Origin: Natronolimnohabitans innermongolicus JCM 12255
GTDB taxonomy: Archaea > Halobacteriota > Halobacteria > Halobacteriales > Natrialbaceae
Length of the DNA stretch: 46,419 nucleotides
Reading direction: 5' to 3'
Assembly: GCF_000337215.1 (NCBI RefSeq)
Contig: NZ_AOHZ01000071.1
Span: 1-46,419, forward strand
The position numbers and the translations under genes are program-made. Below the pieces are notes generated by a model. That model searched no databases. It saw only the letters and a program-made list of their open reading frames with translations, and had not been told where the DNA came from. Positions 1 through 46,419 of this stretch are shown one piece after another; the stretch's first letter is position 1, and each line of letters begins with the position of its first letter.

Positions 1-26
1 CGCTCAGAGATGTGTATAAGAGACAG
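1..26. other. Sequencing-adapter remnant (Tn5 mosaic end)
   Basis: Positions 8-26 are exactly the 19-bp Tn5 mosaic end used in tagmentation libraries (AGATGTGTATAAGAGACAG), preceded by seven bases resembling a scrambled adapter tail. This is not genomic DNA. The native sequence begins at 27, inside the aldo/keto reductase gene. Confidence 0.96.
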
Positions 27-679
27 CCCGAGGAGTGGGGCACTCGGGGAATCAGGCTCGTCGACGAGCCCGTTCGCTCGATCGTCTCGAGGAAGTGGTT
101 ACCGACCTCCTGCTCTAAGACGTTCCAGACCAGTTGCAGGGAGTCGAACTCCTCCTCGATGGCGAGGTCGCCTTCGGCGAGCCAGCCGATCGACGGCCCG
201 AGCGCGAGCCCGCGGGCGCGGATCAGCCCCTCCTCTTCGAGTTCGTCGAGGAGTTCGAGGACGTCGGGCGTGATCTCGTCGACGTTGGCGTTGTGAAGCT
301 GGAGGACGTCGATCTGGTCGACGTCGAGGCGCTCGAGACTCTTCTCGACGGCCTCGCGGAGGTAGTCGGGGTCCATCTCCTTTGGCAGTTCGCCGTGGCC
401 GGCCTGCGGATTGTTGTAGAAGTCGTAGCCGACTTTCGTCGCGAGCGTGACCTCGTCGCGGACGTCGTCGATGGCCTCGCCGATCAGCTCCTCGCTGCGG
501 CCGTGGCCGTAGACGTCGCCGGTGTCGATGTACGTCACTCCCTGGTCGATGGCGTAGCGGACCATCTCGAGGGCGTCGTCTTCGGAGCGGTCGCCCCACC
601 AGTCGGTGCCGACGACCCACGCGCCGAAGCCGACTTCGCTGACCTCGACGCCGGAGTCGCCGAGCGGTTGGTACTGCAT
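27..679 (-). CDS. Aldo/keto reductase, C-terminus cut by contig end
   Basis: NAD(P)H-dependent oxidoreductase of the aldo/keto reductase superfamily, expected to be a cytosolic TIM barrel reducing carbonyl substrates; the substrate cannot be told. It starts at ATG 679 with MQYQPLGDSGVEVSEVGFGAW, the usual family N-terminus. The catalytic tetrad is visible: Asp in YIDTGDVYG, the following Tyr, Lys in LATKVGYD and His in LQLHN. About 217 residues remain of a family length near 320; the frame then runs into adapter sequence, so the break is artificial. A TATA-like element (ATAAG on the minus strand, about 705-709) lies 26-30 nt before the start, which fits a leaderless transcript. The divergent neighbour is a small membrane protein. 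Confidence 0.93.
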
Positions 680-702
680 ACGCGTCCGTTCGTATCGAGG
701 GG

Positions 703-711
703 ACTTATGGG
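703..711 (-). promoter_or_regulatory. TATA-like box for aldo/keto reductase
   Basis: Minus-strand CATAAGTC is centred about 28 nt upstream of ATG 679, the spacing expected for a leaderless haloarchaeal promoter. Confidence 0.5.
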
Positions 712-877
712 ATGCGGAACATCGCTTCGCACAACCCGAAGTATGATGGGGTTCGCCGGAACGTCCGCGTCCCGATCCGGAATCGCCGACGCCCGTTTCC
801 GATCCATCGCGGGCCACGCCGAATCCGGAACGAACCGGAGTCGAACGATTCATGCGAGTCGACTGACAACCCCGCGT

Positions 878-1147
878 ATGGCAGACCAGGACGGACGGCG
901 CCTCGAGTACGCCGTCCTCTTGTTAACGGCGCTGGTTATCCTGGCCGCGGCGCTGATCGTCCTCGAGGTGACCACGATCGAAGCGTTCGACGTCGGGTCC
1001 GTCCCTCGCTGGACGGCAGTCGCGGGGGCGGTGCTCGCGGCGCTGGCGATCGGCCTCCCTGCGTACCTGCTCTCGAAGTGGCAGGGTGCACAGAACGAAG
1101 CGCGAGACGAAACCGAGACGCGCCGACGCCGGCGACGGAAACCCTAA
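878..1147 (+). CDS. Small two-TM membrane protein
   Basis: An 89-residue protein starting MADQDGRRLEYAVLL. It has two hydrophobic segments (about 12-30 and 46-65) with an acidic loop between them, then a strongly basic tail (TRRRRRRKP). I do not recognise a family. The internal ATG at 878 was chosen because upstream sequence in this frame does not look like coding sequence. The stop codon overlaps the stop of the convergent acidic protein (1144-1147), so the two transcripts must run through each other's ends. The basic C-terminus probably stays in the cytoplasm by the positive-inside rule; that is inference. Confidence 0.72.
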   Translation: MADQDGRRLEYAVLLLTALVILAAALIVLEVTTIEAFDVGSVPRWTAVAGAVLAALAIGLPAYLLSKWQGAQNEARDETETRRRRRRKP

Positions 1148-1959
1148 CTGCTGTTCTCGTCGTCCGTCTCGTCGGGTTCGTCGTCCGCGCTCGCTTCCTC
1201 GTCGCCGTCTTCGTTTTCGGCGTCGTCTCCCGCACTCTCGCTGTCTTCGCCCGGCTCGACTTTCATCTCCGAGGCGTCTTCCTCGGGCGTCGCTTCGGGT
1301 TCGGTCGCGTCCGTCTGGGTCGGCTCGGCCTGTTCCGGATCCGGTCCGGTCGCCTCCGCGGTCTCCTCGGCCATCGCCGTATCGGAGACGTCGACCTCGA
1401 CGGTTTCGTCGCCGTCCTCGGTGTCGCGTCGCGGATCTTCTTCCTCACTCTCGTGTTCGGGTTTGGTCCGGGTCGCGTCCTGTTCAGACTCGTCGTCGAC
1501 GAACTCGACCTCGGACCCCGTCTCGCCTTCCTCGCCTAGCTGTGCGGACTCCTCGACGTCGCCGCTGGCGTCGATCTCCGCCTCGTGTCCGGCGTCCTCG
1601 CGCACGGCGGCTTCGTGTGCTTCGTCGGAGACGTCCTTTTCGTCGGTCTCACCCTCGACGTGGCTCAGTTCGGGCTCGAACGTCTCCGCTTCCGACTCGG
1701 AGCCGCTCGAGCCCCGCCGTCGGAGGCCGTACCCGAGCAGTCCGGCGGCGGCCGCGCCCTTCGGCACCGCTCGGAGCTGTCCCTTTCGGAGGGACTTGAG
1801 CGCCGATAGTAATAGCACGCCGCCGCCCACTATCGATGCCAGCGACCGCGTCTCGCTCGACGCGACGGCCGTCGCCGCGTCGGCGGGATCCTGCGGTGTG
1901 AGCGTTTCGACGCGATCCATCGTCTCCGCCGTCAGATCGTGATCGGATTCCTCGGACAT
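1144..1959 (-). CDS. Acidic protein with hydrophobic N-terminal segments
   Basis: A 271-residue protein. Residues 1-40 are polar. Residues about 41-80 hold two short hydrophobic or glycine-rich stretches (IVGGGVLLLSAL and AAAAGLLGYGL) separated by a basic SLRKGQLRAVPKG. The remaining ~190 residues are almost entirely Glu, Asp, Ser, Ala and Thr and are likely disordered. Low-complexity acidic tails behind a membrane-proximal segment are common in haloarchaea, but I cannot assign a function. The start is ATG 1959. It ends tail-to-tail with the small membrane gene, sharing 4 bases. Homology searches will be confounded by the composition; only the first ~85 residues should be used. Confidence 0.75.
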   Translation of the reverse strand: MSEESDHDLTAETMDRVETLTPQDPADAATAVASSETRSLASIVGGGVLLLSALKSLRKGQLRAVPKGAAAAGLLGYGLRRRGSSGSESEAETFEPELSHVEGETDEKDVSDEAHEAAVREDAGHEAEIDASGDVEESAQLGEEGETGSEVEFVDDESEQDATRTKPEHESEEEDPRRDTEDGDETVEVDVSDTAMAEETAEATGPDPEQAEPTQTDATEPEATPEEDASEMKVEPGEDSESAGDDAENEDGDEEASADDEPDETDDENSS

Positions 1960-2082
1960 GGGACGTTCAGCGAACGTACACGCTCCGGACGGTTGAACCT
2001 TCGACCGGCAGGTGAATAGTCGAGGCGGGCGGATTTGATCGCTCCGTGACCGTCTGCACCGCTTGCCCGCCTCGGAGCGCGG

Positions 2083-4632
2083 TCAGCAGCGCCAGTCGAA
2101 ACGGTCGGGTTCGCGGGCCGCGAGCGCCGTTCTGACCGCGGCGACGTTTTCGGGGACGTCGTGAACCCGGACAATGTCGGCGCCGCGTTCGGCGGCGACC
2201 GCGCTCGCCGCGACCGTCGCCGCGGCGCGCTCGCCGGCCGCCCGGCCGACGCGGGCGAACATCGACTTGTGGGAGTGTCCAATCAGGACGGGACAGCCAA
2301 GCGCGTGAAACTCGTCGGTGCGGCCGAGCATCTCGAAGCTCTCGCGGGCGGACTTCCCGAAGCCGATCCCCGGATCGACGACGATATCCTCGCGGTCGAT
2401 TCCGGCCTTCTCGGCCAGCAGGATGCGCTCTGCGAGCTGGTCAATCACGTCCTCGACGACGTCGTCGTACTCGACCTCGCGCCCGGGAACGACCGGCGCG
2501 TCGATGCTGTGCATCACGACGAGGACGGCGTCGTGCTCCGCGACGACGAAGCGCATCTCGGGATCCTCGAGTCCCGAGACGTCGTTGATGATGTCCGCGC
2601 CGGCCTCGAGGGCGGCCTCGGCGACGGCGGCTTTGCGCGTGTCGATCGAGATGTGAACGTCGAGGTCCGCGATTCGCTCGACGACGGGTACGACGCGATC
2701 GATCTCCGCCTCGACGGGGACGGGATCGGCACCCGGTCGGGTCGACTCGCCGCCGACGTCGATCACGTCGACGCCGGCGTCGATCATCGCTTCCGCCTGG
2801 GCGACGGCGTCCTCGAGGGCGTCGTACTGGCCGCCGTCGTGGAAGCTGTCGGGCGTGACGTTCAGGATCCCCATGACGGCGGTACGGTCGTCCCAGGGGT
2901 AGCCGTCGCCGGGATCGTCGTCGGCGCTGGTAGCTCCATCGTCGTCGTCACCGCCGTTCGCTTCGGCGCCGCCGACGCCTTCGTTCGACTCGAGCGTTCG
3001 TCGAAGATCGCGGGCGACGTCGCCGAGGCCGCCGGTATCGACGGCTCCGTCTTCGCTATCCGCTCCCTCGAGTCGCTCGAGCAGTCGTTCGAACTGCGTG
3101 ACGGTGCCCATCAGGACGGCGTCGACGGTCTCGTCGTCGCGCCGGAGTCCGGAGAGGGCGCACTCGCCGCCCACGCGGAGCAGTTCTCGCTCGAGGGCGA
3201 TCGCCCGCTCGTAGCCGAGCGAGTACCTGACGACTCGGTGGACCGCATCGCCCTGGAGGGCCGCGTCGTCCGCGGACGGAACGTTCGCCCGTTCGAGGGC
3301 GTCGCGGGCGTCAGATCGGTCGCTGATCCGCTTTGGCACCCCCGCGCCGGTCCAGTGTGCGCGCGCTTCGGCGACGGCGAACAGCGACCCCGTCACGAGC
3401 ACGCAGTCGTCCTCGCCGGCGTCTGCGAGCGCCGTCTCGAGCGCGTCCTGGACGGTTCCGACGGTCCGGACGTCGTCGACGCCGGCGTCAGCAAAGACGC
3501 GGGCGAGGACGTCGGCGTCCTCGGCGCGCTCGAGGCTCGGTTCGGTCGCGAGCACCGAGTCGGGCGTCGGTAGCGTCGCGGCCATCTCCCGGTGATCTTT
3601 CTCGTGCATCGCGCCGAAGACGAGGTGGAGACGGTCGTAGTCGTACGTCGAAAGCGTGTCGGCGAGTTGCTCGCAGGCGCCGGGGTTGTGCGCCCCGTCG
3701 AGGACGGTCAGCGGCTCGGTGTCGATCACCTCGAACCGACCGGGCCAGTGGGCGCTTCGCAGTCCCCGTCCGAGGTCGTCGTCCGAGACGTCCGCGACCT
3801 GGCGGGCCAGAACCGCGGCGATCCCCGCGTTCTCGGCCTGGTGCGTGCCGAGCAGCGGAATCCGGGTCTCGAGGCGCCAGTCGCGGTCGTCGCGTTCGAT
3901 AGCGATCGACGCCTCGGTGTGGTTCGCCCGGCCGCGGTGTTCGACATGGACGTCCGGGTCGTCGTCGCGGTCCGTTTGCGCCGCTCCGATGGTCACCACG
4001 TCCGAGGTGACCTCCTGGACGCCGGCGAGCGCCTCGCCCGTCGCACCGGTGACGAGGGGCGCGTCGTCGGGCGCGACGTGGGCCTTGTCGCGGGCGATTT
4101 CCCCGACGGTGTCGCCGAGGATACCCGTGTGCTCGAGGGTGACGCTCGTCACCGCGCTCGCGACCGGATCGACGACGCTCGTCGCGTCGTACTTGCCGCC
4201 GATGCCGACCTCGAGGACGGCGACGTCGACGTCCTCGCGGCCGAAGTGCCAGACGGCCAGTGCGGTCATCGCCTCGAAGAACGTCGGCGAGTCGCCGTCG
4301 GCCCCGCGTTCCGTGATATACTCGCGGGCCTCGGCGACGAACTCACAGACCGCCGCTCGCGGGATCTTTCGCCCGTCGACGCGGACGCGCTCGCGGACGT
4401 CCTCGAGGTGGGGCGAGGTGTAGAGCCCGACGGAGAGGCCGGCTTCCCGGAGGCTTCGCTCGAGCATGCGCGCCGTGCTTCCCTTGCCGTTGGAGCCGGC
4501 GATCTGGACGAAGTCGACGCCGTCGTGGGGATCCTCGAGGTGGGCGAGCAGCCGCGCCGTCGATTCCGTCCCGGGCTTCGGGCGGAATCGCCGCAGATCG
4601 AATAAGAAGTCCGCCGCCTCGTGATACTCCAT
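2083..4632 (-). CDS. folCP: Bifunctional folylpolyglutamate synthase / dihydropteroate synthase (FolC-FolP fusion)
   Basis: An 849-residue fusion in the folate pathway. The N-terminal FolC/MurE-like part (about 1-430) has the P-loop AGSNGKGSTA (45-54), a GIGGKYDATSV segment and ...VLDGAHNPGA, and should ligate glutamate to (dihydro)pteroate or folate. The C-terminal FolP TIM barrel (about 584-849) carries all pterin and pABA site motifs: GILNVTPDSF, DVGGESTRPG, INDVSG, DPGIGFGKS and IGHSHKS. Between them, residues ~430-525 form an additional folded segment (HRVVRYSLGYERAIALEREL...), followed by an acidic linker (about 545-580). FolC-FolP fusion is established in haloarchaea. It starts at ATG 4632 (MEYHEAADFLFDLRRF, a typical FolC start). 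No other folate gene is nearby. Confidence 0.95.
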   Translation of the reverse strand: MEYHEAADFLFDLRRFRPKPGTESTARLLAHLEDPHDGVDFVQIAGSNGKGSTARMLERSLREAGLSVGLYTSPHLEDVRERVRVDGRKIPRAAVCEFVAEAREYITERGADGDSPTFFEAMTALAVWHFGREDVDVAVLEVGIGGKYDATSVVDPVASAVTSVTLEHTGILGDTVGEIARDKAHVAPDDAPLVTGATGEALAGVQEVTSDVVTIGAAQTDRDDDPDVHVEHRGRANHTEASIAIERDDRDWRLETRIPLLGTHQAENAGIAAVLARQVADVSDDDLGRGLRSAHWPGRFEVIDTEPLTVLDGAHNPGACEQLADTLSTYDYDRLHLVFGAMHEKDHREMAATLPTPDSVLATEPSLERAEDADVLARVFADAGVDDVRTVGTVQDALETALADAGEDDCVLVTGSLFAVAEARAHWTGAGVPKRISDRSDARDALERANVPSADDAALQGDAVHRVVRYSLGYERAIALERELLRVGGECALSGLRRDDETVDAVLMGTVTQFERLLERLEGADSEDGAVDTGGLGDVARDLRRTLESNEGVGGAEANGGDDDDGATSADDDPGDGYPWDDRTAVMGILNVTPDSFHDGGQYDALEDAVAQAEAMIDAGVDVIDVGGESTRPGADPVPVEAEIDRVVPVVERIADLDVHISIDTRKAAVAEAALEAGADIINDVSGLEDPEMRFVVAEHDAVLVVMHSIDAPVVPGREVEYDDVVEDVIDQLAERILLAEKAGIDREDIVVDPGIGFGKSARESFEMLGRTDEFHALGCPVLIGHSHKSMFARVGRAAGERAAATVAASAVAAERGADIVRVHDVPENVAAVRTALAAREPDRFDWRC

Positions 4633-4929
4633 ATCCGAACCAACGGGTCCCCGCGCTTAGGGGTGTCGGAGTCGTCGTCCGCCGGCCGCGCGGGGGCATC
4701 GAACGGGGTCGATCGGTCGGCCGCGCGAGTCAGCCGAACTGTCGGACCGGCGGCCGCCCGAATCCGACGTTTCGTCCTCCGTTCGCCAGGGGGACGACGA
4801 ACGCGAGCTAGCGCGCGTCGAAAAATCCGAGCAGGCCGTTTCCGGTACCGTAGCGGAGTGCTGTTCGGTCCACGCGGCGGTCGGGAACTCGCCGGGACCC
4901 GGACCAACTCGAGGGTGGCCGGACGATCG
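4633..4929. other. Intergenic region, no gene seen
   Basis: These 297 bases lie between two minus-strand genes. No frame has convincing haloarchaeal codon use (translations are Arg-rich and basic). A weak TATA-like CTAAGCG on the minus strand near 4650-4656 may serve folCP. Nothing else is supportable. Confidence 0.5.
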
Positions 4930-5715
4930 CTACTCCGCCGGCGGTTCCGCCGACTGTCCCGCATCCCCGCCGTGTTTCTGGGTCACCTCGAGGAACGCGT
5001 CCTCGAGACTTCGCGACTCGCCCGTCTCGGCGCGAGATTTCAGCGTCTCGGGCTCGCCCTGGGCGACCAGCTTGCCGTCGTGAAGGACGCCGATCTCGTC
5101 GGCCAGTTCGTCGACGACGGGGAGGATGTGCGTCGAGAGGAAGATGGTCATCTCCTGGTCGGCGAGATCGGCGATCGTGTTGCGCATCGTCCGGGCGGCC
5201 CGCGGATCGAGACCGCTGGTGGGCTCGTCGAGGAAGGCGACGTCGGGCTCGTGGAGGACGGCCTGGATAACGCCGACCTTCTGGCGCATCCCCTTCGAGT
5301 AGCCCTCGATGCGTCGGTCGGCGTCGGCGCGGAGGTCGAAGCGCTCGAGCAGCGACTCGATGCGCTCGGTCGACTCCGCTTCGGGCAGATCGCGCAGCCC
5401 GGCGGCGTACTCGAGTTGCTCGCGCCCGGTGAGTTCGTCGTAGATCGGCGGCTCCTCGGGCAGGTAGCCGATGTGGGGCGTGACGGACTCGCGGTCGGTG
5501 ATCGGCTGGCCGGCGACGCGGGCCGTCCCCGACGTCGGCTTCGTCAGCGTCGTCAGCATCCGCATCGTCGTCGTCTTCCCCGCGCCGTTCGGGCCGAGAA
5601 AGCCGTAGATCGTCCCCCGATCGACGGTCACCGTCAGTCCGGCGACGGCGGTCGTCTCGCCGTAGCGCTTGGTCAGCCCGTCGGTCTCGATCGCGGGTGC
5701 GTCGGGAGGGCTCAT
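4930..5715 (-). CDS. ABC transporter ATP-binding protein
   Basis: A 261-residue cytoplasmic ATPase of an ABC-2-type export system. Walker A GPNGAGKT is at 41-48, the signature YSKGMRQ at 139-145, Walker B VAFLDEP at 159-165, and the H-loop histidine in STHIL near 196. The C-terminal extension (LEDAFLEVTQKHGG) is of the DrrA/CcmA-like type. It is divergent from the permease at 5873; the 157-bp gap holds both promoters, so the two are probably co-regulated and form one transporter, although they are not one operon. Substrate unknown. Start ATG 5715, with a TATA-like box 28 nt upstream. Confidence 0.93.
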   Translation of the reverse strand: MSPPDAPAIETDGLTKRYGETTAVAGLTVTVDRGTIYGFLGPNGAGKTTTMRMLTTLTKPTSGTARVAGQPITDRESVTPHIGYLPEEPPIYDELTGREQLEYAAGLRDLPEAESTERIESLLERFDLRADADRRIEGYSKGMRQKVGVIQAVLHEPDVAFLDEPTSGLDPRAARTMRNTIADLADQEMTIFLSTHILPVVDELADEIGVLHDGKLVAQGEPETLKSRAETGESRSLEDAFLEVTQKHGGDAGQSAEPPAE

Positions 5716-5741
5716 CGTCCGCCGATTTCGGCTCCGTCATC

Positions 5742-5748
5742 ATAAATG
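5742..5748 (-). promoter_or_regulatory. TATA-like box for ABC ATPase
   Basis: Minus-strand CATTTATG is centred ~29 nt upstream of ATG 5715, so the transcript should be leaderless. Confidence 0.6.
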
Positions 5749-5789
5749 TGTAACACGTTCGACGGCGGCCGACGAATGACAGAATCCGA

Positions 5790-5798
5790 ACTATTTAC
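5790..5798 (+). promoter_or_regulatory. TATA-like box upstream of the 17-codon ORF and ABC permease
   Basis: ACTATTTAC lies ~29 nt before ATG 5823 and ~79 nt before the permease GTG start. The spacing suggests that transcription begins at or next to the small upstream ORF. Confidence 0.5.
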
Positions 5799-5822
5799 TG
5801 ACTGCGCGCCTCGCTCTCGAGT

Positions 5823-5876
5823 ATGGTCCCCTGTACGTTCCACGGACGACGGGTCGACGCCGGTGATCGCCGGTGA
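5823..5876 (+). CDS. Putative 17-residue leader ORF, coupled to ABC permease
   Basis: ATG 5823 opens a 17-codon frame (MVPCTFHGRRVDAGDRR) ending in TGA 5874-5876. That stop overlaps the permease start GTG 5873-5875 in a GTGA arrangement, a classic layout for translational coupling. Its ATG sits where transcription should start given the TATA-like box at 5790-5798, so the mRNA would be leaderless for this peptide while the permease has no Shine-Dalgarno sequence of its own. Too short to show homology; the peptide may matter only as a ribosome delivery device. Chance occurrence is not excluded. Confidence 0.4.
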   Translation: MVPCTFHGRRVDAGDRR

Positions 5877-7531
5877 CCCGGATTCCGCTGCTGGTCGCTC
5901 GAACGGAGTTCCGCCGCACGATTCGGTCGGTCTCCGACGAGCGGACGAAGCTGCTCATGATGGCGCTGCTGGCGCTGTTTATGGGGGGTTCGATCATGCT
6001 GGCCGGCGGTTATCTGCTGCCGACGCTTGGCTCGGAGGTAGCAGCGGGCGTGACGCCGGACGAGGCGACGCTGGCGACGGAGTTCGTCACCGGCGGCGTT
6101 GCCCTCGGCTGGGTCTTTCTGACCTTCATGGCCGCGATCCGGACGTTCTCCGCGGCGGCCGACCCCGATAAACCGGCGTTCCTGCTCACCTCGACGAAAC
6201 TCCGAAACGTCGTCGTCGGCGTCGTCGCCGCCGAAATAGCGATGTTTGCGGTCTGGGTCCTCCCGCCGGCGATCGTCCTCGCGGGCGCGTTCGCCTACGG
6301 TGCCGGAACGGCCGTCCCGCTGGCCGTGGCGCCGCTGGTCGTCGGCCTCGTTCTCGTGACGGCCGTTCCCGTCGGGTTCGTACTCGGCACCTGGGTTCGC
6401 CACCTCGTGACCGTCTACGAACCGATCGCTCGCTACCGCTACGTCATCTTCGCGGGCTTCTGGCTCGCCTACTTCGGGGCGATCGGGACGGGTCACTTCA
6501 ACCTGCTTACCAGCGGCCTCTTCACGACGCTGCAGGACAGTCCGCTGGGGTGGCTGGGACACCTCGTGCTCGCCGGCGTGCCGAACGTCGCCGCGTCGAC
6601 GCTCCCGCTCGTCGGCGCGTTCGTCGGCGCCGCAGTCCTCACCACCGCCGCCTTCGCCGCCGGCGTCGTCTCCGCGCGAGTCCACTGGTTCGCCGATCCG
6701 GCGCGGTTCGACGAGTCCGAGTCGAGTCAGACGGATCGATCGAACCGTCTCGGAACCGCCCTCTCGTACGGTCTTTCGCGACCGATTCAGACGGTGACGC
6801 TGACCGCGATCCGACGAACGAAGCGGGCGCCGATCCGACTCGTCTACGTCGCGTACCCGCTGCTCGGGTCGATCTTCTTCCTCCAGGAGATCGTCCAGAC
6901 GGGGACCGTCCCGTCGTACGTCGCCGTTGCGCTCTCGCTGTACGTCGTCTGGGGCGCCGGCGCGCTGTTTACGCTCAATCCGCTCGGCGACCTCGGTCGA
7001 GCGCTCCCCGCCGTCGTCGCCTCGCCGCTGACCGGCCGACAGGCCATCGCGGGGCTCGTGATCGCCGGCAGCGTCGTCGCCGCGCCGATCGCGCTCGTCG
7101 CCTCGCTCGCGTTGGGACTCGCCAGCCCGCTGTCGGTAGAACAGACCGCCGCGCTGGTCGCGGCGACCACCGTCGGCGCCGTAGTCACGCCCGCGCTGGC
7201 GACCGGAGTCGGAACCGCAGCGCCCCGCTTCGGAAGCGTCAGCATCTCGAGCAACCGCGAGGCGATCATGCCGAGCAAGACCGCTTTCATCGTCTACTCG
7301 ATCGGGATCATCTTCCCGGCGATCGCCGCGCTGGTCCTCTACACCGACTCGCCCGACCTGCTCGCCGACCTGTTCGCGGCGGTCGCGGCGTGGCTCCCCG
7401 GCCCCGAGACGGCACCGTCGGCCCGCGAGATCACGATCGCGGCGTGGACCGTCCTCGTCGTCGGCCTGATCGCCCCCGTCGTGTCGTACCTGTACGCGGT
7501 CGAACGGTTCGACTGGTACACACGCGACTGA
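5873..7531 (+). CDS. ABC-2 type membrane permease
   Basis: A 552-residue polytopic protein starting at GTG 5873 with (V)TRIPLLVARTEFRRTIRSVSDE, a typical amphipathic cytoplasmic start for haloarchaeal ABC permeases. I count roughly 12-14 hydrophobic segments in two halves, with a polar cytoplasmic loop around residues 280-300 (FDESESSQTDRSNR). It should form the channel for the divergent ATPase at 4930-5715. Its length is about twice that of a simple ABC-2 permease, so one polypeptide may supply both membrane halves. Overlap with the stop of the upstream mini-ORF suggests coupled translation. Substrate unknown. Confidence 0.88.
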   Translation: MTRIPLLVARTEFRRTIRSVSDERTKLLMMALLALFMGGSIMLAGGYLLPTLGSEVAAGVTPDEATLATEFVTGGVALGWVFLTFMAAIRTFSAAADPDKPAFLLTSTKLRNVVVGVVAAEIAMFAVWVLPPAIVLAGAFAYGAGTAVPLAVAPLVVGLVLVTAVPVGFVLGTWVRHLVTVYEPIARYRYVIFAGFWLAYFGAIGTGHFNLLTSGLFTTLQDSPLGWLGHLVLAGVPNVAASTLPLVGAFVGAAVLTTAAFAAGVVSARVHWFADPARFDESESSQTDRSNRLGTALSYGLSRPIQTVTLTAIRRTKRAPIRLVYVAYPLLGSIFFLQEIVQTGTVPSYVAVALSLYVVWGAGALFTLNPLGDLGRALPAVVASPLTGRQAIAGLVIAGSVVAAPIALVASLALGLASPLSVEQTAALVAATTVGAVVTPALATGVGTAAPRFGSVSISSNREAIMPSKTAFIVYSIGIIFPAIAALVLYTDSPDLLADLFAAVAAWLPGPETAPSAREITIAAWTVLVVGLIAPVVSYLYAVERFDWYTRD

Positions 7532-7589
7532 GCCGCTAGACGAACGCTCTCACGTCGGGCGCCGAAAATCGCGTCCAGCCTCCGTCCCG

Positions 7590-7916
7590 CTACGGCCCCG
7601 CCTCGAGGAGTTCCGCTTCGCCGTGAGTTCCGTCGACGGACGTGACGCGGACCGTCGCCTCGATCGCCGCGATATCGGCCTCGAGAAAGAGGACGAAGCC
7701 GCCCTCGGTTTTGCAGACGAGCGTGCCGTCGGCTTTCTCGTCGACGATATCGACGGTCACTTCGTCTCCCGGGTCGGGTCTGCCACCGAGCGGTTCCCCG
7801 CATCGCCAGCAGTCGGAATCGTACTCCGGAGTGCCCTCGGGGGCGTTGCTCGCTCCGCATCGAGGCGTCTCACAGGCGATGAACGTGTCGTGTCGGCCCG
7901 GCTGGTAGCGTCCCAC
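7590..7916 (-). CDS. Zinc-ribbon protein with C-terminal beta-barrel-like domain
   Basis: A 108-residue acidic protein starting at GTG 7916 (VGRYQPGRHDTFIACE). Cysteines at 15, 20, 36 and 39 (CETPRC ... CWRC) look like a zinc ribbon. The C-terminal half (VTVDIVDEKADGTLVCKTEGGFVLFL...ATVRVTSVDG) has the alternating pattern of a TRAM/OB-like nucleic-acid-binding barrel; that assignment is inference from pattern. TRAM proteins are common small RNA-binding proteins in archaea. It stands alone between the permease (convergent) and carB (same strand, 161 nt upstream). Start choice is uncertain because no ATG is available near this position. Confidence 0.72.
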   Translation of the reverse strand: MGRYQPGRHDTFIACETPRCGASNAPEGTPEYDSDCWRCGEPLGGRPDPGDEVTVDIVDEKADGTLVCKTEGGFVLFLEADIAAIEATVRVTSVDGTHGEAELLEAGP

Positions 7917-8077
7917 GATGCTACCGACACGACTGCGCCGGAAAAGCGTGCCGCCCGCCGACCCGACGCGTCTATCGGCTCGAGGACGAAGACGAAAAAG
8001 AACACGAAGCCGGCGAAAACGGGCGCCAGACCGATCAGCCGTCGGTTCGGGATCGACTCAACTCGTTCGAGCGGCGA

Positions 8078-11000
8078 TCAGTCCGAACGGCCCCACTCCG
8101 CGGTCTGCTTCGGACGGTCGCTGACGGCCTGGACGTCGATCGGTTCGTCTTTGGCCTCGAGGGCCTCGAGCGCGGCCTTCGCGCTCGCGGGCGTCGAGAA
8201 GTAGGTGATCTCCTCCTCGACGGCGACCTCGAGGAGGTCGCGGTCGCGGGAGACGATGAGGTCGACCTTCCCCTCGCGGACGGCCTGCGCGAGGTCGACC
8301 TCCTCACAGAGGTCGAAGTACTCGGTGAAGCCGTCGACCAGCGCGTCGCCGTCCTCGGTATCCGGGTCGGGGAACTTGTCGGCCGAGAGGTCGATGATCG
8401 CCGTCCCGGAGTCGGGGATCGGCTTGCCCGTCGCGTCCTGGGCCTTGTCGTAGGCCTTGCCGAAGGAGTCGGCGCTGCCCATGACCTCGCCCGTCGATTT
8501 CATCTCCGGACCGAGACGCGGGTCCGAGCCCGGCAGGCGGTCGAACGGCAGGACGACCTCCTTGATCGAGGTCTGCTCGGGAATCTGCTCCTCGATTTCG
8601 AGCTCCTCGAGCGTGTTGCCGGCCATGACCTTCGCGGCGATCTTGGCGATCGGGACGTCCGTGGCCTTCGAGATGAACGGAACGGTACGGGACGAACGCG
8701 GGTTCGCCTCGAGGACGTACACTTCTCCGTCGCGCACCGCGAGCTGGACGTTCAGCAGGCCGACCGTCTCGAGGGCCTCCGCGATGTCTTCGGTGACCTC
8801 GCGGACGCGAGCCAGCGTCTCGTCGTCGAGCGAGCGCGGCGGGATCATACAGGCGGAGTCGCCGGAGTGAACCCCGGCCGTCTCGACGTGTTCCATCACG
8901 CCGCCGATGAGGACGTCCTCGCCGTCGGAAACGGCGTCAACGTCGAGTTCGATGGCGTCGGCGAGGAAGTCGTCGACGAGGATCGGCTTGTCCGGGCTGA
9001 CGCGGACGGCCTCCTCGATGTAGCGCTCGAGTTCCTCGTCGTCGTAGACGACCTCCATCGCGCGGCCGCCGAGCACGTAGGAGGGGCGGACGAGCACGGG
9101 GTAGCCGATCTCGTGGGCCAACTGCATGGCTTCCTCCTTGCTGTGGGCGGCGCCGCCTTCGGGCTGGGCGATGCCGAGGTCGTCCATCAGGGCGTTGAAG
9201 CGGTCGCGGTCCTCCGCTAGGTCCATCGCTTCGACGGACGTGCCCATGACCTCACACTTGAGGCCGCGGCGGTCGATCTCGTCCTGGAGCGGTTCGCCGA
9301 TGTTCACGGAGGTCTGGCCGCCGAACTGGACCATCACGCCGTCGGCGCCGGTCGCCTCGGCGACGTCGGCGACCTCTTCCGCAGTAATGGGCTCGAAGAA
9401 CAGTCCGTCGGACGTGTCGTAGTCCGTCGAGACCGTCTCGGGGTTGTTGTTGACGACGTGGGCGTCGATACCCATGTCGCGAAGCGCCTGGACCGCGTGG
9501 ACCGAACAGTAGTCGAACTCGACACCCTGGCCGATACGGATCGGGCCACCGCCGACGACGATTACGCTCTCGAGATCGCGATCGACCTCGAGTTCGCCCG
9601 AGGCGGCGTCGCCGACGAGCGGGCCGGACTCGAACTCGTTTTTCCGCGAGGAGTAGTAGTACGGCGTCTCGGCCTCGAACTCGCCGGCGCAGGTGTCGAC
9701 CTGCTTGTAGGTGCGACCGGGCACTTCCTGCTCGACGGCGTCGACGTCGGCTCCCGCGGTGGCGGCGATCGTGGCGTTGGTGTGGCCGGCGATCGCGGCC
9801 TCGGTGAAGTCGCCTTCCTGTGCGGCCCGCGTCGACTCCGCGATGCGCTTGAAGCGCTCGGTGTACCACTCGAAGATGCCCGTCAGTTCGACGACTTCGT
9901 CGACGGTGTAGCCGCGCTCGAACGCCTCGAAGAGGGCGTAGGGACGGTCCGGCGAGGGGCGCTCGAGGTAAGTCTCCTCGAGTTCGTCGTCGCTGACGTC
10001 GGCCCAGTCGACGCTGGGTTCGTACTCCGACGATCGGAGGGCCTTGAGCATGGATTCCTCGAAGGTGCGGCCGATGGCCATCGCCTCGCCGGTCGACTTC
10101 ATCGCCGTCGTGAGTTCGAAGTCGACGTCCTCGAACTTGTCTTTGGGCCAGCGCGGCACTTTGGTAACCACGTAGTCGATCGCCGGCTCGAAGGCGGCCG
10201 TGGTCTCGCCCGTAATTTCGTTCTCGATCTCGTGGAGGCGCTTGCCGAGTGCGACCTTCGCGGTCACGCGGGCGATCGGGTAACCGGTCGCCTTGGAAGC
10301 CAGCGCGGAAGAACGGGAGACGCGGGGGTTGACCTCGACGACGCGGTACTCGCCGCCGGGGGTGCCGTCGTCGCGCCAGGCGAACTGGATGTTACAGCCG
10401 CCCTGAATCCCGAGTTCGCGGATGACGTCGAGCGCTGCGGTGCGCATCTCCTGGTGGCCCTCGTCGGGGACGATCTGGGAAGGCGTGACGACCGTCGACT
10501 CCCCGGTGTGGATGCCCATCGGGTCGATGTTCTCCATGTTGCAGATGATGATACAGGAGTCGTCGGCGTCGCGCATCACTTCGTACTCGTACTCGACCCA
10601 GCCCGAGATGGACTCGGTGATGAGGACCTCGCTGTTACGCGAGAGGCGCAGACCCTTGCGGACCCGGGCGAGCAACTCGTCGAACTCGTGGACGACGCCC
10701 GAACCGGAGCCGCCCAGCGTGTAGGTCGTGCGGGCGATTACGGGGAGCCCACCGACCTCGTCGACGGCCGCCTGGACGCGCTCCTCGAGGTCGTCTTCGG
10801 TCAGTTCCGAGACCGACTCGTCTTCCTCGAGCGAGATGGTCGTCGACGCGGGGACTGGCTGGCCGATCTTCTCCATGCGCTGACGGAAGAGGTCGCGGTC
10901 TTCCGTCGCGTAGATGGTGTCCAGCGGCGTCCCCATGATCTCGACGCCGTACTGCTCGAGGACGCCCTCCTCGGCGAGTTCGGCCGTGACGTTCAGGCCG

Positions 11001-11302
11001 GTCTGACCGCCGAGCCCGGCGATGACGCCGTCGGGGCGTTCCTTGCGAATGATCTCGGCGATGGCCTCCGTGGTGATCGGCTCGATGTAGACCTCGTCGG
11101 CCATCTCCGGATCGGTCATGATCGTCGCCGGGTTTGAGTTGACGAGGACGACTCGAGCGCCCTCCTCCTGGAGCGCTCGACAGGCCTGTGCGCCCGAGTA
11201 GTCGAACTCGGCCGCCTGTCCGATCTGGATCGGGCCGCTTCCGATCAACAGGATCGTACGTCCGTCCCCCGTCTCGCCCGTAGACTGCTGGTCCGTACTC
11301 AT
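8078..11302 (-). CDS. carB: Carbamoyl phosphate synthase, large subunit
   Basis: A 1074-residue protein (family usual ~1070) making carbamoyl phosphate from bicarbonate, ammonia (passed from the CarA glutaminase) and two ATP, for pyrimidine and arginine synthesis. Two homologous halves are clear: the first starts TILLIGSGPIQIGQAAEFDYSG, the second SVIVVGGGPIRIGQGVEFDY. The ATP-grasp domains show TYTLGGSGSGV and SYVLGGRAMEVV, with VNPR/ANPRSSRT metal-site motifs. The last ~150 residues form an MGS-like allosteric domain (KVDLIVSRDRDLLEVAVEEE). The start is ATG 11302 (MSTDQQSTGETGDGR); longer openings in this frame are not protein-like. No carA in the window, so the partner is encoded elsewhere. 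An inverted repeat sits upstream of its promoter. Confidence 0.97.
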   Translation of the reverse strand: MSTDQQSTGETGDGRTILLIGSGPIQIGQAAEFDYSGAQACRALQEEGARVVLVNSNPATIMTDPEMADEVYIEPITTEAIAEIIRKERPDGVIAGLGGQTGLNVTAELAEEGVLEQYGVEIMGTPLDTIYATEDRDLFRQRMEKIGQPVPASTTISLEEDESVSELTEDDLEERVQAAVDEVGGLPVIARTTYTLGGSGSGVVHEFDELLARVRKGLRLSRNSEVLITESISGWVEYEYEVMRDADDSCIIICNMENIDPMGIHTGESTVVTPSQIVPDEGHQEMRTAALDVIRELGIQGGCNIQFAWRDDGTPGGEYRVVEVNPRVSRSSALASKATGYPIARVTAKVALGKRLHEIENEITGETTAAFEPAIDYVVTKVPRWPKDKFEDVDFELTTAMKSTGEAMAIGRTFEESMLKALRSSEYEPSVDWADVSDDELEETYLERPSPDRPYALFEAFERGYTVDEVVELTGIFEWYTERFKRIAESTRAAQEGDFTEAAIAGHTNATIAATAGADVDAVEQEVPGRTYKQVDTCAGEFEAETPYYYSSRKNEFESGPLVGDAASGELEVDRDLESVIVVGGGPIRIGQGVEFDYCSVHAVQALRDMGIDAHVVNNNPETVSTDYDTSDGLFFEPITAEEVADVAEATGADGVMVQFGGQTSVNIGEPLQDEIDRRGLKCEVMGTSVEAMDLAEDRDRFNALMDDLGIAQPEGGAAHSKEEAMQLAHEIGYPVLVRPSYVLGGRAMEVVYDDEELERYIEEAVRVSPDKPILVDDFLADAIELDVDAVSDGEDVLIGGVMEHVETAGVHSGDSACMIPPRSLDDETLARVREVTEDIAEALETVGLLNVQLAVRDGEVYVLEANPRSSRTVPFISKATDVPIAKIAAKVMAGNTLEELEIEEQIPEQTSIKEVVLPFDRLPGSDPRLGPEMKSTGEVMGSADSFGKAYDKAQDATGKPIPDSGTAIIDLSADKFPDPDTEDGDALVDGFTEYFDLCEEVDLAQAVREGKVDLIVSRDRDLLEVAVEEEITYFSTPASAKAALEALEAKDEPIDVQAVSDRPKQTAEWGRSD

Positions 11303-11332
11303 TTTGCTTGTTCGTCCGAAGTTCGCACATCG

Positions 11333-11340
11333 TAATAAGC
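11333..11340 (-). promoter_or_regulatory. TATA-like box for carB
   Basis: Minus-strand GCTTATTA is centred ~34 nt upstream of ATG 11302, giving a leader of only a few nucleotides. Confidence 0.55.
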
Positions 11341-11354
11341 CCCACGATACAGTA

Positions 11355-11383
11355 CGAATCTCGAAACGGCTTTTCGAAATTCG
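11355..11383. promoter_or_regulatory. 12-bp inverted repeat upstream of carB promoter (possible operator)
   Basis: CGAATCTCGAAA (11355-11366) and TTTCGAAATTCG (11372-11383) match in 11 of 12 positions as an inverted repeat with a 5-nt spacer. It lies ~15-40 bp upstream of the carB TATA-like box, where an archaeal activator or repressor could bind. No regulator is identified. Confidence 0.4.
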
Positions 11384-11571
11384 AATCGTCGTCCCCAGAT
11401 CTCCCGCTCGGTCGACTGCAGTTGTGTTTCGCCGCAAACTGGCGTCGATCGGCGACCGTCTGCGAACCGCGCCCCGACTTCGGCTGCGCGAATCTCGTAT
11501 TCGGCCGACGACCGGTCCGACGCGAGCGGTCGCGTGTGTTCTGGTGTCACAACCCACCACGTTGGCCAAAC

Positions 11572-11580
11572 AGTTTATAG
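11572..11580 (+). promoter_or_regulatory. TATA-like box for hybrid sensor kinase
   Basis: AGTTTATAG is centred ~33 nt before ATG 11610. The spacing supports the chosen start and a near-leaderless transcript. Confidence 0.6.
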
Positions 11581-11609
11581 TGACACACTCTCTGTTCGAA
11601 TTCAACGAG

Positions 11610-13601
11610 ATGGTTGCCGCCGGAGGATCAGGTTCGAGGCCGCCACCGTCCGTTCTGTACCTCGACCCGAACGCGACAGTTCGACGACGTACCGCCGACT
11701 CGCTCGAGTCGGCCGTCGACGACCTTACCGTCGAGGCGGTCGGGACGCCGACCGATCTGCGTCGCGCACTGTCGGATCCCCACTCTGCGTACGCGTGTCT
11801 CATCACGGAGTATCGACTCTCCGAGACCGACGCCCTGTCACTGTACACGTCCCTTCGAAGCGACGATATCGCGGACGTTCCCGCCGTGTTGTACACGGCG
11901 GATGGCGACGAACTACTCGCGAGCAATGCCCTTACGGCTGGCTTTTCGGGCTACGTCCCGAAAGGGCGGGACGATTCGCTCGAGCGACTTCGTGCGCAGT
12001 TGCGGACCGTCGTCGAAACTGAGAGCCGGGCCGACCGCCTCGAGCGCTACCGGACGCTGGTCGAGACGGTCGGCGACTCGATGTACATCCTCGACGACGA
12101 CGGCCGGATCGAGATGGCAAACGAGGCGATGGCACGGGCCGTCGGGGTTCCGCAGTCGGAACTGGTCGGCAAGTCGATCACCGAGTTCGTCCTCCCAGCG
12201 GATACGAACCGCGTTCTGCAGACGCTTCGTGAGATTCACGCGACGGACGGGCGAGCGTGGGAGACGGTCGAAGTAACCGCGACGCTGGGCGAGGGACCCC
12301 TGTGTTCCGTGGAGGTAAACGTCGCGCCGCTGGTCGACGAGGGGACGGTAACCGGCAGCGTCGGCGTCGTTCGTGACATCTCCTCGCACGCCGAGCAAGA
12401 GCGCCGAATCCGCCGTCTCCACGACGGAACTCGACGGTTGATGGGTGCGACGGAAGCCGAGACGATCGCTCGGATCGTCACGGACATCGCCGCCGACGCC
12501 CTCGACCTTGAACTCACCGCCGTTCACCTCTATCGGGACGACATCGTGACCCGATCCGCGACGGCCAGTGAGCCGCCCCCGTCGGAGTCCGGATCGTCGG
12601 CCGAATCGCGGGAGCCGTCGACGCGCGGGCTCGTCCCGGCGGCGATGAGCACTGCCTGCATCGACCTGTTCGACGGCGTCGCACCGCGTATCGAACCGGG
12701 CGGCAGCATCGCGTGGGACGCGTACGAAACCGGAGAGACCGTCGTCCACGACGACGTTCGAGCGGCACCGAACGTCCGCAATCCCGAGACGCCGATCCGA
12801 AGCGAGGCCGTCATCCCGCTCGGTGAACATGGCATCTTCATCGTCCGTTCGCTCGAGCCGGACGATCTCGATCAAGAAACGGTGACGCTCGCACAGATTC
12901 TCGCCGCCAACGCGGAAGCATCCCTCGATCGAGCCCAGCGCGAGGCGGAACTGGCCGAACGCCGCCAGGAACTCGAGCGCCAGAACGAGCGGCTCGACTC
13001 CTTTGCGAGTACGGTTTCACACGATCTTCGGAACCCGTTGACGCTCGCGATGGGACGGGCGGAGATGCTCGACCACCAACTCGGCGACGACGGCGCTGCG
13101 AGCGCCCATCTCGAGGAGATCGACTGGGCGCACGATCGGATGGACGAACTCATCGAGAACGTGTTGACGCTCGCCCGATCCGGGAAACAGCTGACCGAGA
13201 CGGAGACGGTCGATCTCGCGGCTAGCGTCGACCGAGCCCATCGAACGGTCGACTCCACGCTTACCGTCGAGACGGCGACCTCGCTGCCGGCGGTAGACGC
13301 CGACCCGGAACGGCTACGCGTGCTCTTCGAGAACGTCCTCCGGAACGCGCGCGAACACGCTGGCGACGGAGTGACGGTCACCGTCGAACCGACGCCCGGC
13401 GGGTTCGCGATCAGCGACGACGGCCCCGGCATCCCCGCTCACGCTCGAGACGCCGCGCTCGAGTGGGGGTATAGTACGAACGCCGACGGAACGGGGTTCG
13501 GACTCGCGATCGTCGCCGAGATCGTCGAGGCCCACGGCTGGTCGCTGTCGCTCGAGGAAAGCGCCGACGGCGGGCTCCGGCTGGTCGTCTCGGTGGTGTG
13601 A
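11610..13601 (+). CDS. Sensor histidine kinase with degenerate receiver, PAS and GAF domains
   Basis: A 663-residue soluble sensor (no TM segment seen). Order: receiver-like domain (about 14-130), PAS (about 146-262, YILDDDGRIEMANEAM...), GAF-like (about 285-445), HisKA with phosphoacceptor His471 in STVSHDLRNPL, then HATPase with NVLRNAREHA, DDGPGIP and GTGFGLAIV. In the receiver, the position of the phosphoacceptor Asp holds Glu67 (CLITEYRL, normally ..DYRL) and the N-terminal acidic pair is reduced to a single Asp (VLYLDPN); the Lys of YVPKG is kept. It therefore may not be phosphorylated normally. The start is set by the TATA-like box 33 nt upstream. Signal unknown. No cognate response regulator lies beside it, which is usual in haloarchaea. 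Confidence 0.93.
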   Translation: MVAAGGSGSRPPPSVLYLDPNATVRRRTADSLESAVDDLTVEAVGTPTDLRRALSDPHSAYACLITEYRLSETDALSLYTSLRSDDIADVPAVLYTADGDELLASNALTAGFSGYVPKGRDDSLERLRAQLRTVVETESRADRLERYRTLVETVGDSMYILDDDGRIEMANEAMARAVGVPQSELVGKSITEFVLPADTNRVLQTLREIHATDGRAWETVEVTATLGEGPLCSVEVNVAPLVDEGTVTGSVGVVRDISSHAEQERRIRRLHDGTRRLMGATEAETIARIVTDIAADALDLELTAVHLYRDDIVTRSATASEPPPSESGSSAESREPSTRGLVPAAMSTACIDLFDGVAPRIEPGGSIAWDAYETGETVVHDDVRAAPNVRNPETPIRSEAVIPLGEHGIFIVRSLEPDDLDQETVTLAQILAANAEASLDRAQREAELAERRQELERQNERLDSFASTVSHDLRNPLTLAMGRAEMLDHQLGDDGAASAHLEEIDWAHDRMDELIENVLTLARSGKQLTETETVDLAASVDRAHRTVDSTLTVETATSLPAVDADPERLRVLFENVLRNAREHAGDGVTVTVEPTPGGFAISDDGPGIPAHARDAALEWGYSTNADGTGFGLAIVAEIVEAHGWSLSLEESADGGLRLVVSVV

Positions 13602-13617
13602 TCGCCGTCCGTCGCGC

Positions 13618-14154
13618 TCACAGCGCTCGATCGTGTTCGCTCTCGAACTCCCGCTGGCGGCGATACTGCTCGACGAACTCGCTTACGTCGAACTCGAGCA
13701 TCTGGGCCTCGAACTCGGTGACGGCGCCGTCGTCTTCGGCGTGGCTGATCGCGTGTTCCATGAGTTCGACGACGAGTTCGACGATAATCTCGTGGAGCCG
13801 TCGCGAATCGAAGTCGGTCACCCACAGCATGGCGTAGCCGACGCCGCCGTCGTCGCTCGCGTCGTAGGTGACGACCTTCTCGGGAAACTCCTCCATGACG
13901 ACGCCCATCAGGTGGGGGGTGCCGAACTCGTCGAACTCGTCGGCCGGTTCGATCGTCTCCTGGAGGATCGCGACGAGGGACTCGGGGAAGAACCGAGAGG
14001 GCGGGTGAACGTCGGTGACGACCGCGTGGGCCTCGCCGCAGGGACACCCGTACTCGCGCATTCCCAGATCGATCTCGTGGGGGTCGAGGGTCGTCCCGCA
14101 GGGTAACTCGAGCGTCCGATCACCGCCGGATCCCGGGACGCGGGGCTCTGTCAT
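13618..14154 (-). CDS. Haloarchaeal conserved protein with Cys/His cluster (DUF5815-like)
   Basis: A 178-residue protein starting MTEPRVPGSGGDRTLELPCG. Cys19, Cys37, Cys39, His43 and His50 (PCG ... YGCPCGEAH) suggest a metal-binding N-terminal region. The rest is an acidic helical domain (IETIEPADEFDEFGTP..., then LWVTDFDSRRLHEIIVELVVELMEHAI). From memory it matches a haloarchaea-specific family, perhaps DUF5815; I could not verify this. The start is ATG 14154, with a TATA-like CTTTTGC on the minus strand ~28 nt upstream, so it has its own promoter despite lying 61 nt downstream of the ABC operon. Convergent with the kinase (16-nt gap). Confidence 0.8.
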   Translation of the reverse strand: MTEPRVPGSGGDRTLELPCGTTLDPHEIDLGMREYGCPCGEAHAVVTDVHPPSRFFPESLVAILQETIEPADEFDEFGTPHLMGVVMEEFPEKVVTYDASDDGGVGYAMLWVTDFDSRRLHEIIVELVVELMEHAISHAEDDGAVTEFEAQMLEFDVSEFVEQYRRQREFESEHDRAL

Positions 14155-14215
14155 TAGCTCCCGTTCGGCCGGACGAAGCAAAAGGGCGACGACTCGGGGG
14201 CTCGCGGCGACCGCC

Positions 14216-15094
14216 TCAGAGGTCGGAGCCTGCAAACCGGTAGTAGCCGATCGCCAGCGGGACGACCAGCCAGAACGCGAGGACGACGATCCCGACTTCG
14301 GGACTTGTGAAGAACCCCTCGAACCCTGTGTCTGTGCCACCAGCCTCGACGCCCACGCCCGTCTGGGCCGGCTCGGCACCGACCGTGTCTGCGAGGTCGG
14401 GCAACAGGGCGACGATCGTCGAGAAGTACGCCGAGGACGGGGCCAGTTGCATCACGGGGAAGATCCAGTCGGGCATCGTCGTCGGGAACGAGAACCCTTC
14501 AACGACGTAGAGGATCCCCATCGGGACGACGTCCCAGAGGAGTTCGAAGACGACGAAGAAGCCAAGCGAGAGCGTCGTCGCTCGCGAAGTCGACCCCGTC
14601 GTCGCGGAGATGCTGACGATAATCGTGGCGTAGATCGCGCCGAACGCGAGCGTGACGAGGACGAACGTCAGGGCCGCGACCGCATCGAACGTCCCGAGCA
14701 GCAGGGATCCGAACCCGAGTCCGACGACGAGGCCGACACCGAGCCCGAACGCGAGCACGGCCGCCCGACCCGCGACCTTGCCGGCCAGGACCTGTCCACG
14801 GGTGGTCGGCAGCGAGAGCAGCAGTTTGATGCTCCCGAGTTCACGCTCGCCGGCCAGCGATTTGTAGCAGACGACGATCGCCGCCAGCGGAACGAACAGG
14901 CCGGTGAGTCCGACGGTAAAGAAGAGCAACCCGCCGAAGGTCGCCCCCGCCGGCGAGCCGAACATCTCCGGAACCTCGACGTAGGCGTACGTCGACAGCA
15001 GCGAGACCAGGACGAAGACGCCGACGAGCGCCCACAGCGCACGCGACTGGACCGCGTCCCGGAAGTCCTTCTTGGCGACGGTGAGCCAGGTCAC
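14216..15094 (-). CDS. ABC-2 type permease (NosY-like)
   Basis: A 292-residue membrane protein with about six TM helices. It starts MTWLTVAKKDFRDAVQSRALW and contains the family motif ERELGSIKLLLSLPTTR after the second helix. A large extracytoplasmic loop lies before the last helix (about 235-268, acidic and Gly-rich). Its first 4 bases overlap the end of the upstream ATPase gene, so the two are translated together as one exporter. Similar permeases occur in copper-export/nitrous-oxide (NosY) and gliding-type systems, but nothing here fixes the substrate. Confidence 0.92.
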   Translation of the reverse strand: MTWLTVAKKDFRDAVQSRALWALVGVFVLVSLLSTYAYVEVPEMFGSPAGATFGGLLFFTVGLTGLFVPLAAIVVCYKSLAGERELGSIKLLLSLPTTRGQVLAGKVAGRAAVLAFGLGVGLVVGLGFGSLLLGTFDAVAALTFVLVTLAFGAIYATIIVSISATTGSTSRATTLSLGFFVVFELLWDVVPMGILYVVEGFSFPTTMPDWIFPVMQLAPSSAYFSTIVALLPDLADTVGAEPAQTGVGVEAGGTDTGFEGFFTSPEVGIVVLAFWLVVPLAIGYYRFAGSDL

Positions 15095-16011
15095 GCCTCC
15101 ACCTCCACTGGCTCGTTCGTGTAGCGGACGAACAAGTCCTCGAGCGAGGATTCGACCACCGAGAAGTCCTGGACGCCGGCGACCTCGTCGATCGCATGCA
15201 GGACGGCGAACTTCGAGACGTCGCCGACGCGCACTCGCAGTCGACCGTCGTCGATCGACGCCGCGGCGACGCCCTCGAGTCCGCGCACGCGCTCGAGGAC
15301 GGTCTCGTCGAGTTCGTCGGCGACGTAAACGTACAGCGTCTCGCCGGTCTCCGTCGCGTTTCGGAGGCCGTCGATCGTATCGACGGCGACGAGTTGCCCC
15401 CGGTCGATAATCGCCACCCGATCGCAGATGGCTTCGACCTGTTCCATGATGTGACTCGAGAAGAAGACCGTCGTCCCGCGGTCGTTCTCCGCGCGGATGA
15501 TCTCGCGCATCTCGCGGGCGCCATTGGGGTCGAGTCCGGTCGAGGGCTCGTCGAGTACGAGCAGGTCGGGATCGCCGACGAGTGCCATCGCAAGCGCCAG
15601 CCGCTGGCGCATCCCCTTCGAGTAGCCGCCGGCTTTTCGATCCGCGGCGTCGGCGATTCGGACGCGCTCGAGCAGTGCCTCGGGATCGTCGTTGACTCCT
15701 TTCATCTCGACGGCGAACTCGACGTGCTGGCGGCCGGTGAGGCGGTCGTAGACGTGGTAGGCGTCGGGAAGGACGCCGGTTCGGGACCGAACGGCCAGCC
15801 CCTCGGACTGTGCGTCGTGGCCCAGCACGGTCGCGGTACCGTCCGTCGGTCGGATGAAGTCGAGCAGGATGTCGATCGTCGTGGACTTCCCGGCGCCGTT
15901 CGGTCCGAGAAAGCCGAAGATTTCACCCTCTTGAATGGTCAGGTCGAGGTCGTCGACGGCGACGACGTCGCCGAATCGTTTGGTCAGCCCCTCGAGTTCG
16001 ATCGCCGTCAC
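15091..16011 (-). CDS. ABC transporter ATP-binding protein
   Basis: A 306-residue ATPase starting at GTG 16011 ((V)TAIELEGLTKRFGDVVAVDD). Walker A GPNGAGKST is at 36-44; it has the signature YSKGMRQRL and Walker B LLVLDEPSTGLD, then an H-loop in FFSSHIMEQ. The ~80 C-terminal residues form a regulatory domain typical of CcmA/NosF-like exporters (VGDVSKFAVLHAIDEV). It overlaps the permease gene by 4 bases (ATG within the stop region), so the pair forms an operon. The ATPase at 4930-5715 is a homologue of the same class but belongs to a different transporter. Confidence 0.94.
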   Translation of the reverse strand: MTAIELEGLTKRFGDVVAVDDLDLTIQEGEIFGFLGPNGAGKSTTIDILLDFIRPTDGTATVLGHDAQSEGLAVRSRTGVLPDAYHVYDRLTGRQHVEFAVEMKGVNDDPEALLERVRIADAADRKAGGYSKGMRQRLALAMALVGDPDLLVLDEPSTGLDPNGAREMREIIRAENDRGTTVFFSSHIMEQVEAICDRVAIIDRGQLVAVDTIDGLRNATETGETLYVYVADELDETVLERVRGLEGVAAASIDDGRLRVRVGDVSKFAVLHAIDEVAGVQDFSVVESSLEDLFVRYTNEPVEVEA

Positions 16012-16032
16012 GGCCGACCGACCACGTGACTA

Positions 16033-16053
16033 GTTCGCCCACTGACGGCGAAC
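16033..16053. promoter_or_regulatory. Inverted repeat upstream of ABC operon (possible operator)
   Basis: GTTCGCC (16033-16039) and GGCGAAC (16047-16053) form a perfect 7-bp inverted repeat with a 7-nt spacer, 22-42 nt upstream of the GTG start of the ABC ATPase. The position overlaps where the transcription start or TATA region would be. TATA-like CTTATG (minus strand) lies farther up, near 16085-16090. Confidence 0.35.
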
Positions 16054-16186
16054 AATGGCTCAGACAACGACACTGCAACGGTAGACATAAGCTCTGATTC
16101 GCACGGCGAAGAATAAGTGTTGGTGGTGTTTCTCGCCGCTGTGAGAGTTTCCGTTAGTGATCGACGTCGACCCGTCCTCACCTAAT

Positions 16187-16597
16187 TCAGGGCCAGTCGT
16201 CACGGACCGGTTCGGCGTCGTCGTCACCGACGTCGGCGTCGTCGGCGACGATCCAGTCGGCGGCGTCGGCCGCGTCCGTGACGGCCAGATACTCCCAGCC
16301 GACCTCCTCGGCCAGCTGTTCGTCCTCCTCGCTCGAGCCGATGAAGACGTACCGATCGGTGTTGAACTGGTCTTTGACGCCCTCCAGACTCTCGGCTTTA
16401 CCCCGCGGCCCCGAGAAGAAATCCTGCCGGATGCGGTTCTTGCGCGTGAAGTTCGTCACCACGTAGGTGGGCTTCTCGGAGACGACGCCGATGTACTCGG
16501 TCCACCCTCTGGCGTCTTCGAAGACGCTCTCGGGCGAGGCGAGCTCTTTCAGCGCCTCGAGTTCGAACGCCAGGGTCATGTCGCTACCGCCGTTCAT
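16187..16597 (-). CDS. Haloarchaeal conserved hypothetical protein
   Basis: A 136-residue acidic protein. The core (about 7-115) is compact with alternating strand/helix character: YIGVVSEKPTYVVTNFTRKN, a basic RIRQDFFSGPRGKAESL segment, then RYVFIGSSEEDEQLAEEVGWEYLAV. The last ~20 residues are an acidic tail. I recall close relatives across Halobacteria without a known function. Two starts are possible: ATG 16597 (MNGGSDMTLAF), favoured by a TATA-like GTTTTCC ~27 nt upstream, or ATG 16579 (MTLAFELEALKEL), where family homology seems to begin. A structured repeat lies upstream (16645-16724). Confidence 0.82.
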   Translation of the reverse strand: MNGGSDMTLAFELEALKELASPESVFEDARGWTEYIGVVSEKPTYVVTNFTRKNRIRQDFFSGPRGKAESLEGVKDQFNTDRYVFIGSSEEDEQLAEEVGWEYLAVTDAADAADWIVADDADVGDDDAEPVRDDWP

Positions 16598-16644
16598 ACG
16601 CTATCGAAAGCGCGCGCGTGGGAAAACGGCTTCGATACTTCTAT

Positions 16645-16724
16645 ACTAGCCACTGGGAGTCATTGCACACCTGATCGCCAGAGGGCGTTGCGATCAGTGT
16701 GTACATCGTTTCAGTGGTTACTAG
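16645..16724. repeat. Nested-hairpin element (dispersed repeat or structured RNA candidate)
   Basis: About 80 nt of nested inverted repeats in a 195-bp non-coding gap. The outer arms are CTAGCCACTG (16646-16655) and CAGTGGTTACTAG (16712-16724), which pair with a 3-nt bulge. The inner arms are ACACCTGATCGC (16667-16678) and GCGATCAGTGTGT (16690-16702), which pair with a 1-nt bulge. A small GCC/GGC apex is at 16677-16686. From memory, similar sequence is scattered through haloarchaeal genomes, but I have not checked. It ends ~50 nt before the minus-strand gene at 16597, so it could be part of that promoter region, a small RNA or a miniature element. Confidence 0.6.
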
Positions 16725-16792
16725 CGGGCAGCGAGAGCGGTGCAGGTTGGGGTCCGATCACCGTCTCCCCGCTCCGTTCATCTCGTCTCGAG

Positions 16793-17023
16793 TCACGCCC
16801 GCTCGACGCGGACGTACCCGTTGAAGACGATGATCTCGCCGACCTCGAGATTCGTCGCGCCGTCTGCCGGAAGTGCGCGGCCGTTCTCGACGGCGTCGTA
16901 GAAATAGTCCAGTGTCTCCGTATCGAGTTGGTCGACGTGACGGACGGTCGCGGTCGGCGGAACCGACTCGACTGGCTCGAGTCGCCGCTGCCGGCTGCGG
17001 AGTTCACTGGATGCCATGTTCAT
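16793..17023 (-). CDS. Small haloarchaeal hypothetical protein
   Basis: A 76-residue protein (MNMASSELRSRQRRLE...). The first third is basic; the rest has alternating hydrophobics (YDAVENGRALPADGATNLEVGEIIVFNGYVRVERA), probably a small beta-rich fold. There is no known family that I can name. The start is ATG 17023 or ATG 17017; a minus-strand TATA-like GTTAAG near 17047-17052 lies ~26 nt above 17023 and favours that ATG in a leaderless transcript. It is transcribed in the same direction as its neighbours but separated from them by 130 and 195 bp gaps. Confidence 0.75.
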   Translation of the reverse strand: MNMASSELRSRQRRLEPVESVPPTATVRHVDQLDTETLDYFYDAVENGRALPADGATNLEVGEIIVFNGYVRVERA

Positions 17024-17153
17024 TGATACCAAACACCACGACAACACTTAACGTTTGTGCCGACAGCGTCGTGGATCGGCGGGGACAACGAGCGAAATCG
17101 GGAACGGAACGGTCGATCGAGGGGTAAAAGGTGTGTGCGATCCGTCGGGCCGA

Positions 17154-18377
17154 CTACTCGAGGTCGTCGAGGTCGACCTGCTTGTTCAGGAGCACCTCGG
17201 CCTGATCGGCGACCTCGCGCTGTTCGCGCATGAGCTGTTTGAACTTGCTCTGCGGGGAGAGGTCGCCGATGAGGACGCCGCCGACGATCTTGCCGTCCTT
17301 GAAGGCGACGCGGCGCCACTCGGTGTCGCTGTACTTGCGTTCGGCGTGCTCGTCGCCGAGCGTCGGATGGCCAAACGAGAGGAAGGGGAAGTCGAAGTGA
17401 GTGATCGAGTACGAAGAGACCCACTCGAACTCCTCGGCTTCGTCGTCGGCGGCCATGTTGACCGCGGCGATTCGACCCTGTTCCTTGGCCGAGCCCCACG
17501 AACCGTTCTGTGCCTGTTCACCGAGCAGGACGTCGTAGAAGCGCGTGATGTCGCCGGCTGCGTAGACGTCGTCGACGTTCGTCTGCATGTACTCGTCGAC
17601 GACGAGTCCGTTATCTTCCTCGAGGCCGGCCCCCCGGAGGAATTCGGTGTTAAACGAGAGTCCGATGGCGACGCCGGCGAAGTCGCAGTCGTAGCGTTCG
17701 CCGTTGGGGTCGACGGCGCCGACGACGTGACCGTCGTCGTCGACCTCGAACCGATCGACGCCGCTGTCGAAGACGGGCTCGACGCCGACTTCGCGCATCC
17801 CCTCGTGCATGATTTCGGCACCCTCGTTCGAGAGTGCGTAGCGCCACCAGCGGTCGCCGCGCATTAGGTAGTCGGCCTCGATACCCTGGGCGCCACAGAC
17901 CGCCGCGAAGTCGATACCGAGGAGGCCGGCGCCGACGATGACGCCGCGGTCGGACTGTTCGGCGTGTTCCTTGATCCCGCGGGCGTCCTGAAACGTCCAG
18001 AAGTGGTGGATGCCGTCGGCGTCGCTGTTCTCGACGGGCAGCTGCGTCGGCGTCCCGCCGGTCGCGACGAGCAGTTTGTCGTACTCGAGGTCGTCGCGTT
18101 CGTGGGTGTGGACGATCCGCTCGTCGGTGTCGATACTCGTCACGTGCGTGTTCAGCGAGAGTTCGATATCGCGTTCCTCGTACCACCCTTCGTCGTGAAT
18201 CGAGATCGGCGCCTCGGGGAGCTTTCCTTTCGCGTGCTCCTTGATGAGAATCCGATTATACAGTGGCTCCCCCTCATCGGTGATGACGGTAATGTTCGCT
18301 TCCGGGTCTTCCTCCCGGAGCGTCTCGGCAGCGGAGCTGCCCGAGATACCGTCCCCGATAATCACGTAGTGGGTCAT
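17154..18377 (-). CDS. NAD(P)/FAD-dependent oxidoreductase (NirB/rubredoxin reductase-like)
   Basis: A 407-residue pyridine nucleotide-disulfide-type reductase without the redox disulfide. The N-terminal FAD Rossmann motif is GDGISGSSAAE (8-18), followed by EPLYNRILIKEHAKGKLP, which resembles the FAD domain of nitrite reductase large subunits and rubredoxin reductases. The central NAD(P) motif is VIVGAGLLGIDFAA. The second FAD motif is VYAAGDITRFYD. The electron acceptor is unknown; no rubredoxin or nitrite reductase lies nearby. Start ATG 18377, with a TATA-like CACTTTAA on the minus strand ~27 nt upstream (leaderless). Probably cytosolic. Confidence 0.9.
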   Translation of the reverse strand: MTHYVIIGDGISGSSAAETLREEDPEANITVITDEGEPLYNRILIKEHAKGKLPEAPISIHDEGWYEERDIELSLNTHVTSIDTDERIVHTHERDDLEYDKLLVATGGTPTQLPVENSDADGIHHFWTFQDARGIKEHAEQSDRGVIVGAGLLGIDFAAVCGAQGIEADYLMRGDRWWRYALSNEGAEIMHEGMREVGVEPVFDSGVDRFEVDDDGHVVGAVDPNGERYDCDFAGVAIGLSFNTEFLRGAGLEEDNGLVVDEYMQTNVDDVYAAGDITRFYDVLLGEQAQNGSWGSAKEQGRIAAVNMAADDEAEEFEWVSSYSITHFDFPFLSFGHPTLGDEHAERKYSDTEWRRVAFKDGKIVGGVLIGDLSPQSKFKQLMREQREVADQAEVLLNKQVDLDDLE

Positions 18378-18399
18378 ATTCGGACCGTTCGTAATGCGG

Positions 18400-18408
18400 G
18401 TTAAAGTG
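18400..18408 (-). promoter_or_regulatory. TATA-like box for FAD-dependent reductase
   Basis: Minus-strand CACTTTAAC is centred ~27 nt before ATG 18377. Confidence 0.55.
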
Positions 18409-18608
18409 GATTGCTATCTCGTCTATTTTACCTAACCAGCGGCCGAGAGACAACATTGTACACTATTATACGGGTTGAATTCGAGATCGGTAGGAACTCC
18501 CATCTCGTTCCATTCCGTTTCTCGAGAGTGTAAACCAACCGTCCGTCGCGGACAGGTTCGACCGACCCGAAGTGAGATCGATCGAGCCTAACAGTGTTGT
18601 CCGAACCG

Positions 18609-18617
18609 TTCTTTAGG
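18609..18617 (+). promoter_or_regulatory. TATA-like box for 201-aa protein
   Basis: TTCTTTAGG is centred ~27 nt before ATG 18639 and supports that start and a leaderless transcript. Confidence 0.5.
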
Positions 18618-18638
18618 CCGTGCTTCCTACCCGATGTC

Positions 18639-19244
18639 ATGAAGCTCCGTCAAAACGCCCGTCACTTCGCGTCCCGGAAGGCACTCGAGACGCCGGTCGT
18701 TCGCTCGGTCGCCTCGTCGGGACTGGTTCGACTCCACACCAAAATCTTCCTCGGCAAGGCCGACCCCGACCACGCCGACGAGCGGAAGGCCCACCTCGAC
18801 GCGCTCTTCGACGCGACGGTCGACACCTACCTTCGCGCGCTTCAGGAGGACTTCTCCGAGGCCGAAGCCCGCGAAATCACCCACATTCAGGCCAACTTCG
18901 ACTTCTACAACCACGGCTGGACCGAGATGATGGAGATTCCGACGGACGAACTCGAGGCCCACTACGAGCGGTACGGCGACTTCTTCGAGCGCTGGGGAAT
19001 CTCGATCGACGACCCCCTCGGTCAGTTCGCGCCGCCCGAGGGACTACCGGACGCGCCGTCGACGCCGGAGCGACTCGAAGAGCCGGAACACCCCCACGCA
19101 GAGGGCGGGTTCGCCGACGACGTCTACGTCGAGACCGAAGCTGGCGAACTCGTCGTCGGTGGACGGGACGAACCCGCCGACGCGGACGTCTCGAAGGCGG
19201 TCGGCGTCGGTGACGAGGACCTCGAGGTCGAAGACGACGACTGA
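18639..19244 (+). CDS. Haloarchaeal conserved protein (DUF6149-like)
   Basis: A 201-residue protein starting MKLRQNARHFASRKALETPVV. Residues 1-130 are helical and well conserved in pattern (LVRLHTKIFLGKADPDHADERK, then EAREITHIQANFDFYNHGWTEMMEI); the last 70 are acidic and Pro-rich and likely flexible. From memory it belongs to a haloarchaea-restricted family (DUF6149); this is not verified. The ATG at 18639 fits the TATA-like box and the sharp start of coding character. Function unknown. It stands alone, divergent from the FAD reductase. Confidence 0.82.
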   Translation: MKLRQNARHFASRKALETPVVRSVASSGLVRLHTKIFLGKADPDHADERKAHLDALFDATVDTYLRALQEDFSEAEAREITHIQANFDFYNHGWTEMMEIPTDELEAHYERYGDFFERWGISIDDPLGQFAPPEGLPDAPSTPERLEEPEHPHAEGGFADDVYVETEAGELVVGGRDEPADADVSKAVGVGDEDLEVEDDD

Positions 19245-19361
19245 ACGGAGCTACGACCGTAATACCGTTCGATCGCCGTTTCGAATTAGCGTCACTTTCG
19301 CTGACTTTCTCTCTGTAACACGCTCTTTACTCCCGATCAAGAGACAGTAATTCTCTCATAA

Positions 19362-19369
19362 CAATATTG
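19362..19369 (+). promoter_or_regulatory. TATA-like box for polysaccharide deacetylase
   Basis: CAATATTG is centred 26 nt before ATG 19392 in an AT-rich stretch. Confidence 0.45.
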
Positions 19370-19391
19370 GTAGCTGATTTCTTCGGCGATA

Positions 19392-20636
19392 ATGAAACGC
19401 CGAGCATACCTCACTCTGGCCGCGTCGACGTCGCTGTGTCTGGCCGGCTGTGCCGAACTCCGATCGGGCGATTCGAACGGTGACAACGGTGACGATGATG
19501 GAGCGCCGGGCTCGACGTCCAGTTCGGACAGCGCCGGCGATCATCCCGATATCGCCGGTACCGACGACGATTTCGAGGACCTCGACGTCTGGAACGTCTC
19601 CGGCGGCGACCTCTCGGCCGATCCGGATCGGTCGGTCGTCGGGTCCCAGAGCGCACGCCTCGAGATTCCAAGCGGGGAAGGATCGGCCGTGCTGACGAAG
19701 GCGTTCGACGAACCGCGCGATCTCTCGGCCGTCGCACCCGGCGTCGCGGCTGCGTCCGACGAGCTGATCGTTCCGTGGATCAGGTTGCTCGACGTCGACG
19801 GAAATTCCATCGCCTACCGGCGCGGGATCTCCGGCGACTTGCCGCTGATGCGGTACAACTTCGGGGTCGATTCGACCAGTTCGGCGTTTGACGTTGGCGC
19901 GGTCACGGACGTCCAGTTGCAGGTGTGGACCGCCGAGAACGAGAGCCGAACGGTCTGGTTCGACGACTTCCACTTTACGCCGCGACCGGAGACGGGGAAG
20001 GTGATGATCCAGTTCGACGACACGCACGTCACCGACTACACGAAAGCGCTCCCGATCCTGGAGGAGTACGGTTATCCCGCGGTGACGTTCATCAACTCGG
20101 ATTACGTCGGTCGGGACGCCGGCGGCGTTCCGCGAATGTCGACCGAGCAACTCCACGAACTGCACGACGCCGGCTGGTGTATCGCCAATCACACCGACAC
20201 CCATCCACACCTCTCCCAGCTCAGTCGGGAGGAACAGGAAGCCGAGATTCTCGACGGGAAAGAGTGGCTCATCGACCAGGGGTTCGAGGAGGACGCGGAG
20301 TACTTCGCTTACCCCTTCGGCGATTACAATGCGACGACGATCGAACTCGTCGAGAAACACCACACGCTCGGCTTCGCCGGCGGTCGACCGGTCCAGGGCT
20401 ACACGACGAATACGGAACTCGTCTCGAGAATCGGCGAACCCGATGTCGAGCGCGTTGAGCGCGAACTCGAGCGCACCGTCGAGATGGGCGGGATCACGAA
20501 GATGTTCTACCACCGCCTCGAGGACGAGCACCTCGAGGCGTTCGAGACGCTGGTCGAAACCGTCCACAAGTACGAATCTCAGGGAGATCTCGAGGTGATC
20601 CTTCCGCAGGATCTGGAAGAACGGTACCTGTTCTGA
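19392..20636 (+). CDS. Secreted polysaccharide deacetylase-family lipoprotein
   Basis: A 414-residue exported protein. The signal MKRRAYLTLAASTSLCLAGC has a twin-arginine-like KRRAYL and a lipobox ending at Cys20, so it is probably a Tat-exported lipoprotein. An Asp/Ser-rich spacer follows, then a beta-sandwich-like region (about 60-195). The NodB homology domain starts at VMIQFDDTHVTDY (~204) with Zn ligands in NHTDTHPHL (~267) and the YFAYPFGDYN motif (~308). The first motif is FDD rather than TFDDG, as in many divergent archaeal members. Likely removes acyl groups from cell-surface or environmental glycans; the substrate is inferred only from the family. Confidence 0.9.
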   Translation: MKRRAYLTLAASTSLCLAGCAELRSGDSNGDNGDDDGAPGSTSSSDSAGDHPDIAGTDDDFEDLDVWNVSGGDLSADPDRSVVGSQSARLEIPSGEGSAVLTKAFDEPRDLSAVAPGVAAASDELIVPWIRLLDVDGNSIAYRRGISGDLPLMRYNFGVDSTSSAFDVGAVTDVQLQVWTAENESRTVWFDDFHFTPRPETGKVMIQFDDTHVTDYTKALPILEEYGYPAVTFINSDYVGRDAGGVPRMSTEQLHELHDAGWCIANHTDTHPHLSQLSREEQEAEILDGKEWLIDQGFEEDAEYFAYPFGDYNATTIELVEKHHTLGFAGGRPVQGYTTNTELVSRIGEPDVERVERELERTVEMGGITKMFYHRLEDEHLEAFETLVETVHKYESQGDLEVILPQDLEERYLF

Positions 20637-20773
20637 GACGAATCGTCGTCGGTTCGCTTTCGTTCCGTCTCGTCCCGTTTCGCTCCGTTTTCCCCCTGCC
20701 TCGAGGCGAGTTCGCCGCTCGGATCCAAGACGGTAAGTGCCCCGGGCGCAGGGATACGAACTGAACGATACGG

Positions 20774-22051
20774 ATGGCGCTGAACGACAACGATCGGTCG
20801 ATCGCCGGCTTCACGATGGCGGGCCACGCGCTGGTCCACTGGTTCGAGACGTCGATTCCGATCTTTCTGGTGGTCTGGCTCGCCGAGTTCGACGTCGGCG
20901 TCGCACTGTTCGGCCTGATCGTTGCACTCGGGTACGCGCCGTTCGGACTCGGCGCGCTCCCCGGCGGCATCCTCGCGGACCGCTACGGAACGAAGCGACT
21001 CATTCTCTGCTGTCTCGCGGGGATGAGCGCGGCGTTTCTCGTCCTCTCGCTCGCGACATCGATCTACGCGATCGCAGTCGGTCTCGTCCTCTGGGGCGTC
21101 GCCGCCAGCATCTACCACCCCGCCGGACTCGCGCTGATCAGCACCGGCGTCGACGAGCGCGGGACCGTCTTCGCCTGGCACGGGATCGCCGGCAACGCCG
21201 GCATCGCGCTCGGTCCGTTCGTCGCCGCGACGCTCCTGATCTTCCTCGAGTGGCAACTCGTCGCGGCGCTACTTGCCGTTCCGGGCTTCCTCGCGGTCGT
21301 CTACGGCCTCACCGCGTCGTTCGACCCAACCGCCGCCGTCGAGGACGGTGTCGACGCCGGTCCCGACGAGGCCCTGTCGCTGTCGGAACTGGTCTCGAAC
21401 TCGCGGGCGCTGTTCGCCAGCGCGTTCGCAATCATCTTCGTCATCGTCACCTTTGAAGGCCTGTACTACCGCGGAATGCTCACCTACCTGCCGGAGATCC
21501 TCCACGACCTCGAGGCGGTCGCGGGACTCGCGATTCCCGAGGGACTCGAAGGGATCGATCCGGGCCACTACATCTACGTCGGACTGTTGGTCGTCGGGAT
21601 GGCCGGTCAGTACGCCGGCGGGAAGCTGACCGACCGCGTCGAGCCGGCGCGGGGGATGACGGTCATCTTCGCGGTACTCGCGGTGCTCGCCCTCGCGTTC
21701 GTTCCCGTGACCGGGATGGGTCTCCTGGCTATCACCGTGCTCTGTGGCGTATTCGGCTTTTTCCTGTTCGCGATACAGCCGTTCTACCAGAACGCGGTCG
21801 CAGTCTACACGCCCGCCGACAGTCGCGGCCTCTCCTACGGCTACACCTACCTCGGCGAATTCGGCCTCGGTTCCGCGAGTATCGCCATCGGTGGCTTCGT
21901 CCTCGGCGGGTTCTCGCTCGCGGCGTTTTTCGCGTTGATCGCGGGCTTCGGCCTCGCCGGCATGGTCCTGTCGGCGGCGCTGCTTGCCGGCCTCGATCGG
22001 TTCGTCGACAGCGATCGACCTGTCGATGCGGACGCGAACGCGGACGATTGA
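20774..22051 (+). CDS. MFS transporter (fosmidomycin-resistance-like)
   Basis: A 425-residue protein with 12 predicted TM helices. The N-terminus (AGHALVHWFETSIPIFLVVW) and the A-type loop GGILADRYGTKRLI match the major facilitator superfamily; the overall look is closest to the fosmidomycin-resistance efflux group. A longer polar segment (about 190-210, TAAVEDGVDAGPDEALSLSEL) separates the two halves. The tail is acidic (DADANADD). Substrate unknown. It lies 137 bp after the deacetylase on the same strand, but a TATA-like GGTAAGTG near 20731 could give its own transcript. Convergent with the binding-protein genes (24-bp gap). Confidence 0.9.
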   Translation: MALNDNDRSIAGFTMAGHALVHWFETSIPIFLVVWLAEFDVGVALFGLIVALGYAPFGLGALPGGILADRYGTKRLILCCLAGMSAAFLVLSLATSIYAIAVGLVLWGVAASIYHPAGLALISTGVDERGTVFAWHGIAGNAGIALGPFVAATLLIFLEWQLVAALLAVPGFLAVVYGLTASFDPTAAVEDGVDAGPDEALSLSELVSNSRALFASAFAIIFVIVTFEGLYYRGMLTYLPEILHDLEAVAGLAIPEGLEGIDPGHYIYVGLLVVGMAGQYAGGKLTDRVEPARGMTVIFAVLAVLALAFVPVTGMGLLAITVLCGVFGFFLFAIQPFYQNAVAVYTPADSRGLSYGYTYLGEFGLGSASIAIGGFVLGGFSLAAFFALIAGFGLAGMVLSAALLAGLDRFVDSDRPVDADANADD

Positions 22052-22075
22052 TCGGTTACTTCGCCGTCAATCGCA

Positions 22076-23446
22076 TCACTCGAGCCACGGGGGCGTGACA
22101 TACTCGGATGTCGCGTATTCGTCGGGCCAGATGACTTCTCTGACGCCAACGCCCTCGTCGTTTTCCTGCCACTGGAAGTAGACGCCAACCGTCGTCGGAT
22201 CGTCCGGATCGTAAACCCGGTCGTGGGCGTACGTATCGTCGGGATCGTAGAATCGTACGTTTCCGGTCGCACCTGTGTACGAAATGTCCTCGATGACGGG
22301 AACGAGGTCCGCTGAATCGAGCGACTCTTCGCTCTCGGCGACCTCGGCGAAGAGGTTGATCGCGTCGTAGGTGTAGTAGCCCATGTCCTGTGGGTACGTT
22401 CCGAACGTCTCTTCGTATTTGTCTACAAACTGTGGGGTCTTTTCGGTGATTTCACTCTGTTCCGTCGCCGCCGAGTAGCTCACCCCGTATCGACACGCAC
22501 CGTTGGTCTGTTCGTAGTAGGTCGGGAGTTGCATCGGAACGTGGATGCCGCCGAACGCGAACGGCTGTGGCTGTGGCGGCTCCGCGGGCCGATTCGGATA
22601 ACTCCAGTCGAACAACGCGTCGTTTCCTGTGTGTGCCGTCATGATGAACGCCGCATCGGCGCCCGCGTCGGCGATCTCGTCGTAGAGATCGGTAAAGTCG
22701 TTCTTCGACGGCGCGTACCGGCGGCTCAACACGTTCTCGACGGGTGTATCGTCGATTCGGTCCTGGACGGTTTCCCAGGGGACGTCGGCCCACGGATAGT
22801 CCTCGGCCAGCACCGCGATCGACTCCCAGCCGATATCGCCGGCCACGTCGTTCATGAAGCCGATCTGTGCGCGCCCGAGGTCGGTGTCGTTCGTCGGTCC
22901 GACGCGGAAGTGATACTTGTACCGTTCGTACTCCTCTCGGACGAGTTGGCTCACCTCCTGTGTCGCGGCCCCGCTGGTGAGATGGAGCGTCTCCTGTTCG
23001 GCGATCTCGTCCATGATGTTCACGAGGGCCTCGCTGGCGAAGGTACCGACCGTTACGTCGACGTTCTCTTCGAGGACGAGTCGCTGATACTCGCGTTTGG
23101 CCTCGAGTGGACTGCCGTTCGTGTCACCGACGACCAGTTCGACCGCTCGGTCGTCGATTCCGTCGTGATCATCGTTGCGTTCGTCGACGGCGACCTGCGC
23201 CGATTGCACCATCGAGCGGCCGATGAAATCGCTCTGTGGGTTCGGCGCTAGCACGCCGACCCTGACCGGTTCCGGACCGCTGGAGTCGCCCACGACCGCG
23301 TCGTACGTTCCAAGACACCCGGCGAGGGGGACGACGGATCCGGCTCCAACACCCTTGAGCACCGTACGCCGATCGAGTCGCCCCGTTCCCACGTCAGACG
23401 CCGTCGCGGCTCCCATCCTGTCGCCGCGACGATCACGTTTAGACAT
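22076..23446 (-). CDS. Solute-binding lipoprotein, branched-chain amino acid/urea (Peripla_BP_6) type
   Basis: A 456-residue extracytoplasmic binding protein. The N-terminus has a twin-arginine signal (RLDRRTVLKG, Arg26-27) and a lipobox LAGC with Cys44, so it should be a Tat-exported lipoprotein. The mature part starts VRVGVLAPNPQSDF and shows the two-lobed LivJ/UrtA pattern (VVGDTNGSPLEAKREYQ, LTSGAATQEVSQLV, MGYYTYDAINLFAEV). It is a tandem paralogue of the gene at 23693. No permease or ATPase gene of a HAAT importer is adjacent. With the transducer gene at 25570, a sensory role as in BasB is plausible. Start ATG 23446; an AT-rich promoter lies 20-35 nt upstream. Confidence 0.92.
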   Translation of the reverse strand: MSKRDRRGDRMGAATASDVGTGRLDRRTVLKGVGAGSVVPLAGCLGTYDAVVGDSSGPEPVRVGVLAPNPQSDFIGRSMVQSAQVAVDERNDDHDGIDDRAVELVVGDTNGSPLEAKREYQRLVLEENVDVTVGTFASEALVNIMDEIAEQETLHLTSGAATQEVSQLVREEYERYKYHFRVGPTNDTDLGRAQIGFMNDVAGDIGWESIAVLAEDYPWADVPWETVQDRIDDTPVENVLSRRYAPSKNDFTDLYDEIADAGADAAFIMTAHTGNDALFDWSYPNRPAEPPQPQPFAFGGIHVPMQLPTYYEQTNGACRYGVSYSAATEQSEITEKTPQFVDKYEETFGTYPQDMGYYTYDAINLFAEVAESEESLDSADLVPVIEDISYTGATGNVRFYDPDDTYAHDRVYDPDDPTTVGVYFQWQENDEGVGVREVIWPDEYATSEYVTPPWLE

Positions 23447-23464
23447 ATTGAACGGTCTTTTATC

Positions 23465-23481
23465 CTTATATCTATTAATAG
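23465..23481 (-). promoter_or_regulatory. AT-rich promoter of binding-protein gene 1
   Basis: The minus strand here reads CTATTAATAGATATAAG, holding a TATA-like element and a 10-bp palindrome (CTATTAATAG, 23472-23481) 19-35 nt before ATG 23446. Confidence 0.5.
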
Positions 23482-23692
23482 TTGCGGGGTTGTACCACGG
23501 ACCACGTTGTCACTGGTTCTGCGCGTGTTCACAGGCGGTACGAGGCGGATGCCACGGGGCTTGACCCCGAGGCGGTTGACCGTTCGAGCGTCGCCACTGT
23601 CGGCGTGGCCGAATCGCTGGGAGGTGCAGTAGAATCGATCGACTCCGCTCGATGAAACGCTGAAACTGACCCGAAACGCGGCCGAAACGATG

Positions 23693-25057
23693 TCAGAGCC
23701 ACTCGGGGGTGACGTACTCGCCGTGGGCGTTGGTAGTCGCGTGTTCCTCGGGCCAGATGATCTCCTGGACGCCCTCGCCGTCGTCGGTTTCCTGCCACTG
23801 GAAGAAGAGCGTCTCCTCCTCGACGTAGACGAGGTCGTGTGGATACGGGTTGGTTTCGTCGTAGAACTCCACGGTTCCGATGACACCGTCGAACGTCACC
23901 GCCTCGAGCGCCGAAATCAACTCGTCGGTTTCGAGGGTCTCCCGGTCTGCGACGACGTCGGCGAAGACGGTGACAGCGTCGTAGGTGTGATAGCCCGTGT
24001 AAACGGGAGTTGCGCCGTCGTGTTTCTTCTGGTAGGCGTCGACGAACGCCCCCGTTCCGCCCGGGAACTCGCTGTCGGCCGTCGCGCTGATGACGCCGAT
24101 TGCGTACTCGCAAGCGCCGTCGGTCTGGTCGTAGTAGCCCGGCATCTGGAGGGGGACGTGGATGCCGCCGAACGCGAACGGCTGAGGTTGTGGTGGCACC
24201 TCCGGTTTGTTCGGGTAACTCCAGTCCAACAACGCGTCGTTACCCGTGTGTGCCGCCGCGATCAGCGCCATGTCCGCGCCCGCGTCGGCGACCGACTCGT
24301 AGATCTCCGAGAAGTCGTTAGTCGCCGGCGGATACCGCTCGTCCATCGCGATGTCGACGCCCGTTTCCTCGAGGGTCTCGGTGATGACGTCCCACGGTTC
24401 CCGACTCCACTCGTAGTCTTCCGCGAGCAACGCGACCGACTCCCAGCCGACGTCGTCGGCGACGGCGTCCACGAAGTCGACCTGCGCCTGGCCGAGGTGG
24501 CGGTCGTTGGTCGGCCCCACGCGGAAGTGATACTTGTACCGCTCGTAGTCCTCGGCGACCAGTTGACTCGCCGCGGTCGTCGCCGCGCCGGAGGTGAGGT
24601 GGATCGTCTCCTGTTCGGCGATATCGTCCATAATATTTCTGAGCGCCAGACTGTCGAAGACGCCCGTCGTTACGTCGGCGTTCTCTTCGAGGACGAGCCG
24701 CTGATACTCGCGTTTGGCCTCGAGGGGGCTACCGTTCGTATCGCCGACGACGAGTTCGACATCGCGACCGAGGAGTCCGCCGTCTTCGTTCAGTTCGTCG
24801 ACCGCGAGTGCGGCCGCGCGCTCCATCGAGCGGCCGACGTAGTCGCTTTTCGGCTGGGGTGCTAACACGCCGATCGTAATCGGCTCCTCGTCGTCGCTGG
24901 ACCCGATCGTCTCGTACGAACTGAGACAGCCCGCAAGCGAGAGGCTCGTCGCGCCGGCGGTCGTCGCGAGAACGCGACGTCGGTTGAGCCGAGAACCGGA
25001 CTCGGATGCGGTCTCCGACGACGAAGAGAGCTGTTGGGATGCTGATCTTCTACTCAT
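23693..25057 (-). CDS. Solute-binding lipoprotein, paralogue of the gene at 22076
   Basis: A 454-residue paralogue with the same architecture: twin arginine (SRLNRRRVLATT, Arg26-28), lipobox LAGC with Cys44 at the identical position, and mature start ITIGVLAPQPKSDYVG. It shares long identical stretches with its neighbour (for example VVGDTNGSPLEAKREYQRLV and YKYHFRVGPTND), so the pair arose by tandem duplication. Differences cluster in the C-terminal lobe (AIGVISATADSEFPGGTGAF), which may change ligand choice. The 246-bp gap between the two carries a separate promoter for the downstream copy. ATG 25057 was chosen over GTG 25075 because of the TATA-like box 29 nt upstream. Confidence 0.92.
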   Translation of the reverse strand: MSRRSASQQLSSSSETASESGSRLNRRRVLATTAGATSLSLAGCLSSYETIGSSDDEEPITIGVLAPQPKSDYVGRSMERAAALAVDELNEDGGLLGRDVELVVGDTNGSPLEAKREYQRLVLEENADVTTGVFDSLALRNIMDDIAEQETIHLTSGAATTAASQLVAEDYERYKYHFRVGPTNDRHLGQAQVDFVDAVADDVGWESVALLAEDYEWSREPWDVITETLEETGVDIAMDERYPPATNDFSEIYESVADAGADMALIAAAHTGNDALLDWSYPNKPEVPPQPQPFAFGGIHVPLQMPGYYDQTDGACEYAIGVISATADSEFPGGTGAFVDAYQKKHDGATPVYTGYHTYDAVTVFADVVADRETLETDELISALEAVTFDGVIGTVEFYDETNPYPHDLVYVEEETLFFQWQETDDGEGVQEIIWPEEHATTNAHGEYVTPEWL

Positions 25058-25062
25058 GATAA

Positions 25063-25094
25063 CAACGGTTCCCACGTGGGTTGTTTAACCGTTG
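25063..25094 (-). promoter_or_regulatory. Promoter with nested palindromes for binding-protein gene 2
   Basis: An 8-bp inverted repeat, CAACGGTT (25063-25070) and AACCGTTG (25087-25094), encloses a perfect 10-bp palindrome CCCACGTGGG (25071-25080). The TATA-like GGTTAAAC (minus strand, about 25083-25090) overlaps the right arm. This block lies just before ATG 25057, where a repressor would block initiation. Confidence 0.5.
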
Positions 25095-25134
25095 CGGAAT
25101 GATTTACGCTCGTGAATTATCGAACGCCTTTCCT

Positions 25135-25151
25135 TTGCTACGATGTAGCAA
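25135..25151. promoter_or_regulatory. 7-bp inverted repeat, possible upstream operator
   Basis: TTGCTAC-GAT-GTAGCAA is a perfect 7-bp inverted repeat with a 3-nt centre, about 45-60 bp above the TATA-like box of the binding-protein gene, a usual activator position. Confidence 0.4.
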
Positions 25152-25532
25152 CTCACTCTTTTACTGCATGGTTATTGGGCGTTCATTAACAATATTCTCT
25201 GATTGTAAATCCTGAATGCGAGACTCGCCGACCGCCACTGTCTCTACGTCGAATTCGCTCGTCTCTGGCGCTGTGAACGTTGCCAGTCGTCAGTCGCTCG
25301 GCCAGTCGCTGTTCCCGTCCCCTACCCGTGTTCGACGGATGACCATCCGCCTCGAGCGATCGCTGTGACTCGTGTCGCGAGGTGATACGTACGAATACTG
25401 ACCACCGATCGACTTTGACAGATATTTTCAACAACTATTCGGAAACTTGGGACGAACACCGAACGGTCTTTTACCTCACATTCGATACTTTACTGAACGT
25501 TGGAGATTATCAGCTTCGATAACGGTGGATCA
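25152..25532. other. Non-coding stretch between binding proteins and transducer
   Basis: The full gap between the divergent genes is 512 bp (25058-25569), the largest in the window and richer in A/T than the flanks. I see no protein frame with haloarchaeal codon use; an 82-codon frame at 25186-25434 is basic and atypical. It probably holds only regulatory sequence. Confidence 0.5.
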
Positions 25533-25540
25533 TAATTTAT
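25532..25540 (+). promoter_or_regulatory. TATA-like box for transducer gene
   Basis: ATAATTTAT is centred ~34 nt before ATG 25570. Confidence 0.55.
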
Positions 25541-25569
25541 GTAGGGACACTCAGACCCGTATTGTATCT

Positions 25570-28479
25570 ATGGACGTCTTTCGACGATTGGTACCATCAG
25601 CTATCCGCCGCAGATACGCGGTCAAGTTCGGGATCGTACTGTTGATTCTCGGACTGGGTGTGGGAACGGTCGGACTCCTCGCGACCGCCGGAATTACCGG
25701 CGAGGTCGAGGATCGTGTGGAGAACGACCACACGTCGTTCGCCAGCCAGGAAGCACAGAACCTCCAGATGTGGAACGAACAGAACGAACATACAATCGGG
25801 GTGATCGCCTGGTCCGACGTCGTCGAGAACGGTGAACCCGACGAGATCGAGAGTCGGTTCCTGGACTGGGAAGAACACCTCGACGCCGACGTTCACTCGA
25901 TCAGTTACGTCGATACCGACGACGAGTCCGTCCTCGCGAGCACCGATCTCGACGTCGATCACGCTACTGGCGAGTATCCACAGGCCGACGAAATCGAAGA
26001 CGTCCCTGCCGAAGCCTACGAGGAAGCCCACGAGTTGGAGGGCGTACCGTGGGTCTCCGAACCCTACACGGTCGAACGCGAACTCGGCGACGAAGAAGTC
26101 GCCGTGATCACCTACGTGCTCTCGGTCCCCGGCGAGGACGACGAAGCGATCGTCTACACCGCCGAAATTGAGGCCTACGCTAACGGACTCGACGACGAGG
26201 AAGGTATCACCACCCTCGTCGTCGACGGCGATAACAACGTGATGGCGGACAACGCGGGCTACGGCGAGGATCACGAGACCCTCGGCGCGGCCTACGCCAC
26301 CGACGAGATTCAGGACGCAGTGATCGAGCCCGCACGCACCGAGGGCGCTGGAACGCATCAGGTCGACGGCGCCTCGCTCGGTGCGAACGAAATCGACGCC
26401 TACGACGTCGACGACGACGAGTACGTCGTCAGCTCCGCTCGCGTCTTCGGGACCGATTGGGTCGTCGTGACCCACGAACCGGAGAGCCAGGCCTACGGCT
26501 TCGTCAGTACGGTCAACGACTGGGGGACCTACGCAACCCTCGCGGGCGTGCTCATGATCGGACTGATCGGCGCTGCCCTCGGTCGCAACACGGCCGTCTC
26601 CATCGACCGCCTGACCGACAAGGCGAGCAAGATGGAGCAGGGCAACCTCGACGTCGACCTGGAGACCAAACGCGTCGACAACATCGGTCGCCTCTATCAG
26701 GGCTTCGACTCGATGCGCGACGCCCTCCGCGAGCAGATCGACGAGGCCGAAGCCGCCCGCGAAGAAGCCGAACGCGAACGCAAGCGCATCGAACAGATCA
26801 ACGACCAGCTCGAGGCGAAAGCAGACGAGTACAGCGACGTGATGGAGGCCGCCGCCGACGGCGACCTCACCGCGCGGATGGACGCCGACAGCGAGAACGA
26901 GGCGATGGAAGAGATCGCCGAGGAGTTCAACCAGATGCTCGCGGAGATCGAAGAGACCGTCGCCGAACTCAACCGGTTCGCGACCGACGTTGCGACCGCC
27001 TCCGAGCAGGTGACGGCCTCGAGCGAGGAGGTCCGCTCGGCCTCCCAGCAGGTGACGGAGTCGATCCAGGAGATCTCCGACGGTGCCGAACAGCAAAACC
27101 AGTCGCTGCAGTCGGTCAACCAGGAGATGAGTTCGCTCTCGACGACCACCGAGGAGATCGCCGCCTCTTCGAACGAGGTCGCCGACATCGCCGAGCGCAC
27201 GGTCAACACCGGCCAGGACGGCCAGGAGGCCGCCCAGGAAGCGATCCACGCGATGGAAGAGATCGAGGACGAGGCGGCCGACGCGGTCGACGAGATCCGC
27301 CGCCTCGAAGCGGAGGTCCAGCAGATCGACGAGCTGATCAACACGATCTCCGAAATCGCCCGCCAGACCAACATGCTGGCGCTGAACGCCAACATCGAGG
27401 CCTCCCGCTCCGCCGGCGGCCAGGACGACGAAGGCTTCTCGGTCGTCGCCAAGGAGGTCAAGGCCCTCTCCGAGGACGTCGCTTCGGCCGCCGATGAGGC
27501 CGAAGACCGCCTCGAGGCGATCCGCGAGCGCACCGAGCAGTCGGCAGACGAGGTCGAAGGGACCAGCGACAACATCGAAGACGCCGGCGAACAGGTCGCC
27601 GAGGCCGTCGACGCCCTGGAAGAGATCGCCCAGCTCGCCCAGGAGACGAACGTGGGCGTCCAGGAAATCTCCGCCGCGACCGAAGAACAGGCCGCCTCGA
27701 CCCAGGAGGTCGTCGCGATGGTCGACGACGCGGCGACGATTTCCGAGGAGACGACCGCGGAAGCCGAGAACGTCGCCGCCGCGGCCGAAGAGCAGACCAC
27801 GGCCCTGACAGAAGTGACGCAGTCGGCCTCCGACCTCTCCGGTCAGGCCGCCGAACTCTCCGAGGCGCTCGATCGCTTCGACACCGACGTCGACGCCGAG
27901 GCGATCGAGGTCGACTTCGATCCCGACGACGACGGGCCCGGCCCGTCATCGAGCGACCTCGAGTTCGACGCCGACGCCGGTGTCGATTCCGACGCAGAAT
28001 CGAGCGACGGGCAGGGGATCACGCTCTCGCGGGAGGAGACCGACCTGACCGAACCGGACGGCGAGTCGACCGCGGCTGACGCCGACGGCGCGTCGTCGTC
28101 GATCGCCGACGAACCGCTGGGCGCATCGACAGCGAACGCCGACCTCGAGTCCGAGCCGACGACCGAACCCGAGCCAGCGGTCGACGCGTCGGATGCTGCA
28201 GCGTCGACGGCCGACGAACCGGCTGGCGAAGAACTCGGTGCCGAAGAAATTCTCGGTATCGAAGACGAGGGTGAGACTGCGGTTGCAAACGAGGCCGACG
28301 ACGGAAACGAATCGGCGAACGCTACCGCCGACCCGCTCTCGGACGCAGCGTCGGATTCGGAGTCGGAAATCGAATCGGAATCCGAATCGGCACCGGAGTC
28401 AACCGCCGCGGACGACGCTGACACCGAATCCGAAGACGACGACGTGTTCACGTTCGGAAACGCCGACGACGAGCAGTAG
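25570..28479 (+). CDS. Halobacterial transducer (methyl-accepting chemotaxis protein)
   Basis: A 969-residue chemoreceptor. TM1 is at about 17-41 (FGIVLLILGLGVGTVGLLA), followed by an acidic extracytoplasmic Cache-like sensor (about 45-315) and TM2 at about 320-341 (YATLAGVLMIGLIGAALG). A HAMP region follows, then a long coiled coil and the hairpin tip IARQTNMLALNANIEASRSA (~594), which binds CheA/CheW, with EGFSVVAKEVKAL after it. Residues ~775-969 form a very acidic Ser/Asp/Glu-rich tail that no function explains. It is divergent from two orphan binding proteins; by analogy with BasB/BasT and CosB/CosT of Halobacterium they could be its ligand carriers, although its own Cache domain could also bind ligand. 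The start is fixed by the TATA-like box. Confidence 0.94.
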   Translation: MDVFRRLVPSAIRRRYAVKFGIVLLILGLGVGTVGLLATAGITGEVEDRVENDHTSFASQEAQNLQMWNEQNEHTIGVIAWSDVVENGEPDEIESRFLDWEEHLDADVHSISYVDTDDESVLASTDLDVDHATGEYPQADEIEDVPAEAYEEAHELEGVPWVSEPYTVERELGDEEVAVITYVLSVPGEDDEAIVYTAEIEAYANGLDDEEGITTLVVDGDNNVMADNAGYGEDHETLGAAYATDEIQDAVIEPARTEGAGTHQVDGASLGANEIDAYDVDDDEYVVSSARVFGTDWVVVTHEPESQAYGFVSTVNDWGTYATLAGVLMIGLIGAALGRNTAVSIDRLTDKASKMEQGNLDVDLETKRVDNIGRLYQGFDSMRDALREQIDEAEAAREEAERERKRIEQINDQLEAKADEYSDVMEAAADGDLTARMDADSENEAMEEIAEEFNQMLAEIEETVAELNRFATDVATASEQVTASSEEVRSASQQVTESIQEISDGAEQQNQSLQSVNQEMSSLSTTTEEIAASSNEVADIAERTVNTGQDGQEAAQEAIHAMEEIEDEAADAVDEIRRLEAEVQQIDELINTISEIARQTNMLALNANIEASRSAGGQDDEGFSVVAKEVKALSEDVASAADEAEDRLEAIRERTEQSADEVEGTSDNIEDAGEQVAEAVDALEEIAQLAQETNVGVQEISAATEEQAASTQEVVAMVDDAATISEETTAEAENVAAAAEEQTTALTEVTQSASDLSGQAAELSEALDRFDTDVDAEAIEVDFDPDDDGPGPSSSDLEFDADAGVDSDAESSDGQGITLSREETDLTEPDGESTAADADGASSSIADEPLGASTANADLESEPTTEPEPAVDASDAAASTADEPAGEELGAEEILGIEDEGETAVANEADDGNESANATADPLSDAASDSESEIESESESAPESTAADDADTESEDDDVFTFGNADDEQ

Positions 28480-28500
28480 CGACTGCGGACACTCGTTCGA

Positions 28501-28508
28501 TTTTTCTT
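28501..28508 (+). terminator. T-rich terminator after transducer
   Basis: TTTTTCTT occurs 22 nt after the stop codon in otherwise GC-rich DNA, consistent with archaeal U-tract termination. Confidence 0.45.
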
Positions 28509-28624
28509 GTGCGTTCGATTCGTGCCGCGCTGCTGTGTCGACACTCAGCGCGGAGGCCGGTGGCTCGAGCGGAGTACTCGCGATCCGTCAGCGGCGACGC
28601 CGACACCGACGGCCAGCGTCGATC

Positions 28625-30010
28625 TCAATGCGTGACCGAGTTTACCCGTTTCGAGGCCGAGGCGGCGTCTCGTCCCGTCTCGAGCGCGATTGCACAGCGG
28701 CGTCCGGCCTCGAGTGCGCCGCCGGCGCTGCGCTCGGGAAACTGGCGCTGTCTCACGGCGCTGACGTCGTAGACGCCGTCGGTGATGGCCGCCGGCGAGC
28801 CGGCCGGTACCAGCGGGTCGCGGTCGCCGTCCTCAGCGTCGTCGACGGGGGTGGTTTCGGCCGCCGGTCTGGCGACGGGGACCGGCTGTCGAATCCGTAC
28901 GCAGTCGACGCCGGTGAGGTCGTTCCGATCGAACGCGGCGAATCGGTCGGCGAGCGCCTCGAGCCAGCGCCGCTCGACCGTTCGCTCGTCGTGGCCGGCG
29001 TCGGCCGCCTCGCCGCCGTCGAGGAGGTAGCACTGGCGACTGGCGTGTCCTCCTCTATCGCCGACGTCCGTGACTGGCGGGGTGACGAGTTCGCCGAAGG
29101 GGGCGTCGTCGACCATCGTGACTCGCGCCGCGTTGGTCAGCGGCTCCGTGGCCGTCGTCGAGACGCGGAGGCACGTCCGGGTTCGAACTGGAACCGATGA
29201 CCGGTCGGTTCCGACGGTCTCGAGTACGCCGTCGTCGTCCGTCGCCAGTACGACCCCGTCGACGGACAGCCGTTCTCGACTCCCCTCGCGCTCGAGCGTG
29301 ATCGCCTCGAGCGCGCCGGAGCCGGACTTACGCTCGAGGTCGACGACGCGGACGCCGGTCTCGATCCGCTCGCGACCGATCGCTTCGCAGAGGGCGTCGA
29401 CGAGCGTCGACGAGCCGCCGGGGAGGAACCCGCGCAGTTCGCGGCCGAACCGCGTTCGCTCGCGCTCGCCGCGGCAGTGTTCGAGGACCCACGCGGCGCT
29501 GACTCTGGGGGCGAGGTCACCGAATCGCGCCTCGAGTAGCGGACCGTAGAACCGGTCGTAAACGGCGTCGCCCGCGTGCCGGCGAACGAACTGCTCGGCG
29601 GGAACCGCCGCGTACGCGTCGGGGTCGTACGCGTCGAAGCGAGGTCGACGGCGCGGGAATCCGCGGACGTCGATCCCGCTTCGGAGCGTCGAGAGCCGCG
29701 TCGTATCGCCGAGCGAGAGCGGCGGGTAGGCCAGAAATTCCCACGGCGCGTCGACGGGGTGGACGGCGCCGTCGGCGTACATCGCGGTTCGAATCGGCAC
29801 CCACTCGAGTCGCTCGGCCAGCCCGAGGGCCGCGAGCGTCTCGAGGGCGGGTTCGTCTCGCGGCCGCGAAACCGAGAGCGGACGCGCCGCGTGCGGATCG
29901 CCCAGTTCCGGCTCGTCACTCGGTTCGAAGACCCGAACCTCGTAGCCGTCTCGCACTAACTGGGCGGCCGCCGCGAGTCCCGACAGCGTTCCACCGACGA
30001 CGCCGATCAT
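28625..30010 (-). CDS. FAD-dependent oxidoreductase (protoporphyrinogen oxidase/amine oxidase-like)
   Basis: A 461-residue flavoprotein. The N-terminus MIGVVGGTLSGLAAAAQLVRDGYEVRVFE is a complete FAD-binding beta-alpha-beta with the acidic residue ending strand 2. The middle contains PAEQFVRRHAGDAVYDRFYGPLLEARFG, typical of the protoporphyrinogen oxidase/phytoene desaturase superfamily. The C-terminal GVYDVSAVRQRQFPERSAGGALEAGRRCA resembles the conserved FAD-contact region, in which AINGAMESG-type motifs occur. The substrate could be a tetrapyrrole, carotenoid or amine. The start is ATG 30010, because the flavin motif begins at residue 2; upstream sequence in frame is spacer. Divergent from homoserine kinase. 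Confidence 0.85.
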   Translation of the reverse strand: MIGVVGGTLSGLAAAAQLVRDGYEVRVFEPSDEPELGDPHAARPLSVSRPRDEPALETLAALGLAERLEWVPIRTAMYADGAVHPVDAPWEFLAYPPLSLGDTTRLSTLRSGIDVRGFPRRRPRFDAYDPDAYAAVPAEQFVRRHAGDAVYDRFYGPLLEARFGDLAPRVSAAWVLEHCRGERERTRFGRELRGFLPGGSSTLVDALCEAIGRERIETGVRVVDLERKSGSGALEAITLEREGSRERLSVDGVVLATDDDGVLETVGTDRSSVPVRTRTCLRVSTTATEPLTNAARVTMVDDAPFGELVTPPVTDVGDRGGHASRQCYLLDGGEAADAGHDERTVERRWLEALADRFAAFDRNDLTGVDCVRIRQPVPVARPAAETTPVDDAEDGDRDPLVPAGSPAAITDGVYDVSAVRQRQFPERSAGGALEAGRRCAIALETGRDAASASKRVNSVTH

Positions 30011-30140
30011 GTACGGTACACAGGGCGAGCGATTCTTTGCAATTGCGGTCGGACTCGACCGTGACCCCGTCGGGGTATCGGTTCGTTCCACACCGGCGCC
30101 GCCCATCGATTCCTCACTGGCGGCCGTCGCGGTCCGCTAC

Positions 30141-30147
30141 CTTTTTG
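30141..30147 (+). promoter_or_regulatory. TATA-like box for homoserine kinase
   Basis: CTTTTTG is centred ~28 nt before ATG 30172. A GGAAGGA sequence at 30159-30165 also lies 6 nt before the start and could act as a ribosome-binding site if transcription starts farther upstream. Confidence 0.4.
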
Positions 30148-30171
30148 GCTGCACTCTTGGAAGGATTCGCC

Positions 30172-31053
30172 ATGCTCACCGTGCGGGCACCTGCGACGAG
30201 TGCGAACCTCGGGAGTGGCTTCGACGTCTTCGGTGTCGCCCTCGGGACGCCCGCCGACGTGGTTCGGGTCAAACGCGCGCCGGAAACGACGATCACGATC
30301 ACCGGCGCCGGCAGCCAGTACATTCCGGAGGATCCGGAACAGAACACCGTCGGGGCGGTCGCCGACGCCCTCGACGCGCCGGCGCACATCAAGATCGACA
30401 AGGGCGTGCGACCCTCTTCGGGGCTCGGCTCGTCGGCCGCGAGCGCCGCGGCCGCCGCCGTCGCACTCAACGCCCTCTACGACCGCGGTCTCTCGCGGGA
30501 GGAACTCGTTCCCGTCGCCGCCGAAGGCGAGGCGCTCGTCTCCGGCGAAGCCCACGCAGACAACGTCGCCCCCTCGCTGCTTGGCGGGTTCACCGTCGTC
30601 ACCGACGACGGCGTCAGCCAGGTCGACGCGCGTATTCCCGTCGTCGCCTGTCTCCCCGAAACGACCGTCTCCACGCGCGACGCACGCGGGGTCGTCCCCG
30701 ACACCGCGTCGCTCGAGGACGTCGTCGACACCGTCGGCAACGCCGCGACGCTCACCGTCGGCATGACGCGCGACGACCCCGAACTCGTCGGCCGCGGAAT
30801 GGAAGACGCCATCGTCACTCCCGAACGAACCGCCCTGATCGACGGCTACGACCAGGTTCGCGACGCCGCCCTCGAGGCCGGCGCCACCGGCGTCACCGTA
30901 AGCGGCGCGGGTCCGGGCGTGCTGGCGGTCTGTCACCGATCCGACCAGCGCGCTATCGCCGGCGCGATGGTCGACGCCTTCGATTCCGCCGGGATCGAGA
31001 GTCGGGCCTATCAGACCCACATCGGCGAGGGCGCGCGACTGTACCGGGACTGA
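30172..31053 (+). CDS. thrB: Homoserine kinase
   Basis: A 293-residue GHMP-family kinase (usual length ~290-310) phosphorylating homoserine with ATP on the way to threonine. Motif 1 is APATSANLGSGFDVFG (6-21), the phosphate loop is PSSGLGSSAASA (81-92), and motif 3 is VTVSGAGPGVLAV near the C-terminus, all typical of ThrB. It ends ...HIGEGARLYRD. The ATG at 30172 begins directly at the conserved LTVRAPAT strand, so no longer start is needed. The enzyme is cytosolic. A small membrane protein follows after 60 nt. No other threonine-pathway gene is in the window. Confidence 0.95.
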   Translation: MLTVRAPATSANLGSGFDVFGVALGTPADVVRVKRAPETTITITGAGSQYIPEDPEQNTVGAVADALDAPAHIKIDKGVRPSSGLGSSAASAAAAAVALNALYDRGLSREELVPVAAEGEALVSGEAHADNVAPSLLGGFTVVTDDGVSQVDARIPVVACLPETTVSTRDARGVVPDTASLEDVVDTVGNAATLTVGMTRDDPELVGRGMEDAIVTPERTALIDGYDQVRDAALEAGATGVTVSGAGPGVLAVCHRSDQRAIAGAMVDAFDSAGIESRAYQTHIGEGARLYRD

Positions 31054-31113
31054 GCGCCGACGTCGCCCTCGAGTCGCGACCGCGATCCGCTTTGCGTTTC
31101 CGCTCGCCTACCG

Positions 31114-31449
31114 ATGGGATCCACACTCGACGCCGCGCTCGCCGTCCTCGTTCTCGTCGCCGTTATCGCCGCGTTCGCGCTCGTCGACGCCGCGCTGTCG
31201 CCGCTCGCCGTCGTCGCCGGCGCCCTCGGAACGATCGCCTTCGAACTCCTGGCCGCTCGAGCCTACGAGACGGTTCGGGCCTACTGGGAACGGCCGCTCG
31301 TACAGGCCGGAAGCGTCGGGCTCGCGCTGCTCGGCATCGTCGTCGGCGCGCGGTTCGCGCCGTCGATCGTGTTCTCGTTCGCGCTCGGCGCGCTCGTGAC
31401 GTACCTGGCGTATCTTGGCTTCTGGCGGATCGGTATCGTCGGCCGATGA
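31114..31449 (+). CDS. Small polytopic membrane protein
   Basis: A 111-residue protein with about four hydrophobic segments (roughly 5-24, 27-47, 64-81 and 84-103), starting MGSTLDAALAVLVLVAV. Short basic loops (RAYETVRAYWER) probably face the cytoplasm. I do not recognise the family. It lies 60 nt after thrB on the same strand and could be read from the same transcript; a hairpin at 31563-31580 could end it. No functional inference beyond membrane location. Confidence 0.78.
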   Translation: MGSTLDAALAVLVLVAVIAAFALVDAALSPLAVVAGALGTIAFELLAARAYETVRAYWERPLVQAGSVGLALLGIVVGARFAPSIVFSFALGALVTYLAYLGFWRIGIVGR

Positions 31450-31562
31450 CGCTTCGTTGCTGGACACTCTTTCGGGGCTGACTTCGCCATCGTCGTGACC
31501 CGGCGACCGGGGGCGACGAATACTGGGTTCCGTCGCGTCGCCCGCCTATCGACCGGGACGGT

Positions 31563-31580
31563 CATCCGGCTCGCCGGATG
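31563..31580. terminator. Hairpin between convergent genes
   Basis: CATCCGG-CTCG-CCGGATG is a perfect 7-bp stem with a 4-nt loop, in the 198-bp gap between the thrB-side gene and the end of mutL. It could serve either strand. Confidence 0.45.
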
Positions 31581-31647
31581 GTTCTCGAGCAAAGCGTACT
31601 CCTTCTTTGTGCGGCCGTTCGAACGCTCGACGTTACGTCAACCGTCG

Positions 31648-33960
31648 CTACTGGTGGCCCGGGTAGTCGCGCTCGAACCGATCCTCGAGCTCGCGCTCGT
31701 CGAACCGGACGACGACGGGCCGGCCGTGCGGACAGGCGTAGGGGTTCTCGCAGTCGTCCAGGGCCTCGAGCAGGTCGACCACCGACCCCTCAGTCAGCGA
31801 CGTGTTGCCGGTAATCGAGGGGTAACAGGCCAGATCACCCAGGAACTCGTCGGCCAGCGCGTCGACGGTTTCCGCGCCGGCCTCGCGGTCCCCCTCGACG
31901 AACGAGACCAGCACGTCCCGCAGGCGCTCGGGCTCGAGGGTTTCCTCGAGGACCGCCGGCACGGTCGTCACGGCGATCGTTCGGTCGTCGATCCGATCGG
32001 CGTAGAAGCCGAGCCGCGAGAGCGCGTCGCGGTAGTGTTCGAACGCCTCCGCCTCCGCGGCGGTCAGTTCGAGTTCGACGGGCTCGGCCAGCGCCTGCGC
32101 CGTGGGATCGTCGTCGAACGCCCGCTGCAGTCGCTCGTAGTTGACCCGCTCGTCGGCCGCGTGCTGGTCGATCAGGACGAGGCCGTCGTCGGTCTCGCAG
32201 ACGAGGTAGGTGTCGTGGAGCTGTCCGAGCACGCGGAGGGCGGGCAGCGAGTCGAACGTCGTCTCGTCGCCGGTCGCGGTCTCGCCGGACAGCGTCCGCT
32301 GTTCGGTCGCCGCGTCGAACTTTCGATCGGGATCGGCACTGGTATTCGCCGCGCCCGTCGTGTCCGCTGTATCTGCCGCCGTCGGTGCGTCTCTCGAGTT
32401 CCTCGAGTCCGAACCGGCGGCGGTCCCGTGCTCGCCGAGTTCGTCGCGGCCGGCTTCGTTGGCTCCGCCAGTACCGTCTGCACCGCTAGCACCGCCGGCC
32501 TCGTTGGTGACGGACGACCGACTCGAGTCTACGGTGCCGGATACGTCGCTCGATGGATCTGCTGGCGCGGACGGGCCGCCGTCCGCGCTGTCCGCTGTCG
32601 AGTTCGTGGCGGCCGTCGGTTCGTCGTCTGTCATCGCCGTCGGCGCCGCAGACTCGACGCTCTCGGCAGGGCCATCCCGCACCGACGATTCAGGCGGCGA
32701 CGCCGAACGTTCGTTCGGCGGATCCGCCGCTGTCGAGCCGTCGTTCGCTCCCGTCTCGTCGTCCGCCGACGGGTTCTCTCTCCCCGTCGTGCCCTCGTCC
32801 GCTTCGGCGTCGAACGACGCAACGTCCGCGTTCGCGGTCGGATTCGAGCCGCGATCGCCCGGATCGACGCGCGCCTCGCCGGGGGCCGACCGGCCGCGAG
32901 GCGCGCGCGAGCGAAGCAGGCCGTGCTCGAGCAGCGCCGCCTCGACGGCGGCGTCGACCTGTCGGCGGACGGAATCGTCGTCGTCGAAGCGAACCTCGCG
33001 CTTTCGCGGGTGGACGTTGACGTCGACCGTCTCGCCGGGAGCCTCGAGAAAGAGCACGACGAACGGGTAGCGATCGCCGCCCAGTTGCGTGCCGTAGGCG
33101 CCCATGATTCCCTCGCGGATCGGGTCGGCCGTCACCGCGCGGTCGTTGACGTACGTCGAGAGGTACTCGCGACTCGAGCGGTTGGTCTCGGGATGCGAGA
33201 CGAGTCCGGTCACCGACTCGAGTGGACCCGGCGGGAGTTCGTCGCCGTCGGCGTCGACGGGGATCATCGCCGAGGCGACGTCGCGGCCGTACACCGCGAG
33301 GACGGCGGCCTGCAGGTCGCCCTGCCCGGTCGTCGCGAACACCTCGCGGCCGTCGTGGGTCAGGGAAACGGCCACGTCCGGGTTCGCGAGCGCGTAGCGC
33401 GTGACGATGCGGTTGACGTGGGCGAACTCCGTCGCCGTCGTCTTGAGGAACTTGCGGCGGGCGGGCGTGTTGTAGAAGAGGTCCTCGACCTCGACGATCG
33501 TCCCCGCAGGACAGCCCGTCGGCTCGACGCTCGTCACCTCGCCGCCCTCGTAGACGAGTTCCGTTCCGGCGCCGCCGGCTTCGGCCCCGTCCTGTGGCCG
33601 GGATCGGATCGTTAGTCGCGAGACCGAGCCGATGGTGTGCAGGGCCTCGCCGCGAAAGCCGAGGGTGGTGACGCCCGACTCCAGGTCCTCGAGTCCCTCG
33701 ATCTTGCTCGTCGTGTGCTCGCGGACGGCCGCGCGAACGTCGGTTTCGTTCATCCCGCGGCCGTCGTCGGCGACGCGGATCAGTTCGGTGCCGCCCTCTT
33801 CGACGGTGACGTCGACGCTGTCTGCGCCCGCGTCGACGCTGTTCTCGACGAGTTCCTTCACCGCACTCGCGGGCCGTTCGACGACCTCGCCGGCGGCGAT
33901 CCGGGCGACCGTGTGCTCGTCTAACTGGCGAATATCGGTGTCCTGTGGTGTCTCGGTCAT
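31648..33960 (-). CDS. mutL: DNA mismatch repair protein MutL
   Basis: A 770-residue MutL. The GHKL ATPase domain has KELVENSVDAGAD (35-47), DDGRGM (65-70) and TLGFRGEAL. The dimerisation/endonuclease domain starts near 565 and contains DQHAADERVNYE (~596), which fits the DQHA(x)2E(x)4E endonuclease motif, then ACYPSITGNTSL and CPHGRPVVV. So it should nick DNA in a MutS-directed reaction. Residues ~345-565 form a long Ser/Asp/Glu/Ala linker, much longer than in bacteria. It is on the same strand as mutS, which begins 5.4 kb upstream. No clear TATA box precedes it, so it may depend on upstream transcription. Confidence 0.96.
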   Translation of the reverse strand: MTETPQDTDIRQLDEHTVARIAAGEVVERPASAVKELVENSVDAGADSVDVTVEEGGTELIRVADDGRGMNETDVRAAVREHTTSKIEGLEDLESGVTTLGFRGEALHTIGSVSRLTIRSRPQDGAEAGGAGTELVYEGGEVTSVEPTGCPAGTIVEVEDLFYNTPARRKFLKTTATEFAHVNRIVTRYALANPDVAVSLTHDGREVFATTGQGDLQAAVLAVYGRDVASAMIPVDADGDELPPGPLESVTGLVSHPETNRSSREYLSTYVNDRAVTADPIREGIMGAYGTQLGGDRYPFVVLFLEAPGETVDVNVHPRKREVRFDDDDSVRRQVDAAVEAALLEHGLLRSRAPRGRSAPGEARVDPGDRGSNPTANADVASFDAEADEGTTGRENPSADDETGANDGSTAADPPNERSASPPESSVRDGPAESVESAAPTAMTDDEPTAATNSTADSADGGPSAPADPSSDVSGTVDSSRSSVTNEAGGASGADGTGGANEAGRDELGEHGTAAGSDSRNSRDAPTAADTADTTGAANTSADPDRKFDAATEQRTLSGETATGDETTFDSLPALRVLGQLHDTYLVCETDDGLVLIDQHAADERVNYERLQRAFDDDPTAQALAEPVELELTAAEAEAFEHYRDALSRLGFYADRIDDRTIAVTTVPAVLEETLEPERLRDVLVSFVEGDREAGAETVDALADEFLGDLACYPSITGNTSLTEGSVVDLLEALDDCENPYACPHGRPVVVRFDERELEDRFERDYPGHQ

Positions 33961-34073
33961 AGCTCGAGGTGCGAGCGAGCGGCGGAATCAGTGGTCGAAC
34001 CGTGACGGCCGATCGCGACCGATCGGTTCGATTCCGCGCTCGGGGTATGACTCCCGCTCTCGCTCGAGCGAGG

Positions 34074-34279
34074 TTAATCTGTGGTTTGGCGGCCGTCGGG
34101 GTCGGCGTTCGGTGGTCCGCACTCGACGGCTCGACTCGAGTCGATTCGCAGCCGCGTCGCCGTACGGCTCCCAGTACTCGACTCGCATCAGGCTCGAGTC
34201 GACGCGGCGGCTCGTGGTCCCGAAACGGGACCGTCTTGCCAGTCTCGAGGTTCGCCAGCGATCCGTCAGCGTCAGTCAC
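34074..34279 (-). pseudogene. Possible small gene broken by frameshifts
   Basis: Between the DapA-family gene and mutL (341-bp gap) the minus strand gives three consecutive protein-like pieces in three frames: (V)TDADGSLANLETGKTVP... from GTG 34279, then DSSLMRVEYWEPYGDAAANR, then AVECGPPNADPDGRQTTD ending in TAA at 34074. Each has acidic composition and G/C third positions typical here, and together they would make a ~68-residue protein. This suggests a decayed gene or two indel errors in the assembly. The alternative is chance, or a separate 66-codon ORF (33988-34188). The rest of the gap (33961-34073) shows nothing. Confidence 0.3.
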
Positions 34280-34301
34280 CGACGTTGCCCAATACCCAGC
34301 G

Positions 34302-35201
34302 CTACTCGCGCCCCGACTCGAGGAGTTCGTCGACGCCCGTCTCGATCGCCGCTTGTCCGTCGTCCGGAACCGACACGAGCGGCGGCCGAACCGCGTCCGA
34401 AGGAATCACGCCGCGGTACTCGAGAGCCGTCTTCGTCGCCGGCGCGAATCCGTGGGTCGCACAGGCGTCGAACAGCGGTTCGATGGCGTCCTGTCGTTCG
34501 CGACCGCGGTCGCCGTCGACTGTCTCGTACAGGTCGACGTACTGCGCGGGTGCGACGTTCGATCCCGCGTTCAGTCCCCCGTCGGCGCCCATCCGCAGCG
34601 CGGGGACGAGCAGGGCGTCGTATCCCTGCAACAGGAGGAAGTCCTCGGGCGTTCGGCGCAGCGCCGACAGGAAGTACTCGAGGTCGCCGCTCGAGTCCTT
34701 GAGTCCGAGGACGTTCTCGTGGTCGGCGAGCGCCGCGATCGTCTCGAGGGCGATCGATCCGCCCGTACACGGCGGAATGTTGTAGAGCAGAATCGGGAGC
34801 GGAGAGCGGTCGGAGACCGCTTCGAAGAAGCGCTGATTCCCGGCGGGAGCGTTCGGCCCGTGGAAGTACGGCTCCGTGACGACCGCGGCGTCGGCGCCGA
34901 TCTCGGCGGCGTGCTCGGCGTACTCGACCGCCTCGTCGACGCTCGTGGCGGCCGCGCCCGCGAGGACGGGCACCTCGCCGTCGACCGTCTCGACCGCGAG
35001 TTCGTGGACGCGGCGGCGCTCCTCGGGAGTGAGGCTGGCGAACTCGCCCGTCGTTCCGCAGGGGAAGACGCCGTCGACGTCGTTCTCGAGGAGGAACTCG
35101 AGCAGGTCCGTGAACGCGGTTTCGTCGATCTCGCTCGAGTCCGCTTCGAAAGGGGTGACGACCGGACAGGTGATTCCGGAGAGTTCCTCTCGCAGGTCCA
35201 T
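34302..35201 (-). CDS. Dihydrodipicolinate synthase/N-acetylneuraminate lyase family aldolase
   Basis: A 299-residue class I aldolase. It shows PCGTTGEFASLTPEER (phosphate/keto-acid site), the Tyr of LLYNIPP (~141) and the Schiff-base Lys of GLKDSSGD (~168). It could be DapA (lysine pathway) or a sugar-acid (KDG-type) aldolase; the sequence alone does not decide, and haloarchaea have several paralogues. No other lysine gene is adjacent; the upstream SDR dehydrogenase (282-bp gap) would fit a sugar-acid pathway. Start ATG 35201 (MDLREELSGITCPVVTPF), with a minus-strand TATA-like GTTTTTG ~28 nt upstream. Confidence 0.9.
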   Translation of the reverse strand: MDLREELSGITCPVVTPFEADSSEIDETAFTDLLEFLLENDVDGVFPCGTTGEFASLTPEERRRVHELAVETVDGEVPVLAGAAATSVDEAVEYAEHAAEIGADAAVVTEPYFHGPNAPAGNQRFFEAVSDRSPLPILLYNIPPCTGGSIALETIAALADHENVLGLKDSSGDLEYFLSALRRTPEDFLLLQGYDALLVPALRMGADGGLNAGSNVAPAQYVDLYETVDGDRGRERQDAIEPLFDACATHGFAPATKTALEYRGVIPSDAVRPPLVSVPDDGQAAIETGVDELLESGRE

Positions 35202-35483
35202 ACGCAGGTGTCTTCCGGGAGCCGCAAAAACGTACGCTCTCCCTGTCCCGGTGGACGTCGACGCGTGTGTCGACGCATCCGATTTTCGTTCGACAAAAAG
35301 GTCGTCCAGACCGCGCTCTCCGCGGAGGGGTACGGGGGGTTTCGATCGATTGCGCACCGAGGAGGAAAGACCCCGCCCCCAGAGAGGCGCTCAGAGGGCG
35401 GCGACGGAGCTATTCTCGTGTCTGACGGCCATTTCGAAACGCTCGGACTGACTGTCGGTCCCCGACGACCGAACGCCGGTCCC

Positions 35484-36281
35484 TTACTCGAGTCCGAGAT
35501 CCTGCGACATCGAGTTTCCGGGGCGCGGAACGCCCTTGACCGTCACCGTCTCGCCGTTCATGAAGGAGGCGGCGGGACTCGAGAGGAACTGGACGACGTC
35601 GGCGATCTCATCGCCGTGGCCGATCCGTCGGTCGGTCTTCTCGCGGGGCGGCATGTCCTCGCTGTCGATGCCCAGCGTCTCGGCGACGCCGGGGGTCTGG
35701 ATGAGGCCGGGGGCGACGCAGTTGACGCGGATGCCGTCGTCGGCCCACTCGACGGCGAGCGTTTCGGTCAGGCGGATGATCGCGGCCTTCGAGGCGCCGT
35801 AGTGGCTCTCGCCCGGCGCGGCGTGCTGGCCGTTGACCGAGGAGAGGTTGATGATCGTCCCGCCGTCGCCCTCGCGCATGACCTCGCCGGCGAGTTGCGT
35901 ACAGTGGACGGTGCTGTTGAGATTGAGGTCGACGATGGTCTGCCAGCCGTTTGCGGAGATGTCCTCGAAGGGCGCGACGAACTCCCCGCCGGCGTTGTTG
36001 ACGAGGATATCGATATCGCCGAACTCGTCGACGGTCTCGTCGACCAGATTCTGGACCTGGTCGCGCTCGCGGACGTTACACTCGACGGCCAGCGCGTCGC
36101 CGGCGTCCTCGGCGTCGTTGATCTCGTCGGCGACCGGGCCGACGCGGTCCATCGACCGCGAGCAGATCGCGACGTTCGCGCCGCTCGCGGCGAGCGTCTT
36201 GGCAATTGCTTCTCCGATTCCCTGACTGGCACCCGTAACGATCGCGGTCTGGCCCGCGACGCCGTAGTCCGGCTCGTGCAT
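35484..36281 (-). CDS. Short-chain dehydrogenase/reductase
   Basis: A 265-residue classical SDR. The cofactor motif TGASQGIG is at 17-24, NNAG at 95-98, catalytic Ser147/148 (NLSSVNG), Tyr161 and Lys165 (YGASK), and the PG motif in NCVAPGLIQTPGV. Residues SRS (41-43) after the second strand suggest NADP(H) preference, although this is only a hint. The fold is like 3-oxoacyl-ACP reductase or glucose dehydrogenase; substrate unknown. Start ATG 36281, with a minus-strand TATA-like CTATAGT ~27 nt upstream, so it has its own leaderless transcript. Confidence 0.92.
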   Translation of the reverse strand: MHEPDYGVAGQTAIVTGASQGIGEAIAKTLAASGANVAICSRSMDRVGPVADEINDAEDAGDALAVECNVRERDQVQNLVDETVDEFGDIDILVNNAGGEFVAPFEDISANGWQTIVDLNLNSTVHCTQLAGEVMREGDGGTIINLSSVNGQHAAPGESHYGASKAAIIRLTETLAVEWADDGIRVNCVAPGLIQTPGVAETLGIDSEDMPPREKTDRRIGHGDEIADVVQFLSSPAASFMNGETVTVKGVPRPGNSMSQDLGLE

Positions 36282-36303
36282 GGTGTTAACTCGTCACCTA
36301 CCG

Positions 36304-36311
36304 GACTATAG
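36304..36311 (-). promoter_or_regulatory. TATA-like box for SDR gene
   Basis: Minus-strand CTATAGTC is centred ~27 nt before ATG 36281. Confidence 0.55.
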
Positions 36312-36346
36312 ATGTACCGATCCACGCGCCGTCGGGCGATTCGAGA

Positions 36347-36547
36347 TCAGACGCCGTCGTACACCTCGAGAAACTCGCGAAGCGCCGCTCGGTCGGCGGT
36401 TTCGGCCCGTTCGACGTAGCGGGACGCACAGCAGTTTCCGAGCGCGAGCGGCGGCGCCCACTCCCAGTCGCGGGCGCGGCCGACCGCGAGCGCGCCGCTG
36501 CAGCGGTCGTGGCTCTCGAGGCGGTCGAGAAGCGCGTCGGAGCCCAT
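36347..36547 (-). CDS. Small Cys-containing protein
   Basis: A 66-residue protein (MGSDALLDRLESHDRCSGAL...). Cys16 and the pair Cys39-Cys40 (LGNCCASRYVERAE) are its only marked residues; with His13 they could bind metal. It has helical ends. I do not recognise it. It sits 64 nt after mutS on the same strand and may share its transcript. Codon use is like that of the neighbours, which supports a real gene. Confidence 0.65.
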   Translation of the reverse strand: MGSDALLDRLESHDRCSGALAVGRARDWEWAPPLALGNCCASRYVERAETADRAALREFLEVYDGV

Positions 36548-36611
36548 AGTGGGCACCCGACGGCGGGTCGAAAAAATCGTCGCGCTGCGACGGGTCGGGG
36601 TCCGACCTCGG

Positions 36612-39317
36612 CTACTCGGCGTCCTCGAGTCGCTCCTGTAGCTGCTGGATCTCCGAGACGAGTTCGATCGGCGGCGTCGTGTTGACGTCGATCGACTCGA
36701 ACTCCTCGAGGACGGCCTTCGTTTCGGGATCGATCGTCTCCCCTGCTTTCTCGTCCCCGTCTCGCTCCGGTTCACCGCCGTCTGCGCTCGCCGAGCCGCG
36801 GAACTCGCCGCTGCTCAGATCGAAGACGGTCTGGACGGGCTCGCTCGAGGAGCCGCCTTTCGCCTCGATGGCCTTCTCCTCGCGCAGCCGCTTCAGGACG
36901 TCTCGCGACCGCTCGACGACGGGGTCGGGGACGCCGGCGAGGTCGGCGACGTGGATCCCGTAGGAGCGATCCGTCGGACCGTCCCGGACCGTCCGGAGGA
37001 AGGTGACGTCGCCGTCGGGTTCGTCCGCCGAGCGGGACGCCGTCGACTCGGGGTCGCCGGCGACGGCGACGTGGACGTTCGCGACGCGCGGGAGCCGCTC
37101 CGCGAGGCCGGTCAGCTCGTGGTAGTGGGTCGCGAACAGGGTCTTCGCCCTGACTTCGTTGTGGAGGTACTCCGTCGCGGCCCAGGCGATCGAGATGCCG
37201 TCGTAGGTCGCCGTTCCCCGGCCCACTTCGTCCAGGATCACCAGCGAGTCCTCGGTCGCGGTGTGGAGGATATTCGAGAGTTCGCTCATCTCGACCATGA
37301 ACGTCGAGCGACCCTGCGCGAGTTCGTCGAGCGCGCCGACGCGAGTGAAGATGCCGTCGACGAGGCCGATATCGGCCCGCTCGGCGGGCACGAAGCTGCC
37401 GATCTGGGCCAGCAGGACGATGCCGGCGACCTGTCGCATGTATGTCGACTTGCCGGACATGTTGGGTCCCGTCACGACGAGGAAGCCTCGATCCTCGTCC
37501 AGACGAACGTCGTTGGGCACGAACTCCGTCGTCTGCTCGACGACCGGGTGGCGTCCCTGCTCGATCTCGAGGCGATCGTCCCGGTGTAGTTCGGGCTGCA
37601 CCCATCGATTCGCCGCCGCGTGGCTTGCCAGGCTCGCGAGCGCGTCGACGGTCGCCAGCGTCCGGCCGACGTTCTGGAGCAACGCCGCGCAGTCGGCGAC
37701 CTCCTCGCGAAGCTCTTCGAAGAGTTCGTACTCGAGGTCGCCGCGTCGCTCCTCGAGTCGAAGCACCTCGCGTTCTTTCTCCTCGAGTTCGTCGGTCGTA
37801 AAGCGCTTCGAGTTCTTGAGCGTCTTGATCTGCTCGTAGTGGTCGGGTACGCCGTCGGCAGCGGACTTGCCGACCTGGATGTAGTAGCCGTCGGTCTTGT
37901 TCCGGTCGACGGTGACGTGGCTCAGGCCGTATTCGCGTTTCTCGCGGTCGGCGAGGGTGTCGAGCCACGATTTGACGTCGTCGTGGCGCTCGATGAGCTC
38001 GTCCAGTTCGTCGTCGTACCCCGTCCGGAAGAGTTCGCCCTGGGTCACCGTCGACGGCGGCTCGTCGGCGATGGCCGCCTCGAGCGTCTCCCGGAGTTCG
38101 GCGGCGGCCTCTCGGTCCGGCCGGTCGACGATCTCGGAGAGCGGCGAGTCGGCCAGCTCCGGGTTCGATCGGATCGTCTCCGCGATCGCCGGCAGGACGG
38201 CGAGCGTCTCCCTGGCGGCGACGAGGTCCCGCGCGTCCGCGCTGCCGTGGCTCGCCTTCGAGGCCAGCCGCGCCAGATCATAGGCGTTGCCGAGCGTCTC
38301 CTGGAGTTCGTCCCGGGCCAGCGCCGCCGAGGACAGCGCCGCGACGCTCTCCTGGCGGCGCTCGAGGACCTCGAGCGAACGCCGAGGTCGCTGGAGCCAC
38401 TCCTTGAGCAGGCGGCCGCCGGCGCTGGTTTCGGTGTGGTCGATCGTCGCGAACAGCGACCCCTCGCGCTCGCCTTGCATGGTTTCGGTGAGCTCGAGGT
38501 TGCGCTGCGTGGTCGCGTCCAGCGTGACGTGGTCGTCGCCGTGGTGGGACTGAATGCGCGTCATCGAGGCGAGCACGCCGGTGCCGGTCTCCTCGACGTA
38601 GGCGAGGATCGCGCCCGCCGCTGCGAGCGTTGCGTCGCCGACTGCGAGCCGGTCGACGGTCTCCGAGCCGAACTGGTCGCGGACCGCGTGCGCCGCTCGT
38701 TTCGGGGCGAACGCCTCCGTCTCGTGGAGCGTCAGCGCGGCGTCGACGCGCTCGCGAACCAGGTTCAGCAGGTCGTCGTCGGCCCGCGCCTCGGGGCCGG
38801 GTAACACTTCGACGGGGTCGAACCGGTAGAGCTCCGTCATCGCGTCGTCGGCGTCCTCGGCGTCGGCGACGAGGAATCGGCCGGTCGTCACGTCGGCGAA
38901 CGCGAGCCCGTAGGCGGCGTCGTCGCTCGAGGCGCTTCCGGTTCCGTCGACCACCGCCGCGAGGTACTGCGCGTCGGTGTCGCTCGTCTCGAGTAACGTG
39001 CCGGGCGTGACGACGCGGACGACCTCGCGGGCGTGGCCGGAGTCGGTCTCGTACTGGTCGGCGACGGCGACCCGGTAGCCGCGCTCGACTAAGGCCTTGA
39101 GGTAGGGCGTGAGGTCGGCGAGTGGGACGCCGGCCATCGGATACGACGAGCCGTGCGAGGACTTCTGTGAAACCTTGAGATCGAGCTCCTCGCTGACGGT
39201 CTCGGCGTCCTCGCCGAAAAACTCGTAGAAGTCGCCACACTGCATCGCCAGCAGATCCGCGTCGGTGTCCTCCTTGAGCGAGAAGAACTCCCCGACGATA
39301 CCCGTCGCCTCGGTCAT
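36612..39317 (-). CDS. mutS: DNA mismatch repair protein MutS
   Basis: A 901-residue MutS1-type protein that recognises mismatches and small loops. The mismatch-binding Phe-x-Glu motif is kept (GDFYEFF, Phe30-Glu32). Connector, lever and clamp regions follow. The ATPase domain has P-loop TGPNMSGKSTYMR (~613-625), the signature FMVEMSEL, Walker B LVILDEVGRGT and ATHYHELTGL. An acidic insert (about 840-870) precedes the C-terminal helices (ELVSEIQQLQERLEDAE). The start at ATG 39317 (MTEATGIVGEFFSLK) is supported by a minus-strand TATA-like ATTTTAG 27 nt upstream. It works with MutL encoded downstream on the same strand. Confidence 0.97.
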   Translation of the reverse strand: MTEATGIVGEFFSLKEDTDADLLAMQCGDFYEFFGEDAETVSEELDLKVSQKSSHGSSYPMAGVPLADLTPYLKALVERGYRVAVADQYETDSGHAREVVRVVTPGTLLETSDTDAQYLAAVVDGTGSASSDDAAYGLAFADVTTGRFLVADAEDADDAMTELYRFDPVEVLPGPEARADDDLLNLVRERVDAALTLHETEAFAPKRAAHAVRDQFGSETVDRLAVGDATLAAAGAILAYVEETGTGVLASMTRIQSHHGDDHVTLDATTQRNLELTETMQGEREGSLFATIDHTETSAGGRLLKEWLQRPRRSLEVLERRQESVAALSSAALARDELQETLGNAYDLARLASKASHGSADARDLVAARETLAVLPAIAETIRSNPELADSPLSEIVDRPDREAAAELRETLEAAIADEPPSTVTQGELFRTGYDDELDELIERHDDVKSWLDTLADREKREYGLSHVTVDRNKTDGYYIQVGKSAADGVPDHYEQIKTLKNSKRFTTDELEEKEREVLRLEERRGDLEYELFEELREEVADCAALLQNVGRTLATVDALASLASHAAANRWVQPELHRDDRLEIEQGRHPVVEQTTEFVPNDVRLDEDRGFLVVTGPNMSGKSTYMRQVAGIVLLAQIGSFVPAERADIGLVDGIFTRVGALDELAQGRSTFMVEMSELSNILHTATEDSLVILDEVGRGTATYDGISIAWAATEYLHNEVRAKTLFATHYHELTGLAERLPRVANVHVAVAGDPESTASRSADEPDGDVTFLRTVRDGPTDRSYGIHVADLAGVPDPVVERSRDVLKRLREEKAIEAKGGSSSEPVQTVFDLSSGEFRGSASADGGEPERDGDEKAGETIDPETKAVLEEFESIDVNTTPPIELVSEIQQLQERLEDAE

Positions 39318-39340
39318 GTGCGGTGACTGTGCGGCCACCG

Positions 39341-39348
39341 CTAAAATC
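39341..39348 (-). promoter_or_regulatory. TATA-like box for mutS
   Basis: Minus-strand GATTTTAG is centred 27 nt before ATG 39317; it decides the start against a longer in-frame opening. Confidence 0.6.
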
Positions 39349-39413
39349 CTGCGGGTTCGGCGGTGGCCGTGGGAGCCGACTGCATCGAGTTCTCGCAACC
39401 GATCCGCCGTTCC

Positions 39414-39422
39414 ACATTTAAC
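39414..39422 (+). promoter_or_regulatory. TATA-like box for APC-UspA fusion gene
   Basis: ACATTTAAC is centred ~30 nt before ATG 39448. Confidence 0.6.
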
Positions 39423-39447
39423 CGTCCTGAGAGCGTTTTCTCGGGTA

Positions 39448-41682
39448 ATGGATCACGGCGACGATTCGGATCTACAGCGCGATCTCGGTTCGTTCGCAGT
39501 GTTTACCATCGCGTCCGGAACGATGATCGGTGCCGGGATCTTCGTCCTTCCGGGCCCGGCCGCCGAAGGGGCGGGCCCCGCCTCCGCGCTGTCGTTCGGA
39601 ATCGCCGGGCTAATAGCGCTCGTGGCCACGATGTGTGCGGTCGAACTCGCGACGGCGATGCCGCGTGCCGGCGGTCCCTACTACTTTGCGAGCCGGGCGA
39701 TGGGGCCGCTCGTCGGGACCATCGTCGGATTCGGCGCCTGGCTCGCGTTGATCTTCAAGGGCGCGTTCGCCCTCGTCGGACTCGGCTGGTACGTCACCGA
39801 GCTCTGGGCCGTTCCCGTCCTCGCGGTCGCGGTCGTCGGGGGGCTCCTGTTGACGCTGCTTAACTGGATCGGTGCGGAGGAAACCGGCCACCTCCAGAAC
39901 CTCGTCGTGATCGGCCTCGTCGGCATTCTCGCCGTCTTCGCGGGTGGTGGGCTGCTCGCGGCCGACACCGACAACTGGGCGCCGTTCGTCACGACCGGCG
40001 TCGAAGGGGTGGTGACGACGACCGGACTCGTCTTCATCTCCTACCTTGGAATCGTCAAAGCGACCGCCGTCGCCGAGGAAGTTCGGGACCCCGGTCGGAC
40101 GCTCCCGCGAGCGCTGTTTGCGGCCGTGATCTTCGTCACGCTCCTGTACGTCGGCGTCATGTTGATCGTCACGGGCGTGATGCCCGTCGCGGAGATCGCC
40201 GAGAGCACGGCTCCGGTGCCCGACGCCGGCCGGCTGTTTCTCGGCTCGCTCGGCGGAGCCGTTATCGCGCTCGCGGGCGTCTTTGCAACCGTTTCGACCG
40301 CCAACGCGGCCGTTCTCTCCTCCTCGCGGTTCCCCTTCGCGATGTCTCGAGACGGCCTCGTCACGTCCCGACTCAGCCGGCCGTCGCCCCGGTTTGGAAC
40401 GCCGGCGCGATCCATCTGGCTGACCGGCGCACTCATGCTCGCACTCGCCGTGCTGTTCGACGTCGAAGGGCTGGCGAAACTCGGCGGCACCTTCGGCATT
40501 CTCGTGTTCGCGTTGCTTAACGTGACGGTCGTCCTGCTCAGGAGCGCCCGGCCCGAGTGGTACGATCCGGCGTACAGCGTTCCGCTGTCGCCAGTCCTGC
40601 CGCTTGCGGGCGCCGGAGCCGCGCTGTTGTTGATCCCGTTTATGGGGTTGCAGTCCCAGATCTCCGCTATTGCGTTCGTGGTGATCGGTATCGGTTGGTA
40701 TTACCTCCAGACTCGAATCGGAGAGCCGGTCGAACCGGACCACGATCTCAGGGATCAACTGCTCGGGGCCCAGTATCGCCGATCGATCGAGGAAAAGCGG
40801 TCCCGGATCGGGACCCCGTCGGCGGCCGGTCCGCACGTGCTCGTCGAGACGGCCGACGGAGAGGCGAACCCACACCTGCTGACGGCGATGCGATCGTTCG
40901 CCGACCGGTTCGACGCCGATCTGGACGTGCTCACGATCACGACCGTTCCGCCACGGAGACCGCTCGCCGAGGCGACCCACGACGTCGACGACGACTGGCG
41001 AGAGCGACTCGAGCGAGAGCTCGCGCTGCGGGATCACGCCGTCGTCTTCGACCACGTTCGGACCCGCGACCGGACCGAAGCGGTGCTCGAGAGCGTCACC
41101 GAACGGACGGAACTGGTGCTGGTCGACTGGCGGGACCCGATCGAGAACGGTCACCTCCGTGAGAGCCACGTCGACGAACTCCTTCAGTCGGCGTTTCCGG
41201 TACGGTTGGCCGTGTTGAAACCCCGAGGAACGGCCGAGATCGACGATATCGTGGTCGCGACCGAGACCGGGCCGTACGATCGGGCGGAGGTCGAACTGGC
41301 GGACGCGATCGCGACCGTAACGGGCGCGAGCCTCACGCTGGTAAAAGCTGTTCCGGACGACGCCTCCGAGGAGGCTGTCGCGTCCGCTCGAGGCTACCTC
41401 GACGAGTTGACCGCCGTCCTCTCGAGTCCCGCCGAAACGGAACTGCTCCGAACGGCCGACGTCGACGCCGCGCTCGTCGATCGGGCCGATCGGACGGATC
41501 TGCTGGTCATGGGTGCCCCGACCCATCCCGATCGCGTGTCCGCGTTCTTCGGCCGGACGACGGACGCCGTCGTCGCCGAGACGGAGACGTCCGTCCTCGT
41601 CGTCAAGGAACCCGGCGTCCGGATCCCGTTTACCCGGCGGCTGTGGCGGCGGCTCCGTCGATTCGGCGTTCGCCCTTCGTAA
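39448..41682 (+). CDS. APC-family amino acid transporter fused to UspA-like domains
   Basis: A 744-residue protein. Residues ~1-440 are a 12-TM amino acid-polyamine-organocation transporter; the substrate-site motif [14 protein letters not shown] lies in TM1 and ATAMPRAGGPYYFASRAMG after TM2. From ~460 a cytoplasmic part holds two universal-stress-like halves: a degenerate one (460-560) and one with LLVMGAPTHPDR...FFGRTTDAVVAETETSVLVV (595-720), close to the ATP-binding G-x2-G-x9-G(S/T) layout. Such fusions suggest that nucleotide or energy state gates uptake. It faces a homologous APC/Usp module (42801-44953). The start is set by a TATA-like box 30 nt upstream. Substrate not predictable. Confidence 0.92.
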   Translation: MDHGDDSDLQRDLGSFAVFTIASGTMIGAGIFVLPGPAAEGAGPASALSFGIAGLIALVATMCAVELATAMPRAGGPYYFASRAMGPLVGTIVGFGAWLALIFKGAFALVGLGWYVTELWAVPVLAVAVVGGLLLTLLNWIGAEETGHLQNLVVIGLVGILAVFAGGGLLAADTDNWAPFVTTGVEGVVTTTGLVFISYLGIVKATAVAEEVRDPGRTLPRALFAAVIFVTLLYVGVMLIVTGVMPVAEIAESTAPVPDAGRLFLGSLGGAVIALAGVFATVSTANAAVLSSSRFPFAMSRDGLVTSRLSRPSPRFGTPARSIWLTGALMLALAVLFDVEGLAKLGGTFGILVFALLNVTVVLLRSARPEWYDPAYSVPLSPVLPLAGAGAALLLIPFMGLQSQISAIAFVVIGIGWYYLQTRIGEPVEPDHDLRDQLLGAQYRRSIEEKRSRIGTPSAAGPHVLVETADGEANPHLLTAMRSFADRFDADLDVLTITTVPPRRPLAEATHDVDDDWRERLERELALRDHAVVFDHVRTRDRTEAVLESVTERTELVLVDWRDPIENGHLRESHVDELLQSAFPVRLAVLKPRGTAEIDDIVVATETGPYDRAEVELADAIATVTGASLTLVKAVPDDASEEAVASARGYLDELTAVLSSPAETELLRTADVDAALVDRADRTDLLVMGAPTHPDRVSAFFGRTTDAVVAETETSVLVVKEPGVRIPFTRRLWRRLRRFGVRPS

Positions 41683-41831
41683 ATGACTGCGCGTGATCTC
41701 CCTCGATAAACAGGTCACGAGGGCGTTCGAGCCGCCGTCAGCGCGACCGATTCGGTCGTCTCCGATGACAGTCGTCAACGGAGCGCAGACGTACTATTAC
41801 GGTCGCCGTCGTACGGTCTCCCGACACGATC

Positions 41832-42674
41832 ATGGCTGCGCCCTGCGACCACCGCGTGCTCGTCCCGGTCGACGTCCTCGGCGGGGAAAGCGTCCCTCGA
41901 ACGGTCATCGACGCGTTCGCGTCGGTTCCGGTTGTCCTGCTCGGCTACCGCGAGATCCCGGACCAGACCGCACCCGAACAGGCCCGCGAGCAGTACGGCG
42001 AGCGGGCGCGCGCCGACCTCGAGGAGCTCCGATCGGTGTTCGAGGACGCCGGCTGCGACGTCACGTCGCGGCTCGCGTTCACGCACGACCGACTGAAGAC
42101 GTTCGAACGCGTCGTCGTGACCGACTCGTGTGATGCGGTTTTGCTGCTCAATCCCGCGCCGATTCTCGAGTCCGTGCTGGTCGCGATTCGGGGCGATGTC
42201 AACGTCGACTACATCGCTCGCCTCCTGGGGACGGTTCTCGACGGGACCGACCTCGAGGTGACGCTGCTTCACGTCGCGTCCGACGAATCGCGTCGAGACG
42301 ACGGAACGGAACTGCTCGAAACCGCCCGCGACGCGTTAGTCGATGCGGACGTCGACGCCGACCGGATCGATCGCAGACTCGTCGTCGACGGGTCGCCGAC
42401 GGACGCCATTCTCGAGGCCGCCGCCGACCACGACCTGCTGGTCGTCGGCGAGAGCCGTCCGTCGGTCCGGCGCTACGTCTTCCGGGATCGGGCCGAACGA
42501 CTGGCCAGAGAGACGGTCGATCCGGTGCTCGTGATCCGCGGCGACTACCTCGAGGTCGACGAGGCGGCGGACGACGACGGTGCCGACGCGAGACCGGTCG
42601 ACGACGGCGCGGTCGTGGTGTCGCCGACCGATATCGCAGACGAGGGAACCGACGGGACCGATGAGCGGTCCTGA
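41832..42674 (+). CDS. UspA-family protein
   Basis: A 280-residue protein with two Usp-like halves: HRVLVPVDVLGGESVPRTVID... (7-130) and VDYIARLLGTVLDGTDLEVTLLHV...LVVGESRPSVRRYVFRDRAERLARETVDPVLVIRGD (about 125-240), then an acidic tail. The second half has the usual nucleotide-site order but lacks a full G-x2-G-x9-G. It is a full-length homologue of the protein encoded at 42801-43514 (compare LGYREIPDQTAPEQAREQYG with [20 protein letters not shown]). It follows the APC fusion after 149 nt on the same strand. Its stop TGA (42672-42674) touches the palindrome. Probably a cytosolic regulator of the adjacent transporter; inference. Confidence 0.88.
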   Translation: MAAPCDHRVLVPVDVLGGESVPRTVIDAFASVPVVLLGYREIPDQTAPEQAREQYGERARADLEELRSVFEDAGCDVTSRLAFTHDRLKTFERVVVTDSCDAVLLLNPAPILESVLVAIRGDVNVDYIARLLGTVLDGTDLEVTLLHVASDESRRDDGTELLETARDALVDADVDADRIDRRLVVDGSPTDAILEAAADHDLLVVGESRPSVRRYVFRDRAERLARETVDPVLVIRGDYLEVDEAADDDGADARPVDDGAVVVSPTDIADEGTDGTDERS

Positions 42675-42782
42675 TACTGCCGGACAGAACTATTCACCGT
42701 CGGTCGTACTACTGCGGCCGTCTCCGACGGTGACGGCCGAGAATTCGCGACCGACGGTTCACTGACTGCTGTCCGGCAGTAT
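42674..42782. repeat. 109-bp interrupted palindrome between convergent usp genes
   Basis: Three nested arm pairs fill the gap: ATACTGCCGGACAG (42674-42687) with its complement (42769-42782), 14 bp perfect; ACCGTCGGTCG (42696-42706) with 42748-42758, 11 bp perfect; CGGCCGTC (42715-42722) with 42732-42739, 8 bp perfect. A tighter alternative apex is CCGTC-TCC-GACGG (42718-42730). The segments between arms do not pair well. It could be a bidirectional terminator, a miniature element, or the junction of an inverted duplication. Both halves read outward-in as the same spaced word set. Confidence 0.85.
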
Positions 42783-42800
42783 GAGCCGGACGCCTGTCCG

Positions 42801-43514
42801 TCAGCGCTGGTCCGACGACGTTTCGTCGACGTTCCGAACGACGAGAACCGGTGCGACCGATTCTACGGCGATCCGTTCGCTCGGCTCCCCGAAGACGAGC
42901 GAACGGAGCGACGGGGCCTGTTCGCCCACCACGACGGCGTCGTGGTCGGTCGCCGTCTCGAGGAGCGACTCGAAGGGGGCCGCGTCGTCGACGAGTCTCG
43001 TCCGGACGTCGATCTCGCGTGCGGCGATACTCTCCGCGGCCGTCTCGAGCAGCGCTCGACCGGCGTCGGCGTCGTCGGTCGCGAGAAAGAGGGTGACGTC
43101 GATCTCCCGGGGACCGATCAGTTCGCCGACGAACGAACAGATTCGGTCGACGGCAACGTCTCCCGTCAGAACCACGAGCAGCCGATCGATCTGCCCGCTC
43201 GCGCCCGGAATCGCGTAGGCGTCGGCCGCCGTCTCCGCGGCGATTCGATCGATCGTCTGCTCACGATCGTGGGTGAACACGAGCCGGTGGTCGGCGGGGC
43301 CGCCGCCGACACGGAACGTCGCGGTGAGGTCATCGAGCGCGTCGGTTGCGCGGTCCTCGTACTGTAATCGCGCCTGGTCGGGCGGCGTCTGTTCGGGCAG
43401 GACGTGATAGCCGAGTACGGTCACGGCGACCGGCTCGAGCAGCGCCGTCAGTCCGGGCGAAACCGACTCGCCCTCGAGGATCGCCAGCGGAACGAGGACT
43501 CGTGTCGCCGTCAT
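42801..43514 (-). CDS. UspA-family protein
   Basis: A 237-residue homologue of the protein at 41832, without its acidic tail. The first half starts [20 protein letters not shown]; the second is [24 protein letters not shown]...[36 protein letters not shown]. The start codon overlaps the end of the upstream APC transporter gene by 4 bases, so the two are co-translated and probably form a functional pair. Presumed cytosolic ATP/AMP-sensing or regulatory subunit; the glycine-rich nucleotide loop is incomplete, so ligand binding is uncertain. Confidence 0.9.
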
Positions 43515-44953
43515 AGTTCACCTTTCAGTGTCACGTCGCGAGCGTAATAGGCGTACCAGCCGGCGGTGGCGAGCATGATTCCGAGCCCCACGATCTGCGA
43601 CGCGGGCTGCATGAAGCCGATCAGGGCGAAACTGCAGAGCGCACCGAGGATCGGTACGGCTGGATAGCCGGGCACGCGAAAGTCGGGATCGTACCACGCG
43701 GGTTCGTTTCGACGCAGCGCGAGTAGCGCGACGCAGATCAGTCCGTACATGACGAGGTGGAGAAACGAGGCGACTTCGGCCAGCAGTTCGACGCGGCCGG
43801 TCGCGGTCAGCACGAGGATCGGACCGCCGGCCAGCCCCAGCGCGACGTGTGGCGTGCCGTACCGGAGGTTGATCCGGCTCGCGCCGCTGGGTAGCAGCGC
43901 GTCCCTCGAGACGGCGTAGATGGCCCGCGACGTGCTGAGGATCGACGCGTTGGCGCTCGACATCGTCGCGAGCAGGCCGCCGAAAACGATCGCGACCGCG
44001 CCGGCGGTGCCGAGATAGTGGCGACCGACCTCGACCATCGCCGTCTCGCCGAGTTCGGCGAGGCGTTCGCTGCCGAAGGCGCTCGTCGCGACGAAAATCG
44101 TCACCACATAGAGGACGCCGACGACGAGCACGGAACCGACCATCGCCAGCGGTAGGTTCCGACCCGGATTCCGCATCTCGCCGGCGACGGTCGCTACCTG
44201 CGCGAAGCCGAGGTACGAAGTGAACACGAGCGCCGCGGTCGTCAGAATCGGCGTCGCGCCGAAGGGCGCAAACTGCTCGGGTGCGGCGGGCGCACCGACC
44301 AGCCCGACTGCATCGAGACTGCCGTAGGTGAGGAATACGGCGAGGATCGACAGTAACAAGGCCACGATCCCGTTCTGGAGCTTCGCCGCGTTCTCGGTTC
44401 CCGTGACGTTCAAAACGGTACAGGCGGCGCCGAACAGCACGGCGATCGGAATAACGAGTCCACCGCCGGCCGCGATCCCGAGTTCGGCGAGCGTGTCGAC
44501 GGCGTAGTAGCCGAAGCCGACCAGATAGAACGCCGTCGCGAACACCAGCCCGAACCACAGCGACAGGCCGACGACGGCGCCCGCGAGCGCCCCCAGTCCG
44601 CGCGAGATGAAGTAGTAGCCGCCGCCGCTCTTTGGCATCGCCGTCGCCAGCTCGGAGGCCGGAAGCGCGACCAGCAGGGCGACGGCCGCCCCGATCGCGA
44701 ACGAGCCCGCTGCGGCGGGACCGGCCTGACCGGCAGCCAGTCCCGGAAAGACGAATATTCCCGCGCCGATCATCGTCCCGATACCGATCGCGAGACCGCC
44801 GGAGAGCCCGAGCGTCCGCTCGAGTTCGGAGTCGTCGGTGATCGTCGCTTCGTCGGTCTCGACCGCGGACTCGATTCGAGGCGCCTCGCCCTCGACGTTC
44901 GTTCCCCTGGCCGACGGCGGATCCACTCCCATATCGGGCGTACAATCGCCCAT
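43511..44953 (-). CDS. APC-family amino acid transporter
   Basis: A 480-residue transporter with 12 predicted TM helices and a ~45-residue acidic N-terminal extension ([17 protein letters not shown]...). The TM1 motif [16 protein letters not shown] and [20 protein letters not shown] after TM2 match the APC superfamily. It is homologous to the membrane half of the fusion at 39448-41682 but has no Usp domain of its own; the separate Usp gene overlaps its 3' end by 4 bases. ATG 44953 is used; [10 protein letters not shown] (ATG 44932) is an alternative. Likely amino acid uptake or exchange; substrate unknown. Confidence 0.92.
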
Positions 44954-45009
44954 CGTATACTCCTACTGTTCCGCGTCGTGACTGCCGATTCGATCGATCG
45001 CCGCTCCAG

Positions 45010-45336
45010 TCAAAACAGGAGGCCACCGAGCGGGACGTCGCTCTCGGGTTCGACGAGCACCGGATACTCCTCCTCGCCGGGGACGCAGACCGTCAATACT
45101 TCAGATTTGAAGCCGGCGATCCGCACCGAGCCGAGGGTCGTCGCACAGAGTACCTGCCGCCCCTCGAGTTCGGCGGGTTCGTAGTGGTGGTCCAACTGCG
45201 CGGCCGACTGCACCTCGCCGTACTCGCCGAGGTCGATCCACAGTTTCGTCATCTTCGACTTCTCGGCTTCGGGAAATGCGTCCGCCTCGAGCACGTTGCC
45301 GACGCGAATCTCGACGTCGAAGGGGTTCTCGACCAT
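45010..45336 (-). CDS. tRNA-binding OB-fold protein (CsaA/MetRS C-terminal type)
   Basis: A 108-residue single-domain protein. FDVEIRVGNVLEADAFPEAEKSKMTKLWIDLGEYG is the typical start of the EMAPII/CsaA/MetRS-C tRNA-binding fold, and LEGRQVLCATTLGSVRIAGFKSEVL...PLGGLLF gives the remaining strands with the G-(F/I)-x-S-x-V/L motif. In archaea such proteins may act as stand-alone tRNA-binding or chaperone-like factors. It lies 56 nt after the APC gene start and 58 nt after the DUF1028 stop. Start ATG 45336. Confidence 0.9.
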   Translation of the reverse strand: MVENPFDVEIRVGNVLEADAFPEAEKSKMTKLWIDLGEYGEVQSAAQLDHHYEPAELEGRQVLCATTLGSVRIAGFKSEVLTVCVPGEEEYPVLVEPESDVPLGGLLF

Positions 45337-45394
45337 GCTCCGCGCTAACGAGCGTCTACCGAATGAGTGTTCGGGTTTCGGTCGACGAGGGAGC

Positions 45395-46159
45395 TTAGCC
45401 GTCGACGGCGTCGAGCGAGTCCGCCTCGAAGGCGTCGGCGTACTTCGCCAGCGTCTCCTCGTAGCCGGCCACCGCGCGGTCGTAGGTCGCCTGCAGGTCC
45501 TCGAGGGGCGTCTCGCTCGCGTCGACGCGCAGGTCGTTGTACGGCGGCTCCCAGTCGTGGTCTTCGGTCGTCTCGACGACGACGGCGGCGCTCTGGATCG
45601 TGAGTTCCTCGCGCTTGTCGCCGCCGACGACGTCGCCCGCGGCGAGGGCGTCGATCAGCCGCTGTGCGAGGGGGTCGGTCTCGACGTCGTCTCGGACCGC
45701 GCCGGGACCGCTCGAGGGATCCGTCGTCTCGTGGACGGCCGTCTCGGCGTACCGGTCGGCCGTGGCCTCGAGAACGCCGCCGTCGGTCAGCATGTTCCCG
45801 GCGACGGTGAAGTGGTCGCGCTCTTCGTGGCCGAACCAGCCGACGCAGTCGTCGCCGGAGAAGGCGAACGTCCGCTCGCGGTCGACGCCGTGGACCTGCC
45901 GCTGGGCCGCCCCGTCGTCGGCGTTGAGCAGCGCCTCCAGGGCGTCGTCGACGGCGAGTCCGTCCTCGACGTACGCGAGGCCGCGCTCGCCGAGGTCGAC
46001 GTTGACGAGGCTCTGGGTCGCGACGGCGCCGTCGTCGCTCACGAACGGACAGAGCGCACCGACGCCTGGCAGCCGCGTCGTGACGGCGACGCCGAACCGG
46101 TCGTGGGTCTCGCCGTCGTCGGTCTCGTACGTCTCGCGAACGCAGATACTGAACGTCAT
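45395..46159 (-). CDS. DUF1028 family protein
   Basis: A 254-residue protein. The N-terminus MTFSICVRETYE...FGVAVTTRLPGVGALCPFV and GAVATQSLVNVDLGERGL are the defining conserved blocks of DUF1028; TFAFSGDDCVGWFGHEERDHFTVAGNML follows. The family is thought to be Ntn-hydrolase-like and is of unknown substrate; the residue after the initiator Met is Thr, as expected if processing exposes a nucleophile, but that is inference. The C-terminal ~60 residues are acidic and helical. ATG 46159 was chosen because the conserved TFSI begins at residue 2 and a TATA-like box lies 26 nt upstream. Confidence 0.9.
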   Translation of the reverse strand: MTFSICVRETYETDDGETHDRFGVAVTTRLPGVGALCPFVSDDGAVATQSLVNVDLGERGLAYVEDGLAVDDALEALLNADDGAAQRQVHGVDRERTFAFSGDDCVGWFGHEERDHFTVAGNMLTDGGVLEATADRYAETAVHETTDPSSGPGAVRDDVETDPLAQRLIDALAAGDVVGGDKREELTIQSAAVVVETTEDHDWEPPYNDLRVDASETPLEDLQATYDRAVAGYEETLAKYADAFEADSLDAVDG

Positions 46160-46181
46160 CACCTGATACACTCCGCTCGAA

Positions 46182-46190
46182 GGGAAAAGT
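46182..46190 (-). promoter_or_regulatory. TATA-like box for DUF1028 gene
   Basis: Minus-strand ACTTTTCCC is centred ~27 nt before ATG 46159. Confidence 0.5.
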
Positions 46191-46273
46191 GGTCGGTCGG
46201 ACACGGACCGATCGACGACGTCGGCCGCCTCGTCGGTCGCAAACGGGCACCCAACGATAGGTTCGTATGGGGG

Positions 46274-46419
46274 TTGACCTCCTCCACGCCCTGAAGGACG
46301 TGGAATCCGACCATCGGATTTCCGCCGGGTGTGGCGTTCGAGGTTCCAACCCGCACTCAAGGGGAACCGGTAGCATCTCGGAAGACACAGTCTTCCGACG
46401 GTCCGCGAGAGCCAAGCTC
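46274..46419 (-). mobile_element. Right end of IS200/IS605-type (TnpB/IS1341-like) element with omega-RNA-like hairpins
   Basis: On the minus strand the sequence ends with GGCGTGGAGGAGGTCAACC, a terminus I associate with haloarchaeal IS1341/IS605 elements. Five short hairpins follow one another: 46378-46398 (9-bp stem, 3-nt loop), 46342-46368 (6-bp stem), 46323-46336 (4-bp stem), 46305-46319 (6-bp stem) and 46283-46304 (TCCACG/CGTGGA, 6-bp stem). A minus-strand frame from the window edge stops at TGA 46357-46359 and may be the last ~20 codons of tnpB. The body of the element lies beyond the window. The insertion point would be near 46274, about 115 bp upstream of the DUF1028 gene. Confidence 0.65.

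Follow-up and report, generated by a model that had tools for sequence, protein, structure and literature searches.

The window analysed here, a stretch of 46,419 nt that constitutes contig C71 of a 121-contig haloarchaeal genome, ends within a mobile element of approximately 400 bp, which is a non-autonomous IS200/IS605 derivative without TnpA or TnpB, i.e., a PATE. The core of this element, about 250-300 nt, is a covarying structured RNA under structural selection, and searches with a covariance model showed the core to be homologous to the omega-RNA of one TnpB clade, where it is embedded in the 3' end of tnpB. The reading favored here, which is considered fairly probable, is that of a PATE in which a stand-alone omega-RNA scaffold of this clade has replaced tnpB and which would be moved and guided in trans.

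The element at the end of the window

A run of hairpins was located on the minus strand at 46274-46419, closing with GGAGGTCAA. Matches to the RNA were scored with the covariance model R1, which was built from stand-alone copies only. The following features were assigned.

46274-46419, minus strand: the 146 bp at the right (3') end of an IS200/IS605-type element without TnpB (PATE), 96-98% identical to two whole copies, with the remainder past the contig end
46274-46419, minus strand: 3' half of a stand-alone omega-RNA-like RNA (R1 match of 105 bits, E 1e-33, spanning model positions 127-249 and truncated at the 5' end)
46274-46282, minus strand: right terminus GGAGGTCAA, the same in TnpB-carrying elements as in stand-alone copies, the following base being variable
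46283-46304, minus strand: terminal hairpin, consensus helix 13, with changes on both sides in 5 of 9 pairs across copies
46305-46319, minus strand: hairpin ATCCGATGGTCGGAT, helix 12 (fold and consensus structure)
46323-46336, minus strand: hairpin CGCC/GGCG, helix 11 (fold and consensus structure)
46379-46397, minus strand: peripheral hairpin CGGAAGAC/GTCTTCCG, within an insertion of ~53 nt found in some copies only
46409-46419, minus strand: peripheral hairpin GCGAGAGC/GCTCTCGC, truncated here where the contig stops but whole in the C34 and C95 copies
46254-46273, minus strand: predicted guide CCCCCATACGAACCTATCGT in element-flanking DNA (homology with the ISDra2 reRNA position, PMC8612924, and the TGAT left flank on C72)
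45395-46159, minus strand: DUF1028 gene (PF06267, E 2e-55), listed for context, on the downstream side of the insertion

The five minus-strand hairpins reported in the first-pass annotation are all present, including the fifth, which is truncated, and the 165-nt stretch folded better than 199 of 200 shuffled sequences (z -2.5). Alignment with the other copies set the terminus where it had been placed (~46274). The proposal that the flank occupies the guide position was borne out by homology with the ISDra2 reRNA (PMC8612924), the use of the flank as a guide being itself a prediction; the flank at this position reads CCCCCATACGAACCTATCG, in which the run of C residues consists of five Cs, one more than originally given. 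The predicted target of the window guide would be TGAT followed by CCCCCATACGAACCTATCGT in the empty allele. The DUF1028 gene does adjoin the element, 114 bp separating the junction from the start codon. Elsewhere in the window, positions 42671-42785, between two UspA-like genes, match C95 on both strands (80% and 75%) and perhaps represent another small palindromic repeat.

Copies in the genome and identity of the element

The 146 bases at the end of the window occur five times in the genome at 96-100% identity: in the window itself, internally on C34 and C95 (96-98%), and at the starts of contigs C47 and C111 (98%). The copies on C34 (410 bp) and C95 (~430 bp) are whole, and four more contigs (C45, C72, C110, and C46) terminate within left halves of the element. 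The copy number is at least six, at different sites as expected of a mobile PATE, with two copies whole and the others cut at contig ends. Seven contig ends fall within the element, and the assembly breaks at the end of the window because the element is repeated, as had been supposed. The other half of the window copy was assigned to C72, since the DUF1028 region and the C72 flank are contiguous in four relatives (synteny in G001, G005, G018, and G009). The left end on C72 directly borders ordinary flanking DNA and has TGAT as its left flank.

The element was compared with three TnpA/TnpB-carrying elements of the same genome, located on C23, C31, and C106. Its first ~41 bp are 84-93% identical to these elements and its last 49-64 bp about 80% identical, the part shared at the right end measuring ~50-80 bp. 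The first-pass annotation had taken the end of the window for a TnpB-type right end and expected a TnpB ORF past the contig end. The right end is indeed that of an IS200/IS605 element with an omega-RNA-like scaffold, and the identity of its terminus with that of TnpB elements would agree with a complete TnpB-carrying element, its gene being located past the contig end. That gene was ruled out, because tnpB is absent from all assembled whole copies, because host DNA on C72 borders the window copy at its left end, and because right ends linked to TnpB in this genome reach 76-86% identity over 35-82 nt as against 96-100% among the PATE copies. The whole copies (410 and ~430 bp) gave no match to TnpA or TnpB and are too short to code for a transposase; the element thus encodes neither protein, unlike an autonomous IS200/IS605 element, which encodes one or both. 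A full TnpB element at this position is hardly credible. The lack of TnpB in the next 1.5 kb, which had been named as grounds for refutation, counts against a TnpB element but not against a TnpB-related one.

Ends, target site, and empty sites

Among the aligned copies, those in which a left end was recognised are located 3' of TGAT, after which come an A, ~8 variable bases, and AGCGCATACC with a palindrome; the right end is GGAGGTCAA. Other stand-alone copies, likewise located after TGAT, have a left end of a second type, in which the palindrome is TTCCGAC...GTCGGAA. The left flank, left end, and right terminus of the C106, C23, and C31 elements are as in the stand-alone copies, TGAT being the left flank of stand-alone and TnpB-linked elements alike. 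The near-terminal palindromes are related to IS605-type ends, as is characteristic of PATEs.

The intergenic region containing the window copy was too divergent to be aligned with that of relatives, and the copy on C34 (L051, C34:42892-43301), which interrupts a lipoprotein cyclophilin gene, was used instead to define an empty site. Deletion of the 410 bp after TGAT gave an intact cyclophilin frame (...HRVIAEFMIQTGDPIETG...), and nine relatives and one paralogue have the ungapped site, with TGAT at the junction in all of them. This paralogue, ~600 bp away (C34:43881-44120), is uninterrupted, and its TGAT falls at the same codon. The restored frame and the ungapped TGAT sites indicate that the element moves by TGAT-targeted insertion without target duplication, a fixed short left target of this kind also being a property of PATEs. 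The same mode of insertion, here in a stand-alone element, is that of ISDra2, in which the target TTGAT doubles as the TnpB target-adjacent motif (PMC8612924).

Structure and conservation of the RNA

The RNA region extends from TGCTACGAATACC to GGAGGTCAA and comprises ~250 nt, or 300 nt with the 53-nt hairpin insertion, which is carried by the window copy. Mean column identity of the RNA was 89% among distinct stand-alone copies, across genera. A conserved secondary structure, as expected of an omega-RNA, was described by a 13-helix consensus in which 96% of cells were paired and 23 of 86 pairs were changed on both sides; the structure was derived from the same alignment, which favors the paired percentage and hardly accounts for the double changes. 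None of 500 shuffles performed as well, and slid structures gave 3-7 double-changed pairs. The complete RNA of the sister copy on C95 folded with a z of -5.2. A candidate in-element promoter is a conserved box containing TTTT, which precedes the RNA start by ~28 nt and is common to copies that differ in their left ends. Some copies, both stand-alone and TnpB-linked (L111, L112, L097, L258, and L244), had extra tandem hairpins at a few positions of the RNA, as though its peripheral loops were sites at which hairpin modules insert.

These data bear on the possibility that the element is an ordinary PATE or MITE in which the interior is no more than a passive leftover from a TnpB element that was deleted, the ends alone mattering for TnpA-driven movement. 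TnpA requires near-terminal palindromes only. The PATEs of Haloquadratum are, moreover, partly described as terminal-only remnants arising from core deletion (PMC3119063). A remnant would decay, however, and the interior combines its conservation across genera with many compensatory changes, which argues against this explanation, as does the wide spread of the lineage after the loss of tnpB. A passive interior was accordingly judged unlikely.

Homology to TnpB omega-RNA and distribution

R1 matched, at full length, the tnpB 3' ends of C23, C31, and C106 (88-100 bits, E 1e-28 to 1e-32), so that the scaffold is homologous to the RNA at the 3' end of a TnpB element, as in omega-RNAs. The landmarks GCTAC, GAGAG against GATGAC, GATGGGGCC..TTGACCGGGCCACA, an AAATCC hairpin, and the terminal hairpin are common to both kinds of RNA. 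In TnpB elements, the homologous stretch codes for the C-terminal tail of the protein; in stand-alone copies, this frame has been lost and new hairpins have been gained. Nearly all stand-alone copies also differ from omega-RNAs in not being encoded in or beside their tnpB.

The family was searched with R1 in 125 genomes (named relatives are Natrialbaceae, e.g., Natrinema and Natribaculum), and the matches split into two groups by score. One hundred places were read together with ~1.9 kb upstream, comprising 61 above 118 bits and 39 at 80-118 bits. No tnpB was found directly upstream in 60 of the former, the exception being L211, while 35 of the latter overlap an L034-type tnpB (62-94% identical) at its 3' end and four show none. 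At L211 (G122:C26), the tnpB upstream of the stand-alone RNA ends 37 nt away and belongs to another clade; the same flank is found at L200 (G123:C1) in a second genome, and the two probably represent one shared insertion. Natrinema pellirubrum pNATPE01 (L269) carries a TnpB-linked omega-RNA and, at a distance of 39 bp in tail-to-tail orientation, a stand-alone PATE RNA. A class-wide search yielded strong R1 matches in several other families, and no tnpB was found beside the RNA in the 20 of these that were read, one of which has a tnpB fragment ~1.6 kb away.

In the RNA tree, a single branch (support 0.72), separate from the TnpB-linked RNAs, holds the stand-alone copies with the exception of the PATE of HRTV-DL1; the alignment was fitted to R1, and the branch constitutes moderate evidence that the ~60 stand-alone copies of this family, and more across the class, belong to one lineage. 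The HRTV-DL1 PATE (L267:874-1087, OP630574) matches R1 with 39.9 bits (E 1e-12), and its placement elsewhere in the tree suggests a second, separate origin of its RNA. It was found by accession; other matches in the phage collection searched comprised only the widely shared terminal hairpin.

Candidate partner proteins and proposed mechanism

Intact TnpBs of the appropriate clade are encoded in the genome on C106 and C23 (475 aa each) and on C31 (463 aa). They belong to guided_TnpB (NF040570) and contain a TNB domain and RuvC motifs, the residues of which align, and a Y1 transposase adjoins those on C106 and C23. L034-type TnpB was present in 21 of 34 genomes with stand-alone RNA versus 26 of 91 genomes without it (Fisher p 0.0009, ignoring phylogeny). 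It was not seen in the other 13 of the 34, two of which are incomplete assemblies; in these genomes, either another TnpB serves or the copies are relics.

Judged from sequence comparison, the element probably depends on larger relatives elsewhere in the genome for both its transposase and its RNA-guided nuclease, and the stand-alone copies most likely encode omega-RNAs by which a TnpB provided in trans is directed back to the empty site. Under the proposed mechanism, TnpA of autonomous elements would move the PATE, a promoter within the element would transcribe the RNA, and L034-type TnpB would bind this RNA in trans, with the 3' flank of the element serving as guide. The complex would then cut the TGAT site that excision has emptied, or the empty site on sister chromosomes, and repair after the cut would copy the PATE back.

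Alternatively, the RNA may be off guide duty, acting as a regulator or decoy (e.g., by sequestering the TnpB or TnpA that autonomous elements encode) or as an ncRNA adopted by the host. The gain of hairpins and loss of coding constraint relative to TnpB-linked omega-RNAs would be compatible with such a role, as would the lack of the cognate TnpB in some hosts. Nearly all copies nevertheless retain the TGAT context and the guide-proximal 3' end, and the flanks vary from copy to copy within a genome, as expected of a guide source; for instance, the 16 copies in G115 have 16 different flanks. A role of this type therefore appears distinctly improbable.

The favored reading of a trans-guided PATE may be extended to the proposal, for and against which the case is about evenly balanced, that widespread TnpB-less haloarchaeal PATEs are guide-RNA-only parasites that carry their address in the flank and are re-copied into empty sites by a foreign TnpB. 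If true, this could matter in polyploid archaea, which have many sister chromosomes; TnpB would act in trans for non-autonomous elements, and an RNA gene alone would be a unit of RNA-guided selfishness. The proposal also offers a testable explanation for the abundance of PATEs in haloarchaea and the transcription of some of them. In addition, the stand-alone copies would represent a natural set of omega-RNAs free of coding constraint, in which compensatory changes expose the structure of the scaffold.

Comparison with known systems

Guide RNAs located apart from the nuclease gene are known from the stand-alone IscB omega-RNAs of Ktedonobacter and from Geobacillus PATEs, in which the nuclease family or the host differs from those considered here.

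PATEs have been reported from Haloquadratum walsbyi (PMC3119063). Those elements are likewise haloarchaeal, have IS605-like near-terminal palindromes and no transposase gene, and show neither inverted terminal repeats nor target duplication; they differ in being presented, in the parts of that paper drawn on here, either as non-coding elements or as remnants of core deletion, to which no RNA product or guide function is assigned. Transcription of a PATE has been reported in Halorubrum (PMC10544981). The PATE of HRTV-DL1 is reported to be the most transcribed part of that virus and resembles the present element in lacking TnpB and containing an RNA that matches R1, but it belongs to another lineage, and its reported transcription, antisense to ORF3, is opposite to the predicted RNA strand and hence not clean support for the RNA (PMC10544981).

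Omega-RNAs inside tnpB have been reported in Halobacterium (PMC12558985). An Rfam search of the window gave no match at gathering level; HgcC (RF00062, E 1e-5) and sot0042 (RF02656, E 0.02) were the only sub-threshold matches, weak and repeatedly found at the same 3' end, and haloarchaeal sotRNAs differ in sitting inside tnpB. The omega-RNA (reRNA) of ISDra2 shares with the PATE RNA a structured right end, a flank that corresponds to the guide, and a target that is also the target-adjacent motif (TTGAT; here TGAT), whereas it overlaps the tnpB of its own element and the PATE RNA stands alone, with extra hairpins and no coding frame (PMC8612924). No description of an independently evolving stand-alone omega-RNA lineage in archaeal TnpB-less elements was found in the literature covered, and no priority is claimed. 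PATEs and omega-RNAs are each known separately, and what appears to be new is the stand-alone omega-RNA-like scaffold within a TnpB-less element.
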